DNA from: Methanomicrobium sp. W14
GTDB lineage: Archaea > Halobacteriota > Methanomicrobia > Methanomicrobiales > Methanomicrobiaceae
DNA: 64,000 nt
Reading direction: 5' to 3'
Assembly: GCF_017875315.1 (NCBI RefSeq)
Contig: NZ_JAGGMM010000001.1
Location: 372,001 to 436,000 of the forward strand
Shown here piece after piece: positions 1 through 64,000 of this stretch (position 1 is the first letter of the stretch; each line of letters begins with the position of its first letter). The notes under the pieces are model-generated. The model ran no database searches. It saw only the letters and a program-made list of their open reading frames with translations, and had not been told where the DNA came from. Position numbers and translations under genes: made by a program.

Positions 1-1262
1 ATTACGTCGTAACCGGACAAAGCAGCCCTGAAGCTTCTTTCACCGCAGCACCGACAAGCGGCCCCTGTCCGCTTACCGTTCAGTTTACCGACACTTCAAC
101 AGGTTCTCCTACATCGTGGCTATGGGATTTTGGTGACGGTAATACATCGACAGAACAGAACCCCGTGCATGTGTATACGTCACCCGGAACATTTTATGTG
201 AGCCTTACCGTGTCAAACGACGGCGGTAGCGATACAGTGACCAAAAACGATTTTATCACGGGAACAGCCTCTGCACCGGTTGCAGACTTTACCGGGACAC
301 CGATGTCAGGATATGCCCCGCTGACTGTTCAGTTCACCGATACTTCCACCGGTTTTCCTACATCGTGGTCGTGGTCATTCGGTGACGGATATACGTCTAC
401 CGGGCAGAACCCTTTGCATGTGTATGATACGCCGGGCATATACACGGTAAGTCTTACAGTGGAAAACAATTCCACAAGTGATACAGAGACAAAAGATGGG
501 TATATTACAGTCTTGTCCCGGACGGTTAACTACTATGTCTTTGCCGATGGTGTAGGTGAATATCACGGTTACCAGAATAACACAAATCTGGGGACTGACC
601 CGGTTGCAAGTTCACAGGAATTATACAGGCGTATGACAGACGAGGACTGCTGTCATGAATATGACGGAATAAATTACTGCTGGAATGAAAGGAGCAACCC
701 TGTCGACGACAGCACTGGTTCGGTTTACTGGAGCAGCACAGAGTCGGCCGACACAATAGGCGCGAACAGCGCGGAATTCGCGTATCACTCAGGTCACGGC
801 TGGAATGACGGCATACTTTTCGGGACTGCAAACCAGTATCATGAGGTATTTAGTTCAAACATGAGTTTCAGCACAGCAAAATGGGTTGTACTGGACTCAT
901 GCAGTGTATTAAACGAGCCAACGCATGGCAACTGGGAATCGGTATTTAACGGGCTTCATATTCTTATGTCATATGATACGACGGGGTTGATAAATAGTAA
1001 TACGGGTCCGCAGTTTGTCGAAAGAATGAGAGGCGGAACGTATGGAGGAAACCCATATTTAGTAACAAAAATAAAAGAAGCATGGGAACTCACACTGAAA
1101 GATATTGTCCACAACTCAACTTATAATGGAGCATATATGTGGGCCGACCCCTGCGGGGAGGATTATCTTCCGGGATACGGACCTTTTGAAGAGCCGGTGA
1201 AAAATAACGGAAACTATATCATTCACTGGGAGGATTTTCCATGCAACTCTGAGGGGGTGTAA
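1..1262 (+). CDS. Secreted PKD-repeat protein with C-terminal caspase-like (DUF6345-like) domain, 5' partial
   Basis: The reading frame is open from base 3, so the gene starts before the window; the GTG at 165 is internal. Two PKD domains are visible (about residues 8-88 and 92-171 counting from base 3), each with the WxWDFGDG/WSWSFGDG core and a closing YTVSLTV-type strand. PKD domains are Ig-like and usually extracellular in methanogens. The remaining ~245 residues form a different domain with YHSGHGW (bases 783-803) and, after a hydrophobic strand, LDSCS (about 891-905). A His-Gly followed downstream by a hydrophobic block and Cys is the pattern of clan CD cysteine peptidases (caspase/gingipain fold); DUF6345 is the family I would expect but cannot confirm. 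No C-terminal anchor is visible. Five paralogous exported proteins follow 5 bp downstream and are probably co-transcribed. Catalytic activity is inference. Confidence 0.75.
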   Translation, partial: YVVTGQSSPEASFTAAPTSGPCPLTVQFTDTSTGSPTSWLWDFGDGNTSTEQNPVHVYTSPGTFYVSLTVSNDGGSDTVTKNDFITGTASAPVADFTGTPMSGYAPLTVQFTDTSTGFPTSWSWSFGDGYTSTGQNPLHVYDTPGIYTVSLTVENNSTSDTETKDGYITVLSRTVNYYVFADGVGEYHGYQNNTNLGTDPVASSQELYRRMTDEDCCHEYDGINYCWNERSNPVDDSTGSVYWSSTESADTIGANSAEFAYHSGHGWNDGILFGTANQYHEVFSSNMSFSTAKWVVLDSCSVLNEPTHGNWESVFNGLHILMSYDTTGLINSNTGPQFVERMRGGTYGGNPYLVTKIKEAWELTLKDIVHNSTYNGAYMWADPCGEDYLPGYGPFEEPVKNNGNYIIHWEDFPCNSEGV

Positions 1263-1267
1263 GGTAA

Positions 1268-2236
1268 ATGAGAGCTAAATTAACTGCTGTTTTAATAATT
1301 TTTGCAATAGTAATTATCGGAAGTTTTGTCTTCTTATATTCTAACGGATCTGATATAAATCCTGATGAGAATGTTAGCCCTTTACAGAACACAACAATAC
1401 CTACTTCCGAATCCAGCAACGTAGCAGGCAGAGTCTCGCATAACCTTGTCCTTACTTCACCTGCAAAGGAATCTGTTGAAACCGTTATGGTTTACAAAAC
1501 AGTTCCTCCTGTTGTTAACAAAGAAGTAACACTGGAATATGCAAAAAAATTCAATGTAACTGGGAAACTACGAGACAATGCTGTAGTACAATCTGAAGAT
1601 CTGAGGTTCGGTGTGGAAATCTCTAAAAATTCAGGAAGAGTAATATACATAGATCAGGACAGACCAAATGAAAATCAGGACGCTCCACAGTATCTCCCTT
1701 CGGATGAAGAGGCAATAGAAATTGCGACAAAATTCCTGAAAGAAAAAGACCTTTATCCTGATGGTGCAGTTAACCCGTCAGTTGAGCGTGAAAATGCATA
1801 CACTGTCGGAAAAGGCGATGAGGTTTACTTTAGTCAAATCGGCGTGTGGTATCACCGTTATCTCAACGGTCTGAAGGTAAAAGGAACGCAGCTTGTGGTC
1901 TACGTCGGCGGTGGCGGAGATGTCATAGGGTATTACGCCAACTGGCGTGACTATGAACCATACAAGGAGTACCCCGTTGTATCCTCCGGCAAAGCTTTTG
2001 AAAGTCTGAAGTCCAGGGGAGTCTCTGTTGGTATGAACAGCCAGGATTCCCTGGTCTCTTTTGATGAAGTGTATCTTGCGTACCAGACGACAGCCGGCGC
2101 CTATTCTGAGGACTACCTTGAACCTGTCTGGGTATTTAAAGGAAATGTGATGAATGAGGATAATAAGGCGGTAACGGATGTTGTCCAGTACATTCCTGCA
2201 CTGGCAAAGGAGCCAACTGAGTTGATCTCAAAGTAA
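1268..2236 (+). CDS. Membrane-anchored exported protein, tandem paralogue 1 of 5
   Basis: 322 residues, family not recognised. An N-terminal hydrophobic segment (residues 5-25) predicts an uncleaved anchor or signal; unlike copies 2-5 it has no Cys at its end. A low-complexity linker follows, then a conserved module ending in the LEPVWVFKGNVMNEDN strand near the C-terminus. The central stretch with VWYHRYLNGLKVKGTQL followed by a Gly-rich turn resembles PepSY/FTP-type propeptide folds (Q-x-Y-x-G-x-P-V-x-G pattern), which act as inhibitors or chaperones of peptidases; this is a loose resemblance only. It starts 5 bp after the caspase-like gene. Its middle part groups with copies 3 and 5, while its N-terminus is the most divergent, so it may be the founder copy. 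Confidence 0.8.
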   Translation: MRAKLTAVLIIFAIVIIGSFVFLYSNGSDINPDENVSPLQNTTIPTSESSNVAGRVSHNLVLTSPAKESVETVMVYKTVPPVVNKEVTLEYAKKFNVTGKLRDNAVVQSEDLRFGVEISKNSGRVIYIDQDRPNENQDAPQYLPSDEEAIEIATKFLKEKDLYPDGAVNPSVERENAYTVGKGDEVYFSQIGVWYHRYLNGLKVKGTQLVVYVGGGGDVIGYYANWRDYEPYKEYPVVSSGKAFESLKSRGVSVGMNSQDSLVSFDEVYLAYQTTAGAYSEDYLEPVWVFKGNVMNEDNKAVTDVVQYIPALAKEPTELISK

Positions 2237-2252
2237 TTTTTGGAGCTGATTC

Positions 2253-3230
2253 ATGGATATCTCAGGGGGGAATGGAAAAGAAATAATAATAGGAATCCTG
2301 CTTTTTGCAGTGATACTTGCAGGATTTGCATGTTTACAGTTTGTCCAATCTGACAAAGCACAAAGCTCGAACAATGATACCGTTGAACCGACAGATACGC
2401 AAGTTTCAGAATCAAGCAATGTAGGAGGATGGGTCTCGCATAACCTCGTCCTGAATGCACCATCCTCTAAAGAATCGCAGGACAGTGTTATGGTGTACAG
2501 GACACTGCCTCCTGTCATAAATAAGGAGACTACTCTGGAACTCGCAAAAAAATTCAACGTTGTTGGAACAATACGGGATGATACTGTAGTTCAGTCTGAT
2601 GATTTGAGATACGGTGTTGAAATATCAAAAAAATCAGGACTTGTGATATATATTGATCAGGATCGTCCAAATATAGATCAAGATGCACCTGAGTATCTCC
2701 CTTCAGATGAAGAGGCGATTGAGACTGCAACAAAGTTTCTGAAGGAAAAAGGTCTCTATCCTGAGGGTGCAACAGAGCCTGTTGCCCAGCCCGAATATTC
2801 TTACTCCGGAGGAAAAATCGTTTTTGGTCAGATAGGAGTATGGTATAACCGTTATCTTGATGGTTTGGAAGTAAAGGGCACCCAGCTCGATGTAGGTGTG
2901 GGGGGTAACGGTGATATTATCGAATATTTTGCAAACTGGCGAGAATACGAACCGTATAAGGAGTACCCTGTAATCACGTTGGATAAGGCATTTGAAAACC
3001 TGAAGTCCGAAGGTGTCTATGTTGGAAAGGACAACAAGGATGCTCAGGTCTCTATTGATGATGCTTATCTTGCGTACCATACCAAAGCCGGAGCATATAC
3101 CGAGAATTATCTCGAACCTGTGTGGGTATTTAAAGGAAATGTGATGAATGAGGATAATAAGTTGGTAACGGATGTTGTCCAGTATGTTCCGGCACTGGCT
3201 GAAGAGCCAACCGAACTGATCTCAAAGTAA
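2253..3230 (+). CDS. Membrane-anchored exported protein, tandem paralogue 2 of 5
   Basis: 325 residues. The N-terminal anchor ends in LAGFAC, which is lipobox-like but has Gly at -3, so lipidation is doubtful. The first ~85 residues are almost identical at DNA level to copy 5. The middle domain has the variant KGLYPEGATEP plus GVWYNRYLDGLEVKG and VGVGGNGDIIEYFANW, shared with copy 4 but not with copies 1, 3 and 5. The C-terminal third (KAFENLKSEGVYVGKD onward) is shared by the set. It is separated from copy 1 by a 16-nt spacer carrying GGAGCTGAT as ribosome binding site. Function is unknown; see copy 1 for the propeptide-like reading. Confidence 0.8.
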   Translation: MDISGGNGKEIIIGILLFAVILAGFACLQFVQSDKAQSSNNDTVEPTDTQVSESSNVGGWVSHNLVLNAPSSKESQDSVMVYRTLPPVINKETTLELAKKFNVVGTIRDDTVVQSDDLRYGVEISKKSGLVIYIDQDRPNIDQDAPEYLPSDEEAIETATKFLKEKGLYPEGATEPVAQPEYSYSGGKIVFGQIGVWYNRYLDGLEVKGTQLDVGVGGNGDIIEYFANWREYEPYKEYPVITLDKAFENLKSEGVYVGKDNKDAQVSIDDAYLAYHTKAGAYTENYLEPVWVFKGNVMNEDNKLVTDVVQYVPALAEEPTELISK

Positions 3231-3246
3231 TTTTTGGAGTTTATTC

Positions 3247-4230
3247 ATGGATATTTCAGGGGGGAATGGAAAAGAAATAATAATAGGAATCCTGCTGCTT
3301 GCAGTGATCCTTGCAGGATTTGCATGTATAAGTCTATGCCAATCGGATCAAACACAGTATGCAAAAAATGACAGCAATAAAACAACAACTGAAGTCGTTT
3401 CAGGATCCGTCAATGTAGGAGGGTGGGTCTCGCATAACCTCGTCCTGAATGCACCGCCCTCTAAAGAATCGCAGGATAGCGTTATGGTGTACAGGACATT
3501 GCCTCCTGTCGTCAACGAGGAAACTACACTGGAACTCGCTAAGAAATTTAATGTCACCGGTAATATGGTTGGTGATCAGGGTGTTCAATCGAAAGATCTA
3601 AGGTTTTTCATCTGGACAAGTAAAAACTCAGGTGCTACAAGATACAGTGATCAAAATCGTCCAAATGTCAACCAGGACGCACCTGAGTATCTCCCTTCAG
3701 ATGAAGAGTCAATAGAAATTGCGACAAAATTTCTGAAGGAAAATAATCTGTATCCTGATGGTGTCGCGAGTACAGTTGTTCAGCGGGAGAACGCCTACAC
3801 TGTCGGAAAAGGTGACGAGGTGTACTTCGGTGAAATCGGTGTCTGGTACCGTCGTAGTCTCAATGATATGAAAATCGAAGGTACCCAGCTTGTTGTCTAT
3901 GTCGGCGGTGGGGGAGATGTCATAGGCTATTACGTCAACTGGCGTGAATACGAACCATATGAGGAATACCCTGTAATCACAGTGGATAAGGCATTTGAAA
4001 ATCTGAAGTCCGAAGGTGTCTATGTCGGAATGGACAACAAGGATGCTCTGGTCTCTATTGATGAAGCATATCTTGCATACCAGACAAAGGCTGAGGCATA
4101 TACGGAAAATTATCTCGAACCCGTCTGGGTCTTTAAAGGAAATGTGATGGACGATAATAAGGCGGTAACAGATGTTGTCCAGTACGTTCCTGCACTGGCT
4201 GAAGAACCAACTGAGTTGATCTCAAAGTAA
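3247..4230 (+). CDS. Membrane-anchored exported protein, tandem paralogue 3 of 5
   Basis: 327 residues. The anchor is ILLLAVILAGFACISLCQSD, with an extra Cys compared with copies 2 and 5 and shared with copy 4. Its variable block (residues ~95-125) is the most different of the set (FFIWTSKNSGATRYSDQN). The middle domain has YPDGVASTVVQRENAY and GVWYRRSLNDMKIEG, the version also found in copy 5. The spacer to copy 2 is again 16 nt with a GGAG site. N-terminus and middle domain therefore belong to different similarity groups, which indicates exchange between copies. Exported and membrane-anchored by prediction; role unknown. Confidence 0.8.
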   Translation: MDISGGNGKEIIIGILLLAVILAGFACISLCQSDQTQYAKNDSNKTTTEVVSGSVNVGGWVSHNLVLNAPPSKESQDSVMVYRTLPPVVNEETTLELAKKFNVTGNMVGDQGVQSKDLRFFIWTSKNSGATRYSDQNRPNVNQDAPEYLPSDEESIEIATKFLKENNLYPDGVASTVVQRENAYTVGKGDEVYFGEIGVWYRRSLNDMKIEGTQLVVYVGGGGDVIGYYVNWREYEPYEEYPVITVDKAFENLKSEGVYVGMDNKDALVSIDEAYLAYQTKAEAYTENYLEPVWVFKGNVMDDNKAVTDVVQYVPALAEEPTELISK

Positions 4231-4246
4231 TTTTTGGAGCTGATTC

Positions 4247-5233
4247 ATGGATCTTTCAGGGGTGATGGGAGAAAAATTGATAATCGGAATCCTGCTGCTT
4301 GCAGTGATCCTTGCAGGATTTGCATGTATAAGTCTATGCCAATCGGATCAAACACAGTACGCAAAAAATGACAGCAATAAAACAACAACTGAAATCGTTT
4401 CAGAATCGAGCAATGTAGGAGGATGGATCTCGCATAAACTCGTCCTGAATGTGCTCTCTAAAGAGTCACAGGATAGCGTTATGATTTACAAAACAGTTTC
4501 CCCTGTTGTTAACAAAGAAGTAACACTTGAATATGCGAAAATATTCAATGTAAACGGTACATTCCTTTCAGGAACAGCAGGAACTGTAATTCAATCCGAT
4601 GATTTAAGATACGCAATAGAGATCTCGAAAGAATCAGGACTTGTGATATACTCAGATTTCAGACGTCCTAATGTAAAACAGGACGCACCTGAGTATTTCC
4701 CTTCAGATGAAGAGGCGATTGAGGCTGCAACAAGGTTTCTGAAGGAAAAAGGTCTCTACCCTGAGGGCGCAACAGAGCCGATTGCCCAACCTGAATATAC
4801 TTATTCATCTGGTAAAAATATTACTTATGGTCAAATCGGAGTATGGTATAACCGTTATCTTGATGGTCTGGAAGTAAAGGGCACCCAGCTTGATGTAGGT
4901 GTGGGAGGTAACGGTGACATTATCGAATATTTTGCAAACTGGCGTGAATACGAACCATATAAGAAATATCCTGTAATCACAGTGGATAAGGCATTTGAAA
5001 ACCTGAAGTCCGAAGGTGTCTATGTCGGAAAGGACAGTCAGGATGCTCTGGTCTCTATTGATGAAGTGTATCTTGCATACCATACCAAAGCCGGAGCATA
5101 TACCGAGAATTATCTCGAACCTGTGTGGGTATTTAAAGGAAATGTGATGAATGAGGATAATAAGGCGGTAACGGATGTTGAGGAATATATCCCGGCACTG
5201 GCAAAGGAGCCAACTGAGTTGATCTCAAAGTAA
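4247..5233 (+). CDS. Membrane-anchored exported protein, tandem paralogue 4 of 5
   Basis: 328 residues. The N-terminus (residues ~15-55) matches copy 3, including the CISLCQSDQTQYAKND stretch. The middle domain matches copy 2 (KGLYPEGATEP, GVWYNRYLDGLEVKG, VGVGGNGDIIEYFANW). The KTVSPVVNKEVTLEYAK block resembles copy 1. The C-terminal end reads VEEYIPALAKEPTELISK, slightly different from the VVQYVPAL version. It is thus a three-way mosaic of its neighbours. The 16-nt spacer and GGAG ribosome binding site are conserved. No enzymatic motif is seen. Confidence 0.8.
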   Translation: MDLSGVMGEKLIIGILLLAVILAGFACISLCQSDQTQYAKNDSNKTTTEIVSESSNVGGWISHKLVLNVLSKESQDSVMIYKTVSPVVNKEVTLEYAKIFNVNGTFLSGTAGTVIQSDDLRYAIEISKESGLVIYSDFRRPNVKQDAPEYFPSDEEAIEAATRFLKEKGLYPEGATEPIAQPEYTYSSGKNITYGQIGVWYNRYLDGLEVKGTQLDVGVGGNGDIIEYFANWREYEPYKKYPVITVDKAFENLKSEGVYVGKDSQDALVSIDEVYLAYHTKAGAYTENYLEPVWVFKGNVMNEDNKAVTDVEEYIPALAKEPTELISK

Positions 5234-5249
5234 TTTTTGGAGCTGATTC

Positions 5250-6236
5250 ATGGATATTTCAGGGGGGAATGGAAAAGAAATAATAATAGGAATCCTGCTT
5301 TTTGCAGTGATACTTGCAGGATTTGCATGTTTACAGTTTGTCCAATCTGACAAAGCACAAAGCTCGAACAATGATACCGTTGAACCGACAGATACGCAAG
5401 TTTCAGAATCAAGCAATGTAGGAGGATGGGTCTCGCATAACCTCGTCCTGAATGCACCACCCTCTAAAGAATCGCAGGATAGCGTTATGGTTTACAGGAC
5501 ATTGTCTCCAGTTGTAACTGATGATATCACACTTGGATATGCGAAAATATTCAATGTAACAGGGATATTAAAAAATGATGTAGTAATACAATCTGAAAAT
5601 AACCGATATGCAATAGAGATATCAAGAATAAGTGGTTCTGTAACTTATTCTGATTATAAACGTCCTAATGAAAAACAGGACGCACCTGAATTTCTCCCTT
5701 CAGATGAAGAGGCGATTGAGATTGCAACGAAATTCCTGAAGGAAAATGATTTGTATCCTGATGGTGTCGCGAATACTGTCGTTCAGCGTGAGAATGCGTA
5801 CACTGTCGGAAAAGGTGACGAGGTGTACTTCGGTGAAATCGGTGTCTGGTACCGCCGTAGTCTCAATGATATTAAAGTCGAAGGTACCCAGCTTGTCGTG
5901 TATGTTGGAGGAGGAGGCGACATTATCGGTTATTATGCAAACTGGCGTGAATACGAACCATATAAGGAATATACTGTAATCACTTTGGATAAGGCATTTG
6001 AAAACCTGAAGTCCGAAGGTGTCTATGTTGGAAAGGACAACAAGGATGCTCAGGTCTATATTGATGATGCTTATCTTGCATACCATACCAAAGCCGGAGC
6101 ATATACCGAGAATTATCTCGAACCTGTCTGGGTGTTTAAAGGAAATGTGATGAATGAGGATAATAAGTTGGTAACGGATGTTGTCCAGTATGTTCCGGCA
6201 CTGGCTGAAGAGCCAACCAAACTTGTTTCAGCATAA
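5250..6236 (+). CDS. Membrane-anchored exported protein, tandem paralogue 5 of 5
   Basis: 328 residues. The first ~85 codons are nearly identical to copy 2, while the middle domain (YPDGVANTVVQRENAY, GVWYRRSLNDIKVEG) is the copy 1/3 version. The end differs from the others (EEPTKLVSA instead of EEPTELISK) and is followed by an AT-rich stretch rather than the conserved 16-nt spacer, so this is the last member of the array. Residues ~95-125 are again a copy-specific variable block (NRYAIEISRISGSVTYSDYKR). Predicted to be anchored by the N-terminal hydrophobic helix with the rest outside the cell. Function unknown. Confidence 0.8.
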   Translation: MDISGGNGKEIIIGILLFAVILAGFACLQFVQSDKAQSSNNDTVEPTDTQVSESSNVGGWVSHNLVLNAPPSKESQDSVMVYRTLSPVVTDDITLGYAKIFNVTGILKNDVVIQSENNRYAIEISRISGSVTYSDYKRPNEKQDAPEFLPSDEEAIEIATKFLKENDLYPDGVANTVVQRENAYTVGKGDEVYFGEIGVWYRRSLNDIKVEGTQLVVYVGGGGDIIGYYANWREYEPYKEYTVITLDKAFENLKSEGVYVGKDNKDAQVYIDDAYLAYHTKAGAYTENYLEPVWVFKGNVMNEDNKLVTDVVQYVPALAEEPTKLVSA

Positions 6237-6319
6237 AAGTATGATTTTGTGAATAATTCCTTATAATCTGAAAATATCGTGATATACAGGAATAAACAAT
6301 AAATCTGCCAAAAAAAATT

Positions 6320-6572
6320 ATTTTTTGTCTTTTTCCCCTCCCATTCGTCACCCATTATTTTGGAGTGCCCGAACACCTGCCAGGCATGCATCAGGACAGC
6401 AAATCCCCACAAGATAGTTACCCAGAAGAACCAGTAGTCTCCGGGAGATGTTATGTAGTTGATTGCAGCAAGTATTACATTTACAAAAATATACGCGGAA
6501 AGGTTGAGAGTAAAACCCTTTCAGTTCTTTGACTCTTCTCTTTGCTTTCCTGTATGATTTATCATCGTCCAT
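6320..6572 (-). pseudogene. 2TM-domain membrane protein, frameshifted
   Basis: From the ATG at 6572 the frame reads SYRKAKRRVKELKGFY, the typical start of small 2TM-domain proteins, and then leaves the family. One base shift later the sequence continues as LSAYIFVNVILAAINYITSP and WGFAVLMHAWQVFG, which are the two expected membrane helices, then EWEGKKTK. The break is near 6510, in GGGTTTTACTCTC. A second shift near the run of eight A at 6310-6317 may also have removed the natural stop. Intact members are about 90-100 residues of unknown function. Either a true pseudogene or a sequencing error. Confidence 0.6.
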
Positions 6573-6727
6573 CGTCTGAAATCACTCCTTCCCTTTTTAT
6601 TCCCTGTACCATGTAGATGAAACTGTTAATTATTAGATTTTTCCATGAACCAGACAGCCTTTTTACGGTTAAAATCGAAGTATTAAAAAGTTAGTGATTA
6701 CAATACTGTATGTTAATTTTACAGCAT

Positions 6728-6800
6728 GCCCAGTTAGTGTAGTGGCCTATCATGCAGCCCTGTCACGGCTGCGACACGGATTCGAATTCCGTACTGGGCG
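6728..6800 (+). tRNA. tRNA-Asp (GUC)
   Basis: Acceptor strands GCCCAGT (6728-6734) and ACTGGGC (6793-6799) pair fully, with discriminator G at 6800. The anticodon loop CTGTCAC lies in a CAGCC/GGCTG stem, giving anticodon GTC. The T loop TTCGAAT is canonical. No intron, and no encoded CCA. Confidence 0.95.
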
Positions 6801-6918
6801 CTTAATAAAAGTTTTGGACTTTTATTCCGGTTTTTATGCCCTCTTTATGTTCTGCTTCTAAAAATCCATTCTTTAATAGTGATTAATTTGATATATTATA
6901 TCATCAAAGGTGATTAAA

Positions 6919-7098
6919 ATGTCCCAGAGAGGAGTTGACGCTGTATTTCAGGCAATGTTTCTGCTTACTGATATGAGGGAGCTTTTCAGGAAAAATGCGC
7001 CTTTTCATGATTTTGAAGGAGAAGACAAAGAAGAAGCCTCAAAGATAATCGAAAAACTTAAGAAACAGGTCTCTGTTCTTGAACAGGAGGTGCTCTGA
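6919..7098 (+). CDS. 59-residue protein immediately upstream of SepCysS; candidate short SepCysE
   Basis: The ATG at 6919 is preferred to the in-frame GTG at 6910 because the latter lies inside the AAAGGTGATT ribosome binding site. The protein is acidic and helical: residues ~5-30 form an amphipathic stretch (AVFQAMFLLTDMRELFRK) and residues ~38-58 a coiled-coil-like heptad pattern (IIEKLKKQVSVLEQE). It ends at the base before the SepCysS ATG, so the two are certainly co-translated. In methanogens SepCysE scaffolds SepRS and SepCysS on tRNA-Cys, and short or fused forms are known; position suggests this role, but I cannot prove homology. It could equally be an unrelated small protein. Confidence 0.6.
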   Translation: MSQRGVDAVFQAMFLLTDMRELFRKNAPFHDFEGEDKEEASKIIEKLKKQVSVLEQEVL

Positions 7099-8280
7099 AT
7101 GCTTTGCGCAGATAAAATCGAGGCACGCTCGGTCGAGGAGATGTACATAAACATCGACCCGATTCAGGCAGGGGGAAGACTGACCCCGGAAGCCCAGAAG
7201 GCTGTTATTGCATATTCCGACGGCTACTCCGTATGCGACAACTGCATGAAGCCTTTCCGTCTTGACTACATAAAAAAACCACCTCTTGCTGATTTTCATG
7301 AGGACTGTGCAAAATGGCTTAACATGGGTGCCGTAAGGGTTGTTCCCGGAGCAAGGCGCGGGTTTCAGGCGGTCGCAAACACTCTTGTAGATAAGGGAGA
7401 CCCGGTAATTCTCACCGCCCTGTCCCACTATACCGAGTTCGTGTCGGTGGAGCAGTCCGGCGGAGTTCCATTTGAAATCCCGAAGGACGACAATAACCAC
7501 ATTACAGGAGAGAACGCCGCCCAAAAAATTGATGAAGTGATAAAAGAGCAGAAGAAGACCCCTTCTCTGTTGTACCTTGACCATGCGGATTACCAGTTCG
7601 GAAACATCCACGACGTAGAAGGCATAGTGAAAGCCGCACATTCGTATGATATACCTGTTCTTTTGAACGGTGCATATACGGTCGGAGTGATGCCGGTAGA
7701 CGGGAAAAAGCTTGGAGTCGATTTTATTGTAGGGTCGGGGCACAAGAGCATGGCTGCACCTGCACCTTCGGGAATCGTTGCGTCAACAGATGAATACGCC
7801 GGCCGTGTATTCCGGACGACTCAGGCTAAGGGAGACGTTACAGGCCGCACATTCGGAATAAAAGAGGTCGAGATGATGGGGTGCACCCTTATGGGAGTCA
7901 CTATGGCAGGGCTTGTCGCCTCTTTTCCGTCAGTGAAGAAACGTGTTGAAAACTGGGACACCGAGGTTTCCCACAGCAGAATGGTAGCTGATGCGCTCTG
8001 CTCAATAGATGGCACGGAATGCTTAAGTGACATGCCCCGTGAGCATACACTTACAAGAGTAAATACCGTAGGCTCCTTTGACAAGGTTGCACAGACGCAT
8101 AAAAAAAGAGGATACTTCTTCTCAGGTGAGCTTAAAAAGAAGGGTGTCTGCGGTGTCATAGCAGGCTCGACGAGGGTCTGGAAGTACAATACCTTTGGTC
8201 TTTCGGAGAGACAGATTAACTACCTTTGCGACACCTTCAGGGAAATAGCGGAAAACAACGGTTTAACCGTTAACCGCTGA
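7099..8280 (+). CDS. pscS: O-phospho-L-seryl-tRNA:Cys-tRNA synthase (SepCysS)
   Basis: 393 residues, the usual family length. It converts Sep-tRNA(Cys) to Cys-tRNA(Cys) using a sulfur donor, with pyridoxal phosphate. The PLP lysine is in GSGHKSMAAPAPSG; the N-terminal CDNC pair (Cys46, Cys49) and the later Cys in MMGCTLMG match the three cysteines implicated in persulfide transfer or cluster binding. RRGFQAV and LYLDHADYQFG are typical fold-type I positions. The gene follows the small ORF at 6919 without a gap, under the AGGAGGTGCT site at the end of that ORF. The pathway is characteristic of methanogens that lack or supplement CysRS. Confidence 0.95.
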   Translation: MLCADKIEARSVEEMYINIDPIQAGGRLTPEAQKAVIAYSDGYSVCDNCMKPFRLDYIKKPPLADFHEDCAKWLNMGAVRVVPGARRGFQAVANTLVDKGDPVILTALSHYTEFVSVEQSGGVPFEIPKDDNNHITGENAAQKIDEVIKEQKKTPSLLYLDHADYQFGNIHDVEGIVKAAHSYDIPVLLNGAYTVGVMPVDGKKLGVDFIVGSGHKSMAAPAPSGIVASTDEYAGRVFRTTQAKGDVTGRTFGIKEVEMMGCTLMGVTMAGLVASFPSVKKRVENWDTEVSHSRMVADALCSIDGTECLSDMPREHTLTRVNTVGSFDKVAQTHKKRGYFFSGELKKKGVCGVIAGSTRVWKYNTFGLSERQINYLCDTFREIAENNGLTVNR

Positions 8281-8285
8281 TTATT

Positions 8286-9467
8286 TCACTCTTTTATTTT
8301 TCCGTTTATAGCCCTGTATTTTACGGTATCAAAAAGACATTCCTTAACCAGACCGGGGATATCAATCTCTTCTTCATCATTCAGAACCGATTCTATATCG
8401 GCAGACACCGCCGGGTGTTTCGGGACGACGCTGCACCCGACGTCACCTGCGAATTCCCTGAATGTGCCTATTTTTCTTGCGATTTTTACGGTTTCGTCTT
8501 TGTCGTAAGTAATGAGGGGCTGGATAACGGGAATATCATGCGGGAGGACGGACTCAACAATACCGAGATTTACAAGGGTCTGCGATGCAACCTGACCTAT
8601 ATTGTTTCCCATGACAATTGCGTAGTAGCCTTCTCTTCTGACGATCTCTGCTGCGGCTTTCAGCATAAATCTTTTGCAGACAAGGCAGCGGTTTCTGATG
8701 TTTTCAATTCCTGTCAGGGCGTCATAGAATCTTTCCGTATTAACAGAATACATCTCAAGGTACTGCCCGCGTGTCCACAGGGATAAGGATGCCATATTTT
8801 CAAGTGCGGCTTTGAGAGTGTCTTTTCCCATGTACCTGCCGCCGTTGAAGTGAATGAATGAAACCGTGCACCCACGCTTCATTGCAAGCCATGATGCGAC
8901 AGGCGAATCGATTCCCGCTGATATCAGGGACAATACTTTTCCCTGCGTGCCCATTGGAAGGCCGCCGGGGCCTTTTATTGAGCAGTCATATATAAGGCCG
9001 CCTTCCTTTCTCGCCTCGACGAATATTTCGTAGTCAGGTTTTGTAAGGTCGACAGAAAGTCCTGTAATCCTGTCGTAAATTCTGCTTCCTGCCGATGCTC
9101 CAAGTTCCTGGCTGGTAAACCCTTTGAGGTTTGACCTTTTGGCCCTGACCGCAAATGACATGCCGGGCTTTAATTTTCCGGATGCATATTCCGCAGCCTT
9201 CTTTTCAATTTCATCCCTGTCGTTTGATGTCCGAAGTGCTATACTTACTCCGACTATCCCGAATATCTTTGAGACAACTTCAGCTATTTCTTCCGGCCTT
9301 TCCCCGTTTATCAGCATTCTTCCCCTGTGAATTTCAATATCGCCTTTAAGCCCTGCTGCATTCAGTGCGGTTTTGATGTTTTTTGCAAGAAGTTTTGTAT
9401 AGTAGTGCATAACGGAATCGCTCTTCAAAAAAAGCTCCCCGTATTTTGCCATAACTGTGGTTGTCAT
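8286..9467 (-). CDS. thiI: tRNA 4-thiouridine synthetase ThiI
   Basis: 393 residues with the ThiI order: N-terminal ferredoxin-like region, THUMP domain (about residues 55-165), then a PP-loop ATPase with LSLISAGIDSPVASWLA and MGNNIGQVASQTL. The length and the absence of a rhodanese extension fit the archaeal form, in which a Cys near NRCLVCKRFM and another in VGCSVVPKHP are the candidates for sulfur chemistry. It makes s4U8 in tRNA and/or participates in thiazole synthesis. It converges on pscS with a 5-bp gap; both are sulfur-to-tRNA enzymes. Confidence 0.93.
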   Translation of the reverse strand: MTTTVMAKYGELFLKSDSVMHYYTKLLAKNIKTALNAAGLKGDIEIHRGRMLINGERPEEIAEVVSKIFGIVGVSIALRTSNDRDEIEKKAAEYASGKLKPGMSFAVRAKRSNLKGFTSQELGASAGSRIYDRITGLSVDLTKPDYEIFVEARKEGGLIYDCSIKGPGGLPMGTQGKVLSLISAGIDSPVASWLAMKRGCTVSFIHFNGGRYMGKDTLKAALENMASLSLWTRGQYLEMYSVNTERFYDALTGIENIRNRCLVCKRFMLKAAAEIVRREGYYAIVMGNNIGQVASQTLVNLGIVESVLPHDIPVIQPLITYDKDETVKIARKIGTFREFAGDVGCSVVPKHPAVSADIESVLNDEEEIDIPGLVKECLFDTVKYRAINGKIKE

Positions 9468-9611
9468 CTGTTTCCTTATTTTTATAAGTCCTTTCAGGTA
9501 TTATCTTATTGGCAGGGGTGTTCCTTAAGTATCCGGGCGGCCGTAATGCAGGCTTCATCTGTTAATAATAGAAACTTCTTTTAATTGTCCGGGGAGAAAC
9601 TATCAGTAACT

Positions 9612-10253
9612 ATGGCAAGGAAAAAAGCGGAAAAAGTAGAGCCGACTTCAGTATTATATTACTTTTATACACAGGAAAGATGGGACAACTGGCTTAAAAC
9701 GCTTCTTGAGATGAATTTCGACGAAGACCCGGAATCGGACGAGATGCCGGAAGGTCTTGCTTCTCTTGACAACTTCTCAAAGGATGTCAATGTGTCAGTG
9801 ATGAAGATAATAAAAGTCTTTCAGAACGGAAGTTACGAGTCAAAGACGGCCCTTGATAAACTCAATGAAGTTGAAGAGATAATTATGGGCGAAGTCCCGG
9901 AGTGCGAAATATCTGACATCATACAGGGCCTTCAGATGCGTTTTCTGGTGCTCTTCATGTCGTGCAAGAGGTATCTTAACGGTGACACCGGTGAAGGAGA
10001 GATAAAAGACCTTGTTAAGGAAGGCAGGAAAATCTGCGGGGACGATGTTGAAAAGGCCCTTGATACGGCAGCCGTGATAGGCTCCAAAGTCCTCAACGGA
10101 GAGTCCTGCTGCGGGAAATATCTCAGAAGCGGTTCAGATGACCCGGACGAGGAGCCTTCCATGTTTGACGAATGGCTTGTCGAGATAGACGATATGGGAG
10201 AGGCGCTGAAATCTCTTAAGAAATTTGACGAGGAATTCGGAGTAGGGATTTGA
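9612..10253 (+). CDS. DUF2150-like archaeal protein
   Basis: 213 residues from ATG 9612 (MARKKAEKVEPTS); an in-frame TTG at 9585 lies before a GGGGAG that is more likely the ribosome binding site. The YYFYTQERWDNWL start, the mainly helical acidic body and length match the archaeal family DUF2150, which has no established function. A CC pair (GESCCGKYL) is present near residue 170. The stop overlaps the TTG start of the next gene (TTGA), so the two are probably translationally coupled. Confidence 0.65.
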   Translation: MARKKAEKVEPTSVLYYFYTQERWDNWLKTLLEMNFDEDPESDEMPEGLASLDNFSKDVNVSVMKIIKVFQNGSYESKTALDKLNEVEEIIMGEVPECEISDIIQGLQMRFLVLFMSCKRYLNGDTGEGEIKDLVKEGRKICGDDVEKALDTAAVIGSKVLNGESCCGKYLRSGSDDPDEEPSMFDEWLVEIDDMGEALKSLKKFDEEFGVGI

Positions 10254-10702
10254 TCTCGGATAAGGCACGTTTTAAAGCCGCGAAAAAGCTTGAAAAAATT
10301 GTAGGCTACCGTGTACCTGGATTTGCTTTCAAGGGGCAGTTTCTGGAAGCAGTATGCGCCAGCCTGGATTACCAGCGTCTTGACAGGCGCTTAAAGCAGC
10401 AGCTTATGAATTTCATGAAAGCTTTTCTTAACTGCAAATGCAAGACAAATCCACTTTGCGGCTGCGCCGAGAGAAAATTTGCATCTGAAATTCTCGAGTT
10501 AAGAATTTCCGGGATGAACCACAGGCAGATATCAGAATTTCTTCTTGACGAATACGGCCTGTCGGTTTTTCCGGCCGACATCCTCAGCTACCTGGAGGAG
10601 TCGGTGCATGTTCTGGAAGCTGTAAAGGACGTCTCATTGATTGAGGGGAAAAATGACCTTGCGGAACTTTCTGCCGGAACGATTCTCAGTATTGAAGGAT
10701 AA
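10250..10702 (+). CDS. DUF5814-like Cys-motif protein, coupled to DUF2150-like gene
   Basis: 150 residues starting at a TTG that overlaps the previous stop. The centre holds CKCKTNPLCGCAERKF, a four-Cys motif likely to bind zinc, followed by LRISGMNHRQISEFLLDEYGL and a C-terminal ILSYLEESVHVLEAV helix. This Cys-plus-helical arrangement resembles the DUF5814-type region that is attached to DEAD-box helicases in haloarchaea; here it stands alone without helicase motifs. The assignment is by motif memory only. The TTG start has no separate ribosome binding site, which supports coupling to the upstream gene. Confidence 0.55.
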   Translation: MISDKARFKAAKKLEKIVGYRVPGFAFKGQFLEAVCASLDYQRLDRRLKQQLMNFMKAFLNCKCKTNPLCGCAERKFASEILELRISGMNHRQISEFLLDEYGLSVFPADILSYLEESVHVLEAVKDVSLIEGKNDLAELSAGTILSIEG

Positions 10703-10821
10703 TTGAAGGATAAATCCAAAAAGCAGAATAAGTAGTAAATTAAAAAATATTTTTTTCTCTGATTTTTTTATTGTCATTTTCTAATTATAAAGCATTTATA
10801 TCCTCTAAGTTCAGGTCATAA

Positions 10822-12144
10822 CTATGAAGTGGATGTTATCGTATCGATAAGAACTCCGGACGGACTGTAAAGTTCTGCCGAATCTTTTGTGTCATTCCAC
10901 ACGTCTTCTTCCGCGTTCCAGTAGAGTGTGTAGCCCTGGTTTTCGTCTGTACTGCTGTAAAGTGTAATCATTCCGAAAGGCGGAAGGTTCAGACCTTCGG
11001 GAAATACGTATGAATTGCCTGTACTTACACTTGTAATCCTGTAATTTCCAAGGTCAATTGTCCCTGACCCCGTGTTTGATATTACAACCGTATTTTCACG
11101 CAGGCTGAGTCTGCTCAATTCAGGATAATTTTTGCCGGATTTATTGTCATTTTGATGTCCATCCTGTGATGGTTCTGAACTGTCATTTCCGGTTATATAG
11201 GGAATGTCTATCCCGAATATTCCTGAATCATTCCGGGTCAGTCCCTTTGAAAACATCGCATATACGGGATAGTGGTCTGACACCTGTTTTGTGAGGTCTT
11301 CCGAGAGTGAATAACTCTGGTCAAACCTGAATACGCCCGCTGTACCTGTATAGAAATCACCGCTTCCGGTAAGGACTATCCTGTCATATGTGCAGTTGGT
11401 ATTTCCGGTTGTCGTGTCTTCTGAATTGTCTGTAACCCAGTTGTAGCCGCCTGACTTCATCGGTGTGTAAGAGTCCTCGTCAAAGTATGAACCGTCAGCG
11501 TTGAAGTCTCCCATAACGACTACTGTCTCGTCTGCCGAAAGAACACCTTTTGCATATTCTGCGACATTATACAGCCCGTCGATTTCCTCCCTGGCATCGT
11601 CAGGGTCGGTATGTATTACGACAAAAGTTGCGTTGAAGACTCCTTCGGTCGATTTGAATGAGCCTATATACGGGTCACGGTGGAATATGTCCTGTGTGTC
11701 ATAAGGGTAAACGAACGGGGGCACAAGAGGCTCGACCGTTTTTGTGTTGTATATGTAGGCGTACTGTTCTTTGCTTGAGGTTCTCCCGAGTCTTTCGCTC
11801 ACGAAATACGAGTATTCTGAGCCGTCCGAATTTACGAGGTTTACGAGTTTCGGAAGAGATGTGTTTGAAATGTCCCTGATTTCCTCGATTGCAATTATAT
11901 CATAGTCCCTTATGATTTTTGCAAGTACATTCATCACATCGTCTTTGTCAGCCTTTGATGTCCCGAAGACCTGAATGTTGAATGCACCGACCTTAAGAAG
12001 TTTTGAGTCGCCTGGGCTGATGTCTTTTACCACGTCGTCGACCGAGTTTATTATGACGCTTCTCTGCGAAAATGCGACAACAAAGATAACCGCAACAACC
12101 GCAAATTTCAAAAAAATATGTGATTTCTTTTTTCTGGCAGCCAT
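10822..12144 (-). CDS. Exported endonuclease/exonuclease/phosphatase-family nuclease with lamin-tail domain
   Basis: 440 residues. An N-terminal hydrophobic helix (residues ~10-27) targets it outside or to the membrane. Residues ~50-300 carry the DNase I-like fold: GAFNIQVFG, IIAIEEIRD (metal Glu), VIHTDPDD, VVMGDFNADGS and VSDHYPVYAMF (catalytic Asp-His). Residues ~345-440 form a lamin-tail domain (VVISNTGSGTIDLGNYRI, then LPPFGMITLY), a beta-sandwich common on secreted bacterial and archaeal nucleases. Most likely an extracellular DNase for nutrient recovery or defence. It is a single gene with AT-rich flanks; a T-rich stretch at 10740-10770 probably terminates the converging genes. Confidence 0.85.
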   Translation of the reverse strand: MAARKKKSHIFLKFAVVAVIFVVAFSQRSVIINSVDDVVKDISPGDSKLLKVGAFNIQVFGTSKADKDDVMNVLAKIIRDYDIIAIEEIRDISNTSLPKLVNLVNSDGSEYSYFVSERLGRTSSKEQYAYIYNTKTVEPLVPPFVYPYDTQDIFHRDPYIGSFKSTEGVFNATFVVIHTDPDDAREEIDGLYNVAEYAKGVLSADETVVVMGDFNADGSYFDEDSYTPMKSGGYNWVTDNSEDTTTGNTNCTYDRIVLTGSGDFYTGTAGVFRFDQSYSLSEDLTKQVSDHYPVYAMFSKGLTRNDSGIFGIDIPYITGNDSSEPSQDGHQNDNKSGKNYPELSRLSLRENTVVISNTGSGTIDLGNYRITSVSTGNSYVFPEGLNLPPFGMITLYSSTDENQGYTLYWNAEEDVWNDTKDSAELYSPSGVLIDTITSTS

Positions 12145-12261
12145 ACTATCATTAAGTCTTATTCTTTAGGTTTAATTAGTTTTCAGGTATAATTAACCCG
12201 AACATGGAGCAGTTTTGTTAATCAGGCCTGAATATAAAATAGGCGTAAATATTGATTCGGT

Positions 12262-13008
12262 TCATTTCTCATAACCCGCAGATATGAAATCCGTTTTTTT
12301 CATGACGACCTTGTCAAAGGATGTGCCGTTGAACGCAAAAACCACAACCTCTTCACCTTTTTCAAACCTGCGCATCATCTCATCGTATTTCTTTCTTACA
12401 GGACGAAGGTTACTGCCCAGGAATAATTCCATAAGTTTTTCATAAAATTTCTTTGACTGCATGAGATATTTCATCTCATAATTTATCGTTTCCCTGGCAG
12501 AACTCCTGCATTCGTCCTCAGGAACGGAATAGTTGTATTCACCGTGTTCATTCAGACCTGAAATCTGTCGCCAGTCGTACCTTCCTGATTCATCTTTTTC
12601 CCTGTGGAGCATATACGGGTAAATTCTGCAGATAAGAAACCTTTCATTGTATATTCTGCACCTGTTGTCGTTATCAAGAAACACGCAGTCCCCGTTCTCT
12701 TTCACTTTAAGTGCATATCCTGATACGTAGAAACAGCCGTTTTGGTCACATATCTCAAAGTAGGGTGCCGGGACTACCATACCGGGAAACTTTGACTTCC
12801 CTCTTTCAATGTCTTCTGCAAGCAGGAATACATGGTCGTTGAATTCTCTCGTGCAGCATTTCCCGCAAAGGGTGCATTTGAAACCGACTTCGCTGATTAT
12901 ACCGCACAGTTTTTCTTCCGGGTAATCCCGGAGTTCTTTAAGCTCGTTTTCAATATAAGATACTGCTTTTTTAACAGAGTCTATCGAATTTACTGATATA
13001 TGCCTCAC
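12262..13008 (-). CDS. YkgJ-family cysteine cluster (zinc/iron-chelate-binding) protein
   Basis: 248 residues. The signature is CTLCGKCCTREF near residue 50, then further Cys at DQNGCFYV, GDCVFLDNDNRCRIYN and RFLICRIYPYML, the order typical of the CxxCxxCC cluster family thought to bind a metal or Fe-S cluster. The family is widespread in methanogens with no fixed function. Translation appears to start at GTG 13008, which sits directly in AGGTGA; there is no upstream ATG. It is transcribed divergently from the partner-switching genes that begin at 13137. Confidence 0.8.
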   Translation of the reverse strand: MRHISVNSIDSVKKAVSYIENELKELRDYPEEKLCGIISEVGFKCTLCGKCCTREFNDHVFLLAEDIERGKSKFPGMVVPAPYFEICDQNGCFYVSGYALKVKENGDCVFLDNDNRCRIYNERFLICRIYPYMLHREKDESGRYDWRQISGLNEHGEYNYSVPEDECRSSARETINYEMKYLMQSKKFYEKLMELFLGSNLRPVRKKYDEMMRRFEKGEEVVVFAFNGTSFDKVVMKKTDFISAGYEK

Positions 13009-13136
13009 CTGGAAAAGCTGAATATAAAAAGTGTTTTTCCTGTAAATTAATTGCCTTTAGGATTTAATTTATTTTATTAATCATTATTCTCTGCACAAGA
13101 TATAACCCTTATAAAATACAACCCTTGAAAAGATTT

Positions 13137-13472
13137 ATGCAGGTTGAATATTCGGACAAAAACTCTGTAACAATTGTAAGAATTTCAGGAAGGTTTGACG
13201 GAGGAAGTTCGCCTCAGGCTGAAGCTGACTTAAATAATATTATCAGTGAAGGTAAAAACCGTATTCTCGTTGATTTATCCGGGGTGGATTATATCAGCAG
13301 TTCCGGTCTTCGTGTTTTGTTATCTGCAATGAAAAAGATCAAACCGCTTGGAGGAAAAATAAAGTGTTTTGCTCTCACGTCTTTTGTGTCTGAAATTTTT
13401 GAGATGACCGGATTTTCGCAGATATTTGAGGTATATGAAGATGAGGAGAAGGCCCTGTCATCATTTTCATAA
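13137..13472 (+). CDS. STAS-domain protein, anti-sigma-factor-antagonist type
   Basis: 111 residues from ATG 13137 (MQVEYSD); a TTG at 13125 would add four residues. The STAS fold is clear: VTIVRISGRFDG, ILVDLSGVDYISSSGLRVLLSAMKKI. The Ser in ISSSGLR is the position phosphorylated in SpoIIAA/RsbV and dephosphorylated by a SpoIIE/RsbU phosphatase. The next two genes encode exactly that phosphatase and an RsbW-type kinase domain, so the three form a partner-switching set. Since archaea have no sigma factors, the target must be something else. Confidence 0.9.
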   Translation: MQVEYSDKNSVTIVRISGRFDGGSSPQAEADLNNIISEGKNRILVDLSGVDYISSSGLRVLLSAMKKIKPLGGKIKCFALTSFVSEIFEMTGFSQIFEVYEDEEKALSSFS

Positions 13473-13568
13473 AAAAGTTGTTTTCTTGTCCCGGGTAAAA
13501 TAAAATATCGTTTCTGAAGTTGAAAAATCAGTCCGGACACTGGTGGTGTTACTATAAACAGTACTGAA

Positions 13569-14921
13569 ATGCTATTCTCTCTCCTGGGGATAATCTGCGT
13601 AATAATTGTTTTTGCTATTTTTATAACCCGTTCAAAATACTTCATTTCCGTTCTCGATGGAAAATTTATTTTAAAATACCAGATTATTTTAGCAGTTCTT
13701 TTCAGTTTCCTTTCAGTATACGGAAGCATCGGTCGCATAGAGTTTATGGGAGCAATAGTGAATGTACGTGACCTCGGGCCAATGGCCGGAGGACTCTTCT
13801 GCGGTCCTTTCGTAGGAATAATCTCCGGAGTTACGGGTGGTCTTTACAGGTTCTCCCTTGGTGGTGTGTCATATGTCCCGTGTTCTCTCGCAACGGTTTT
13901 AAGCGGCATTCTGGGTGGTGCAGTATATATCTACTGCAGAAAAAACTGCAGTGAAAAATATGTAGGAATATTTCCGGCTGTCGTATTTGCGGTACTTGTT
14001 GAAATTTTTCATATGGTGCTGGTATATTTTCTTGTAATTCCCGGTGAAACAGCCGTTGAAATAATAAAAGCGATTGCAATGCCGGTAATAGTTGCAAATG
14101 CGGTGGGTATGTTTGTTTTTTCATACCTGATTTCAAACGTTGTCAGTGAGAGGAAGGCCTGTCGCGAGAGGGATATCTACCAGTCTGAACTTCACAGAAA
14201 AAAAGCTGAGCTTGAAATTGCCGCACAGATCCAGAAAGAAATTCTGCCTAAACAAATACCCACTGTAAATGGGTTTTCGGTCTGCGCAAAAAGCATTCCT
14301 GCTCTTGAGGTTGGAGGTGATTTTTATGACATAATCACTCTTTCAGGCGGCAGGACCGGTTTTGTTGTTGCCGATGTTTCCGGGAAAAGTGTTCCCGCAG
14401 CTCTTTTCATGGTATTGTCAAAGATGATAATGCATACAAATGCCGAAATACATACGGGAGCTGCAGGTAGCGTTTTTGAGGCAAACCGGATAATCTGTGA
14501 TGAATCAGAATCCGGGATGTTTGTAACTCTGTTTTATGCAATACTTGATGAGGACAAAAAAATTGAATATGCAAGTGCAGGTCATGACCCGGCTTTTATC
14601 CTTGGTTTGGGTTCAGACGTTTTTGAAACACTTCCTCCTACGGGACCGGCTATGGGACTGAAGAAAGATGCAAAATATGAGTCGGGGTGCCGGACTATCA
14701 GTAAAGGGGACATCCTGGTAATGTATACGGACGGTATAACGGATGCAGTCAACTCTTCCAAAGAATTTTACGGTACTGAAAGGTTTAAAAGAGCGGTTAT
14801 CTTAAACAGAAACAAAAGTCCCGGAGAAATTGTGGGCGCAGTGACTGAAGATTTAAAAAAATTCTGTGGTGACGAGCCCCGTTCGGATGATATCACTATT
14901 ATGATTTTGAAAAGGGAGTGA
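13569..14921 (+). CDS. Membrane SpoIIE-type serine phosphatase with LytS-like 5TM sensor
   Basis: 450 residues. Residues ~1-190 hold five to six hydrophobic helices with GPMAGGLFCGPFVGIISGVTGG, matching the 5TM-5TMR_LYT sensor region of LytS/YpdA kinases. A short coiled linker with EIAAQIQKEILPKQIP leads to a PP2C/SpoIIE phosphatase domain (~215-450) with metal-binding GGDFYDI, VADVSGKSVPAALFM, MYTDGITDA and SDDITIMIL. It should dephosphorylate the STAS protein in response to an extracellular or membrane ligand. Its stop overlaps the GTG of the kinase gene. Confidence 0.9.
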   Translation: MLFSLLGIICVIIVFAIFITRSKYFISVLDGKFILKYQIILAVLFSFLSVYGSIGRIEFMGAIVNVRDLGPMAGGLFCGPFVGIISGVTGGLYRFSLGGVSYVPCSLATVLSGILGGAVYIYCRKNCSEKYVGIFPAVVFAVLVEIFHMVLVYFLVIPGETAVEIIKAIAMPVIVANAVGMFVFSYLISNVVSERKACRERDIYQSELHRKKAELEIAAQIQKEILPKQIPTVNGFSVCAKSIPALEVGGDFYDIITLSGGRTGFVVADVSGKSVPAALFMVLSKMIMHTNAEIHTGAAGSVFEANRIICDESESGMFVTLFYAILDEDKKIEYASAGHDPAFILGLGSDVFETLPPTGPAMGLKKDAKYESGCRTISKGDILVMYTDGITDAVNSSKEFYGTERFKRAVILNRNKSPGEIVGAVTEDLKKFCGDEPRSDDITIMILKRE

Positions 14922-15358
14922 TTTTGTTTACGGAAACAAATAAGTTTGAGTATAGTGGAAATCTCCGGAATCCTGCAGAACTTATAAAACTTCTGGACGA
15001 AACGGGGGCTTTTTTTGTGAGCCTGGATATTTCAGAAAGGATAGTTTATGGAGTAAGGCTTGTCCTGGAAGAGGTTTTGTCAAACATAATCGTTCACGGG
15101 TATCATGGTAATGGCGGTTATGTTTACGTTTCTGCATCTGTAGAAGAAGGCCGCATAAGACTTCAGGTTAAAGACCGTGCACAAAGGTTTAACCCCAAAG
15201 TTTTTATTCCGCACTCCTTAAGTTCAAATCTTTCCTGTGAATGGAAAGTAGGAGGTGTCGGGATACGAATAATAAAAGAAATTTCTGACAAACTGGAATA
15301 CATATATGAAAACGGTGAGAACTGTCTTCTTATTACAAAAAGATTGCCGGAAAAGTAA
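14918..15358 (+). CDS. RsbW/SpoIIAB-like HATPase (serine kinase) domain protein
   Basis: 146 residues, single GHKL ATPase domain: N-box in RLVLEEVLSNIIVHGY, G1 in LQVKDRAQRFNP, G2 in VGGVGIRIIKEISD. There is no His-acceptor domain, which places it with the RsbW/SpoIIAB kinases that phosphorylate a STAS partner. GTG 14918 overlaps the phosphatase stop (GTGA) and GGGAG precedes it; the in-frame TTG at 14924 is an alternative. It completes the STAS-phosphatase-kinase trio. A run of T residues after the stop (15361-15390) looks like a terminator. Confidence 0.88.
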   Translation: MILFTETNKFEYSGNLRNPAELIKLLDETGAFFVSLDISERIVYGVRLVLEEVLSNIIVHGYHGNGGYVYVSASVEEGRIRLQVKDRAQRFNPKVFIPHSLSSNLSCEWKVGGVGIRIIKEISDKLEYIYENGENCLLITKRLPEK

Positions 15359-15441
15359 AACAGTTTTTTTGAATTTTTTAGAGTTTTTATTTAGTACTTT
15401 AAAAATATAGGAGGTTTTTAAAAAATGAAAGCAGGAAAGTA

Positions 15442-15939
15442 TTATCCCTGCACCGTATGAACTGTCTGCGGAATATCGGCTTCATTGTCATATTCCTGTA
15501 TATACCCGTCAGGGAATGTTATGGTCGTTACCTCCGGCGAGAGATCGAATGAGGTAATCTTTGATATCCAGTGGTCTTTAAGCACTTCTTCCGCTTTCGA
15601 AAAGTTCAGGGAGGGCACGGTGTATGTAACGCTTCCGTTGTTGTCTTTCGTATCTGCAAAACTGTAGATCTTGAATTCAGCTCCTTTGTCACTGACATCC
15701 ACTACGTCTACCTGCTGTGACGTTCTGCTGCTTATTTCCTTTTTAACCTCTTCTGCCGGGTTTGCTATATGCGTATAATACCCTATGTATTCTATGAAGT
15801 TCATACTGTAGTCAAATACAGCTGTGCAGTCCCCGTTTTCTCCTACATCTATGGAAAGAGTGCTTATTGTGAATGCAGATGCAGGATATGCGCACAGAGC
15901 CAGAAATAATGTGCATATAATAAACTTTGGAAGTCTCAT
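15442..15939 (-). CDS. Exported protein of unknown function
   Basis: 165 residues with a good signal peptide (MRLPKFIICTLFLALCAYPASA, cleavage after ASA by prediction). The mature part is beta-rich and hydrophilic, with VGENGDCTAVFDYSMNFIEYIG; the layout with a single domain and no membrane anchor suggests a secreted or surface protein. I recognise no family. It has its own promoter region (AT-rich at 15975-16000) and lies between the partner-switching genes and the kinase triad, both of which are separate transcripts or operons. Confidence 0.7.
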   Translation of the reverse strand: MRLPKFIICTLFLALCAYPASAFTISTLSIDVGENGDCTAVFDYSMNFIEYIGYYTHIANPAEEVKKEISSRTSQQVDVVDVSDKGAEFKIYSFADTKDNNGSVTYTVPSLNFSKAEEVLKDHWISKITSFDLSPEVTTITFPDGYIQEYDNEADIPQTVHTVQG

Positions 15940-16015
15940 GTTTTTTCGTCCCTCTTATTGTTTAATGGAGATGTGTATAGGATGCATGAAATATATATAT
16001 TGCTCTGGCAGGTAT

Positions 16016-17770
16016 TTATGGGACAAGTGTTAATGCAACGGGAATTTTAAAATTTCCCCCGTTTGTAAAGACATCTATTTTCCCGGCGATAAAAAGGCTG
16101 TTGTCTGCATTTTTGGTGTCGATTTCAATCTTTACTGTTGCAGCAGAACCCGTGCGGAACACTTTCGGTGATACCGTAAGCCATCTCCTGTTTGATTCAG
16201 TACTTCCTGAAAGTATTCCGTCTCCTTTGTTTTTGATGACAAGATTTTTTGTTAACATATCTCCTCTTTTGATTTTTTTCATTATTATTTTTTCAAGGGA
16301 AACTTCAGCACACGGGTTTTTTCCGGCGGCAACAGTGACCGGTATTTTTGTGTTCCCGCCGTTTGTTGAGACTATTATATTTCCTGCGTACTTTATTCCC
16401 GGTGATCCAAGAAATACCATTGAACTGTCTGTTATAATCTCTTTGACCGTTTTTTTTGCGGTTGATATAACGGAGTCTTTTACAGTTATCCATTTTCTGT
16501 CTGAAGAGACGCTTCCTGAAAGTATTCCGTCCCCTGTATTTTCCAGGACTATACTGAATTTTATCAGACCGCTTTTAAGGGGCCTCAATTCAACTTTTTC
16601 GGGACTTGCCCTTAGGACTGGTGTAAATATCTTTGCAGGTTTGAATCTGTTACCGAAAGGAACCGACCTGTATGCAAAAGTTTTTTTATTTTTGTCGGGG
16701 GGGGGAAACAGGTCTTTTTTCAGCCTGCCGTCTTTAATCATTTTGCACCACGGGCATTCCTGAAGGTGGCCGGAATACCAGTGGTTGGGGTTATTTTTGC
16801 ATTGTTTTACCCCGGACAATTCGGTTTTAAGCTTTTCGGCCCATTCGGATGCCTTGGGGCGTCTATGTAAATTTCCGTGACCTTCTATGAAACAGCACCT
16901 GAAAAGGTCTCTTATTCCCTGCGGTATTATTTCATACGGCAGGGAATTTTTTGGCGGGAGCAGATCAGCGTTTTCTCTTCCGTAAGGGTAGTTTCCGGCA
17001 AGAATTTTCTGTTCAATTGTCGGGAGGCCGGATACTTTTTTTCCCCTGGCCTGGTAAGGGTGAAAACCGTTCATTAAGAGTCTGAATACTATAACTCCCA
17101 GCCCGAACAGGTCGGAGTAATACCTGTCTATATTTTCATCGCGAAAATTTCTGCCCATAAGTTCAGGAGGCAGAAAATCTCCGGTTGCAACCTTTGTGTA
17201 GTATGTTTTTTTTGTGTTCTTGTCCTGAATCTGAAACGAGTCGCAGTCAATTATTGATATTGCAGCAGTCCTTGCTATAAGAATATTGCTTGCACTCATA
17301 TCACCTATTTTGTGGCCTTTTTCGTGCAAAGCCGCAGTAACGTATGATATATTGAATGCGGCCGTCAGAAGGTACAGCCATGAAAAAGAGCCGCCGAGGT
17401 ATTTTATTCTGTCGTCAGGGTCATAATACCTGTGTGCCTCCCTGAAAAGAGAAGTGTCTACAAGAGGCATAGTAAAGCCTAAGAATTCTGCATCGTCTTT
17501 GCACGAGTCATAAAGTGACTCCACAGGCCATGAGACCGAACTTGACCGAAGGCTTCCACTCCGGCCGGCCAGGTTTTCCCCGGGAGGGTTTTTTATCATT
17601 GCCTCTATTTTGTTTTTGATTTCCGGGTTTAATTTGTCCCTGTGGTAAATCTTTGCGCAGAGAAACGGCTCTTCCTTTACCTTGTATATGGAGCCTTCAC
17701 CGCCTGTTTTGCCCGGTCCTGTAAGAACAACCTTTCTTCTGTTGCCTGAATACAGGATTTTTTCAGGCAT
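16016..17770 (-). CDS. Ser/Thr protein kinase-like protein with zinc knuckle and two Ig-like repeats (TerY-P-type kinase)
   Basis: 584 residues. Kinase domain ~1-320: Gly loop GGEGSIYKV, Lys40 in CAKIY, catalytic loop HKIGDMSASNILI with Asp157 and Asn162 (an unusual form of HRDLKPxN), metal site IDCDSF in place of DFG, then GDFLPPELMG as in APE. A CxnHx..CPWC zinc element follows (~335-352). The C-terminus has two ~85-residue beta repeats, each with GDGILSGS and TNGGN-K-IPV, of BACON/Ig-like type. It overlaps the PP2C gene (TGATG) and follows a VWA protein; kinase + PP2C + VWA is the TerY-P triad linked to stress and metal-resistance signalling in other prokaryotes. Confidence 0.85.
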   Translation of the reverse strand: MPEKILYSGNRRKVVLTGPGKTGGEGSIYKVKEEPFLCAKIYHRDKLNPEIKNKIEAMIKNPPGENLAGRSGSLRSSSVSWPVESLYDSCKDDAEFLGFTMPLVDTSLFREAHRYYDPDDRIKYLGGSFSWLYLLTAAFNISYVTAALHEKGHKIGDMSASNILIARTAAISIIDCDSFQIQDKNTKKTYYTKVATGDFLPPELMGRNFRDENIDRYYSDLFGLGVIVFRLLMNGFHPYQARGKKVSGLPTIEQKILAGNYPYGRENADLLPPKNSLPYEIIPQGIRDLFRCCFIEGHGNLHRRPKASEWAEKLKTELSGVKQCKNNPNHWYSGHLQECPWCKMIKDGRLKKDLFPPPDKNKKTFAYRSVPFGNRFKPAKIFTPVLRASPEKVELRPLKSGLIKFSIVLENTGDGILSGSVSSDRKWITVKDSVISTAKKTVKEIITDSSMVFLGSPGIKYAGNIIVSTNGGNTKIPVTVAAGKNPCAEVSLEKIIMKKIKRGDMLTKNLVIKNKGDGILSGSTESNRRWLTVSPKVFRTGSAATVKIEIDTKNADNSLFIAGKIDVFTNGGNFKIPVALTLVP

Positions 17771-18579
17771 CAGTTCCTCTTTTTCTGATTATTCCCAAGT
17801 GAGATAGCAACAAGAGTTTTGTCATCATCCGAGACTTCATTGATTTTACCGGAAAGAAGAAATTCCCCGATATCATCCGAGAGTTCTTTTTTGTCATGAG
17901 ACTTCTCCGCGTATTCAAAAAAAGGCCTGAAAAACGGGACGTAAGGTTTGTAGAAATCGTTTTCCTTTATAAGAACGGCTCTCTGGCAGCCGTCCGTAAA
18001 TGCAGCAATATTTTTTATATCCGGTATATTCTGTGATATCCTGAGGCTTTCCCTCCACTTATCGGAGGTTACGGGAGTCACCTCATTGATGTATTCTGAT
18101 TCTGCAGGTTCTGACAATAATTTTATTTTCCCGGAATAAGACTGTCCGACAACTCCGCCGTCTCCTACCTGTCCTATGGAAACGCTTTTTTTGTAGACTA
18201 ATATGACTATAAGAGTGCAGGCAAGCTCTTTTTTTGGAACTTTGTTCTCTATGGAGTATTTCTCGATTGCGCTTACAGATGACAGAAACGCCTCTTCTAT
18301 TATGGACACGTTGGACGTAATGTCAGCAGAAGTGATATTCTCATCGTAAACGGTCATGAAATGTTTTTTTATGGACTCTGTGGCTGTTCTTACTGCAATC
18401 TCAGCACCCTTTTCAGAATACCGTGCACTCCCGAGGCCGTCTGCAACAGCAATTGCCGCCGAGTCTTCTCTTGGTATTTCAGACGTCCATGCATCCTGGC
18501 ATGAAAGGCCCTTTTTTATATGCGAAGCTCCCGTCGTTTTTGCCCCGGATATTGAAATATTCATGCTGAGTTTATTCAT
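17770..18579 (-). CDS. PP2C-family protein phosphatase (TerY-P triad)
   Basis: 269 residues from ATG 18579 (MNKLSMNISIS); the longer frame begins at a TTG and is less likely. PP2C motifs: GLSCQDAW (early Asp), AIAVADGLGSARYSEKGA (DG motif), IGQVGDGGVVG, AAFTDGCQ and VSDDDKTLVAI. This is the short PP2C subtype found beside VWA-domain TerY proteins and atypical kinases. It should reverse phosphorylation by the kinase encoded next, with whose ATG its stop overlaps. Confidence 0.88.
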   Translation of the reverse strand: MNKLSMNISISGAKTTGASHIKKGLSCQDAWTSEIPREDSAAIAVADGLGSARYSEKGAEIAVRTATESIKKHFMTVYDENITSADITSNVSIIEEAFLSSVSAIEKYSIENKVPKKELACTLIVILVYKKSVSIGQVGDGGVVGQSYSGKIKLLSEPAESEYINEVTPVTSDKWRESLRISQNIPDIKNIAAFTDGCQRAVLIKENDFYKPYVPFFRPFFEYAEKSHDKKELSDDIGEFLLSGKINEVSDDDKTLVAISLGNNQKKRN

Positions 18580-18641
18580 AATATGAACTGCCCCGTTAAA
18601 ATAGTGCAAATCTGAATAAATAATGGTAAAAATTTATAGTA

Positions 18642-19340
18642 TCAGATTGTCGGGATTTCTCCCCATCCAGTTTCCCCTACAGGGTCTTCGAGGACAACCT
18701 GCTCACCCATATTTGATGCGGAGACTTTCGCCTGGCTTCTTGATAGCCATACAAACATCTCTTTAAAGTGATTTTCTTTCAGTTTTATTGGTTTTCTCTC
18801 GGGAGGGGATATCTTTTTGAGTGTCTCCATATCAGCCGAATCGACACCTACTGCAAAAAAGAGGAATCTGCTTTCTTCTTCTCCCCGGTGGACTTTTGAT
18901 ATAATCTCATTCCACTTGTCATCTCCTTCCTGCATGTCTGTCGGCTCTCCGTCTGTTATCATGAATATCCACGGACGGTAATAATCTATACCTTCCTTTT
19001 TGTATTCATCCTTCCTTTTTTCCAGGATTTCAAGGGTTTTATCTATTGCATCCCCCATCGGTGTAAGCCCGTCTGCTGAGAGTTCGACCGGGTTGAAGTC
19101 CTCTATTGCAGTAAACTCCTGTACAACCTCTACTTTTTTGCCGAATGACACAACGCACAGGTCCACTCTTTTTCTTGCAAGTTCATCTTTTTCTATTTCT
19201 TCTTTGAAGGTTTGAATTCCGCTGTTTAACTGTGATATTTTATCCCCGACAACCATCGACCCTGATATATCGAGGAGGAGAATTGTCGGACAGTGCGGCT
19301 GCTGGGGGTAGGCAATTTCAACCATGTCTTCAAGTGTCAT
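18642..19340 (-). CDS. TerY-like VWA-domain protein
   Basis: 232 residues, one von Willebrand A domain with an intact MIDAS: LLLDISGSM, the Thr in DGLTPMGDA and the Asp of MITDGEPTDM. Like TerY, it has no signal peptide, so it acts in the cytoplasm as a metal-dependent binding module. It is the first gene of a VWA-PP2C-kinase operon (63 bp to the PP2C start) preceded by GAGGATAAAT as ribosome binding site. Confidence 0.88.
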   Translation of the reverse strand: MTLEDMVEIAYPQQPHCPTILLLDISGSMVVGDKISQLNSGIQTFKEEIEKDELARKRVDLCVVSFGKKVEVVQEFTAIEDFNPVELSADGLTPMGDAIDKTLEILEKRKDEYKKEGIDYYRPWIFMITDGEPTDMQEGDDKWNEIISKVHRGEEESRFLFFAVGVDSADMETLKKISPPERKPIKLKENHFKEMFVWLSRSQAKVSASNMGEQVVLEDPVGETGWGEIPTI

Positions 19341-19430
19341 ATTTATCCTCTTAATATCTGTTTAAATCAAGCACTAATGCTTTGATATTAGGATGAATGA
19401 TATAAAAAGATGATTGATTTTAAAAGTCTT

Positions 19431-19610
19431 TCAGTCCTTTACGGTCAGAATTCCGACAACGAGAAGTGCAAGGCCGGCAAGCGCCACAACAAGGCCCAAA
19501 AGGCCCTTAATTACATAGATCAGTTCATCAATGAAATAATATGCTCCGTAAATACCTGCCAGCAGGAGTATGATTCCTGCAATTATCATTCCAAATGCAA
19601 CTTTATCCAT
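19431..19610 (-). CDS. Small two-helix membrane protein (59 residues)
   Basis: ATG at 19610, TGA at 19431-19433. The product starts MDKVAFGMIIAGIILLLAGI and has a second hydrophobic block KGLLGLVVALAGLALLVVG, so two membrane helices separated by a short loop with FIDELIYVI. The codon choice and uninterrupted hydrophobic pattern make chance unlikely. It resembles small archaeal membrane proteins of unknown function. The opposite-strand frame in this interval is not credible. Confidence 0.75.
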   Translation of the reverse strand: MDKVAFGMIIAGIILLLAGIYGAYYFIDELIYVIKGLLGLVVALAGLALLVVGILTVKD

Positions 19611-19765
19611 TAATTATCACATCTTATAGCAGTATCTGATTAAATTTCTCTCATATAAAAACTTTCATTCAAATGTGTTGTTAATTATTGATGTCTCTTT
19701 TTTGGTGCAGGTTATATTTTTACATCAGCATGCGGTATAATATACTATAATTTCCGGGGAATTAT

Positions 19766-21037
19766 ATGAAAATAACAATTGTCGGCGGAGGATATGTCGG
19801 TCTTGTATCAGGTGCATGCTTTGCAAAGACTGGTCACGACGTCACCATAGTTGATGTTGACTCTTCAAAGGTTGGTATGATAAATTCAAAGAAGCCTCCT
19901 ATATATGAAAAGGGTCTTGAGGAGATTCTTAACGAAACAGCCGGAAAGAACCTTTGTGCCTCGACAGGATATGATAGTGTTGCTGATTCCGATGTTTCTA
20001 TGATCTGTGTCGGGACGCCCCAGGGAGAGGACGGGTCAGCGAATCTTGCCTATATAAAACAGGCTGCATCTTCAATAGGAAAGGAGCTTAAAAAAAGCTT
20101 AGGTTACAGGGTAGTTGCCGTAAAAAGCACTGTTCCCCCCGGAACCACAGAAAATTTCGTAAGACCTGAAGTTTTGCGGGCTTCTGGAAAGAGCGTGGAC
20201 GATATAGGTTTTGCTATGAACCCGGAATTTTTAAGAGAGGGAATTGCGGTTTTTGATTTCATGAACCCTGACCGTATCGTCGTTGGAAGTGACACTGAGA
20301 AAGCCGGTGAAATAATAGAGAAGCTGTACTCCTGTATAAATGGTGATGTGATTCATACAAAAACGACCGCAGCCGAGATGATAAAATATACGTCCAATGC
20401 GTTTCTTGCAACAAAGATCTCTTTTTCAAACGAAATCGGCAATATCTGCAAGGCTCTTGGCGTTGATGTGTACGAAGTGATGAAAGGAGTTGGTATGGAT
20501 CACAGGATATCGCCGTATTTTCTGAATGCGGGTGCAGGGTTTGGAGGAAGCTGCTTTCCGAAGGACGTCTCCGCGATTGCGTCTATTGCAGAAGGTATGG
20601 GTCTTGATCCTGTTCTTTTAAAGTCAGTCTTAAAAATCAACGATGCGCAGCCCCTAAGGATTGTAGAAATTCTTGAGAATCGGGCAGGCTCACTGAAAAA
20701 CAAAAAAATTACCGTTTTGGGGCTGGCATTCAAGGACAACACCGACGACATACGCGACTCGCGTTCAACACCTGTAATTGGTGCGCTGCTTTCCAGGGGA
20801 GCACATGTATCGGCATATGATCCTATGGCCTCAGGCAGCATGAAAAAAATATATCCTGAAATTGAATATTGCAATAGTCCTTCTGATGCTCTGAGGGACT
20901 CTGACGGATGTCTTGTTATGACCGAATGGCCTGAATTTTCAGAACTGGATAAGGAATTTAGTCTTATGAAATCGCAGATTGTCATAGAAGGAAGACGTAT
21001 ACTTTCGGTTGAGGACAGGGAGGGCATATGCTGGTAA
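19766..21037 (+). CDS. UDP-glucose/GDP-mannose-type nucleotide-sugar dehydrogenase
   Basis: 423 residues. N-terminal NAD-binding GGGYVGLVSGACFAKTGHDV, central VKSTVPPGTTENF, catalytic Cys in GAGFGGSCFPKDVSA, and C-terminal UDP-binding LGLAFKDNTDDIRDS. These identify the UGDH family (4-electron oxidation of a UDP-sugar to the uronate). The length and sequence fit UDP-glucose 6-dehydrogenase (AglM-like). Its last ten bases overlap the next gene, a sugar nucleotidyltransferase, so the pair probably supplies activated uronic acid for S-layer N-glycans or exopolysaccharide. Confidence 0.92.
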   Translation: MKITIVGGGYVGLVSGACFAKTGHDVTIVDVDSSKVGMINSKKPPIYEKGLEEILNETAGKNLCASTGYDSVADSDVSMICVGTPQGEDGSANLAYIKQAASSIGKELKKSLGYRVVAVKSTVPPGTTENFVRPEVLRASGKSVDDIGFAMNPEFLREGIAVFDFMNPDRIVVGSDTEKAGEIIEKLYSCINGDVIHTKTTAAEMIKYTSNAFLATKISFSNEIGNICKALGVDVYEVMKGVGMDHRISPYFLNAGAGFGGSCFPKDVSAIASIAEGMGLDPVLLKSVLKINDAQPLRIVEILENRAGSLKNKKITVLGLAFKDNTDDIRDSRSTPVIGALLSRGAHVSAYDPMASGSMKKIYPEIEYCNSPSDALRDSDGCLVMTEWPEFSELDKEFSLMKSQIVIEGRRILSVEDREGICW

Positions 21038-21786
21038 AACAGGGGCTTATTCCCGCAGCAGGTTCGGGAACAAGACTGGGACCTTTTACAAAAGCCATCC
21101 CCAAGGAGCTTTTGCCTGTCGGAGACAAGGCTGTCATCGAACACGTTGTCTGTGCAATGCAGATTGCAGGCATTGAAGAGGTTGTCATTGTAGTGAGCCC
21201 GCATAAGCATGGTCTCTCGGATTATTTCGGTTCGGGAAAAAGGTTCGGGCTGAACATTACGTATGTCGTCCAGGACGAGAGAAAAGGTCTTGGTGATGCG
21301 GTTCTTGCAGGGGAGCATGTAATCGACGGGCCTTTCACTGTCGTTTTAGGGGACAATTATTTTGCCCCGAAAACATTTTTGAAGGACCTTATTGACTTTC
21401 ATATCCAAAATTCCGGTGAAACAACGGTGGGCGTTGCCGAAGTAGAGGATGTGACAAGGCATGGTATAATAACACCTTCGGGAGACAGGATTCTTGGTAT
21501 GGTTGAAAAACCCTCGCCTGAACAAGCCAAAAGCAGACTCGGCGCACTTGGTGCGTATGTTTTTAAAAGAGATATTTTTGATGCCATTAAAAGAACCAGA
21601 CCCGGATTTAAAGGTGAAATTCAGCTCACAGACTCCATAAATATTCAGATAAATGACGGCAGGAAAGTCCTTTACAAAAAGATTGACGGAATTCATATTG
21701 ATGTCGGAACGCCCCGTGACCTTATGAAGGCAAACGACTGGTATCTTAACCACAACATAAACGGGGACTGCAAGGAAGACCTTTAG
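21028..21786 (+). CDS. Sugar-1-phosphate nucleotidyltransferase (UTP/dTTP-glucose-1-P type)
   Basis: 252 residues. Signature GLIPAAGSGTRLGPFTKAIPKELLPVGDKAVIEH, a complete nucleotide- and metal-binding start, then VVLGDNYF, LGALGAYVFKRD and the IDVGTP end. It belongs to the RmlA/GalU superfamily; without the C-terminal hexapeptide repeats of AglF-like forms. The substrate is not certain; beside a UDP-sugar dehydrogenase, UTP + glucose-1-phosphate is the best guess. The ATG at 21028 lies within the last codons of the dehydrogenase. Confidence 0.88.
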   Translation: MLVKQGLIPAAGSGTRLGPFTKAIPKELLPVGDKAVIEHVVCAMQIAGIEEVVIVVSPHKHGLSDYFGSGKRFGLNITYVVQDERKGLGDAVLAGEHVIDGPFTVVLGDNYFAPKTFLKDLIDFHIQNSGETTVGVAEVEDVTRHGIITPSGDRILGMVEKPSPEQAKSRLGALGAYVFKRDIFDAIKRTRPGFKGEIQLTDSINIQINDGRKVLYKKIDGIHIDVGTPRDLMKANDWYLNHNINGDCKEDL

Positions 21787-21969
21787 GTCCGAATACCTCT
21801 TTTCTGATACCGGAAATGTATTTTGGAAATAATTTTTTTATTTTATATCTCTGCATACAAATCTTTATTCTGTATCAAAAATTTTTCATCTGTACTTTAT
21901 TCTTTTATTAATCAAAGACCAATCAAAATTATTATCTCGTTTACACTTTAAAATGTGGCATGTAATTAG

Positions 21970-22578
21970 ATGGGTATGAACAAAAAAACCGGATATGTCC
22001 TGATTTTAATATTTATTGCAGTAATTGCGGCTGGGATTATTGTTTCGGCAGTAATCAGCAATGAAAATTCTTCTGAAATTTTAGCAGTCAACCACGACGT
22101 TATCAGGTCAGCGGGTTTTAGTGTAAACTCAGGATCGATAGGTCAGAACACGTCGGCGGCGGGAACAGTTTTTGTCTGCGGGCCGGGTGAAACTGCGGAA
22201 AATATACGTATTGCCGCAAGAGTTGAGGTCGACCCCGGCGATTGGGGGGGTGTTGCCTTTTATGTACCGGCCGGCTGGAAGGTCTCAGGTGTTTTGAGCA
22301 GTTATCCTGAAGGTGATGACCGGTCACGGCCTTCTGATTATGCTGCGACATGGACAACCACGGACGAAAAGTCCGAATGGAGTTCATGGGTGGAAATCGG
22401 AAGAATTCGCGGCGGTCTGCCGGCAGCAGGAGGAAATGGCACAGTCGTAATCGACCTTGTCCCCGATAAGGCGTCAGCCCGCAACATAAGTGAACCTGCA
22501 ATTATGGTCGGGGCCGGTTCGGAAGAAAAGGACGGGATAAAAATAATGGAGACAGGTTTAATCAAAGTCCCTGTCTAA
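21970..22578 (+). CDS. Anchored extracytoplasmic protein of unknown function
   Basis: 202 residues. The start MGMNKKTGYVLILIFIAVIAAGIIVSAV is one membrane helix; the rest is a hydrophilic beta-rich domain (VEVDPGDWGGVAFYVPAGWKV, WTTTDEKSEWSSWVEIG) without Cys apart from VCGPGE. No family recognised. It is preceded by ~180 bp of AT-rich DNA with several TATA-like elements. It converges with the methyltransferase gene and overlaps its stop by four bases. Confidence 0.65.
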   Translation: MGMNKKTGYVLILIFIAVIAAGIIVSAVISNENSSEILAVNHDVIRSAGFSVNSGSIGQNTSAAGTVFVCGPGETAENIRIAARVEVDPGDWGGVAFYVPAGWKVSGVLSSYPEGDDRSRPSDYAATWTTTDEKSEWSSWVEIGRIRGGLPAAGGNGTVVIDLVPDKASARNISEPAIMVGAGSEEKDGIKIMETGLIKVPV

Positions 22579-23702
22579 ACCTCTTTTCTTGCGGTGTCCA
22601 CCATGACTTCGCCGACCGGAGTCATCACCGCTCTGCTGTGTACAGATTTGAATCCCTCTTTTAGCATGGCGCCGGCAATAACTCCTTCATTCAGCCCCAT
22701 GTCGTTTCCGTAAAGTGCCGGCATCAGGGTTCCGAGGACCATCTCTTTAGGCTTTGTCCCACCGTTTGTCTTCCCGTCCGAAAAGCTGACGAAGACTCCG
22801 CCGGGGTTAAGGGAGTCGCAGACCTTTTTTATTACGTCATTGAGACTGTCCCCGGCGAAGTTAAGTGTCATCGAAGCCCAGACGAGGTCGTAGTTTTTTC
22901 CTAAGGGGTCGTTTATGTAGTCTCCTCCGACTGCTTTTACTCTGTCCTCCATCCCGTATTCGCCGATTAGTCTTTCGGCGACTTTTGAGACGGCAGGTCT
23001 GTCGAAGAGGACGGCATTCATGGAAGGGTGTCCCATTGCGATTGATATGCCGAAGAGTCCGGGGCCGCATCCCAGGTCGAGCATTTTTCTGAATGAACCG
23101 AACTCCGGAAGCGACGACACAATTCGCGACGCCAGCTGCACCATCCCCGCACGCTGGTAATTTACGGACAGTTCCGCCTGTTCCGCCCAGATGCCCTCCG
23201 ATTCCGTTTTGTTTTTGTGCATGCATTTGTCAGGGCCGTATTTTACAAGGCTGCATATGTCGTCAGAGGACAGGTTGTACCACCGAAAGGACGACAAAAA
23301 GAATTCCCCAAGGTATGTGTCGTCATTTGAGGCGAGAAACTCCTCTGCGGCCGGCAGGTTTCTGAACAGTCCTTTCTTTTTTTCAATCAGGTCAAGTGAA
23401 GCTAGGGAGTTCATAATGACTGCCGTATTTTCGGGGTCGAAGTTATGTTTTTCAGCCAGCTCTTCACTGCTTTTCCAGTAGGACAGTTCCCTGAAGATTC
23501 CGAGCTTTATTGCCGCAATAAAAATATTCGTCTCCTGGTTTGTGAGCAGTTTTTTGTACAGCTCTTTGAAACTGTTCTTTATCTTAGGCATTTTCCTTGT
23601 ACGCATGCCTTCCCGTAAGCGACCCGTATGCCCGTGTGAGTGCATACGGCTGTACATGCTGTGCCCTGAAGAAAACGGCCTTCTCGTCCCGCAGTCCGTC
23701 AT
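22575..23702 (-). CDS. SAM-dependent O-methyltransferase with dimerisation domain
   Basis: 375 residues from the ATG at 23702, which has AGAGG five bases upstream; a shorter start at 23591 (MPKIKNSFKELYKKLL, with AAGGAAA) begins at the normal family start, and the frame reaches 23798 only from a TTG. After a winged-helix dimerisation region (IAAIKLGIFRELSYWKSSEELA) comes the methyltransferase core LDLGCGPGLFGISIAMG, with NLAWASM-like YDLVWASMTLNFAG and a SFSDGK loop. This is the acetylserotonin/caffeate O-methyltransferase-like architecture, also found in corrinoid and tetrapyrrole modification. The His-rich leader between the two starts (SSGHSMYSRMHSHGHTG) is unusual. Substrate unknown. Confidence 0.75.
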   Translation of the reverse strand: MTDCGTRRPFSSGHSMYSRMHSHGHTGRLREGMRTRKMPKIKNSFKELYKKLLTNQETNIFIAAIKLGIFRELSYWKSSEELAEKHNFDPENTAVIMNSLASLDLIEKKKGLFRNLPAAEEFLASNDDTYLGEFFLSSFRWYNLSSDDICSLVKYGPDKCMHKNKTESEGIWAEQAELSVNYQRAGMVQLASRIVSSLPEFGSFRKMLDLGCGPGLFGISIAMGHPSMNAVLFDRPAVSKVAERLIGEYGMEDRVKAVGGDYINDPLGKNYDLVWASMTLNFAGDSLNDVIKKVCDSLNPGGVFVSFSDGKTNGGTKPKEMVLGTLMPALYGNDMGLNEGVIAGAMLKEGFKSVHSRAVMTPVGEVMVDTARKEV

Positions 23703-23920
23703 AATCCTCTTATTTGAAAAGTCAGTCTGATCTTTTTCAGTACCTGTCATTTTTTGTTGTCCTGCTTTTTTGGCAGTTCTCCTTTCTTTATTGGTCAAAA
23801 TAATTATTGCCCGAAACTGATTGGTATATTTTCAAAAAACCAAAAAAAAGTTTTGACGAATTTTAGCGGCTGCATAAGTGAAAAAAATTATTCTGAGGCA
23901 AAAAGATATAAACGGCCCGT

Positions 23921-24865
23921 TTAGTCCTGAACAGCGCTTATGGGGCTGTCGGCCACGAAAGTTTTTTGGTTTTTGCTGTTCGTGACTGCGATTACGGCGG
24001 GCATCACGAGAACTGCGCCTGCAAGCGAAAAGCCGACTGCCTCAACTGTCACCAGTCCAAAGTTCAAAATTATCGGAAACGAGGAGAGGAGCAGTGCCGA
24101 AAAACCGAAAAATGTTGTCATCCCGGAAATCGTCACGGCAGTACCGATTTTTTGGACGCTCATTCTGATTGCTGTCTGGGTATCGTATCCCTTCCTGTGC
24201 TCCTCTCTGAAACGCTCCATTATGAGTACTGTATATTCTGACGCCACACCTATCGTCATCGCCCCAAGGGTTGCGGTAAGAAGTGTATAGTCTAGACTGA
24301 AGGTTTACATGACAAGGCCGTTGTACCCGACGGCCATAAAAACAGGTATGACGGCGGATATCGCGGAGAGCTTTCTGTAGACAGCAAGGAGAAACAAAAT
24401 GATGAGGCGGCAGAAGATGTCTTCTGCGACTGACGTCTCTGTTTTTCTTTTTCCTCTTGAAACGCCGCACTGGTCGGCAAAATTGTTCAAATGCCTTGTG
24501 CTTGTAACGGTGTACTTCTTTTTTTTGTTTCTGAGACTGCCGCATATTTTACGGCAGAGTTCTTTTGGGATTTCGTAGCCTGTGTTCAGGAGGTGGAGAT
24601 ATTCTATTATGTCCTGATATTCCGCCGGTGGGATGAACCCGGCCTCCTCCCATATCTGCCGGGTCTTCAGAGGGGCGGATGATATATTTTCTGTTCCGCA
24701 GACCATTTGTTTTGCCTTCACATTTTTGTTGAAATGTCTGGCCTCTCCTCGTCCATCCCCGAAAGCCGGGAGAGCCGGCCCGAAGGAAGAGGAGAAGAAT
24801 TCGGCGGACCGGAAAGCGTTGGAGGACGCGGCCGCACTGACAGCCTGTTTTCAGAATATCTCCTG
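23921..24865 (-). pseudogene. RND/MMPL-type transporter, 3' remnant with in-frame stop
   Basis: On the minus strand the frame from 24865 downward encodes SSNAFRSAEFF, then VYRKLSAISAVIPVFMAVGYNGLVM, then TAA near 24308, and in the same frame TFSLDYTLLTATLGAMTIG and ASEYTVLIMERFREEH to 23921. Those helices match the C-terminal half of archaeal RND (MMPL) exporters, where the stop replaces the Tyr/Leu expected after GLVM. Everything upstream of 24865 (the N-terminal two thirds) is missing: an in-frame TGA occurs and the next DNA belongs to another gene. So it is a truncated, decayed transporter. Confidence 0.8.
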
Positions 24866-24954
24866 TACAGTATGAAAATATATTCCTGAAAGTTTTGGAC
24901 TTTATTTTTGGTGTTGTACCGGACAGAAAAGCAATCATCAAAAAAAGTTGTTTT

Positions 24955-25513
24955 TTAGTGCGAATTGTATTTGAGCCGGCATCTCGGAAAATTTTGTGTC
25001 TCATCTTCTACCGACCAGACATCTGACTGCTGTATCTCGTTTAGAGTCTCTTCTCTTTTCCGGCGGCCGTTGCTTGTTATCAGCACGCCGTCCGGATTTG
25101 TTATCCGTTCAAGCTCTTTTAAAAACCGGCCAGTGTCCCCTTATCATGTGGACCATGCCAAGTGCGAAGACGAAGTCGGCTTTATCGTCTTTGAGACATG
25201 AACTAGACTTCTCAGAAAGGACAGAGGTTACGTTCGTGAGTTTTTCGTCCCTGATAAGACGGGAGACGGATTCAACGGCGAGGGTGTTTGCGTCGACCCC
25301 ATAGACCTGTCCTTTGTCCCCTGTCAGTCCTGAAGCCGCTTTTGAGTGACTTCCGGGTCCGCAGCCGCAATCGACGACCGTCATGCCGGGTTTAATCCCA
25401 AAAGACTCAGGAAGGCGTACAGGCGGGCAAAGTTTGTCTCTTTCATCAAAAAATGAGAACCTCATTATTTTAAATGAGAAATCCGATCTCTCTTCACGTT
25501 TTACTTCTTTCAT
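24955..25513 (-). pseudogene. Class I SAM methyltransferase, frameshifted
   Basis: ATG 25513 follows a perfect GGAGGTGAT ribosome binding site. The N-terminal part carries GMTVVDCGCGPGSHS (SAM site), YGVDANTLAVESVS and DFVFALGMVHMIRG. Near 25145 the frame shifts: the continuing family sequence FLKELERITNPDGVLITSNG lies one frame over and ends with TAA at 24955-24957 (DVWSVEDETQNFPRC). A one-base repair would give a ~185-residue enzyme of the arsM/UbiE-like class. The good ribosome site and otherwise clean codons suggest recent inactivation or a sequencing error. Confidence 0.75.
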
Positions 25514-25690
25514 ATCTTATCACCTCCGTTGGGTTTATTCTCTGGTTGCAGCAGCTGTTTTTTTTTGGTTACGATTCTTTTCCGTGACCGGGGCGGCTGT
25601 CCGCATTTCTTTTGGAGATTTCTGCTATTCTTTATTTTTCTCCATTTGATGTTTCCGGGCCTGCAGAAATTTGCTCTTCATATTTTCACA

Positions 25691-27172
25691 TCAGGTCTGA
25701 TTTTTTTGAAAGTCCCGAGTTTTGACCATTTTTTCTGCACATCCTGTGGCCTTTGCATTTTTCTTCAGGGCCAAAAGTGCGACTCCTATAAAGCAGAGCA
25801 GTGCTGCGAACGCAGTTGCAGCCGAAGCGGCGTCAGTGACAAGTGCTGCCCCGGCTTTAGTCACGACACCTGTGTAGCCTTCCTGCCGCAGCTGAAATGC
25901 AAATATTATCGAGGCCAGTGATGACCCCAAAGCCATTGCAAACTGCCTTGCGGCACTGTTCATTCCTGAGGCGACTGCGGACTTCTCTTTTGGCAGACCG
26001 TGCATAATTTCGGCGTTTACCGGCCCCTGAAAAAGTGTAAAGCCGACTGCAAATACCACCAGAGCACCCAGAATAAGTGTCAGGTCGTAAGTCTTTAAAG
26101 AACAGGCGAAGGCCAAAAGCCCTAGTGCTCCTGCGAAGAGTCCCGCTCCGGTGAAATATTTCCGGGGGTGTCTGTCGTATATCCTGCCTGTTACAGGGGC
26201 TCCGAACGTCAGAATAACGGCTATTCCTATGAAAACCATCCCCACCTGAAGTGGCGAAAAGTTCATGACGCCTTCAAGGTAGAAAGGCATTGCGATACTC
26301 AGGATCATATAGGCGGTGAACATAAGGGCCATACATACCAGTGGAACAGTGAACATGCGTTCTGAAAATATCGAAAGGTCAATAAGGGGGCTTATGCGAC
26401 GGCGCTCTGTTGTGACGAAGGCAACAAGCGAAAGAACACATGCACATAACGCCACAGTGGCATACACCTCTTTTCCTCCGTCTGCAATATATCCCAAAAA
26501 AAGCATGGACGATACAATTGCGGCTCCGAGACTTGCTGCCCCGGGCCAGTCGGTTCTGACTTTTTCGGACTTTTCGGGTTTTTTCAGGTCCATCGAATAA
26601 GCGCCGAAGGCGACGAGTGCAATTCCCACCGGGACGTTTATCATGAAGATGGCATGCCAGCTGAAGAAACTGAGAAGGAAACCGCCGAGGACGGGACCAC
26701 TCAGACTTGCAACTGCAATTGTTGACCCGAGAAGTCCCATCGCCTTTCCGTGCTCTGAGAACGGATAAAGTTCAAAGATTATCGCCATTACGATTGAGAC
26801 CGACATCGCGGCGCCGAGGCCCTGAATTATTCTCAGGCAGATTAATACAGAAAGTGTCGGTGCAAGGGCGCAACCTAAAGAACCGGCGGTGAAAACAGCC
26901 ATTCCTGAAAGAAACATCCTGTTCTTCCCGACTGACTCTGACATCCGGGCAAAAACAAGCATTGCCGCAGTCATTGCGACAAGATATCCTGTTATAGTCC
27001 ACTGGGAAAGGGCCAGGTCTGCGTTGAAGTATGATGTAATCGTCGGAAGAGCTATGGAAATTACCACACCGTCCAGTACAGACATGTACATTCCCAGTAG
27101 TGCGACGAACATCACAGCTTTTCGTTTATCCGGGCTGTATTTCCCGGAAATATCTGTGTCTGATTTGTTCAT
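25691..27172 (-). CDS. MFS drug/solute exporter, DHA2 (14-TM) family
   Basis: 493 residues from ATG 27172 (a GTG at 27178 would add two). DHA2 signatures: LDGVVISIALPTI in the first helix, RIIQGLGAAMSVSIVMAI with the antiporter motif C, LGGFLLSFFSWHAIFMINVPVG. Fourteen hydrophobic segments can be counted. Such proteins export drugs, dyes or bile-salt-like compounds with H+. It is divergent from a TrmB-like regulator over a palindromic operator with a TATA element 24-25 bp upstream of the ATG, so the mRNA is probably leaderless. Two broken genes lie downstream, one of them another exporter. Confidence 0.88.
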   Translation of the reverse strand: MNKSDTDISGKYSPDKRKAVMFVALLGMYMSVLDGVVISIALPTITSYFNADLALSQWTITGYLVAMTAAMLVFARMSESVGKNRMFLSGMAVFTAGSLGCALAPTLSVLICLRIIQGLGAAMSVSIVMAIIFELYPFSEHGKAMGLLGSTIAVASLSGPVLGGFLLSFFSWHAIFMINVPVGIALVAFGAYSMDLKKPEKSEKVRTDWPGAASLGAAIVSSMLFLGYIADGGKEVYATVALCACVLSLVAFVTTERRRISPLIDLSIFSERMFTVPLVCMALMFTAYMILSIAMPFYLEGVMNFSPLQVGMVFIGIAVILTFGAPVTGRIYDRHPRKYFTGAGLFAGALGLLAFACSLKTYDLTLILGALVVFAVGFTLFQGPVNAEIMHGLPKEKSAVASGMNSAARQFAMALGSSLASIIFAFQLRQEGYTGVVTKAGAALVTDAASAATAFAALLCFIGVALLALKKNAKATGCAEKMVKTRDFQKNQT

Positions 27173-27192
27173 GAGCACTAAGTTTCTGGCAC

Positions 27193-27230
27193 AATATATT
27201 CAAACTATTACAACCAAAGTGGGTTGTAAT
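27193..27230. promoter_or_regulatory. Divergent promoter/operator: symmetric TATA AATATATT and 9-bp inverted repeat
   Basis: AATATATT (27193-27200) is self-complementary and lies ~24 bp before the MFS ATG and ~32 bp before the regulator ATG, close to archaeal TATA spacing for both strands. Next to it ATTACAACC (27207-27215) and GGTTGTAAT (27222-27230) form a perfect inverted repeat with a 6-bp spacer; its right arm includes the first two bases of the regulator ATG. Binding there would block the regulator start and the upstream flank of the exporter promoter. Confidence 0.7.
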
Positions 27231-27987
27231 GCTGGAAAAACTTGTTGAAGACCTAAAAAATTATGGTTTCACCGAATACGAATCAAAAGCCTACGTGGCG
27301 CTTGTCGGCCTCGGAACCGCAACGGCAAGAGAAGTCTGTGAAATTTCAGGAGTCCCGCAGGGACGCATCTATACAGTCCTGAACACTTTGTCTGACAAGG
27401 GGTTTGTAAGCATACAGGAGGGCGTTCCGACATTTTATCTGGCTGAAAACCCTGCCGGAATCTTTACCTCCATAAAAGAGGAGTACTGTTCATCAATCGA
27501 CGAGATGATAAAAAGCCTTAAGAAGCTTAATTATGAGGCGAAGCCGCAGTCGCCTTTCTGGTCAATCCACAGTGAAAAGAGCATTGTCACAAGGGAAAAA
27601 GTGATGATTAGGTATGCAAAGCATGACATCATCATTATTATAAAGGACCCCTCGTCCCTCCGCCCTCTTGTAAAAGACCTTAAGGCTGCAAAAAAACAGC
27701 TTGACCTGACTATTCTCGTATATGAAGGCAGCGAAGTGAAATGTCCGGGCCTGAAAATCGAAAATATGAGCAGCGGCCTGTCCGGCCTTTTCATTGAGAT
27801 GGAAGACGAGTTCGGTCAGGTGATGAAGGATTCTGAATGGAGCACCGAGCTGTTTATGCTTGTTGACGGAATGACGGCGTTTACATCCGGTTACAGAGCA
27901 GGTAGAAAAAGTGCGACAGTGATAAAATGGCCGCCTATATGCTTTATGATGAAAAGACTTATCAAAATGCTTGAGCCCAACGTTTAA
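27229..27987 (+). CDS. TrmB-family transcriptional regulator
   Basis: 252 residues. The N-terminal winged helix (YGFTEYESKAYVALVGLGTATAREV, PQGRIYTVLNTLSDKGFV) is the TrmB HTH, followed by a coiled stretch and a C-terminal sensor-like domain with RYAKHDIIIIIKDPSSL. TrmB proteins are archaeal repressors/activators of sugar or other transport genes. The gene overlaps its presumed operator and is divergent from the MFS exporter; autoregulation and control of the exporter are inferred. The ligand is unknown; the C-terminal domain lacks an obvious maltose-type pocket signature. Confidence 0.85.
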   Translation: MLEKLVEDLKNYGFTEYESKAYVALVGLGTATAREVCEISGVPQGRIYTVLNTLSDKGFVSIQEGVPTFYLAENPAGIFTSIKEEYCSSIDEMIKSLKKLNYEAKPQSPFWSIHSEKSIVTREKVMIRYAKHDIIIIIKDPSSLRPLVKDLKAAKKQLDLTILVYEGSEVKCPGLKIENMSSGLSGLFIEMEDEFGQVMKDSEWSTELFMLVDGMTAFTSGYRAGRKSATVIKWPPICFMMKRLIKMLEPNV

Positions 27988-28051
27988 GTAAGTGATTTTG
28001 CACTAATTTTTTGTACTGCTTTTTTTATCGGTATTATGATGAAATCCGGTT

Positions 28052-28861
28052 TCATTTTGTCCCGTATGACCTGACATGCTCCCATGCTTTTTTGAGTTCA
28101 GGTCTTATTTCATTGTTGTCGTCGTATATGACGATGTTTTTTCTGTCGTAATAAGTCCGGTCCTTTCCCTGCGGGCAGACCTTTATGCATATGCCGCAGG
28201 GGGCAAGACGCCGCTTCTCAAGCCTGGCGCTGTTCTCTGCGCATGCTTTTTTGTCAGTAAGCGATTCCGGATAATTTCCCCCTCCATTTAAGGCTGAAAC
28301 CGGGCACATACGCACGCATGCCATGCAGTGGCAGCAGAGTTCTTCTTCCATAAGCGGGTCCGGAGGGAGACATGCGGCTGTAAACACTGACCCAAAACGC
28401 ACTCTGGGACCGTATTCCGGGGTCAGGAGCATGTTGTTCACTCCGAAATTTCCAAGCCCTGCAAGAAATGCGGCGTGACGGTGGGAGAAGAATGCGACCG
28501 GCTTTTCAAGTAGTACGTCAATGCCTGTGTACCCGTCCCGGGGAACAGAGACGGAAGGGTATCCGCATTTGTTGAGGTATTCAGCTATTCTGTATGTATA
28601 CTGGTCCAGAAGTCTGTTAAGGGTGCCGTAAAGCTCCCTGTACCAGACTGACGGTGTTGTCTCTATAACAGGGAGATGGACGGGCAGACCGATTACTATT
28701 ACCGACTTTGCCTCAGGGAAGACTGACCGGGGATAGAAGTCTTTTGGAATCCATGGTCTGAAAGGCGGTTTTTCCCAGCTTTCTGCGCTGGCAACTCCAA
28801 AAATGGGTATGTCCATCTCCCTGCATTTCTCCTTTAGGACTGTTTTCAGTTTCTCTGTCAT
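28052..28861 (-). CDS. Double [4Fe-4S] protein, epoxyqueuosine reductase (QueG)-like
   Basis: 269 residues from ATG 28861. N-terminal region has VIVIGLPVHLP; the middle AAFLAGLGNFGVNNMLLTPEYGPRVRFGSVFT is the conserved QueG-like corrinoid-binding stretch. Two clusters: CCHCMACVRMCP and CGICIKVCP, with Pro after the last Cys. Methanogens have several such Fe-S proteins that are not true QueG; some activate corrinoid proteins. It has no HEAT-repeat C-terminus, so a queuosine role is unlikely. Stand-alone gene. Confidence 0.75.
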   Translation of the reverse strand: MTEKLKTVLKEKCREMDIPIFGVASAESWEKPPFRPWIPKDFYPRSVFPEAKSVIVIGLPVHLPVIETTPSVWYRELYGTLNRLLDQYTYRIAEYLNKCGYPSVSVPRDGYTGIDVLLEKPVAFFSHRHAAFLAGLGNFGVNNMLLTPEYGPRVRFGSVFTAACLPPDPLMEEELCCHCMACVRMCPVSALNGGGNYPESLTDKKACAENSARLEKRRLAPCGICIKVCPQGKDRTYYDRKNIVIYDDNNEIRPELKKAWEHVRSYGTK

Positions 28862-28920
28862 AACCACCCGAAATTTTTTATCGGCCCTGAGAATAAATAT
28901 ACCTTATTCATCCCTGAAAA

Positions 28921-28945
28921 GTGCCGGTTCAGCAGGCACCTGAAC
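28921..28945. promoter_or_regulatory. Overlapping inverted repeats upstream of the MerR/GyrI-type regulator
   Basis: GTGCC (28921-28925) pairs with GGCAC (28935-28939), and GTTCAG (28927-28932) with CTGAAC (28940-28945). The two arms overlap, so they offer alternative hairpins or a compound operator about 125 bp before the regulator gene and 60 bp from the start of the Fe-S gene. Confidence 0.35.
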
Positions 28946-28985
28946 TATTCAGCGGCTCCCTGAATTTTTTCCGGTGATGTAAATT

Positions 28986-29054
28986 ATGAGGAAAGGGTTC
29001 TCTTCAACAATGACCCGGGGAAGAGAAATACCCGTTTTATTCCATCCTGAATAA
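28986..29054 (+). CDS. Candidate 22-residue leader ORF
   Basis: ATG 28986 to TAA 29052-29054 encodes a basic peptide (MRKGFSSTMTRGREIPVLFH, then two residues). It has a strong site GGTGATGTAAA (28973-28983), and the same eleven bases precede the next gene (29058-29068). The regulator ATG is 15 bp after the stop, so ribosomes could re-initiate. Whether it is translated is unknown. Confidence 0.4.
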   Translation: MRKGFSSTMTRGREIPVLFHPE

Positions 29055-29068
29055 TATGGTGATGTAAA

Positions 29069-29911
29069 ATGCAGGTCAGTAAAATTACCATTGGAAGCTT
29101 TTCGCACCTCACGTATCTTTCGCAGAAAGCACTGCGGCTGTATGACAAAAAGGGAATACTTGTTCCCGGATTTAAGGACATGTTTACAGGTTACCGCTAT
29201 TATACCACAGAGCAGATAGAAGAGGCCCTTAAGATTAAAGTGCTTGCGGGCCTTGGTTTCTCTCTCTCCGAGATCTCGGTTATTATGTCTGCAATAGAGA
29301 ACGGAGATGAGAAATATGTGTCTGCGCTGATTTCAAAGCGTCGCATCGCCACAATGGCTGAAATTGACCGGCTTGAAAAAATAAAAATCCTTTTGACTGA
29401 AAAAAAGGGTTTTACGGAGTTGTTCAGAATGAATGTATCAGAACCGGTAGTTAAAGAGGTTCCTGCTTTAAGAGTGCTTTCAGCCCGCAGGACAGGTACG
29501 TATGAGGAAGTTTGCTCAGATATTGCTGACTCTTTGATGGAAATAGTCAGCAGTCCTGAAAACCAGAAAAACGCTGTTAAAGTGACAGGGCCCTGTATTT
29601 CGCTGTGCTATGATGAAGAATACAGGGAGACGGATGCAGATATTGAGATGGCAGTTCCTGTTTCGGGACAGGTTATATCAGACAACCCTTCGTTTTCAGT
29701 AAGAACCCTTCCTTCATGTAAAGTAATTTCCGTAATCTACAAAGGTCCTTATGAACACGAGGGATTTTCTGTTGCGTTCGGTAACGTGTTCAGATATGCG
29801 TCTGAAAACGGACTTGAGACAACCGGGCCTGACAGGCAGATATACCTCAATAACCCGGATGAAAACGATCCAAAGGACTACCTTACGGAAATCCAGATCC
29901 CACTGAAATAA
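29069..29911 (+). CDS. MerR-type HTH regulator with GyrI-like effector domain
   Basis: 280 residues. Residues ~1-75 are a MerR winged helix (SHLTYLSQKALRLYDKKGIL, GYRYYTTEQIEEALKIKVLAGLGFSLSEI). A coiled-coil dimer helix follows, then a GyrI/SOUL-type ligand domain (~125-280) with RTLPSCKVISVIYKGPYE. This is the BmrR/MTA architecture that binds lipophilic cations and activates multidrug exporters. It is near the MFS locus but not adjacent. The possible leader ORF and hairpin upstream suggest post-initiation control. Confidence 0.85.
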   Translation: MQVSKITIGSFSHLTYLSQKALRLYDKKGILVPGFKDMFTGYRYYTTEQIEEALKIKVLAGLGFSLSEISVIMSAIENGDEKYVSALISKRRIATMAEIDRLEKIKILLTEKKGFTELFRMNVSEPVVKEVPALRVLSARRTGTYEEVCSDIADSLMEIVSSPENQKNAVKVTGPCISLCYDEEYRETDADIEMAVPVSGQVISDNPSFSVRTLPSCKVISVIYKGPYEHEGFSVAFGNVFRYASENGLETTGPDRQIYLNNPDENDPKDYLTEIQIPLK

Positions 29912-29923
29912 TCTTTAAAAAAA

Positions 29924-30448
29924 TCATTTCTTTTTGAGGATGTATACCAAAAGTCCTGTTTCGTTTTCGGTTCCGGATTTTATGAAGCCGTTTTTATCAA
30001 GAACCCTTTGTGAAGGGATGTTGTTTTTTTCCGTTTTGGCGGTTATTTCACTGGCAAGGCCTGATTGAAATGCTTTTTTTACTATGGCACTAACTGCCTC
30101 TGTAGCGTATCCCATGTTTTCAAACTGTTTCAAAACGGAATAGCCTATTTCCGGGAGTGCATTTTCGTGAAGGATAATTCCGCCGCTTCCGATTAATGTT
30201 CCGTATTCCTTACTGTCTTTATTTTCGCCTTTAAGTACCCAGTAATAACTGTAAAGTCTTTTCTCTTTGCAAAAACCAAGGAATAACTCAAAAACTTCCT
30301 TTGTTACAGTTTCGTGAGGCCAGTTTTCCGGGATGTCTACGGATGAAAGCGTTCCGGGTTTACCCCTTTTCCCAAGTTCATATTCCAGGGTTTCTTCTGT
30401 TTCTGGTATAAGGAAAAGTCTTTTGGTTATAATAATATCCGAATCCAA
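29924..30448 (-). CDS. GNAT-family N-acetyltransferase (RimJ/RimL-like)
   Basis: 174 residues. The acetyl-CoA-binding region is GYSVLKQFENMGYATEAVSAIV, followed by AKTEKNNIPSQRVLDKNGF with the conserved Asn and L-x-K-x-GF. The N-terminus ITKRLFLIPETEE is typical of the RimJ/RimL branch. It likely acetylates a small molecule or a protein N-terminus. It converges with the MerR gene 12 bp away. Confidence 0.85.
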   Translation of the reverse strand: MDSDIIITKRLFLIPETEETLEYELGKRGKPGTLSSVDIPENWPHETVTKEVFELFLGFCKEKRLYSYYWVLKGENKDSKEYGTLIGSGGIILHENALPEIGYSVLKQFENMGYATEAVSAIVKKAFQSGLASEITAKTEKNNIPSQRVLDKNGFIKSGTENETGLLVYILKKK

Positions 30449-30465
30449 TTTTTGTCTTCCTTTTA

Positions 30466-31584
30466 TCAGGGATTTAAGATCAGGTGTCCATAGACTCCTT
30501 TTCTGTTGAACCTGTTTTCTATGATATAATTGTAGATTTTAACGTTCTGGTTATACTGCGATACTAAAGACTTTACAAATGAGTTTTTGCTGTTGTACTC
30601 ATTGACAAGGTTATTGTATTCAGCTACAAGGCTGTTGTATTCTGCTGTGCTGCCTCTTTTTTTCAGGCTGTCCATCCTTTCAGCCATTGAGCTTATCCCG
30701 GAAGCCATAACTTCAAGCTCGTTTTCAGAGGAGTTAATTCTGGGCTCAAGGCTTTCAGCCTTCTGCTTTGCCTCAGTCATCCTTTCATAGATATAGGAGA
30801 CATCCCCGCAGCTGTTATATGAGGTTGTTCCGTTTCCGACCCTGATTATGTATGGGTCTGAACTGAGAGTTTTACCGTCCCTGATTTCAATTACAGGCCA
30901 GCCTGGATAGTTATAGTCAGTTACCTCGACATATGCATAGCCTGTGTTTTTATAGGAGCATTCCGGGGATTTAATTCCGACAGACATATGCTCATCATCT
31001 TCAAATTCCATCAGTGAGACGTTGTAGCCTTCGGCTGACAAAAGGGCTGCCGTAAGTATGCTTTTGTCGTCACAGTCGCCGGAATTTTCATAAACTGTCT
31101 CTACCGGGAATTTTGGTTCCGTTCTGATTTTATCCGTTTTATAAGGAATGGACTCCACGTATGCAAGGATAAGTTCTGCGTACCTGTCAGAATCCAGAGA
31201 CATCTGCTTCTTTAAGCTTCTGAACTGTTCCAGTATTGAGCTGTAGAGCGGAGAAAGTGACGGGTCGTTTATAAAAGACAAATAATACCCGGATGACCAG
31301 TTGTTTGATGATATTTTGTCCTGGCTTAAGTATGCTGATTTGTCGGCGTTGTATGCAGCCTCGTATAATCCCCTGTCTAAGGGTATTTTGATTGTTATGT
31401 TGGTGTTTTCAAACGGGAAAGTATGACTGACTGTTGTATATTCTCCTGTAGCTGAATTTTCCGGAATTGAAGGGTACTTGTCCTGACTTTGTCCGGTGAA
31501 GGTCGTAGAACAGCCGCATGAGAGAACGGATACGAACAGTAGTAAAAATACGGTCAAAACAGCAGAAAGTCTTTTGTCTGTCAT
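30466..31584 (-). CDS. Lipoprotein with transglutaminase-like domain and C-terminal coiled coil
   Basis: 372 residues. N-terminal signal ending LSCGCS with a possible lipobox. Residues ~155-235 carry a transglutaminase-like triad: Cys in NSGDCDDKSILTAALL, His in DDEHMSVGI, Asp in YVEVTD. The C-terminal ~110 residues are a long coiled coil rich in Asn and Ser (LVAEYNNLVNEYNSKNSFVK). Exported cysteine hydrolases of this kind may act on surface proteins or pseudomurein-free envelope components; the substrate is unknown. Stand-alone gene. Confidence 0.75.
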   Translation of the reverse strand: MTDKRLSAVLTVFLLLFVSVLSCGCSTTFTGQSQDKYPSIPENSATGEYTTVSHTFPFENTNITIKIPLDRGLYEAAYNADKSAYLSQDKISSNNWSSGYYLSFINDPSLSPLYSSILEQFRSLKKQMSLDSDRYAELILAYVESIPYKTDKIRTEPKFPVETVYENSGDCDDKSILTAALLSAEGYNVSLMEFEDDEHMSVGIKSPECSYKNTGYAYVEVTDYNYPGWPVIEIRDGKTLSSDPYIIRVGNGTTSYNSCGDVSYIYERMTEAKQKAESLEPRINSSENELEVMASGISSMAERMDSLKKRGSTAEYNSLVAEYNNLVNEYNSKNSFVKSLVSQYNQNVKIYNYIIENRFNRKGVYGHLILNP

Positions 31585-31722
31585 TTTTTTCTCACCTGAA
31601 ACCTTGCCCTGGGTGGTTCTTAATTCATTTTATTAGTATTCAGCTTTAATTTATTTTATAGGTAAAAACAGTTTTTCAGGTGGCTGACCTTTACTGTATC
31701 TGGTGAAGATAATGGTGAAAAA

Positions 31723-32007
31723 ATGAAAAAAACAAGTCTTCATTGCCCTGTCTGCAATTCCCGGGATATATACAGGATGACCGGAGGATTCACAGGAGAA
31801 ATATATATCTGCAAAAAGTGCGGCTATAGGGGAGCGCTTGTTGTAGAGTACGATAACGACTTAAAGGATGAATTTGAAAAGGCTTCTTCTTTCAGGGAAA
31901 GTGAGTATAATTGTGACTGTGGGAATTTCAGGGCAAAAACAGTCCTTGAGATAATTCTGGTTGTCCTTATTCTCCTCTCTGCTTATGCAATTCTTTCAGG
32001 ATTTTAG
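31723..32007 (+). CDS. Small zinc-ribbon membrane protein
   Basis: 94 residues. N-terminal zinc ribbon CPVCNSRD and CKKCGYRG (four Cys), a short acidic linker, another CDCG, then a single C-terminal membrane helix VLEIILVVLILLSAYAIL. Predicted to be tail-anchored with the ribbon facing the cytoplasm. Many archaea encode such proteins with no known role. Preceded by an AT-rich promoter region. Confidence 0.7.
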   Translation: MKKTSLHCPVCNSRDIYRMTGGFTGEIYICKKCGYRGALVVEYDNDLKDEFEKASSFRESEYNCDCGNFRAKTVLEIILVVLILLSAYAILSGF

Positions 32008-32113
32008 GTTTTAGTCGCAGATATATGCCGGTTTGGAAAATAAAAAAGAAATCTGCTGAAAATGGCTGGGATAAATAATTCTCTCAAAAAATAAGTGGTA
32101 TGATTTAAAAAAA

Positions 32114-33010
32114 TCAGATGTTTCCGCCGGTATAATTAAATCCCTTATTCTGGACTGTGTGTTTTTCTGTAAATGAGTTTGTTATAAGATTTTTGTCGAC
32201 CTTTGACGATATTTCACCTGTCTTTGCATAATTGTACATAAGAGCAACGAGTATGGCCTGCAGCGCTGAAATCAGAATGGCTGTTATTGCGAAGATGATT
32301 ATGGTAAGGGCGCCCATGGAAGCTATTACAGTAGTATTTTCTGTTGCAAGCGAAAAGAATGTTCCTGCTAGAAACAGCATAAACGGGATGTAAACGAATG
32401 CAAATGAGAACCCGGCAACGACAGTCTCTCCCCATGTCTGCCTGAATAGTGACCCGGACTCTTTAATTGCCGAAAAAGCGTTTTTATGCTCAAATATCAT
32501 CACTGGTATCACGAAAAACGTTGCAAGTTCCCACGCTGCACCTGCAATCAGAGAGACGATATCACCTATGACCTGACCTGCGCCGCTTTTTTGGTTTCTC
32601 AGAAGTCTTAATACCAGGCCGACTGTTGCCGCAATAAGAGACCAGACAAATATTCTTCCTGCGTTTGCTGCCGAAGCTTTTATGCCGTCCATTAAAGCCG
32701 GGTCATTTCCATCAATTACGGCTGTCGCGTTCGAGACAATTCCTGCCTTGAAGAAAGACGATATAAAAGCTATTACAAGGTATATCACAAACAATACAGC
32801 GACCCATGTTATCCACCCTGTTGTAGTCATGGAATCCGGGTTGAACCCTTCCGACCTGAATACGAAAAGAACAGGGAAGAACAGAAATACAAGGGCTATA
32901 AGTATGCAGACCCCTGATAAAACCGGAAATGCCATAAGACTTTTTTCACGTCTCAGTATTCCGAAAGTCTCCTTGAAAAGAGTCCATCCTTTAATTGCGC
33001 GATCAAACAT
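32114..33010 (-). CDS. DUF6159-like six-TM membrane protein
   Basis: 298 residues. Starts with GWTLFKETFGILRREKSLMAFPVLSGVC, the start I associate with DUF6159, and shows five or six hydrophobic helices, the last followed by a charged tail ending in FNYTGGNI. No catalytic motif is seen. Members are widespread in archaea and bacteria, with no established function. Stand-alone gene with its own upstream AT-rich region. Confidence 0.65.
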   Translation of the reverse strand: MFDRAIKGWTLFKETFGILRREKSLMAFPVLSGVCILIALVFLFFPVLFVFRSEGFNPDSMTTTGWITWVAVLFVIYLVIAFISSFFKAGIVSNATAVIDGNDPALMDGIKASAANAGRIFVWSLIAATVGLVLRLLRNQKSGAGQVIGDIVSLIAGAAWELATFFVIPVMIFEHKNAFSAIKESGSLFRQTWGETVVAGFSFAFVYIPFMLFLAGTFFSLATENTTVIASMGALTIIIFAITAILISALQAILVALMYNYAKTGEISSKVDKNLITNSFTEKHTVQNKGFNYTGGNI

Positions 33011-33192
33011 AAATAATCTCTCTCATTCTGTTAATATTAAGAATACTGTTTAAGAGTCTGTTCATCAGTACGTTTATTGTGACCGGATAAAAAGAACAGC
33101 CGGGCTGACTATTTCTTTCAGGCTGCCCGGAGGTTATAACTCATACTTCAACGCATCTATTTATCGGATTATATTCAGATTATAAAGAACAA

Positions 33193-34599
33193 ATGTCCAA
33201 GGCGTTTTTAGGAAAACTTGTTTTAAACTGGTGCGACAAATGCCATACTCCTGTTCTCGGGAAGAAGTGCTTTTGCGGTGAAGAGACAAGAAGCGTATCA
33301 ATAACTCCCCCGGGAGATATAAGGCCGGCATTCAAAGCCGATATTGATCACATTAACGACCTTTATCTGAAGCAGTTCGGAGAAAAACTTGTACCTGAAG
33401 GTCATATAGTAATTCTCAACAAAATACCTGACGTAGACAGGATGGAGGAGGTCATAATGGGCGGTGCCGTTGTCTGTGCGTACAGGTACATACCGTCTGA
33501 AAAGAGGTGGGAGCTCCTGCCCAGGGTTCACGCGGCAAAATACTCAAAACCGAAATATAAGTATATTGTGGCAGACGACGGTGCAGTTGAGCCGATAAAG
33601 AAAGGTTCGAGTCTTCTTGCTCCAGGTCTTGTCGATATTGAAGAGAGTGTAAAAGCCGATGATGAAGTATTCATCCTTTCAAAGTCCGGAGAATGCATAG
33701 CAGTCGGGCGTTCGCGTGTAAGCGCTAAAGAAGCAAAAGAAATGGACCGCGGTCCTGTTGCAAAGACAAGAAAAACGAAACCCGATGTCTGTGTTCCAGG
33801 CGAGGCTTCATGGGAGAAAGCTGTTGGAGCCAATACCAATATACTGAACAATGCTGAAAGTGAAGCTGTCAACTTTGTAAAATCGGTTGTCAGCAAAAAC
33901 CCCGGACTTCAGTGCAATGTCTCTTATTCCGGAGGCAAGGACAGTCTTGCAACTCTTCTGATAGTCCTGAAGGCAATAGGTAAAGTTCCTGTTTTGTTTT
34001 CCGATACTGAACTTGAGTTTCCGGAGACCTACAAAAATGTTGAGGAGGTTGTTGAAAAATATGGCCTTGATATTGTAAGAACCGGTGCAGGCGAGACTTT
34101 CTGGGAGGATTTTGAGGTGGAAGGACCTCCTGCGGTTGACGTAAGGTGGTGCTGCAAGGTATGTAAACTTCTGCCTGTAAAAAGAATAATCGAGGAGAAA
34201 TGGGGTGAATGCCTCTCATTTATCGGTCAGAGAAAGTATGAGTCGCTTGCAAGGATGAAGAGCCCGCGGGTCTGGAGAAATTACAAAGTTCAGGTCCAGT
34301 TGTCTGCAGCGCCCATTCAGCACTGGACTGCTCTTCATGTATTTTTGTACCTTTTCAGGGAAAAGGCGCCTTATAATATACTATACAAGAGAAGAATCGA
34401 CAGAATCGGCTGTTTTATGTGCCCGTCAAGCGATCTCGCGACATTTGAAATAATAAAGGCCGAATACCCTGACCTCTGGAAAATGTGGGAAGAAAAACTG
34501 TATTACTGGATGAACAAACAGGGTCTTTCCGAGGACTGGGTAAAGAATGCCGAATGGAGAAAGAGAGGAGGAGAGGATGACACAAGTAGTTATACTTGA
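33193..34599 (+). CDS. Zinc-ribbon/PUA/PP-loop (PAPS reductase-like) fusion protein
   Basis: 468 residues in three parts. Residues ~14-35 are a zinc ribbon (WCDKCHTPVLGKKCFCG). Residues ~120-190 contain a PUA-like domain (KYKYIVADDGAVEPIKKGSSLLAPGL, IAVGRSRVSA). Residues ~225-440 are a PAPS-reductase-type PP-loop with SYSGGKDSLATLL, RWCCKVCKLLPV and IGCFMCPSSDL. PUA plus PP-loop implies an RNA substrate, so tRNA thiolation or nucleotide modification is more likely than sulfate reduction. The combination is known in methanogens but not assigned. Its 3' end overlaps hisH. Confidence 0.8.
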   Translation: MSKAFLGKLVLNWCDKCHTPVLGKKCFCGEETRSVSITPPGDIRPAFKADIDHINDLYLKQFGEKLVPEGHIVILNKIPDVDRMEEVIMGGAVVCAYRYIPSEKRWELLPRVHAAKYSKPKYKYIVADDGAVEPIKKGSSLLAPGLVDIEESVKADDEVFILSKSGECIAVGRSRVSAKEAKEMDRGPVAKTRKTKPDVCVPGEASWEKAVGANTNILNNAESEAVNFVKSVVSKNPGLQCNVSYSGGKDSLATLLIVLKAIGKVPVLFSDTELEFPETYKNVEEVVEKYGLDIVRTGAGETFWEDFEVEGPPAVDVRWCCKVCKLLPVKRIIEEKWGECLSFIGQRKYESLARMKSPRVWRNYKVQVQLSAAPIQHWTALHVFLYLFREKAPYNILYKRRIDRIGCFMCPSSDLATFEIIKAEYPDLWKMWEEKLYYWMNKQGLSEDWVKNAEWRKRGGEDDTSSYT

Positions 34600-35185
34600 T
34601 TATGGTCTTGGAAATCTCAGAAGCGTAAAAAAAGGTCTTGAGAAAGCCGGTGCACAGACTACTATCACATCTGACCTGAAAGTCATGGATTCTGCGGACG
34701 GTGTTGTTCTCCCGGGTGTCGGTGCATTTTCCGAAGGGATGGAGAAGCTTTGCGATATGAAGGCTGCCCTATGCGATTATGTAAAGGAAAGGCCTGTTCT
34801 TGGTATATGTCTGGGGATGCAGATGCTTCTTGAGGTCGGTGAAGAGTATGGTATCCATAAAGGTCTTGGACTTGTCCCGGGAACCGTCAAACGTTTTCCT
34901 GTCCGGAAAGGCTATAAAATACCTCATATGGGTTGGAACACTATATCAATAACGCAGAATGACCCTTTTCTTGAAGGAATAGATAATAACAGCTATGTCT
35001 ATTTCGTTCATTCCTATTATGCCGAAACGAAACCGGAGTACACTCTTACTTCAACCGATTACATTTGTCCTTTTGCATCTTCTGTAAAAAACAAAAATGC
35101 GTATGGGACGCAGTTCCACCCGGAAAAAAGCGGGAAGACTGGCTTAAAGATTCTTGAAAACTTCATTGGGCTTTGTAGTGAATAA
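34577..35185 (+). CDS. hisH: Imidazole glycerol phosphate synthase subunit HisH
   Basis: 202 residues from ATG 34577, preceded by GAGGAGGAG; an upstream ATG at 34547 gives an unnatural charged extension and is rejected. Class I glutaminase: GLGNLRSV oxyanion region, nucleophile Cys in LGICLGMQML, His/Glu in GTQFHPEKSG. It supplies ammonia to HisF in histidine synthesis. No hisF is in the window, so the his genes are scattered. The 23-bp overlap with the PUA-PP-loop gene suggests co-translation. Confidence 0.92.
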   Translation: MTQVVILDYGLGNLRSVKKGLEKAGAQTTITSDLKVMDSADGVVLPGVGAFSEGMEKLCDMKAALCDYVKERPVLGICLGMQMLLEVGEEYGIHKGLGLVPGTVKRFPVRKGYKIPHMGWNTISITQNDPFLEGIDNNSYVYFVHSYYAETKPEYTLTSTDYICPFASSVKNKNAYGTQFHPEKSGKTGLKILENFIGLCSE

Positions 35186-35608
35186 TTTTTTTACATTCTA
35201 TTTTTTTCATATACTATGAAACAGGTTCTTTATTTGAATTTATGGCATTCACAATTCTCTCTGATGATTTCTGCAAAGTTGATATTTTTAAGGAATTAAT
35301 TCATCTGGTCAGATCAGCAATAACGGTAATACGGAATTGTTGTATAAAATGTTTTCATCCAATAAAAGTAGAAGTTATTTTACTTTGTCAGACTGTAGAG
35401 ATATTATTGAAAGCCTTTAGTTCATTTACATATTTTTCGATAAGATCTCTGTAGTCATGCATGATTCCTTTTTTACATTTTGAGTAAGAAAATTTTTGGA
35501 ATATTTCGTCTTGTCACTGTGAAATTGAGAATCATATATCGTTGGTGGGGTCTTCTGACTCATCAATTATAAGAAATCTTACAAAAATAGATCTAACTTT
35601 TAGTAAAG
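35186..35608. other. Gene-free stretch with possible decayed coding fragment
   Basis: Both long frames look random. On the minus strand a short run, CKKGIMHDYRDLIEKYVNELKAF, reads as plausible coding with stops after it, and another (KNINFAEIIRENCECHK) lies in a different frame. I take these as a decayed gene of unknown origin; low confidence. Confidence 0.3.
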
Positions 35609-35723
35609 TGCTGTCGGTGGGATCCGAACCCACGACCTCCAGATATCTCAGATATCAAAGCGCCCCGAAATGTCCTCAAAAACCCTATGAGTCTGGCGCC
35701 CTAACCGACTAGGCCACGACAGC
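35609..35723 (-). tRNA. tRNA with CAU anticodon (probably elongator Met), 41-nt intron
   Basis: On the minus strand, GCTGTCG pairs with CGACAGC, discriminator A at 35609; T arm GTGGG-TTCGGAT-CCCAC. The anticodon stem CCAGA/TCTGG is split: exon 1 ends CTCATA (anticodon CAT at 35687-35689), an intron of 41 nt follows at 35645-35685, and exon 2 resumes with A38 at 35644. CTCA pairs with TGAG near the intron 3' end, leaving 3-nt bulges on both sides, i.e. a bulge-helix-bulge for the tRNA endonuclease at position 37/38. tRNA-Ile2 (CAU) is not excluded. Confidence 0.88.
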
Positions 35724-35899
35724 ACATCTTTAATTTAAATGTCGGTCTTACACACGAAGTGCATAATGAAAACGACGGATTCTCTATTAAAGGTTATGAT
35801 ATTGTTTTGTAAATCTGTATCAAAACAAAGTAACTCCTGTTAAAAATAAAAATGCCTAAAATATTTCTAAAAATTAAAAATTAATTTTCACTTTTTCAA

Positions 35900-37396
35900 T
35901 TAATTCTCAGACTTCATAAGCTCTTTTTCAGTATCATCGAATACTTTGGTTATTGATTCGCTAGGGGGCTTCGTGTATATGCTTACAATGTATATCGCCG
36001 CAAGTGACAGGAAAAATCCAGGGATTATCTCGTAAAGACCGAAGAATTCAAACTGTTTCCATATCAGGACAGTAATTCCTCCGACTATGATTCCGGCAAG
36101 TGCTCCCGGAAGGTTTGTTCTCTTCCAGAACAGGGCCATTATCACAATCGGGCCGAAAGCAGCGCCGAACCCGGCCCAGGCATATGAGACGATATTGAAT
36201 ACAAAACTGTTCGGGTCAAGTGCAAGTATTATTGCAAGTATTGCAACAAGAAGAACGGAAAACCTGCTTATCCATATCAGCTGCCTGTCTGAAGCATCTG
36301 ATTTCAGGTAATTTTTGTAAAGGTCCTGTGATACTGCCGAAGCGCTTACAAGAAGCTGGGAAGATGCGGTACTCATAATTGCTGCAAGAATACCACAGTA
36401 AATTATTCCTGCAAGGAACGTGAAGAAAACCTGACCTGTCATAACCATAAATACTGTCTCTGAGTCTGCACCGACAAGAGGAGTCGAGAGAAAGACTCTT
36501 CCGATAATTCCTATAGCAACGGCCGCAAAAAGCGAGATGATTACCCATATCATTGCAACCTTCCTTGCTTCTTTTATTTCCCCGGCTTTTCTGATTGCCA
36601 TAAACCTGACAAGTATATGAGGCTGTCCAAAATATCCGAGGCCCCATGCAAGCATGGATACTATCGCAATTACTGTAAGGGGACTTCCGTCAGTATCAAG
36701 GAACGGGTTTAAAAGTGCGGGGTTAATCTGCTGAATACCTGAAATTGCATTTTCCGGACCGCCAAGCATTGAAAGTGCTGCAATAGGAACGATAAGAAGC
36801 GCGAAAAACATTAAAGACCCCTGGATAAAATCGGTAAGGCATACAGCTTTAAAACCTCCTGTGAAGGTATATAATACGACGATTAAAGAGCCCATAAGAA
36901 GAGCTGTTCTGTAATCAATTCCGAAAACCGTGTTGAACAATTTTCCGCTGGCAACAAACTGTGCGGATGTGTATATTAAGAAGAAAACAAGAATGAAAAG
37001 TGCGGAGATTGCACCTATAATATCCGATTTGTCCTCAAACCTGTTTTTTAGGAATTCAGGCAGGGTAAGTGAATCATTAGCATTCTTCGTGTAGACTCTG
37101 AGCCTTTTTGCTATGAATTTCCAGTTCAGAAATGTCCCGATAATAAGACCCAGTGCCACCCATATCGCAGACATGCCGGAAAGGTATGCAAGCCCGGGAA
37201 GACCTATCAGAAGCCATCCGCTCATATCGGAGGCTTCAGCGCTAAGTGCCGTAACATACCTGTTAAGGCCTCTTCCACCAAGAATATAGTCGCTGACGCT
37301 GCACGTTTTTCTATAATACAAAAATCCTATGATGACCATTATGGACAGATAAAGTACAAAAGCTGCCAGAGTCTCCAGTTCATTGCCAGATAACAT
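35900..37396 (-). CDS. Sodium/solute symporter (SSS family, PutP-like)
   Basis: 498 residues with about 13 hydrophobic helices. SSS motifs: SDYILGGRGLNRYVTALSAEASDMSGWLL, FTGGFKAVCLTDFIQGSLMF, AIMSTASSQLLVSASAVSQDLY. Na+-site Ser/Thr of helix 8 are present in STASSQLL. Proline or another amino acid is likely, as in methanogen PutP proteins; the substrate is not proven. The ATG follows an AT-rich upstream region. Single gene. Confidence 0.88.
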   Translation of the reverse strand: MLSGNELETLAAFVLYLSIMVIIGFLYYRKTCSVSDYILGGRGLNRYVTALSAEASDMSGWLLIGLPGLAYLSGMSAIWVALGLIIGTFLNWKFIAKRLRVYTKNANDSLTLPEFLKNRFEDKSDIIGAISALFILVFFLIYTSAQFVASGKLFNTVFGIDYRTALLMGSLIVVLYTFTGGFKAVCLTDFIQGSLMFFALLIVPIAALSMLGGPENAISGIQQINPALLNPFLDTDGSPLTVIAIVSMLAWGLGYFGQPHILVRFMAIRKAGEIKEARKVAMIWVIISLFAAVAIGIIGRVFLSTPLVGADSETVFMVMTGQVFFTFLAGIIYCGILAAIMSTASSQLLVSASAVSQDLYKNYLKSDASDRQLIWISRFSVLLVAILAIILALDPNSFVFNIVSYAWAGFGAAFGPIVIMALFWKRTNLPGALAGIIVGGITVLIWKQFEFFGLYEIIPGFFLSLAAIYIVSIYTKPPSESITKVFDDTEKELMKSEN

Positions 37397-37709
37397 TACA
37401 ATCTCCTATTAAAGCGGTATCCTGTCACTTTTTCAGGCATAAAATATTCCTGAGATTTCACTTTTTTGATGAAAACAGGAGCTGTTCTGTATGAATAAGG
37501 CACAAAGCGTCATTTTTGGACCTCAGGCAAAGTCCTGCATGAAGATGCTAGTACCTTATCGGTGAAAACGGCTTGTCAGAATATTCATCTGGATACCCTT
37601 GGAAAATCAGTATCGTCTATATTGAAGCGACAGATAACACCTTTGCTTAATTAATCTAAAATAATTATTATATATATCATAAGTACTTGAGATTTTGAGC
37701 TGATAAAAG
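37397..37709. other. Intergenic region, nothing recognised
   Basis: A 313-bp gap holding the 5' upstream region of the symporter (AGGAGATTG-type ribosome site right at its edge) and the downstream flank of the HEAT-repeat gene. No RNA gene, no repeat and no credible frame; TATA-like runs occur at about 37650-37680. Confidence 0.4.
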
Positions 37710-40700
37710 TTATAATGACTGCAAATTTTCCGTATCTTTATTATCTGGACGATTTTTGCCTTTTGTTTTGTAAATTACCAAATGAAGAATTTCCTTTTTT
37801 TTCTGGTTATCAGCATTCTTCTCAGCCAGAATAAGCATTGGAACTGCTTTTTCCCCAAGGTCTAAAAGACTCTCTTCTGCGGAATCGGATACCTTGTCAT
37901 CCTCGTCAAAAAGGGCATTAATAAGTTCATATATGGATTCCGGCCGGTTGATTCCTGAAATGACGAATACAGCATTCAGCCGTTTTTTCGGGTCTTTACT
38001 TTTTAGGAGAGATTTTGCTGCATTTAATCCCATCAATCCTTCTTCTCTCAGTGCGACCCAGTTTTCACTTTGGATATAGTGTTTTATTCTTTCGTTTTGT
38101 TCAATGAGAGAAATTGTATTTTTGGCAGCGGTATTTTTTTCATCAGGGCTGTTCTTAATCTTCTCATTAAGAGAAAAAACAGCGTCTGTACCATATTTTA
38201 CCAGGTATACCTGAGCAGTTCCTGAAATTTTTATTTTTTTGTCATCCAGAGCTTTTATAAGAGGATCAAGTGATTCTCTGGTATTTATTCTGCCTATAGT
38301 TCTTACAGCATTCAGCCTTGTTTCATCGTTTTTGTCATAAAGAAGTCTGGAGATCAGGGAAATTGCCCCGGGGCCGATTACTTCAAGTTTGTCCCATTCT
38401 CTGTTCTGTATATAGAATTTTATCTTTTCGTTCTGCTCTATTTTATGTATAATTTCTTCAATTACTGCTCTATTGTTGTAATCGCTTTTTTCCTCTGCAA
38501 TAGTCTTTAAAGCAGGTAAAGCAGTCTGCCCCATTTCTGTTAAAGCTTTTTTTGCAAGACATGAAATTTCTTCATCCATATCAGAAAGTGCATCCGAAAG
38601 CGGCCTGACAGACTCCTCAGTGCCTGTTTTAATTATAATACTGAGTGCATTTTTTCTTTTTTCAGAGTATGGATTTTTTAATTCGCTGTATAGTGGCTGT
38701 ATGGAGGTCTGTCCCAGTTTTAAAATGTCGCTCCACATATTTCTGGCAATCATGTAATAAACAAGGTCATCCGCATTTTTTGGGACAGTTTTTGTTATCT
38801 CCAGTGCTTTTGCTGCATTTTCCTTATATCTGCTGTTTTTTTCACTTTTAAGGGCTGTAATAAGAGGTTTTTGAACCGCATTCCCGTATTTTACCAGTCC
38901 TTTTACTGCTTTTTCACGTATGGTTTCGTTACTGTCGTCAAAAAGGGATATCAGAAGTTCAAAAGACCTGTCATCATTTAGTTCAGCCAAAAGGTTCACT
39001 GCTGTAAGGCGGACCCGTGAATCTTTGTCTTTCAGTGAAAATTTTAAAACATCAAATACTCTTTTATCTTTGGTTTTAAAGAATGATTTTAGATAAACCA
39101 TTTCTACAGCAGGGTCATTTTCAGTATATATCCTGTCGTGCAACGCACTGAATGCTTCACTGTCGTGAGTATCGGGGATTTTTTTTGCAACTTCTGTTCT
39201 GATCTCAGGTTTTCCGTAGTTGAGAGTACGAATCATGCCTCTTATACCTGGTTTTCCGATTTTTATCAATACACCTGAAATTTTTTCCTGAAGGGACTGG
39301 TCTGCGTTGTTCATTGCATTTATCAGCGGTTCAACCGCAGGTTCGCCTGTTTCTGCGATTTCGTCTGAAAATTTCCTGCTTGTAGACAAATTGTCACTTT
39401 TAAGGCCTATCAGAAGGCTTGAGACTTTTATTGCAGCTTTTTTCTTTATTTCAAGCTCTTTTTTGATTATGGCATCAATTTCGTTCTGGGTAAGCTGTTT
39501 TTTAATGTCCTTGGCTGCTGTCTCTTCTTTTTTGGAGTTAGCCTGCTGTATAAGGTCATCAATCTCATTCTGGGTAAGTTTTTTGCCAAGGAGTACGGTT
39601 GTTTTTTTGTTTTTGAGATATACGGACCTGTGCAGGAGTTCATCAATCTCATCCTGTGTCAGTTTTTTGCCAAGGAGTTTAGATGTTTCATTTTTTTTTG
39701 CAGAATATGTTTTTCCGGTCAGTCTGATGATTTCATCCTGACTGAATTTTTTTTCAAGGATCTGCATTGCGTCAGTGTCCTTTGAGTTAAGTATTCTGTC
39801 AAGAAGACTGTCCAGTTCATCAGGGTTTAGTTTTCTCCTTAAAAGGTCTGCTGTTTTCCGGTTTGACTGTCTTATAATTTCTTTTTCTCTTTTGAATTCC
39901 CTCTCTGTGAATATATCCAGAATTGCCCTTGCATTCCTTTTTACCTCATAATCATTGTCTAAAGCATATTCCCTGACATATGGAACAATTTTTGTATCTT
40001 CAATCTTTGAAAGGACACTGAGCATACCGAGCTTTTCCATTTTTGTTCCCTGTATTTCTACCCTGTGAACCTCTTTCATAAGGTAATTGAACATAAAATT
40101 GCTGTATTTCAAAAGAGCTTCCATGGCCTTTTCTCTTACACTTTGCTCAGGGTCGTTAAGTGATCGCGTAACAGGGGGAATTCCGGAGGGATCACTTATG
40201 TCGCCAAGGGCACTAAGGGATGATATTCTTACAAGTTCATTTGAATTGGAAACCATATTTTCAAGAAATGGTATTGATGAATTTCCAATCTTTGCAACTG
40301 AATTTGAACATTCCTCTCTTACATAATCTTCACTGTCTGAAAAATGCCTGATTAACGCAGGTATTGTTGTAATGTCATGTATTTTTCCAAGGGAATATGC
40401 AGAAGCTTTTCTTACGCCGCCGTCTTCATCGTCAATAGTTTTCAAAAGAAGGGGTACTGCTTTTTTTTCGTAGATGTCTCCCAGTGCTTCTATTGAAGAG
40501 GCCTTTAAACTGGTGTTTTCATCTTCCGCAAGAAGGCAGAATATCTCGTATGACTTTTTACCGTATTTTTTCAGGTTTTCCACAGCTATTATCCTTACAA
40601 CATAGTCCTTGTCCGAAAGCGCCTGTGAAAACTTATGGATGGTTTCCGTATCAAATTCCGATTTTTTAAGAATATCCTCCCAGTATTCAGTGGAATTAAA

Positions 40701-41849
40701 TTCTGGTTTATTTATTGAATCCTTTTTATCAGTTGTATTATTTTCAGGTTCTTCCTTCTTTTTTTCTTTTATATACGAAAGAGCCTCTATAGCACCGCAT
40801 TTAATTTTTTGGTCCGGTCCGTTTTTAGCTGCTTTTATGGCATCAGTGCCTGGCTTTCCGATGGAGTACAATAATTCTCCTGATTTTCTGCGGGTCTCAG
40901 GGATGTCATCTCCGAGGAATTCGATGAGAACGGGTATTGCCTTCTCGCCTAATTTTTCAACGTCTCTGTAATTTCCGCGCAGCATCATTGCTTTGGCAGC
41001 CTCCAGGACATTTTCTGTCTTCAGACCTGCTTTTTTTAGAGACCATGAAGCTTCAACCCTGACATCATTGTCAGAGTCATTCATACTTTGTATCAGGAGT
41101 GGGTATAGCGATGTGTCCCTTTTTTCAGAAATAGCGGCGACTGCCGACTGCCTTACCTCTTTGTCGCTGTCTTCAAGAAGTATTTTTAAAAGAGAGTTAG
41201 CATTTTTACTATCAATTCCACCGAGAATGACGGCTATTCTCTTTTTTATTCCGGGATCCGGCGTTTTAATGCCAAGATTGAGAGCGGGAAGAGCATGAAT
41301 CCCTGTTTTTCCCAGTGATTCCCATTCGTTCTTAGCCAGGTAATAAAACGCTTTTTCTGTCTGGTTTTCAGTTTTCCAGTGTAGTGAATCAAGAGATTCA
41401 GCAGATTTTGCCCTGACATTTATGTTTTCATCCCGGAGAAGGTACAAAAGCGTATTTATGACTGTCTTGGTGGAAGGCGTAATATACCCAAGTACAACTG
41501 CTGAACCTTGCCTGAGCCTGTAGTCTTTGTCCATCGCCATAGCTGAAACATTTTCATATGTCTGACTGTTGTTTCTGACAATCCACGCAATTGTTCTTGC
41601 AGCGCCATCCCTTGTGTTTTCATTTCCGTTTTTAATGAGGTTCAAAAAAGTGCTGAAAAAATTTCTTTCATATGTACCCAGTATCTCCGCTGCCGCAGAT
41701 CTGACATTAACACTTTCGCTGCCTAGTGATTTTAAAAGCGGAACAGAAGCAGCATTTTCCATATTCTTGAGCTTTTTAATTGCTTCCCTTCTTTTCTTTT
41801 TATCATGAGAGTCCAGAGAGCCTATTAAAATGCTGATTTCGTCCGACAA
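37710..41849 (-). CDS. Giant HEAT-repeat protein with internal LTQDEID repeats
   Basis: 1379 residues, almost entirely HEAT-type helical pairs (for example VPLLKSLGSESVNVRSAAAEIL, TTIPALIRHFSDSEDYVRE), so a superhelical scaffold. No signal peptide or TM helix. The middle (about residues 670-810) switches to five ~28-residue repeats whose core is KKLTQDEIDELL or a variant. This motif is very like the FliM/FliN N-terminal LSQDEIDALL that binds CheY in bacterial motility. Phycobilin-lyase-type HEAT proteins and S-layer-linked ones are alternatives. No neighbours indicate its role; the gene is alone with short upstream and downstream gaps. Confidence 0.8.
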   Translation of the reverse strand: MSDEISILIGSLDSHDKKKRREAIKKLKNMENAASVPLLKSLGSESVNVRSAAAEILGTYERNFFSTFLNLIKNGNENTRDGAARTIAWIVRNNSQTYENVSAMAMDKDYRLRQGSAVVLGYITPSTKTVINTLLYLLRDENINVRAKSAESLDSLHWKTENQTEKAFYYLAKNEWESLGKTGIHALPALNLGIKTPDPGIKKRIAVILGGIDSKNANSLLKILLEDSDKEVRQSAVAAISEKRDTSLYPLLIQSMNDSDNDVRVEASWSLKKAGLKTENVLEAAKAMMLRGNYRDVEKLGEKAIPVLIEFLGDDIPETRRKSGELLYSIGKPGTDAIKAAKNGPDQKIKCGAIEALSYIKEKKKEEPENNTTDKKDSINKPEFNSTEYWEDILKKSEFDTETIHKFSQALSDKDYVVRIIAVENLKKYGKKSYEIFCLLAEDENTSLKASSIEALGDIYEKKAVPLLLKTIDDEDGGVRKASAYSLGKIHDITTIPALIRHFSDSEDYVREECSNSVAKIGNSSIPFLENMVSNSNELVRISSLSALGDISDPSGIPPVTRSLNDPEQSVREKAMEALLKYSNFMFNYLMKEVHRVEIQGTKMEKLGMLSVLSKIEDTKIVPYVREYALDNDYEVKRNARAILDIFTEREFKREKEIIRQSNRKTADLLRRKLNPDELDSLLDRILNSKDTDAMQILEKKFSQDEIIRLTGKTYSAKKNETSKLLGKKLTQDEIDELLHRSVYLKNKKTTVLLGKKLTQNEIDDLIQQANSKKEETAAKDIKKQLTQNEIDAIIKKELEIKKKAAIKVSSLLIGLKSDNLSTSRKFSDEIAETGEPAVEPLINAMNNADQSLQEKISGVLIKIGKPGIRGMIRTLNYGKPEIRTEVAKKIPDTHDSEAFSALHDRIYTENDPAVEMVYLKSFFKTKDKRVFDVLKFSLKDKDSRVRLTAVNLLAELNDDRSFELLISLFDDSNETIREKAVKGLVKYGNAVQKPLITALKSEKNSRYKENAAKALEITKTVPKNADDLVYYMIARNMWSDILKLGQTSIQPLYSELKNPYSEKRKNALSIIIKTGTEESVRPLSDALSDMDEEISCLAKKALTEMGQTALPALKTIAEEKSDYNNRAVIEEIIHKIEQNEKIKFYIQNREWDKLEVIGPGAISLISRLLYDKNDETRLNAVRTIGRINTRESLDPLIKALDDKKIKISGTAQVYLVKYGTDAVFSLNEKIKNSPDEKNTAAKNTISLIEQNERIKHYIQSENWVALREEGLMGLNAAKSLLKSKDPKKRLNAVFVISGINRPESIYELINALFDEDDKVSDSAEESLLDLGEKAVPMLILAEKNADNQKKKEILHLVIYKTKGKNRPDNKDTENLQSL
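39425..39846 (-). repeat. Five 28-codon repeats with FliM-like LTQDEID core
   Basis: Within the HEAT protein, cores RKLNPDELDSLL, KKFSQDEIIRLT, KKLTQDEIDELL, KKLTQNEIDDLI and KQLTQNEIDAII recur at ~28 residues, joined by KK/E-rich linkers. The DNA shows the matching TCATCCTGTG/TTCTGGGTAAG units every 81-88 bp. Confidence 0.85.
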
Positions 41850-42019
41850 ATCCCCCCACCCGGAAATATTATAAAAATCTAAAAATTTTAATTGAACAGA
41901 TTCTGCAATTAAATTTTAACTTAAAGTCTGTATGCAGATAAATTTATCCCGGAAATTCGCACTGGAGAAAAATGATGTTTTATTCACGCAATGGCAGTAA
42001 AAAAAGGATACCTGAAATT

Positions 42020-42904
42020 TTATTCTGCCAGATAAATATACTTTTCAGGAACCTCAATCTCTATTTTATACGATTTAAGCATGTTTGGGTTTATTATGAA
42101 ATAATAATTCCCTGCGCCTTCATAGAATTTGTGTGTCCATACGAATTCATCAACGTTGTCTCTGTCCAGGACCTTGCCATCTCTATCTGTACTGTTGTCG
42201 CCGGTGAGGACATCTTCAGGCTTGGAAAAAAGATAATTACTGTAACTTCCTTCAGATTTGTCTATCTCTTTTGGGACTGCTCCTTCTGTCCGGGTATTCA
42301 GGATATATACGATACTGTTCGGGTCTTCTGCGTCCATGACCTGAATGTTTATTGATGGAATAATCATATACTGATTTTCGGGTTCTACACCTATTCCTTC
42401 ACCTTCACTTGCTATAAACCCTTCAATCTCTCCTGAATCACTGTCATCGGTATTTCCCACGTCTCCGAGATTTTCAATGCTGACTTTCATCTCCCAGTAG
42501 GGAAAGGGTATATTGATTATCTGCGTTGTGGCATCCCACTGTCCGTCTATTGTTGCATAAGTAACAAGAGTGTTGTTGCCAGGTTCCTCGTATGACGGGA
42601 TGCTGTATCCAAGGTCTTTAAGGTTCGGTGCCCACTGAATATTATATGTTGAAGGGTCAACGAACTGAATCGATTTAGGCGCTCCGTCCCATGCAGGAGT
42701 TTCAGTCGGCGTCTGCGTGACTTTGGATAAAACAGGAGTATACGGGGATGACTGTGCACCTGAGGGTATGGGTATATTGGACACGGTCTGAGGTTTGGAC
42801 TCAGGCAATACGCTCTCTCCGCTCAATATCGGCTTAACAACAAGTGCCAGAATGATTACGACTGCAATTGCAACAGCAAAGAACATGAGGTCCTGTTTTT
42901 GCAT
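42020..42904 (-). CDS. Membrane-anchored surface protein of unknown function
   Basis: 294 residues. MQKQDLMFFAVAIAVVIILALVVKPIL is an N-terminal membrane helix; a Pro/Ser/Thr-rich stalk (~32-65) follows, then a beta-rich domain with DGQWDATTQIINIPFPYWEMKVSIE. No family recognised. Acidic composition (GEIEGFIASEGEGIG) suits an extracellular location. Stand-alone gene with AT-rich flanks. Confidence 0.7.
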   Translation of the reverse strand: MQKQDLMFFAVAIAVVIILALVVKPILSGESVLPESKPQTVSNIPIPSGAQSSPYTPVLSKVTQTPTETPAWDGAPKSIQFVDPSTYNIQWAPNLKDLGYSIPSYEEPGNNTLVTYATIDGQWDATTQIINIPFPYWEMKVSIENLGDVGNTDDSDSGEIEGFIASEGEGIGVEPENQYMIIPSINIQVMDAEDPNSIVYILNTRTEGAVPKEIDKSEGSYSNYLFSKPEDVLTGDNSTDRDGKVLDRDNVDEFVWTHKFYEGAGNYYFIINPNMLKSYKIEIEVPEKYIYLAE

Positions 42905-43116
42905 AATTTACTTTAGTTTATTTTAATTTATATATGATTTGTTTTTAAAAAATAATTTTAGATTAATTTTATTCATTTTCTTCAAAAAATTGTCAGAATA
43001 AGTGTAATGCATATAAGATATGCAAATTCCGTTTTAATTTAAATAAACCGATTAAAATCGTGCATTGATAAATTAATAAAATAGTTGTATTGATAAATTG
43101 CCATCCGTTCATAATG

Positions 43117-45318
43117 TCAGGTTGCAATTCCGCCTGATAAAGCTGACATCTTGGAATGAGCCGGTGAATCATTTTTCCTGTACTCGGTAAACTGCTTTAG
43201 GGACACGGTAAGGTCTCTTGTGAACGCGAAATATCCAATCTGGGTATTTTTGCACAGGTTCATAGCCATGTCCATCAGTCCCCTTGGGTCTGGACGTGCC
43301 TCCCCGAGCCATATATGGAAAATATTGCCGCCGTCGACTATCGGGAAGAAGACATGCTCTATCTCCATTCTCTTGGTAAGTGATACGTCTGCACCCGGTG
43401 TTACATGTGTCCCGTTTGTGTAGTATATGGGGAGATCAAATGTAGTCCCGAGTTTATCAAGGGCTGTTTTAAGATCGCCTTTGACAACTTTCTTGGTATA
43501 TTTGCTGAAACGTATATCTATGAGGTCGGCTACACCGAAGCGCTGTCCTGTCGTTTCCGCAGGTGTACGCGCAAGAGCTATTGTCATATTATGTTTTGCT
43601 GATATCTTTTTGGCATACATCTCAAGCTCGGTCATAGCCCTGACTGCAAGGGCGAATGCTTTCCTGTCTTCGTGAATCTGGTATCCGGTATGGTGCTGGA
43701 CCATCTCGTTTACACCCACAACGCCTATAGTATATACGAGTCCTTCCAGGTCGACTGCAACAGGACCCCTGAGGGTCCCTTCAGGTGAGTTGGGATCTTT
43801 TGGGCGTTGCATTGCAAAAGGCATTCTTCCTTTGGAGCGGATATTCTCCATCCATCTTCTCTTTATTTTGAAGATCTCTGTAGCTACGTCCATCAGTTTT
43901 TTAAGTTCGGCAAAAAGCCTCTCATCATCGCCTTCCGCTTTATACGCCGCTCTGGGGCAGTTTATTGATATTACCTGCCATGACCCCATTGAGAAGTGCT
44001 TTCCGTCTTTGAAATACATCTTGTCATCAAAGAGAGCGTCCTCGTTTGCCATTGATGAAAACTGGTATGCGCAGCACTGGTAGCATGATATGCCTTCTCC
44101 TGCTCCCCTGTATGCCGGGATCTGGTTGTCATAGTACGGTGTCCCGAATTTTGATGCGAGTTCAAAAGTCATAAGGTAAAGGTCACGGTAAGATGGCAGA
44201 TCAGGATTTTCCATGTTGAATTTCTCATTCTCAGACATGAAGTCGGGTTCGATGCTTATCTCGGGTTTGGGAAAGTTGAAAGGTTTTCCCCAGTAGTCGC
44301 CTTCAAGCATGACTTCCATAAGCGCTTTGAATAAGAGACGCACCTCTTTTTCATATTCACCGTAGACTTTCTTCGGAGCCTGTTTTCCGTCCCATATTTT
44401 TCCTTTGTAAACACATGGTTTGTCACGCCAGAGTTTCGGGACACCGGGTGAGAGCTGAACAGATGAAAATACGACCTGCCCTCCGCGTGCGACCATCATC
44501 TGTGTCATCTCATAGACAAACATCTGCATATGCTGTTTTATGCCTTCATACTCCATCCCTTCAAAGTACGGTGCAAGAAACGTCAGAAAATTGTAGTAGC
44601 CCTGCCCGCCGGCAAAGTTTGTCTGCGCACTTCCGAGGGCTTTTACCGCGTGAAGAATTGCCACCTCAGGTCTTTTTGCAGGTCCTGCAACAGAAGCCTT
44701 CGTTCCGTTTCCGTCAGGCATAAGCCCGTAATAGAAGAAATAACGCAGGTCCCAGTCCTGGCAGAATGGTCTTGTGCCGAAATACTCCAGGTCATGGATA
44801 TGCAAATCTCCCGAAAGGTGATAGTCTGCAAGCTCCGGCGGCATCTGCAAAAGGTACTGCTCCTTACTGATTTTATCCGCTTTTTTCTTGTGGGAAGTCT
44901 CTGCATTCTCCTGGAGATTTGCGTTGTCTTTTGCCTCAAACCCCCTGCCGACGTCTATTAAGTGTGCGTCGTACACAGGTGTTCCGACGCGTGTTGATAC
45001 GTTTCTGTACTGTATCAAATCCTCTTCAAGAAGTGATGTATTTACAATTTCTCTTATCAGGGGGCCGGAAAGAAATTTGAGATTCAGCTTAAGAATTTTC
45101 TGCTCTACGTTGAAGGCTATTTTGCAGGCCGTTTCCTCATCAATTGGGTTTCCACCGTAAAATTCTCCGACCAGTTCAGTCTCCTTCAAAAGCTGCTGAA
45201 CAATTCTGTCACGGTTCCACTCAAGAATAAGTCCGTGCGAAGTCCTTACTTTTGGAAGCGGAGATACCGAATAGCCTTCAAAAGTCTGCTGCAAAAACTT
45301 CTTTTTTTCACTGACCAT
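43117..45318 (-). CDS. nrdD: Anaerobic (class III) ribonucleoside-triphosphate reductase NrdD, atypical C-terminus
   Basis: 733 residues. N-terminal ATP cone (RTSHGLILEWNRDRIVQQLL), then NrdD core: HLSGDLHIHDLEYF, SAQTNFAGGQGYYNFL, thiyl-site region GISCYQCCAYQFS. The protein ends NTQIGYFAFTRDLTVSLKQF and about 25 more residues. Where the family normally has TVCxxC, a second CxxC and the RxxGY glycyl-radical site, none is visible. Other frames do not supply it. It reduces NTPs to dNTPs anaerobically. The ATG follows GGTGACTGATTA, which overlaps the nrdH stop, so nrdH-nrdD is one operon. No nrdG is in the window. Confidence 0.85.
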   Translation of the reverse strand: MVSEKKKFLQQTFEGYSVSPLPKVRTSHGLILEWNRDRIVQQLLKETELVGEFYGGNPIDEETACKIAFNVEQKILKLNLKFLSGPLIREIVNTSLLEEDLIQYRNVSTRVGTPVYDAHLIDVGRGFEAKDNANLQENAETSHKKKADKISKEQYLLQMPPELADYHLSGDLHIHDLEYFGTRPFCQDWDLRYFFYYGLMPDGNGTKASVAGPAKRPEVAILHAVKALGSAQTNFAGGQGYYNFLTFLAPYFEGMEYEGIKQHMQMFVYEMTQMMVARGGQVVFSSVQLSPGVPKLWRDKPCVYKGKIWDGKQAPKKVYGEYEKEVRLLFKALMEVMLEGDYWGKPFNFPKPEISIEPDFMSENEKFNMENPDLPSYRDLYLMTFELASKFGTPYYDNQIPAYRGAGEGISCYQCCAYQFSSMANEDALFDDKMYFKDGKHFSMGSWQVISINCPRAAYKAEGDDERLFAELKKLMDVATEIFKIKRRWMENIRSKGRMPFAMQRPKDPNSPEGTLRGPVAVDLEGLVYTIGVVGVNEMVQHHTGYQIHEDRKAFALAVRAMTELEMYAKKISAKHNMTIALARTPAETTGQRFGVADLIDIRFSKYTKKVVKGDLKTALDKLGTTFDLPIYYTNGTHVTPGADVSLTKRMEIEHVFFPIVDGGNIFHIWLGEARPDPRGLMDMAMNLCKNTQIGYFAFTRDLTVSLKQFTEYRKNDSPAHSKMSALSGGIAT

Positions 45319-45321
45319 TAA

Positions 45322-45588
45322 TCAGTCACCTTTACACAGGGAAAGCACTTCGTCCCTTACAGAACCATTGTCAAACAACTCCTGTGACGTAAGAAATTTG
45401 TCATTTACCTGGAGGACAGGAGCTTCCCTTACGAATACATTGTTTAATCTGAGTTCTGTCATGTTTGCCGGATCTGCGAGGTCAAGTTCTTCATATAAAA
45501 AGCCGTTTTCCTTGAGGAAACTCTTTAGCATTTCGCAGTTCGGGCAGTTTTCAAGAGAATATACAACTATTTTCTGATTATCGGACAC
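45322..45588 (-). CDS. nrdH: Glutaredoxin-like protein NrdH
   Basis: 88 residues from GTG 45588, which has GGGGGAT six to seven bases upstream; the TTG at 45603 gives a less likely longer form. Redox motif CPNC in YSLENCPNCEMLKSFL and a cis-Pro-like APVLQVND. Methanogen class III reductases take electrons from such a NrdH-like thiol protein rather than formate, and its position before nrdD supports that. Confidence 0.88.
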   Translation of the reverse strand: MSDNQKIVVYSLENCPNCEMLKSFLKENGFLYEELDLADPANMTELRLNNVFVREAPVLQVNDKFLTSQELFDNGSVRDEVLSLCKGD

Positions 45589-45784
45589 TAAAAAATCCCC
45601 CAATCGGTGATTATATGATTGTTTGTTGTGGAAAATAAAAAGACTGTTGGTTATTCACATTTGTTGAATCAAGATCAATTTAAATTTGCAACCCGTCCAT
45701 GTGCTAATTTTCCCGGCTGTTTGTAAGTTAATCCTTAAACCTGTGCAATCTATTTAGGAACGCAAGTGATTATATGTATAGAAA

Positions 45785-46333
45785 ATGGTGAGGATTTTTG
45801 CTGCACTGGACCTCCCGCCCGGGGCCAGGGACAAGATTGCAGATATTGGAAAAGAGATATCGAAATCAGAGGCTGAACTGAACTTTGTCAACCCCGAAAT
45901 ATCTCATATAACGCTTAAGTTTATAGGGGAAGTTGAAGAGGATCTACTCGAAAAAGTTTTGGATTCCCTGTCTTCAGTAAAATACGGGCGTTACAGTATA
46001 AGCCTGAGAGGAGTCTCTTTAAACAGCATAAAGTCCCCGCGTGTTATCTGGATAAACGGTTATGACAACGGTTCTTCTGCAAAACTTGCCGGATTAATAG
46101 ATCTGAAACTAAAGAACCTTGGAATAAGAGAAGAGAGAAGACCTTTTAAAATTCATGCAACTGTTGCAAGAGTTAAAAGATGGCATCCCTCGGTTATGCC
46201 TATGATAAAAAAATTTGGAGACAAGGAAATCTGTAGTTTTGAAACCTGCGGGTTTAAACTAAAAAAGAGTACTTTAACCCCGAAGGGCCCTGTTTACGAA
46301 GATATTCTGGAGGTCGGTTTTGATGCGCAGTGA
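45785..46333 (+). CDS. thpR: RNA 2',3'-cyclic phosphodiesterase (2'-5' RNA ligase family)
   Basis: 182 residues. The two HxTx motifs of the 2H phosphoesterase superfamily: SHITLKFIGEV and IHATVARVK. Starts MVRIFAALDLPPGARDKI. These enzymes open 2',3'-cyclic phosphates (for example after tRNA splicing) and can ligate 2'-5' in vitro. Its stop overlaps the start of cca, which supports a function in RNA-end processing. Confidence 0.92.
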   Translation: MVRIFAALDLPPGARDKIADIGKEISKSEAELNFVNPEISHITLKFIGEVEEDLLEKVLDSLSSVKYGRYSISLRGVSLNSIKSPRVIWINGYDNGSSAKLAGLIDLKLKNLGIREERRPFKIHATVARVKRWHPSVMPMIKKFGDKEICSFETCGFKLKKSTLTPKGPVYEDILEVGFDAQ

Positions 46334-47690
46334 ATGTGAAGAAGATATACTGAAATTAATCAGGCCAAAAATGGAAGAAAAGGAGAGTATACTGTCACTT
46401 GCAGAAAAGCTGGTAGCCTTTGTTGATGAAAGCGGTACTGCAAAGGGCATGATTGTAGGGTCTGTTGCACGCAATACGTGGGTCTCCGGAGACCTAGACC
46501 TGGATATTTTCATGCTTTTTGATCCTAACCTTTCAAGAGAGGAGCTTGAAGAAAAAGGTCTTTTGCTTGCAAAAAAAACTGCTTTGTCCTTCGGCGGGGA
46601 TATTGTTGAAAAATACGCAGAGCATCCGTATATCAACACGAATATCGACGGTTTTGACGTTGATCTTGTACCCTGTTATGCAGTGCCGGACGCATCACAG
46701 ATAAAGAGCGCTGTGGACCGTACTCCTTTTCATACCAAATACATCTCTGAAAGGGTGAAGGGTCTTTCTGATGATGTCATTCTCCTGAAGCAGTTCTTAA
46801 AGTCCTGCGGTGTATACGGGTCTGACCTGATGACAGGTGGATTTTCAGGTTATCTGTGTGAACTTCTCGTCTGCTTTTATGGCGGGTTTCACGAGTGTCT
46901 GGAGGCAGCCCGCGGGTGGCACCCCGGAATAGTCATTGATATTGAAAATCACCAGTCAAAGGAGTTTGACGACCCTCTTGTTGTAATCGATCCGGTTGAC
47001 CCGAAAAGAAACGTTGCAGCAGCCCTGTGTGCTACTGCCATGTACAGCTTTGCCGAGTATTCACGCGGTTACCTGTCGGGTCCGTCATGCCTGTTTTTTG
47101 AGAACAGAAAAGTCAGAAAAATATCTTATGAAAGTTTTTCAGAGGAGATAGAAAAAAGGGGAACATTCTTTTACGGAGTTGTCTTTGATACGCCAGGCGA
47201 AATACCTGATATTGTCGTTCCGCAGCTTAAAAGAAGCGTTTCATCTGCAAAAGGTCTTCTTGAAAGAAACGGCTTTTCTGTAAACAGGGCTGACTGTTTC
47301 ATGGGTGAAAAAAAGTCTCTGCTTTTATTTGAGCTTCTCGTCGAAAAGCTTCCGAGGATTGAGAGAAGAACGGGGCCGCCTGTATGGGAGGAGGAAAATT
47401 CCATGCGTTTTATCCAGAAGCACCTGGGAAACGCCTTTTCCGGCCCTTATATCTGTGAAGGAGTATATTATGCAGAAGTAGAGCGCAGGTACACAGATGC
47501 AGGCGGGCTTTTAGAGTCCGGAGATTTCATCAGCTGTGGCCTTGGCAAACATGTAAAAAGGGTAATATCGGGAAATTATTCAGTATTTAAGGGTTCTGAG
47601 TGTTGGAATGAAGAGTTTTCCGGGTTTTTATATGATTTTATAGCTAAAAGCTCCCCTTTGTGCAGAATGCATATTTTAAAAGAACTATAA
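46323..47690 (+). CDS. cca: CCA tRNA nucleotidyltransferase, archaeal class I
   Basis: 455 residues from ATG 46323 (GGAGGTCGG upstream; the TTG at 46320 is ignored). Class I features: GSVARNTWVSGDLDLDIFMLF (catalytic GS and DxD), INTNIDGFDVDLVPCYAVPD, and the tRNA-binding tail around GAKHVK-like LGKHVKRVISG. It adds CCA to all tRNAs, necessary here because the tRNA genes in the window do not encode it. The ten-base overlap with thpR suggests translational coupling. Confidence 0.92.
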   Translation: MRSECEEDILKLIRPKMEEKESILSLAEKLVAFVDESGTAKGMIVGSVARNTWVSGDLDLDIFMLFDPNLSREELEEKGLLLAKKTALSFGGDIVEKYAEHPYINTNIDGFDVDLVPCYAVPDASQIKSAVDRTPFHTKYISERVKGLSDDVILLKQFLKSCGVYGSDLMTGGFSGYLCELLVCFYGGFHECLEAARGWHPGIVIDIENHQSKEFDDPLVVIDPVDPKRNVAAALCATAMYSFAEYSRGYLSGPSCLFFENRKVRKISYESFSEEIEKRGTFFYGVVFDTPGEIPDIVVPQLKRSVSSAKGLLERNGFSVNRADCFMGEKKSLLLFELLVEKLPRIERRTGPPVWEEENSMRFIQKHLGNAFSGPYICEGVYYAEVERRYTDAGGLLESGDFISCGLGKHVKRVISGNYSVFKGSECWNEEFSGFLYDFIAKSSPLCRMHILKEL

Positions 47691-48040
47691 AAGGCCTGAT
47701 GTTGTAGCGCCGGGGGGCAACCGGATTTGCATTACCAGGATATGAAACAGATTTATTTTTTATTATGTTGAGTGCGTTTTTCAGTATATATTTTGTATAT
47801 CTGATATATATCCTATTTTCAATAAATAAAAAAATCTTCAGAATTATCATGATTTTTCAGGACTTTGCAATACCCTGTCTGTCATGTATGGGTGGTCCGG
47901 TTATTGGGGGGCATAATTCCCGGGGTATATCTATATATAAAATCTTCCAATACTATATACATTAATAAACTGTGAATTCAGCTATATTCAATAAACCGGA
48001 TTAGACAATAACTTTGTTGACTTTAAAGGCGGGATTTTCA
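47691..48040. other. Intergenic region with probable promoter of the AbrB/PhoU gene
   Basis: A 350-bp AT-rich gap without a gene. TATA-like CTATATATAAA (47931-47941) and CTATATACATT (about 47953) lie 90-110 bp before the ATG, giving a leader of ~60-80 nt. I see no RNA gene. Confidence 0.35.
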
Positions 48041-49048
48041 ATGGAAATAAGAAAAGTGCAGATTACGGGAGGGTCGTCTTATATCATATCCCTTCCTAAG
48101 GAATGGGTCCGTGATTCGGGCATTGAAAAAAATGATCCTTTGGGGCTTATTGTTCAGCCTGACGGCTCTCTTACCGTAACACCAAAAATAACCGGCAAAA
48201 TGGCCGAACGGACAAAAATATTCAATCTGAATGATATTGACAACGCCGAAACTCTCTACAGGCTTCTGATTGGCGCGTATGTGACCGGGTTTAATACGAT
48301 AAAAATTATAACTCCCGCAAGAATTCCTTCTTTTGCACATAAGGCTGTCAGACAGTTTATTCAGGCATCAATTGGCCAGGAGGTCTCAGAGGAGACTGAA
48401 AAATGCATTGTAATAAAAGACCTTTTAAATCCCGGAGAAATGCCTTTTGAAAACGTAATTTCCAGAATGTACGTTATTATGGACGGGATGTTAAGGGACT
48501 CAATGTTTGCACTAAAAACGCGTGACAAAGACCTTGCCGAGGACGTAATCTCACGTGACAGGGATATAAACAGGCTTTACTGGCTTATATCCCGCCAGTA
48601 CAACCTTCTTTTAAGAAACGTCTCTCTTTCAAGGGAAATGGGAATGGATGTCGAAATGGCTCTTCATTACCTCCAGGTTTCAAGAATAATGGAAAGGGCC
48701 GGAGACCAGGTGGTAAGGGTTGCCGAAAATGTTCAGGGTCTTTTGTTTGTGTCCCTTGAAAGAAAACTGATGGATATTCTGCATATTCTTACTTCTGAAA
48801 TTATGAACATATTCCACTCCTGTATCGATTCTTTCTTCAAAAGAGACCTTGCAGGTACAGACGAGACTCTTTTGAAAGTTCAGAATTTCAACCGGAAATG
48901 CGATGATGCAAGCAAAGAGCTTTCCGATATCAGCCGCCTGGGTGTTATTACGGTAGGATATATATTTGAAAATTTAAAACGGATAAGTGAGTATGCGGGA
49001 GTCATCTGCGAGACTTCTCTTAATTATATAGTTATGGAAGATTCATAA
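48041..49048 (+). CDS. AbrB-like DNA-binding/PhoU-domain protein
   Basis: 335 residues from ATG 48041 (MEIRKVQITGG); the frame also opens from 48014 but at a non-standard start. Residues ~1-45 are a SpoVT/AbrB swapped-hairpin domain (SSYIISLPKEWVRDSGI). The rest is a PhoU-type helical bundle with DISRLGVIT and RIMERAGDQVVRVAENV. This architecture is common in euryarchaea as a phosphate-responsive regulator of Pst. No pst genes are near, so the target is unclear. The region upstream carries TATA elements. Confidence 0.85.
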   Translation: MEIRKVQITGGSSYIISLPKEWVRDSGIEKNDPLGLIVQPDGSLTVTPKITGKMAERTKIFNLNDIDNAETLYRLLIGAYVTGFNTIKIITPARIPSFAHKAVRQFIQASIGQEVSEETEKCIVIKDLLNPGEMPFENVISRMYVIMDGMLRDSMFALKTRDKDLAEDVISRDRDINRLYWLISRQYNLLLRNVSLSREMGMDVEMALHYLQVSRIMERAGDQVVRVAENVQGLLFVSLERKLMDILHILTSEIMNIFHSCIDSFFKRDLAGTDETLLKVQNFNRKCDDASKELSDISRLGVITVGYIFENLKRISEYAGVICETSLNYIVMEDS

Positions 49049-49110
49049 TGGCGATCCGGGGTTTATATACTAATTTAAAATGATAATCGCCTCCTAATTT
49101 GTTATTGCAC

Positions 49111-49130
49111 AGGAATATGATGTTATTCTT
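49111..49130. promoter_or_regulatory. Imperfect inverted repeat upstream of glnA, possible NrpR operator
   Basis: AGGAAT (49111-49116) and ATTCTT (49125-49130) form an imperfect inverted repeat with an 8-bp spacer, 90-110 bp before the glnA start. It is loosely like the GGAA/TTCC operator of methanogen NrpR, but the spacing and match are not convincing. Confidence 0.25.
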
Positions 49131-49185
49131 GTATCTCTATATTGTATTATATAGTCTATTGAGAATCTAAATTAACTAAAGGGTG

Positions 49186-49197
49186 AAATATAAATAT
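49186..49197 (+). promoter_or_regulatory. TATA box of glnA
   Basis: AAATATAAATAT is centred 28 bp before the ATG at 49220, the expected archaeal spacing for a start at or next to the ATG, so glnA mRNA may be leaderless; no ribosome binding site is seen before the ATG. Confidence 0.5.
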
Positions 49198-49219
49198 ATC
49201 ATTTTCATAATTTATTATC

Positions 49220-50539
49220 ATGACAGACGTTTCTACGATGCTGCAGAGAATAAAGGACGATAAAGTCAAGTTCATTCGTCTCCAGTTCTCTGATATTCAG
49301 GGACAAATTAAAAATGTCGCAATTCCTGATATACAGGCAGAAAAGGCTTTGACCGAAGGCATATCCTTTGACGGTTCTTCAATAGAGGGTTTTTCCAGGA
49401 TTGAAGAATCGGATATGGTGCTTAAGCCCGACATGAGTACCTATGCACTTCTCCCGTGGAGAAATGATGTACCGGTCGCACGTTTTATCTGTGACGTGTA
49501 CAAGCCTGACGGAACACCTTTTGAGGGAGACCCGCGCTATATCCTTAAAAAAGCTCTTAAAGAAGCTGCGGATATGGGTTATACTTTTAACACCGGACCT
49601 GAGCTCGAGTTTTTCCTCTTTAAGATGGTTGACGGCGAACCGACGACCCAGTTTAAAGACCTTGGCGGGTATTTTGATCTGGCACCGACAGACCTTGCCG
49701 AAGATGTTCGCCGTGATATAGTCCTTGCCCTGACAGAAATGGGATTTGAAGTGGAGGCGTCTCATCATGAAGTTGCAAAATCCCAGCATGAAATTGACTT
49801 TAAATATGCTGATGCACTGAAAACAGCTGATAATGTCGTAACTTTCAGGTTCGTAACAAAGACAATAGCTCTTTTGAATAATCTTAATGCAACATTTATG
49901 GCAAAACCCGTGTTCGGAATAAACGGAAGCGGAATGCATACAAACTGCTCTCTTTTCAAGGACGGTAAAAATGCCTTCTTTGATCCAAAAGCACCTCTCC
50001 AGCTTTCGGAAACCGCGACCCAGTTTATAGCAGGTGTTTTAAGCCACGCAAAGAGTATAACACGTGTTGCAAACCCGACTATAAACTCATACAAACGTCT
50101 TGTTCCGGGATATGAAGCACCTGTGTATATTGCATGGAGTGCTGCAAACAGGACTGCACTGGTACGTGTACCTGCACCACGCGGAAATTCGACACGTATA
50201 GAGCTTCGGAGCCCTGACCCTACATGCAACCCTTACCTCTCATTCGCAGCAATTCTTATTGCAGGTCTCGAGGGTATAAAGACAGAGATGCAGCCTGCGG
50301 TTAGTGCAAACCAGAACATCTTTGCAATGTCTGAAGACGAGAGAAAACAGGCCCATATAGACACCCTTCCGGGCGACCTTTATACAGCAAACAAATACTT
50401 TGTTGAGGATGAGCTCATCTGCAAACTGTTCGGAAAGCATGTCGTTGAGGGCATGGACAAGATTGCAAAAATGGAATGGGATGAATTCTGTACAGCAGTT
50501 CACCCGTGGGAAGTCGAGCAGTACCTTTCAAGGTATTAA
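49220..50539 (+). CDS. glnA: Glutamine synthetase, type I
   Basis: 439 residues, GSI length. Signatures: [29 protein letters not shown], metal site [31 protein letters not shown], and [25 protein letters not shown]. It fixes ammonia to glutamate. No adenylylation Tyr loop is obvious (the C-terminus is [13 protein letters not shown]). It sits 320 bp before the NrpR regulator, and the glutamate synthase operon lies further right, so nitrogen genes cluster here. Confidence 0.96.
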
Positions 50540-50855
50540 CCCAATCCCATTTTTTCGGAAAAAATCAGGTTTTCCATGATGTTCTTTTTTTTCAGATCCC
50601 TTGTCTGTTATATGGTTTAAATAGGGCTTTTCTTGGACTATTCAGGTATTTTTTGATTAAAATGCCAATCCTGAAGGGTTTTAAATTACAGGTGAACTCA
50701 TATTTTTTATAGATTAGCTGAATGGCCGTGGTTTTGCAGTCTTTAACGATAGGGTATTATAACAGTTTAGTTTTAACTCTTATACATTCATTAAACGTGA
50801 AAAAATCTTCCAAATTAAATGATATATATTATACCTGGAGGATAAAAGGGATTAT
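50540..50855. other. Intergenic region between glnA and nrpR
   Basis: A 316-bp AT-rich gap. The frame on the plus strand is not credible. TATA-like ATGATATATATTATAC (about 50818-50833) and the CTGGAGGAT ribosome site directly before the regulator ATG are visible; no operator is clear. Confidence 0.4.
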
Positions 50856-51806
50856 ATGAGTTTTGTAAGGTCCGAAAGAAAATGCATTGAAATACTGCGG
50901 ATATTGAAAGACCACCAGGAGCCTGTTGGAGCAAAACGCCTGTCTGAGCTTATGGCAGAGCACGGATTTACACTTACTGACCGTGCTGTCCAGTACTACC
51001 TGAGCTATCTTGATAATGTGGGCTTTACGAGAAAAATAGGCAACCGCGGCAGAGTCCTGACATCTGCCGGAGTCTCCGAGACCGAACGTGCACTCGTAGA
51101 TGAAAGGATAGGGTTTGTTATATCAAAACTTGAAAGGCTAGCTTTCAGGAGCAATTTTGATCCGGAGACTGGCAAAGGGAATGTCGCCTATAATATGTCT
51201 TATGTTCCCGAAGAACAGACTGAAGTTATAACCGATATATTTGATGAAGCTATTAAGGGCGGGATCTGTTTCTTCTCAGCATATAAGGTTATTGATGATG
51301 ACCCGAGGATCCCACGCGGGCACAGGGGAATTATAACGGTATGTAGTATCACTATGGACGGTGTTTTCCAGAAAAACGGAATTCCTGTTAAGATGGCTTT
51401 TGGTGGGACTATAAAGATTGAAAAGAATCAACCTGCCGGGTTTACTGATCTTATCGGCTACAAAGGAACTTCGGTCGATCCCCTTATGCTTTTCGTAAAT
51501 GCCGGGATGACTTCAATCGGGTCTGTTTTGAAGAACGGAAACGGAATTGCCCTTGCGAACGTGCGTGAAGTTCCGGATACGGCTGTAGATTCCGCAAGTG
51601 AGATTGCGAAATCAATGAGAGAGGCAGGTTTTTTGTTTCCTCTTAAAATGGGAACAGGAATTCTCAATGTGCGTCCTGACCCGTACAGGACGTCTATCGT
51701 TGCCTACAGCGGACTGAACCTTATTGGTTATGCTTTTGAAAAGGGTTTCAGGCTAAAAACAGAGATTGGCGCGGGAAATATCCCTTTTTCCGGTTTTGAA
51801 AAATAA
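50856..51806 (+). CDS. nrpR: NrpRI: nitrogen repressor with HTH and one NrpR domain
   Basis: 316 residues. Residues ~1-75 are a winged helix (ERKCIEILRILKDHQEPVGAKRLSELM). The DUF128/NrpR effector domain follows (~90-316), with PRGHRGIITVCSITMDGVFQKNGIP and LANVREVPDTAVDSA. NrpR represses nitrogen genes and is released by 2-oxoglutarate. In Methanosarcina the function is split into NrpRI (HTH plus one effector domain) and NrpRII (effector only), and the next gene is the latter. Strong ribosome site GGAGGAT. Confidence 0.88.
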   Translation: MSFVRSERKCIEILRILKDHQEPVGAKRLSELMAEHGFTLTDRAVQYYLSYLDNVGFTRKIGNRGRVLTSAGVSETERALVDERIGFVISKLERLAFRSNFDPETGKGNVAYNMSYVPEEQTEVITDIFDEAIKGGICFFSAYKVIDDDPRIPRGHRGIITVCSITMDGVFQKNGIPVKMAFGGTIKIEKNQPAGFTDLIGYKGTSVDPLMLFVNAGMTSIGSVLKNGNGIALANVREVPDTAVDSASEIAKSMREAGFLFPLKMGTGILNVRPDPYRTSIVAYSGLNLIGYAFEKGFRLKTEIGAGNIPFSGFEK

Positions 51807-51826
51807 TATCCGGTTAATACAATTTT

Positions 51827-52573
51827 TTAGTAGTCACTCAGGTACTTAAGCCTGGATATATCCATAAGGCCCTTCATAGACTGCACTTCTGCCCATTTCC
51901 CTGTTTCCATGAATGCAGCGATGGGGTTTGTACCGCCTATCATGGCAATAGCCTGGTAGTTTGGTGTTACAGGGACTCCCAGAAGAGATGAATTGGGTGC
52001 GCCGACATCAAGAATACCAGAAAACCCTGCTGAATTGAAATCCTCCAGCACTTCAAAAACTGCTGATTCAGCTTCCATATGGAATTCCCTGATGTTTGCT
52101 GTAATTGTGCCCTGTCCGTTTTTAATAACTTCCATAACAGAAGTGTTTCCCTGCGAGATCATCACCGTAATAGGGTCAATTGTTGTATATTCATACTGAA
52201 GCATTGCAGTAAACCTCCGCGGAACAAGTCTGTCAATTTCAACGAGTCCTCCTCCTATCGGGTTTACAGGGACTCCTTTGCGGTAGAGTATAGAATCAAG
52301 AATAAGGCTGCACAATGTACAGATTCCTGTGTAACCTTTTGGAACCTTGAAATCACCAAATTTTTCACCCTCTTTTGCAAACAAAACCCTGTCACTTATG
52401 CAGAGACCAGTTGTATAGGCGTCCTTGAATATTTTTATTGCGGCTTCTGTATCTTCGGCTTTAACCAGGGAAAGATTATATATGATATTGCCCCTGTTCT
52501 CAAGGGGTTCATAATCCAGTTCAAGTGCATTTTCTTCTATTTTGTGGTTCAGAAATTTCAGGGGTTTTTGCAT
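51827..52573 (-). CDS. NrpRII: NrpR effector domain without HTH
   Basis: 248 residues, entirely DUF128/NrpR-like: IIYNLSLVKAEDTEAAIKIF, PKGYTGICTLCSLILDSILYRKGVP, TANIREFHMEAESAVFE. There is no N-terminal HTH. It converges with NrpRI, 20 bp apart. NrpRII is expected to form the repressing complex with NrpRI. The region 52574-52734 behind it starts the foreign patch. Confidence 0.85.
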   Translation of the reverse strand: MQKPLKFLNHKIEENALELDYEPLENRGNIIYNLSLVKAEDTEAAIKIFKDAYTTGLCISDRVLFAKEGEKFGDFKVPKGYTGICTLCSLILDSILYRKGVPVNPIGGGLVEIDRLVPRRFTAMLQYEYTTIDPITVMISQGNTSVMEVIKNGQGTITANIREFHMEAESAVFEVLEDFNSAGFSGILDVGAPNSSLLGVPVTPNYQAIAMIGGTNPIAAFMETGKWAEVQSMKGLMDISRLKYLSDY

Positions 52574-52734
52574 GTGAATTCCTGATAATATTTTAATTCA
52601 AGATATAATAAACTTCTATTAAGGCTGAAGTTCTTGGTGTTATATGCTCCAGGAGGCTTATTTATCATGATTTTTGTCATTGTTGATAGATACATCTCTT
52701 AGAACATTTTTCATGCAGGAGTTCGGTGGACATT

Positions 52735-53274
52735 ATGAAAAACAAGATCACGCTATTGTATGAGCGGCTATCCCGGGACGATGAACTAGATAGAGAAAGC
52801 AACAGCATTACCTACCAAAAAAGATGTTGAAGGACTGCGCCCGAAAAATGGTTTTCCACATCCTATTCATTTCACCGACGACGGGATAAGTGGAAATCGG
52901 TTCGACCGCCCCGGATTCACAGCCATGATTGAGGAAGTCAAAGTGGGACATGTTGATGCCGTTATTTTCAATGATATAAGCCGTTTGGGACGTGATTATC
53001 TTAAAACAGGTCAGATCATGGAGATTTTGAGACATAAAAACGTCCGGCTGATTGCTCTTAACGGTGGAGTAGCTTCAAAAGGCGGCGATGACTTCATATC
53101 CTTACACCGGAGAAACATGAAGCGGCAGAAAATCGAGGCCAAAAAAGCGCCTCTGCGCGCTGAATATGTAGCAAAGGGTGTGTTTGTTCCAGCAGGTGTT
53201 TTGCCAAAGGCGGAACCACGAAAACATGTTTCCACAGCCACGGCGTCAAACAGACCCTTATTGCACAGTGTATA
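52735..53274 (+). pseudogene. Large serine recombinase (TnpX/TndX-like), decayed
   Basis: ATG 52735 reads KITLLYERLSRDDELDRESN, the typical N-terminus of large serine recombinases of Firmicutes mobile elements with catalytic Ser in LSRDD. A single A is missing from the run of six A at 52817-52822, after which the frame stops. The continuing sequence GFPHPIHFTDDGISGNRFDRPGF, FNDISRLGRDYLKTGQIMEI lies in the next frame and then jumps, with internal deletion, to RAEYVAKGVFVPAGVLP before stopping at 53274. The DNA-binding C-terminal ~300 residues are gone. It marks an old integration. Confidence 0.85.
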
Positions 53275-53405
53275 GGGAAGTAATAACCTGCCCGGTGAAA
53301 AATAGAAATCTTTTTGAGGATTGCAATTAGCGGAGAGCCGTGTTAAAATAATATCGTTGAGACACTCATATATTAACTAAGTCACATATGTGGAAAGGAA
53401 GAGCT

Positions 53406-55667
53406 ATGTCTGATAATTGCATTCGCGTGTCGGGAGCCAGAGAACGAAACCTAAAAAATGTAAATGTTGAAATACCCAAAAAGCAAATTACGGTTTTTAC
53501 CGGTGTATCCGGTTCGGGTAAATCTTCATTAGTGTTTGATACAATAGCAGCAGAATCACAGAGACAATTAAATGAAACCTATACCAGTTTTATTCGTCAC
53601 CGTATGCCACACTATGGGAAGCCCGATGTGGATGCAATTGAAAATTTATCGGTAGCATTTATTATCAATCAAAAAAGGTTAGGTGGTAATGCCCGGTCGA
53701 CAGTAGGAACGATTACAGATACTTATTCGTTATTACGCCTGCTGTTTTCACGGATTGGCAAACCCTTCGTAGGTTACTCCAATGTTTTCTCATTCAATAA
53801 TCCAGCCGGAATGTGCGGCCATTGTCAAGGTCTGGGAAAAATTGAAGCGATTGATATTGAACGACTGCTGGATAAAAGCAAATCGCTGAACGATGGAGCT
53901 ATCCGATTTCCTACTTTTGAACCAGGTGGTTGGCGGCTGACACGTTATATTCATTCGGGCTTTTTTGATAACGACAAGAAAATCAAAGACTACTCTACCG
54001 AAGAGCTGGAACTTCTGCTCCACGCTGATGGCATCAAGGTGACAAATCCAGCTCCCGAATGGCATAAGACATCCCTTTATGAGGGACTGATTCCACGTAT
54101 TGAGCGAAGTTTTCTTAAAAAGGAAGACGGCGAGAAAGTAAGATACACCAAGGAAATTGAACGTTTTGTTTCCAGGCAGGTTTGCCCAAACTGCCATGGA
54201 ACACGTCTGAACGATAAGGTGCTGTCCTGTAAGATAAACGGCAAAAGCATTGCGGAATGTGCCGATATGCAGATAAACGAACTTTTGGATTTTGCCCGAT
54301 CGGTTCACGCTCCTGTGGCTGCTACAATCGTTTCAGAGCTAATGAATCGTTTACAGCATATGGTTTTGATTGGACTTGACTACCTGAGTTTAAGTCGTGA
54401 AACATCCACCCTTTCAGGCGGGGAATCCCAAAGAATCAAAATGGTTTGTCAGTTAGGCAGCAGTTTGACTGATCTCACTTATATTTTTGATGAACCCAGT
54501 ATGGGACTTCACCCTCATGATATAAGCAAAATAAATAATTTAATGAAACTTTTGCGTGATAAAGGAAATACCGTGCTCATTGTGGAACATGACCCGGACA
54601 TGATAAAAATCGCAGACCATGTGATTGATATGGGGCCGGGTGCAGGAATCCACGGGGGGCAAATTGTATATCAGGGCGATTTGCAGGGCTTAAAAACTTC
54701 CGGTACGTTGACAGGTAAGTATTTATCGCATAGACCTGAGTTGAAATCCGAGGTACGTATCCCGAAAGGCTGTCTGTCAATCCAGAATGCAACGCTTCAT
54801 AATTTGAAGAGCGTTTCAGTTAAAATACCCAAAGGTGTAATTACTGTCGTTACCGGAGTTGCAGGGTCAGGGAAGAGCACACTGATCAACCAAGTGTTGC
54901 CGCAGTTTTATCCTGAAACTGTCTTCATTGATCAAAAAGGCATACAAGCATCAAAACGTTCCAACATAGCAACCTTCACAGGTATCTTTGATATTATCAG
55001 AAAGCTCTTTGCTGAAAGTAATGGCGTCAGCGCATCCCTATTCAGTTTCAATTCGCAAGGAGCTTGTCCTGTCTGCAAAGGCTTAGGGGTTACTTATACA
55101 GACTTGGCATTTATGGATACAATTGTAACGGTATGTGAAGAATGCCACGGGAATCGTTACACTGATGACGTCCTGAGATACAAACTGAGGGGTAAGAGTA
55201 TCAGAGATGTTCTTAAAATGACCGTATCAGAAGCTTTGGACTTATTTCAGGAAAGAGAAATTTTAACAGTACTCAAAAGACTCTCGGATGTTGGTATTAC
55301 TTATATTTCTTTAGGACAACCGTTGAACACACTTTCCGGCGGTGAGTTGCAACGAATTAAACTGGCCTCTGAACTACAAAACAGAGGACAGATTTATGTT
55401 TTGGACGAACCCTCGACAGGTCTGCATATGGCTGATATAAAGCATTTGATTGGTGTAATGGATCGGCTTGTGGAACGAAATTCTACCCTTATTGTAATCG
55501 AACATAATTTGGATATCATCTGTAAGGCTGACTGGGTTATCGATTTGGGCCCATATGCCGGACAGAACGGTGGTAAAATAGTGTTTACAGGCTTGCCAAA
55601 GGATTTAATTCAGTGCAAAAACTCGCTGACTGGAAATCACCTTGAAAAATATGTCATGAGCGTGTAG
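53406..55667 (+). CDS. UvrA-like ABC ATPase (short UvrA2/drug-resistance type)
   Basis: 753 residues from ATG 53406 (AAAGGAAGAGCT upstream; the ATG at 53388 would add six residues). Two ATPase modules: Walker A GVSGSGKSSLVFDT and GVAGSGKSTLINQ; signatures LSGGESQRIKMVCQLG and LSGGELQRIKLASELQ; Walker B YIFDEPSMGLHP and YVLDEPSTGLHM. Two Zn elements: CGHCQGLG, CPNCHG and CPVCKGLG, CEECHG. It lacks the UvrB-binding insertion, so is ~190 residues shorter than UvrA. Such proteins are linked to drug and DNA-intercalator resistance and are common in Clostridia. Lower GC and a MarR partner support transfer. Confidence 0.88.
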   Translation: MSDNCIRVSGARERNLKNVNVEIPKKQITVFTGVSGSGKSSLVFDTIAAESQRQLNETYTSFIRHRMPHYGKPDVDAIENLSVAFIINQKRLGGNARSTVGTITDTYSLLRLLFSRIGKPFVGYSNVFSFNNPAGMCGHCQGLGKIEAIDIERLLDKSKSLNDGAIRFPTFEPGGWRLTRYIHSGFFDNDKKIKDYSTEELELLLHADGIKVTNPAPEWHKTSLYEGLIPRIERSFLKKEDGEKVRYTKEIERFVSRQVCPNCHGTRLNDKVLSCKINGKSIAECADMQINELLDFARSVHAPVAATIVSELMNRLQHMVLIGLDYLSLSRETSTLSGGESQRIKMVCQLGSSLTDLTYIFDEPSMGLHPHDISKINNLMKLLRDKGNTVLIVEHDPDMIKIADHVIDMGPGAGIHGGQIVYQGDLQGLKTSGTLTGKYLSHRPELKSEVRIPKGCLSIQNATLHNLKSVSVKIPKGVITVVTGVAGSGKSTLINQVLPQFYPETVFIDQKGIQASKRSNIATFTGIFDIIRKLFAESNGVSASLFSFNSQGACPVCKGLGVTYTDLAFMDTIVTVCEECHGNRYTDDVLRYKLRGKSIRDVLKMTVSEALDLFQEREILTVLKRLSDVGITYISLGQPLNTLSGGELQRIKLASELQNRGQIYVLDEPSTGLHMADIKHLIGVMDRLVERNSTLIVIEHNLDIICKADWVIDLGPYAGQNGGKIVFTGLPKDLIQCKNSLTGNHLEKYVMSV

Positions 55668-55679
55668 GGGGTCATTTTA

Positions 55680-56099
55680 ATGGCTATAAAAGAATTGGAA
55701 GACAGTTATATTCCCTTTCAATGTATGATCGTTTCTGATACAAATCGTTTTAATGTTGAGGGGGTTTCAACGGCGCAATACTATATTCTGGATACGTTGA
55801 ACAAGCAAGGGCCTAAGACTACAAAGGAACTTGCCGAAATGAAGGGTATTTCGCAATCTGGCATTTCTAAGCTGACGAAACGCCTGTTAGAAAAAAAGTA
55901 CATTATTCAGGAGCGGCACATTGATGATCGCCGTTCTTATAACATTGTACTTACCAGTGAAGGAAAAAAATTTCTTAGCCGTGTTGAAGATTTGGGAAAT
56001 GAAATCATGAATTTGATTGAAAAAGCCTTAACAATAGAAGAAGTAAAATCTTTTTCAGAAATGTGCAACAAGGTTACAAGGTTATATTCCAACAAGTAG
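55680..56099 (+). CDS. MarR-family transcriptional regulator
   Basis: 139 residues. The winged helix GPKTTKELAEMKGISQSGISKLTKRLLEKKYI and wing HIDDRRSYNIVLTSEGKKF are plain MarR. GGGGTCATTTT precedes the ATG. The 12-bp gap after the UvrA-like gene makes an operon; it likely represses that operon and is released by a drug. Both genes look imported together with the recombinase remnant. Confidence 0.9.
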   Translation: MAIKELEDSYIPFQCMIVSDTNRFNVEGVSTAQYYILDTLNKQGPKTTKELAEMKGISQSGISKLTKRLLEKKYIIQERHIDDRRSYNIVLTSEGKKFLSRVEDLGNEIMNLIEKALTIEEVKSFSEMCNKVTRLYSNK

Positions 56100-57141
56100 T
56101 GATGTGGTTATCCAAATAACGAAAACCAGACTGCCCTAGGATAAATAAAAAAACGTGGTTATGACAGGCTATTTTTTATACTGTTAATTGTACGATAGCC
56201 AAACGGCGGTTTTGAACAAAAATTCAAAGCCTTCGTTTTCTTGTTTTCAAAAAATAAGATCGTGGGGGATGTAATAATTGCACCAATTTCCATTTAGTAC
56301 CTTGCAGGGATTCTCATGCATGGGTGTTTTTTACGCCCGTATTTACTGATCAGCCCCATTCATGACATCAGTACCATACTAAAGAGAATAAAAATTTTTT
56401 GTGTGGAGTAATGATTGCTTTTGTATGCAAATTATATTGGTAAACTGCGAATAGATGACTTTGATACTTTTGTATCCATTTTGCAAGAAAATTCATGGTA
56501 TCTCAAATAAAAAAGGATGATAATGGCTATTTTCCTGTTAACAATCTGTTCTTGGCAGGAATTTTATCTGCTAAAATATTTAGTGATTTGTGTACAGCAC
56601 ATAAGTTCGCAGTTTGGGATGAAAATCTTGAGGTAATAATTGAAACCATTTTTGATGGATGTGATGGAATTGGCGGAACAGATTCAAAGCGCTTTTTATT
56701 ATACTTTTTCTATACCTTTCAGACAGCTTTCCAAGGCAATTCCAGATAAAAGTAATTACCTAGGTCACTGATTGTGCTAAAGCCACGGACACGCTTACTA
56801 CAATAAATATATGATAGTCATATTTAAAGCGTAACGGAAAAAAATAGTTATTTGGGATATTTGAAAAATGGCTGGCGATAGGAACCGGAAAAGTTTGGGG
56901 CCAAGAACAATATGATGTGCATAACACAGCAAATATTATATTGCCGCTGAATTTCTCTCTCAGTTCGGCTATAACCACTAAGAAGGTATTGAAATAGAAA
57001 GTCTCTATAACAGAAATGTTTACTGTTAGAGGGTTTAAATATTTAACGAAAAAGTCCTTGACAATTTGTCTCTGAATACGCCGGAAAAACTTATTTCTTG
57101 TCTGCCTGCATTTTTTTAAATACATCTGTCAAAACCCGTTT
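56100..57141. other. About 1 kb of coding debris at the right end of the foreign patch
   Basis: No intact gene. Several short frame pieces look like former coding sequence: ANYIGKLRIDDFDTFVSILQ (about 56424), then FPVNNLFLAGILSAKIFSDL (56531 onward, part of an 84-codon frame 56495-56749), then in another frame MDVMELAEQIQSAFYYTFSI (about 56655), and NTANIILPLNFSLSSAITTK (about 56920). Their frame changes suggest decay of one or two imported genes; I recognise no family. The minus-strand frame at 56760-57125 is not credible. Confidence 0.35.
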
Positions 57142-57549
57142 TCACAGGAGATTTTTGCTGTTGCATATGCATGATGTCCATATTTCTCCCTGCTTGGTTA
57201 AACTGTATATTATCCAGCGGTATTTCTGCGACCCTGAGATAAGACCTGCTTTTTTCAAAACGTTTAAGTGATAGGAGAGTTTTGAATCTGCAAGTCCCAG
57301 CACCTCCCTGATTGCACATACGCAGAGAGGTCCGCCTCTTAAGAGTGTAAGTATTTTAAGCCTTGTAATATCTGTACATGCCCTGTGCATAACGGATTGT
57401 CTGTTCATGCATTCTTCATCGCAGATTTCACCTTTTAGTCCTTTTATTCCACCTCTTTTTAAAATCTCTGATAAAATATCCTTTGGCAGGTCTTCAGGCA
57501 GATTGTATTCTTCTGCAGTCATTTCAGGAACATTTGAAATCAAAAACAT
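57142..57549 (-). CDS. ArsR-family HTH regulator
   Basis: 135 residues; starts at ATG 57549 (alternative ATG 57522). The HTH is DITRLKILTLLRGGPLCVCAIREVLGLADSKLSYHLNVLKKAGLI. Metal- or sulfide-sensing Cys are possible: CDEEC near residue 47 and PLCVCAI in the helix before the recognition helix, the classic ArsR ELCVCDL position. It is divergent from sulfur-transport genes over a 22-bp palindrome, so it probably represses them in response to As/Sb, metal or sulfur species. Confidence 0.88.
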   Translation of the reverse strand: MFLISNVPEMTAEEYNLPEDLPKDILSEILKRGGIKGLKGEICDEECMNRQSVMHRACTDITRLKILTLLRGGPLCVCAIREVLGLADSKLSYHLNVLKKAGLISGSQKYRWIIYSLTKQGEIWTSCICNSKNLL

Positions 57550-57572
57550 TTAAACTGTTTGCAGGTACATAT

Positions 57573-57594
57573 CATTTCAAACAGGTTTGAAATG
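57573..57594. promoter_or_regulatory. 22-bp palindromic operator for the ArsR regulator
   Basis: CATTTCAAAC (57573-57582) and GTTTGAAATG (57585-57594) are perfect inverted repeats with a 2-bp centre. It lies 24 bp from the regulator ATG and 59 bp before the transporter ATG, where an ArsR dimer would block both promoters. Confidence 0.7.
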
Positions 57595-57614
57595 GACCTG
57601 TTGGGAATATTTTA

Positions 57615-57630
57615 AACGGATATGTCCGTT
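57615..57630 (+). promoter_or_regulatory. Hairpin in the transporter leader
   Basis: AACGGA (57615-57620) and TCCGTT (57625-57630) with a TATG loop; located between the operator and the GAGGGAGAT ribosome site. It may be a second operator half or an mRNA hairpin. Confidence 0.35.
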
Positions 57631-57652
57631 AAAGCAGAGGGAGATATGGGTT

Positions 57653-58171
57653 ATGCTTGAGATGCTGACACAAATGACCTGGTCGCCGTATATAGCCGGG
57701 GCAGGGATTGGGGTTATGAGCTGGCTGGCATTTTTTCTGTCAGACAAGCCTCTTGGCTGTTCCACATCATTCTTCAGAACATTCGGGATAATCAGAAAGG
57801 CTGTTCACAAAAAGGGTATGGATGAAAATCCGTATTACATAAAATACAAGCCTGAAATAGACTGGCAGTGGATGCTGGTCTTAGGCATTGTAATAGGAGC
57901 GTTCTTGTCTTCTGTACTTTCCGGAGTGTTTGAGATTACATGGGTTCCTGATATGTTTGCGTCTGAATTTGGAGACAGTCCTGTACTAAGGTTAATCGTC
58001 GCTTTAACCGGGGGAGTTATTATGGGCTTCGGGGCCCGTTTTGCAGGAGGATGCACGAGCGGTCATGGCATATCAGGCACAACGCAGCTTTCCCTGACAA
58101 GTATAGTCGCGGTTATATTCATGTTCTGCGGAGGCATCGCAATGGCAATGGCTATCTACGGGGTGTTCTGA
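57653..58171 (+). CDS. YeeE/YedE-family sulfur transporter, N-terminal half
   Basis: 172 residues from ATG 57653, with GAGGGAGAT ahead; the longer frame from 57587 has a non-membrane start and overlaps the operator. Four or five hydrophobic helices with KPLGCSTSFFRTFG and FGARFAGGCTSGHGISG, the Cys motifs of the thiosulfate/sulfur transporter TsuA (YeeE). It is followed by a second half one base later; the two probably form one transporter. Also called a DUF395-like protein. Confidence 0.85.
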   Translation: MLEMLTQMTWSPYIAGAGIGVMSWLAFFLSDKPLGCSTSFFRTFGIIRKAVHKKGMDENPYYIKYKPEIDWQWMLVLGIVIGAFLSSVLSGVFEITWVPDMFASEFGDSPVLRLIVALTGGVIMGFGARFAGGCTSGHGISGTTQLSLTSIVAVIFMFCGGIAMAMAIYGVF

Positions 58172-58172
58172 A

Positions 58173-58730
58173 ATGATCGAAAATCTGCATAAGAACAGAC
58201 CTGTTCAGCTAGTAATCGGTCTTCTTATCGGAATAGGATTCGGTTTTTTCCTCCAGAAAGGAGGCGTTACAAATTATGACGTGATTATAGGTCAGCTTCT
58301 GCTGACGAATTTCACTGTTCTTAAAGTGATTGCATCCGCAGTCCTTGTAGGAATGCCGGGAGTTTTTCTTATACGTCATTTCGGTTACGCAAAAAAGCAT
58401 ATTGTGAAAGGTTCTGTCGGTTCTGCGGTTGTAGGTGGGCTTATATTCGGGATAGGTTTTGCAGTCCTCGGTCTTTGCCCGGGAACCGCCGCAGGTGCCG
58501 CAGGCCAGGGATCAATGGACGCACTTTTCGGGGGAATTGTAGGGCTTGTTGCAGGGTCAGGTCTGTTCGCGTGGCTTTATCCTAAGTTAAGCGAGGGGAT
58601 ACTGGGCTATAAACCTCTAAAACATGAAACACTATACGAACTTCTCGGAGTAAAAGAGGCATACCTTATTGTTTTCTGTCTTGCGGCGGGGGCAATTTTT
58701 TTGTATGCGCTTGAGTACTTTGGAATATAA
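58173..58730 (+). CDS. YeeE/YedE-family (DUF6691-like) sulfur transporter, second half
   Basis: 185 residues with about five helices. Conserved GFGFFLQKGGVTNYDVI and the Cys/Gly motif FAVLGLCPGTAAGAAGQG match the second half of split YeeE. It begins 1 bp after the first half. The two carry the sulfur-relay cysteines, one Cys in the first and one in the second. Sulfur source (thiosulfate or persulfide) is inferred from the family. Confidence 0.85.
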   Translation: MIENLHKNRPVQLVIGLLIGIGFGFFLQKGGVTNYDVIIGQLLLTNFTVLKVIASAVLVGMPGVFLIRHFGYAKKHIVKGSVGSAVVGGLIFGIGFAVLGLCPGTAAGAAGQGSMDALFGGIVGLVAGSGLFAWLYPKLSEGILGYKPLKHETLYELLGVKEAYLIVFCLAAGAIFLYALEYFGI

Positions 58731-58780
58731 CCTATGAAAAAAATTAAGTGCTGTAAAATAAAGATTTGGAGTTGATTAAA

Positions 58781-59518
58781 ATGAATGATGAGATGCAGAA
58801 AAAGCCGGATTATGGGAAGATATCAAAGATTTTGGTCGAGACGCTGAAACTGCCGCAGTCGCCCGTTGCAGTAAAACTTGCAAAATCACCTGAAGGCATT
58901 CCTGAAGGCGTAGAAGAAATCAAAGACACTGTGCGCCACTGTCAGATGGTAGCCATGGCAGGACGCGAGGGAAAAATATTCTATGCAAGAGCGGATAAGC
59001 ATGCGTGTGCAGGCGGTGCATGGGCGCTGGGACTAAAGGAGATAACGCCTTCTCTTCAGACCGGGGAGTTCTATTTCAAACTTGGAAAGTTTGAGTCCTG
59101 GGCGTCCTGCATGAGGACTATCAAGAGTATTCCAAATGTTCATAAGACATCCTCAACGGAGCCTGCGACGTATGCAACCGTTTACGCCCCCCTTGAAAAG
59201 ACTCCTTTTGACCCCCATGTCATAATAATTGTCTCGCAGCCTGTTATGATGCTCAAGTTTGCACAGGCCCTTTTGTACAAAATGGGAGGAAGAATTCATT
59301 CCGAGTTTTCAGGAATCCAGTCCGTTTGCGCCGATGCATGCACACAGCCTTACCTGACGGGAAAGGCAAATATATCCCTCGGGTGCGACGGCTCAAGGAA
59401 GTTCTCTGGAATCGACGATGACTATATGGTCATGGGAATTCCTGCCGAGATTATTGAAGAGGTTGCAGAGGCAGTACCGATAGTGTCCGGTGCGCCGGGC
59501 TCAAAAACAAGAAAATAA
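58781..59518 (+). CDS. DUF169-family protein
   Basis: 245 residues from ATG 58781 (GGAGTTGATT upstream; the TTG at 58766 is ignored). DUF169 features: SPVAVKLAKSPEGIP, HACAGGAWALGL, VCADACTQPYLTGKANISLGCDGSRKF. Conserved Cys suggest metal or cluster binding. The function is unknown; members often accompany sulfur or redox genes. It is 50 bp after the transporter halves, probably the same operon. Confidence 0.8.
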   Translation: MNDEMQKKPDYGKISKILVETLKLPQSPVAVKLAKSPEGIPEGVEEIKDTVRHCQMVAMAGREGKIFYARADKHACAGGAWALGLKEITPSLQTGEFYFKLGKFESWASCMRTIKSIPNVHKTSSTEPATYATVYAPLEKTPFDPHVIIIVSQPVMMLKFAQALLYKMGGRIHSEFSGIQSVCADACTQPYLTGKANISLGCDGSRKFSGIDDDYMVMGIPAEIIEEVAEAVPIVSGAPGSKTRK

Positions 59519-59674
59519 TTTTTTTACTTTTTATCTTTCAAAACCGGATTAAACTGTTGTTTTTTTAGTTAAAGTATCAATAGCAGCAGAGTTTTTAACG
59601 GTTAAATTTATGCTTCACGGAATTTATTGTAAAAATTGTAAAGATAGAAGAAATATTCTGACTGAAAAAAAGTA

Positions 59675-60715
59675 TCAGTCCGTTTTTCTGCCCCTGAGGG
59701 CCTTTTTATCAGCAAGCCTGTTTATTGCCTTTATATCAATGTCACCGGACATGTCGATGTACCCGTTGTTTTTTGCGCTTTCGACAAATCCTGCCCCTGT
59801 CTGTGTCCTGATGATAAGTGTCGTAAACCCGTCAGGACTTCCGATGGCACCTGCTGATATGTCAGATTCTACGCCTGTTAAATCGGTGCATATGCTGCAT
59901 CCAGGGCGCACTGTGTCCTCGAGTTCGGAAAGCGGGACATTCTTTTTCGAACCGTCTGTAAGGAATATCTCAAGTTTTCCACTGACATTCATTCTTTTAA
60001 TTTTCCAGCTGTCGATTTTCATCTCCGACTCTATTTTCCCTTCCATGAGCTTTCTGTAATCGAAGACTTCTGTGCAGAAAAGACCGAAAATAAGTCTTAT
60101 AGCTTTCCCGAAGGGCTTTATTAAATCATTAGAGCTGTTTTTCATGAGCCTGAGAGAGGTCACGGCGCATGGTGTCCCTATTACTGCAACGTTTTTGTAT
60201 TTTCTTCCTACGACAGCTTCCGAAAGGGCCATAAGAGCAGGCGTCCACCAGTTGTATTTGCTCCCTGCCGTTGCAAACATGGCCTCTTCGTTTGTTATCA
60301 GAACAGATTTTGGTTCTTTTGTCCAGTTGTCCTGCGAAACGGTTACGACTGCGTCTATAATTCCGGTTTTAAGCGCATTTGCAAGAATTGCTGTCACGGC
60401 ACCGCCGCTTTGTTTTCCCGGAGTATCTGAAACCGATTTTGCAGATATTATCTCAATGTAATCTCCCAAAAGCTCTCTTTTCTTTTCTGCCTCTTTAGTT
60501 CTGGGGCAGACAGAGTAGCATGCTCCGCAGTTTACAAAGTCCGTTGCATCCTTGCAGTAGCCGGTGTTTACAGGTTTCGAATTGTCGCCATCAGGAAAAA
60601 TAATTGCATCTGCCGGGCATACGGCACAGCAGGCGCCGCATCCTGAGCATCTTCCTGTATCCCAGACTTCCTCTTTTAATTTTTCATAATTTACTCGGGA
60701 CATTTTATCCTTCAC
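59675..60715 (-). CDS. FrhB-like Fe-S/flavin protein of the glutamate synthase operon
   Basis: 346 residues. N-terminal clusters CSGCGACCAVCPADAI and CGACYSVCPRT, then the coenzyme F420 hydrogenase/dehydrogenase beta-subunit fold with SGGAVTAILANAL and IGTPCAVTSLRLM. In methanogens an FrhB-like subunit feeds electrons (from F420H2 or ferredoxin) to glutamate synthase or other partners. It overlaps the GXGXG gene start (ATGA). Here, the role is inferred from position and fold. Confidence 0.82.
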   Translation of the reverse strand: MKDKMSRVNYEKLKEEVWDTGRCSGCGACCAVCPADAIIFPDGDNSKPVNTGYCKDATDFVNCGACYSVCPRTKEAEKKRELLGDYIEIISAKSVSDTPGKQSGGAVTAILANALKTGIIDAVVTVSQDNWTKEPKSVLITNEEAMFATAGSKYNWWTPALMALSEAVVGRKYKNVAVIGTPCAVTSLRLMKNSSNDLIKPFGKAIRLIFGLFCTEVFDYRKLMEGKIESEMKIDSWKIKRMNVSGKLEIFLTDGSKKNVPLSELEDTVRPGCSICTDLTGVESDISAGAIGSPDGFTTLIIRTQTGAGFVESAKNNGYIDMSGDIDIKAINRLADKKALRGRKTD

Positions 60716-61458
60716 TCCCAGCAGTATTTGTTTGCAAAAGGCCTTGCACTTGAAGGCACTATCTTGACAAACTTTGAGTTCAGAATTTCATCTGCATTGT
60801 AATCAAAGTATTTTGCAAAATTCTCGATGAAAGGCCTCATATCATCAATGTCTTCCTGCGTAAGATCCTCTTTTTTTGCGCCGATTCCAAGTTTCAATTC
60901 ATCGACGTCTCCTCTTAAAATTATCTTGCCGCCGTGAATCCCGCTTCCTACGCCTCTTTCGTCAACAGGGCATTCCCCGCAGAGACCGAGTACAATCAAA
61001 AGGCCTCCGGCAAGGTCTTCTCCAAGAAATGCCCGTCCGCATCCTCCCACAACAAGTACAGGCCTTTTTTCCTGGTATTCCTTCATGTGGATACCGCCGC
61101 GGTAGCCGATGTTGTCTCTTACGTACACTTCGCCACCACGCATACTGTGTGCTGTTGCATCCCCGGTGCTTCCGTGAATAATTACTCTGCCGGAATTCAT
61201 GGTGTTTCCGGGAGCATGATCGCAGTTGCCGTTAACAGTAACAGTAGGCCCGTTCATAAACATTGCAAGGTCGCCTCCGGGAAGACCATTTATTGTAATG
61301 TTCACATTGTCGCCACGCAGACCGTCTCCTATGAACCTCTGTCCTAAGACGTTGTTTATTACTATTTCCGTTGTGCCTTCCGATACAGCCTTTCTCAGCA
61401 TTCTGTTAAGAGGTGTATAATGAAGATTTTTGGCGTCTATTGTCATCTCTTCTGCCAT
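60712..61458 (-). CDS. Glutamate synthase GXGXG-domain subunit (archaeal gltB3)
   Basis: 248 residues from ATG 61458 (MAEEMTIDAK); earlier starts are rejected. Beta-helix GXGXG repeats: NVLGQRFIGDGLRGDNVNIT, GLPGGDLAMF, GHAPGNTM-like DHAPGNTMNSG, GDATAHSMRGGEVYV, GGCGRAFLGEDLAGG. It corresponds to the alpha-subunit C-terminal domain of bacterial GltB and holds the ammonia channel. It follows the FMN subunit by 19 bp. One of four co-oriented glt genes. Confidence 0.9.
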   Translation of the reverse strand: MAEEMTIDAKNLHYTPLNRMLRKAVSEGTTEIVINNVLGQRFIGDGLRGDNVNITINGLPGGDLAMFMNGPTVTVNGNCDHAPGNTMNSGRVIIHGSTGDATAHSMRGGEVYVRDNIGYRGGIHMKEYQEKRPVLVVGGCGRAFLGEDLAGGLLIVLGLCGECPVDERGVGSGIHGGKIILRGDVDELKLGIGAKKEDLTQEDIDDMRPFIENFAKYFDYNADEILNSKFVKIVPSSARPFANKYCWE

Positions 61459-61477
61459 ATTTGTTATGCCTCTCTCT

Positions 61478-62989
61478 TCAGGCCCCCACTGTCTTAACGT
61501 CAAGGACGTTCATCAGTCCCTCATCAAGCATATATCCGCGCAGACGGTCGCGGTTTCCGCGCAGACTTTCAATTGAATTTATTCCGGCGGCACCCATGAG
61601 CTCGGAAAGCTCAAGAGTCCAGCCTTTAATAAGATTTGCAACGTTCTTTGAAGCCTCATCCGGGTTTAATCTTTTTACAAGTTCAGGTCTCTGAGTTGCA
61701 ATTCCCCAGGGGCATAGTCCCCTGTAGCACGAACCGCAGACCCTGCACCCCATTGCGACAAGGGCGGCTGTTCCTATATATACCGCATCGGCCCCAAGTG
61801 CTATCGATTTTGTAAGGTCGGCGCTGTTTCTGATACCGCCGCTTGCAATAATCGATATCTCGTTTCTGACTCCCTGTGAACGCAGTTTGCTGTCTACCGC
61901 TGCAACTGCCGCTTCTATCGGTATACCTACATTGTCGCGGAATACGCGTGGAGCCGCTCCTGTTCCACCCTTAAATCCGTCTATTACGACTGCATCGGCA
62001 GAAGACCTGGCAATTCCAGCTGCAATTGCAGGAGCGTTGTGGACTGCCGCAATTTTTACGAAGACCGGCTTTTTCCATTCGGTCGCTTCTTTGAGGCTTC
62101 TTACAAGCTGTGCGAGGTCTTCGATGCTGTAGATATCATGATGAGGTGCAGGACTTATGGCGTCGCTGTGTATAGGGATCATTCTTGTTTTTGATACCTC
62201 TTCCGAGACCTTTTCACCCGGGAGATGACCTCCTATGCCGGGCTTTGCACCCTGGCCAATCTTAATCTCAATTGCAGCGCCGCGTTCAAGATAGTCTACG
62301 TCAACACCGAATCTCCCTGATGCGATCTGGACTATCATGCGGTCCTGGTATGGGAAAAGGCTTTTGTGAAGACCGCCTTCTCCGGTTCCCATATATGTGC
62401 CCACTTCATGGACGGCCTTTGCCATTGCAAGCTGTGCATTCAGAGAGATTGCACCGTAGCTCATATGGCCTATCATTACAGGGGTATCAAGCTTCAGGTT
62501 TGGAGCAAGTTCTGTATTTAAGTCGTAATCTCCGCTTGAATTTTTGGAGACTTCAACCTGTCTGGGTTTCTTTCCTATATAGGTCCTGATCTCCATCGGT
62601 TCGCGGAGAGGGTCGATACTCGGGTTTGTAACCTGGCATGCGTCGAGTACAAGCTTATCAAATATTATCGGGTAATCGCCTGCATTTCCCATGCCTGAAA
62701 GAATTATCTTCCCGGATTTCGCCTGGTTGTATATTGCCTCCCTTGTCTCGCGTGTCCATACCGGGTGCGACCTGTAGTCGTTCGGCTTCTCATGCAGGTT
62801 TATCGCATCACGCGGACACATGGCAATGCACCTGTGGCATGCTGTGCATTTCCTTGAGTCGGCTATAATTTTCTGGTCTTCTTTCCTGAATACCCCGTAT
62901 GAACAGTTGTCTATGCACCTTTCGCAGAGCATGCACTGGTCCCTGTCAATAGCTATCTTGTATTTTGGAGGTACGCTGCCGATTGTCAT
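61478..62989 (-). CDS. gltB: Glutamate synthase FMN/Fe-S subunit (archaeal gltB2)
   Basis: 503 residues from ATG 62989 (GGTGAAAAG upstream), ATGA overlap with the preceding gene. N-terminal ferredoxin clusters CMLCERCIDNCSYGVF and CTACHRCIAMCPRDAI, then FMN-synthase core with MGHMSYGAISLNAQLAMA, GTGEGGLHKSL, GTGAAPRVFRDN and the 3Fe-4S motif GCRVCGSCYRGLCPWG. It reduces 2-oxoglutarate plus glutamine-derived ammonia to glutamate. The N-terminal ferredoxin domain is the archaeal arrangement. Confidence 0.94.
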   Translation of the reverse strand: MTIGSVPPKYKIAIDRDQCMLCERCIDNCSYGVFRKEDQKIIADSRKCTACHRCIAMCPRDAINLHEKPNDYRSHPVWTRETREAIYNQAKSGKIILSGMGNAGDYPIIFDKLVLDACQVTNPSIDPLREPMEIRTYIGKKPRQVEVSKNSSGDYDLNTELAPNLKLDTPVMIGHMSYGAISLNAQLAMAKAVHEVGTYMGTGEGGLHKSLFPYQDRMIVQIASGRFGVDVDYLERGAAIEIKIGQGAKPGIGGHLPGEKVSEEVSKTRMIPIHSDAISPAPHHDIYSIEDLAQLVRSLKEATEWKKPVFVKIAAVHNAPAIAAGIARSSADAVVIDGFKGGTGAAPRVFRDNVGIPIEAAVAAVDSKLRSQGVRNEISIIASGGIRNSADLTKSIALGADAVYIGTAALVAMGCRVCGSCYRGLCPWGIATQRPELVKRLNPDEASKNVANLIKGWTLELSELMGAAGINSIESLRGNRDRLRGYMLDEGLMNVLDVKTVGA

Positions 62990-64000
62990 CTTTTCACCAT
63001 TCCTATAACGGGTTCTCCGGCCTTTGGCATCCATACTCTGTCAAGGTCAGGGTTCATTCTGCGAATGGCTGCTTCTTCGCTTGATATATAAAGACAGTCG
63101 CCGGATTCAGCCGCAATCATGGGCCTTAATTTTATTCTGTCGGTAAAACCTACTATCCCTTCAGGTTTTGCAACAACTATGGCGAAGGGACCGTTCATCA
63201 TCGCAGACCCGTATGCCATCCTGAGAGTCGTATAAAGTTTCTTTTCCTTCTCAGGCATTCTGTCTATTTCGTCCCAGAATGGTGGTGCCAGGGCTTTTAC
63301 GGATATTTCGTCCGGAAGTTTGTGTCTTCTGCCGAGAAGGTCGGCAAGATACGCTACAACTTCGGTATCGGTTTTCATTGTGCACTTGTACCCGAAACTT
63401 TCAATATATCGCCTGTTAGTCCCGTATGATGTTATTTCACCGTTGTGGATGACACTCCAGTCCAGAAGGTTGAACGGGTGTGCACCTCCCCACCAGCCGG
63501 ATGTGTTGGTAGGATAACGGTTGTGTCCCATCCAGATGTAACCTTCATAATCCTCAATTTTATAGAAGTTTGCCACATCCTCAGGCCACCCGGATGCCTT
63601 GAAGACTCCTATATTTTTGCCGGATGAGAAGATCAGTGCACCGTTTATCTGGGTGTTGACCTTGTTCACGATGTTTATTATCGCATCTTCTTCAGGGGAG
63701 CACGACCCTGCAAGAAGTTTCGGGTCAGGTTTGAAAAAATATCTCCATGGTATATGCTGTTTTTTTAATCTTTTCTGTTCATATGTTGGGATTTCTTCAG
63801 AATATTCGATCTCTCCCCATTTGTTCAGCAGCTCTTCTACAGCCTTTTTTGGCTCTACCAGATTGTCGTAGAAGACATGGAGGGCATAGTAATCCCTGAA
63901 ATCAGGGTATGCACCGTATACTGCATATCCTGCCCCTTCACCACTCCCTCTCTCGTTCATTAGGGCAAGAGCGTTTTTAATCGCACCTCCGTCCATGACG
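62986..64000 (-). CDS. Glutamate synthase glutaminase subunit (archaeal gltB1), 5' partial at window edge
   Basis: About 338 residues; the frame stays open past base 64000, and the ATG at 63996 is internal, since the catalytic N-terminal Cys that starts class II amidotransferases is not present. Remaining glutaminase features: YIWMGHNRYPTNTSGWWGGAHPF and LLDWSVIHNGEITSYGTNRR. It releases ammonia from glutamine for the FMN subunit. First gene of the four-gene operon. Confidence 0.9.
   Translation of the reverse strand, partial: VMDGGAIKNALALMNERGSGEGAGYAVYGAYPDFRDYYALHVFYDNLVEPKKAVEELLNKWGEIEYSEEIPTYEQKRLKKQHIPWRYFFKPDPKLLAGSCSPEEDAIINIVNKVNTQINGALIFSSGKNIGVFKASGWPEDVANFYKIEDYEGYIWMGHNRYPTNTSGWWGGAHPFNLLDWSVIHNGEITSYGTNRRYIESFGYKCTMKTDTEVVAYLADLLGRRHKLPDEISVKALAPPFWDEIDRMPEKEKKLYTTLRMAYGSAMMNGPFAIVVAKPEGIVGFTDRIKLRPMIAAESGDCLYISSEEAAIRRMNPDLDRVWMPKAGEPVIGMVKR

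What the first reader, a model, noticed from the sequence alone, without database searches (positions are those of the whole stretch)
43117..45318. NrdD without visible zinc site or glycyl-radical motif
The core is intact, but the sequence after TRDLTVS lacks the usual Cys pairs and RxxGY. I checked the other two frames of the tail and they stop. Either a new C-terminal arrangement, a radical domain encoded elsewhere, or an inactive paralogue beside a working NrdH.
Basis: partly seen in the sequence, partly recalled or inferred. Interest (0 to 1): 0.6.

Follow-up and report, generated by a model that had tools for sequence, protein, structure and literature searches.

The report
Anaerobic ribonucleotide reductase in two pieces
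In this methanogen, and in nearly all of its order, the oxygen-sensitive enzyme that makes DNA building blocks is encoded as two separate proteins at distant genome positions, with the zinc and radical-carrying end as its own 120-residue protein, so the enzyme probably has to be assembled from parts to work.

Summary
The window NrdD (43117-45318, minus strand) matches the NrdD family up to profile position 510 of 562 and ends there, without zinc cysteines or a radical glycine. The missing part is not lost. On another contig (G000:C2:187416-187775) lies a free-standing 120-aa protein that matches only the rest of the profile (503-562) and carries CPLCGxxxCPxCG...SRVTGY...GWNxGKQQELKDR.

This is the rule in the order. 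In 232 Methanomicrobiales genomes, the catalytic matches listed stop at about 510-516, and 192 genomes have the stand-alone domain. The two genes are usually hundreds of kilobases apart.

The pair is probably functional. The catalytic cysteines are invariant. Eleven near-complete genomes (three of one contig) have no detectable class I or II reductase, yet carry one truncated NrdD, one stand-alone domain and one NrdG. One genus that keeps only class II lacks all three. Trees derive the split NrdD once from a fused ancestor and place the stand-alone domain in a family of its own, also found in other archaea beside full-length NrdD, like the spare part YfiD.

Best reading: a class III reductase whose radical domain docks in trans. 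Assembly and activity are inferred. I found no published description, but two key papers were unreadable.

The parts
43117..45318 (-). nrdD catalytic subunit, 733 aa, class III RNR barrel without glycyl-radical domain
   Evidence: TIGR02487 474.9 bits over profile 1-529/581; PF13597 448.9 bits over 1-510/562
44761..44763 (-). codon of Cys186 (first-strand active-site Cys, by homology)
   Evidence: invariant in 41/41 split and 23/23 fused NrdDs; also the intein insertion point in relatives
44071..44085 (-). Cys412, Cys415, Cys416 (SCYQCC, finger-loop cysteines incl. presumed thiyl-radical Cys)
   Evidence: all three invariant in 41/41 split and 23/23 fused NrdDs
43201..43203 (-). Ser706, at the column of the first zinc-ligand Cys of fused NrdDs (TVC); zinc constraint relaxed here
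   Evidence: fused 31/31 Cys; split 31 Ser, 8 Cys, 2 Ala
43117..43200 (-). short variable tail (27 aa plus stop) in place of the zinc/glycyl-radical domain
   Evidence: no Cys, no R-x-x-G-Y; tail sequence varies between relatives
45322..45603 (-). nrdH, glutaredoxin-like reductant (CPNC), directly upstream of nrdD
   Evidence: Glutaredoxin PF00462 34.9 bits; found just upstream of nrdD in 39 of 40 relatives' loci with split nrdD

Best explanation
The window encodes the catalytic barrel of a class III (anaerobic) ribonucleotide reductase whose C-terminal zinc/glycyl-radical domain has become a separate 120-aa protein, encoded far away at G000:C2:187416-187775. The two proteins probably assemble non-covalently: the small protein docks where the fused domain normally sits, NrdG (radical SAM, G000:C1:227738-228235) makes the glycyl radical on Gly95 of the small protein, the radical is passed to the finger-loop cysteine of the barrel, and NrdH, encoded just upstream of nrdD, supplies electrons. 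Shown by sequence: the split, the intact motifs, the conservation, and the joint retention or loss with NrdG. Inferred: docking, radical installation in trans, and activity.
For: Own genome: exactly two PF13597 matches, complementary along the profile (1-510 and 503-562). The small ORF scores 52.4 bits, over Pfam's cut-off, and its RVTGYL aligns with RTCGYL of a T4-like phage NrdD (38% over 71 aa). Order-wide: listed catalytic matches end at ~510-516; stand-alone domain in 192/232 genomes, 121/135 good ones. G, R and zinc Cys are invariant. dN/dS is 0.01-0.26 in pairs with dS < 1.5. Catalytic Cys are invariant. Eleven near-complete genomes have no PF02867 at E<=1 and no TIGR02505, with one truncated NrdD plus one GRD each and one NrdG orthologue each. 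Genus g17 lacks NrdD and GRD, four of its genomes also lack the NrdG orthologue, and most keep class II. The split clade nests inside fused NrdDs.
Against: No interaction, radical or activity is shown. The two genes are not neighbours in any genome examined. The window's own genome also has a class II RNR (C2:31344-32282), so here NrdD need not be essential. The structure model of the small protein is weak at the Gly loop (pLDDT ~49) and gave no significant PDB match. A complex could not be predicted with these tools. The co-loss in g17 may be one evolutionary event.
Confidence: 0.85

Rival explanations
1. The window NrdD is an inactive paralogue, and dNTPs come from the class II enzyme (NrdJ) that the same genome carries.
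For: The genome has a class II RNR (PF02867 321.7 bits); the NrdD lacks its radical domain in cis.
Against: Eleven near-complete relatives have no class I/II RNR but the same split NrdD; catalytic Cys are invariant in 41/41; no second NrdD exists that it could be a paralogue of.
Confidence: 0.04
2. The stand-alone domain is a YfiD-like spare part or regulator rather than a constitutive subunit, and the truncated NrdD works in some other way.
For: Related stand-alone domains coexist with full-length NrdD in other archaea, which is how YfiD relates to PFL (PMC8683613).
Against: In the Methanomicrobiales genomes checked there is no full-length NrdD to repair; without this domain the enzyme has no glycine for the radical. 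A class III RNR without a glycyl radical is unknown to me.
Confidence: 0.06
3. The two pieces are joined after transcription or translation (split intein, trans-splicing), giving an ordinary one-chain NrdD.
For: Inteins do occur in NrdD of relatives.
Against: No intein-like sequence at the break: the tail after TRDLTVS is 27 aa here and variable in relatives, and the small ORF starts directly with its own conserved region and ATG. The stand-alone domain carries its own full set of zinc Cys and so would duplicate the TVC ligand.
Confidence: 0.02
4. Artefact: frameshift or misassembly separated the tail from NrdD.
For: The pieces lie on different contigs in this assembly.
Against: The same split at the same place occurs across the order, including one-contig genomes with the genes 0.2-1.1 Mb apart; no GRD-like sequence in any downstream frame.
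Confidence: 0.005

Closest known systems
Fused class III RNR NrdD of methanogens (NrdD3-like, e.g. Methanosarcina barkeri NrdD with NrdH)
   Same: Catalytic domain up to ~68% identical to fused archaeal NrdDs, same active-site Cys, nrdH upstream
   Different: Here the zinc/glycyl-radical domain is a separate protein encoded far away; the first zinc-ligand Cys (TVC) is no longer conserved in the catalytic chain; Cys689 is invariant only in the split clade
YfiD/GrcA, spare-part protein of pyruvate formate-lyase (PMC8683613)
   Same: Small free-standing glycyl-radical domain with an N-terminal extension, acting on a barrel lacking its own domain
   Different: Homologous to the NrdD domain, with zinc Cys, not matching PFL-type models in Pfam; in Methanomicrobiales the partner does not have its own domain, so it would be a subunit, not a repair part
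Split class II RNR NrdJa/NrdJb (PMC4520616, PMC9669993)
   Same: An RNR whose C-terminal zinc-finger part is a separate chain
   Different: Class II, B12-dependent; [quoted passage not shown]

Membership tests
Class III RNR (NrdD) | Ten-stranded barrel of NrdD family | tested here: met
   By sequence: TIGR02487 474.9 bits against cut-off 326; PF13597 448.9 bits
Class III RNR (NrdD) | Active-site cysteines (first strand and finger loop) | tested here: met
   Cys186, 412, 415, 416 invariant in 41 split and 23 fused sequences
Class III RNR (NrdD) | C-terminal zinc/glycyl-radical domain in the same chain | tested here: not met
   Match ends at profile 510/562; domain is encoded separately
Class III RNR (NrdD) | Zinc Cys pairs and R-x-x-G-Y somewhere in the genome | tested here: met
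   Stand-alone 120-aa protein, CPLCGQPICPECG...SRVTGY
Class III RNR (NrdD) | Radical SAM activase NrdG | tested here: met
   TIGR02495 161.1 bits, over cut-off 131; Radical_SAM PF04055
Class III RNR (NrdD) | Glycyl radical and NTP reduction | not testable with these tools
   Needs biochemistry
NrdD3 subtype (Wei et al., as described in PMC4493059) | Third active-site Cys present, Glu absent | tested here: inconclusive
   Three finger-loop Cys present; the Glu position was not mapped; the Wei papers were not held
NrdD3 subtype (Wei et al., as described in PMC4493059) | NrdH glutaredoxin in the operon | tested here: met
   nrdH 3 bases upstream of nrdD, upstream of nrdD in 39 of 40 relatives' loci
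YfiD/GrcA spare-part proteins | Glycyl-radical domain of PFL type | tested here: not met
   Only PF13597 NRDD is matched above Pfam's cut-off
YfiD/GrcA spare-part proteins | Full-length partner with its own domain in the same genome | tested here: not met
   Not in the window genome nor in 11 order members; met in g65, g50, g86 and g137 genomes

The most novel reading that the evidence does not exclude
Archaea have a free-standing family of NrdD-type glycyl-radical proteins that arose beside full-length NrdD, as a spare part like YfiD (none known to me has been shown for an RNR), and in the ancestor of Methanomicrobiales it replaced the built-in domain for good. The order now makes DNA precursors with an obligately two-chain glycyl-radical enzyme whose radical cofactor is an exchangeable subunit.
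Probability: 0.45. Interest if true: 0.82.

Novelty: new variant of a known kind. Interest (0 to 1): 0.72.

Why it matters
Glycyl-radical enzymes known to me carry the radical glycine in the catalytic chain; only PFL has validated add-on domains (YfiD/Y06I), and PMC8683613 raises as an open possibility that spare parts exist for other glycyl-radical enzymes. Here is a natural, order-wide RNR in two chains, in some species apparently the only RNR. It gives a ready system to study docking, activation by NrdG and radical transfer with the domain as a titratable reagent, and for asking whether an oxygen-damaged radical domain can simply be swapped. It also warns annotators: the truncated NrdD looks dead and the small protein looks like a fragment.

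Tried and rejected
Frameshifted or overlapping tail in the window: no GRD-like sequence in any frame. Second full-length nrdD: none in this genome. Sole-RNR argument for the window's own genome: rejected, it has NrdJ, so I used 11 relatives without one. Operon link of the small gene: its neighbours are deoxyhypusine synthase, pyrF, cbiZ and two RPA-like genes (names by eye or Pfam), conserved in the order but none is nrd; in a genus that lost it, DHS-pyrF stay together but GRD, cbiZ and RPA are not found downstream. Structure of the small protein: mean pLDDT 70.5, Gly loop ~49, no significant PDB match, so not used. Split phage NrdDs: the phage matches shown fall under NrdD genes where annotated. 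Split intein: none at the break. Literature: all 10 searches used, no description of a split NrdD found; Wei 2014 and 2015 not held.

Full report
Check of the observation. The ORF at 43117..45318 (minus strand, 733 aa) is an NrdD by every test (TIGR02487 474.9 bits, cut-off 326; PF13597 448.9 bits), but both profiles end early (529/581 and 510/562). After TRDLTVS only 27 residues follow, with no Cys and no R-x-x-G-Y, and the other frames do not continue it. The finding is correct as described.

Where the missing domain is. A search of the whole genome with PF13597 gives two matches: the window gene (profile 1-510) and a 120-aa ORF on contig 2 (profile 503-562). The second, G000:C2:187416-187775 minus strand (L002:1489-1851), reads ...YKCHTCNHIVDETPCPCCGETNLEIMCPLDHCNCQHSIIEKIEYCPLCGQPICPECGSHDVSQVSRVTGYLADVAGWNHGKQQELKDRTHYNVA. 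It is a zinc/glycyl-radical domain of the NrdD type: 52.4 bits to PF13597, with no PFL-type match in Pfam, E=1e-06 to the solved anaerobic RNR 8p23, and its RVTGYL aligns to RTCGYL of a T4-like phage NrdD. T4 NrdD carries its radical at Gly580 (Young et al. 1996, cited in PMC3322345). It also has an N-terminal part with further CxxC pairs that the fused NrdDs compared here lack.

How general it is. In 232 genomes of the class (a single order, Methanomicrobiales judging by the named relatives), the listed catalytic matches stop at about 510-516 (one fragment at 524), and 192 genomes have the stand-alone domain (121 of 135 good genomes). Named relatives include Methanomicrobium mobile (93% identical), Methanogenium, Methanoculleus, Methanofollis, Methanocalculus and Methanoregula. 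The 20 aligned domains have 81% mean column identity, with the radical Gly, its Arg and the zinc Cys invariant. Pairwise dN/dS is 0.01-0.26 where dS is below 1.5. In 20 genomes compared, the two genes are about 19 kb apart in one and 0.2-1.1 Mb apart in the rest (from positions). The small gene sits in a conserved DHS-pyrF-GRD-cbiZ-RPA neighbourhood with no nrd gene.

Is the pair functional? (a) Cys186, 412, 415, 416 and 454 of the catalytic chain are invariant in 41 split and 23 fused sequences. (b) Eleven near-complete genomes, including one-contig G189, G197 and G201, have no class I or II RNR (PF02867, none at E<=1; TIGR02505, none at E<=0.1) but have one truncated NrdD, one stand-alone domain and one NrdG orthologue. 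Barring an unknown RNR, their dNTPs must come from this pair. (c) Genus g17 (probably Methanocorpusculum; not verified) has neither NrdD nor the domain, four of its genomes lack the NrdG orthologue, and most of its genomes have class II. This may be one loss event, so I give it no p-value, although computes one that treats genomes as independent. The window's own genome also has class II, so there NrdD may not be essential.

How it arose. In a quick tree of the catalytic domain the split NrdDs are one clade (SH-aLRT 100) inside the fused ones, with a fused NrdD (L167) as the nearest: one fission from a fused ancestor. At the column of the first zinc-ligand Cys (TVC), 31/31 fused have Cys and split ones have 31 Ser, 8 Cys, 2 Ala, as expected if the zinc site moved entirely to the other chain. 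Stand-alone domains also occur outside the order, in genera coded g65, g50, g86 and g137, together with full-length NrdD. In a tree of the radical domain all stand-alone forms fall on one side of a branch (99/97), fused ones on the other. It has only 58 columns and the bootstrap had not settled. So the small protein is probably not the cut-off tail of the Methanomicrobiales NrdD but an older free-standing family that took over. This is inference.

Mechanism proposed. The small protein docks in the barrel opening, NrdG installs the radical on its Gly95, the radical passes to the finger-loop Cys, and NrdH (45322..45603, upstream of nrdD here and in 39 of 40 relatives' loci) reduces the enzyme, as reported for M. 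barkeri NrdD3 (Wei et al. 2015, from my own knowledge, paper not held; PMC9176816 lists NrdH as the NrdD3 reductant). The sequence facts are shown; docking and chemistry are inferred. Where fused forms exist beside a stand-alone copy, the latter may be a YfiD-like spare part: PMC8683613 states that only YfiD/Y06I are validated and that spare parts for other glycyl-radical enzymes are possible.

Novelty. No paper found in the searched open-access library describes it, nor do word searches inside the RNR surveys PMC9531940, PMC9669993, PMC4390871, PMC3019208 and PMC2795772 or the archaeal fission survey PMC11237513. The two Wei papers could not be read, and the library lacks most subscription journals, so prior description cannot be excluded.

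Noticed in passing
L191 (G048:C1:419500-425500), nrdD ORF 1084-4929 minus: NrdD of this relative (and probably of others with ~1200-1300 aa frames) is interrupted by an intein with LAGLIDADG domain inserted exactly before the active-site Cys186 (GTRPF|CIDGST...LLIHN|CQDWDL).
   Followed up: partly
L194 (G086:C1:766000-770500), ORF 757-4107: Class II NrdJ of a relative carries an intein just before an active-site-like Cys (TTNP|CVTADTW...VAHN|CGEQ).
   Followed up: partly
L179 (G285:C1:2320500-2323500), about 1318-1660 and 1893-3000: A stand-alone radical-domain relative with an altered end (QLLRVTGY...GWLERVKKAGIEG, no KxQELKDR) lies directly upstream of a class II RNR gene.
   Followed up: partly
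L118-L128 (genera g86, g137, g50, g65): Stand-alone NrdD-type radical domains coexist with one or two full-length NrdDs: candidate spare parts for a class III RNR.
   Followed up: partly
Window 43252-43254 (Cys689) and 44413-44415 (Cys302): Cys689 is invariant in 41 split NrdDs but Ala/Ser/Thr in fused ones; Cys302 is Cys in 36/41 split and never in fused. Possible lineage-specific role.
   Followed up: partly
G000:C2:31344-32282: The window's genome also encodes a class II (B12-dependent) RNR, open frame of 768 aa.
   Followed up: partly
G476:C1:336659-338536 and 349989-351674 (and other g65 genomes): Genus g65 has two full-length NrdDs of different type (~803 and ~610 aa) roughly 11-16 kb apart plus a stand-alone domain.
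   Followed up: no
Window 37710-41849 minus: Very long (1379 aa) ORF that looks like HEAT-type repeats (by eye).
   Followed up: no
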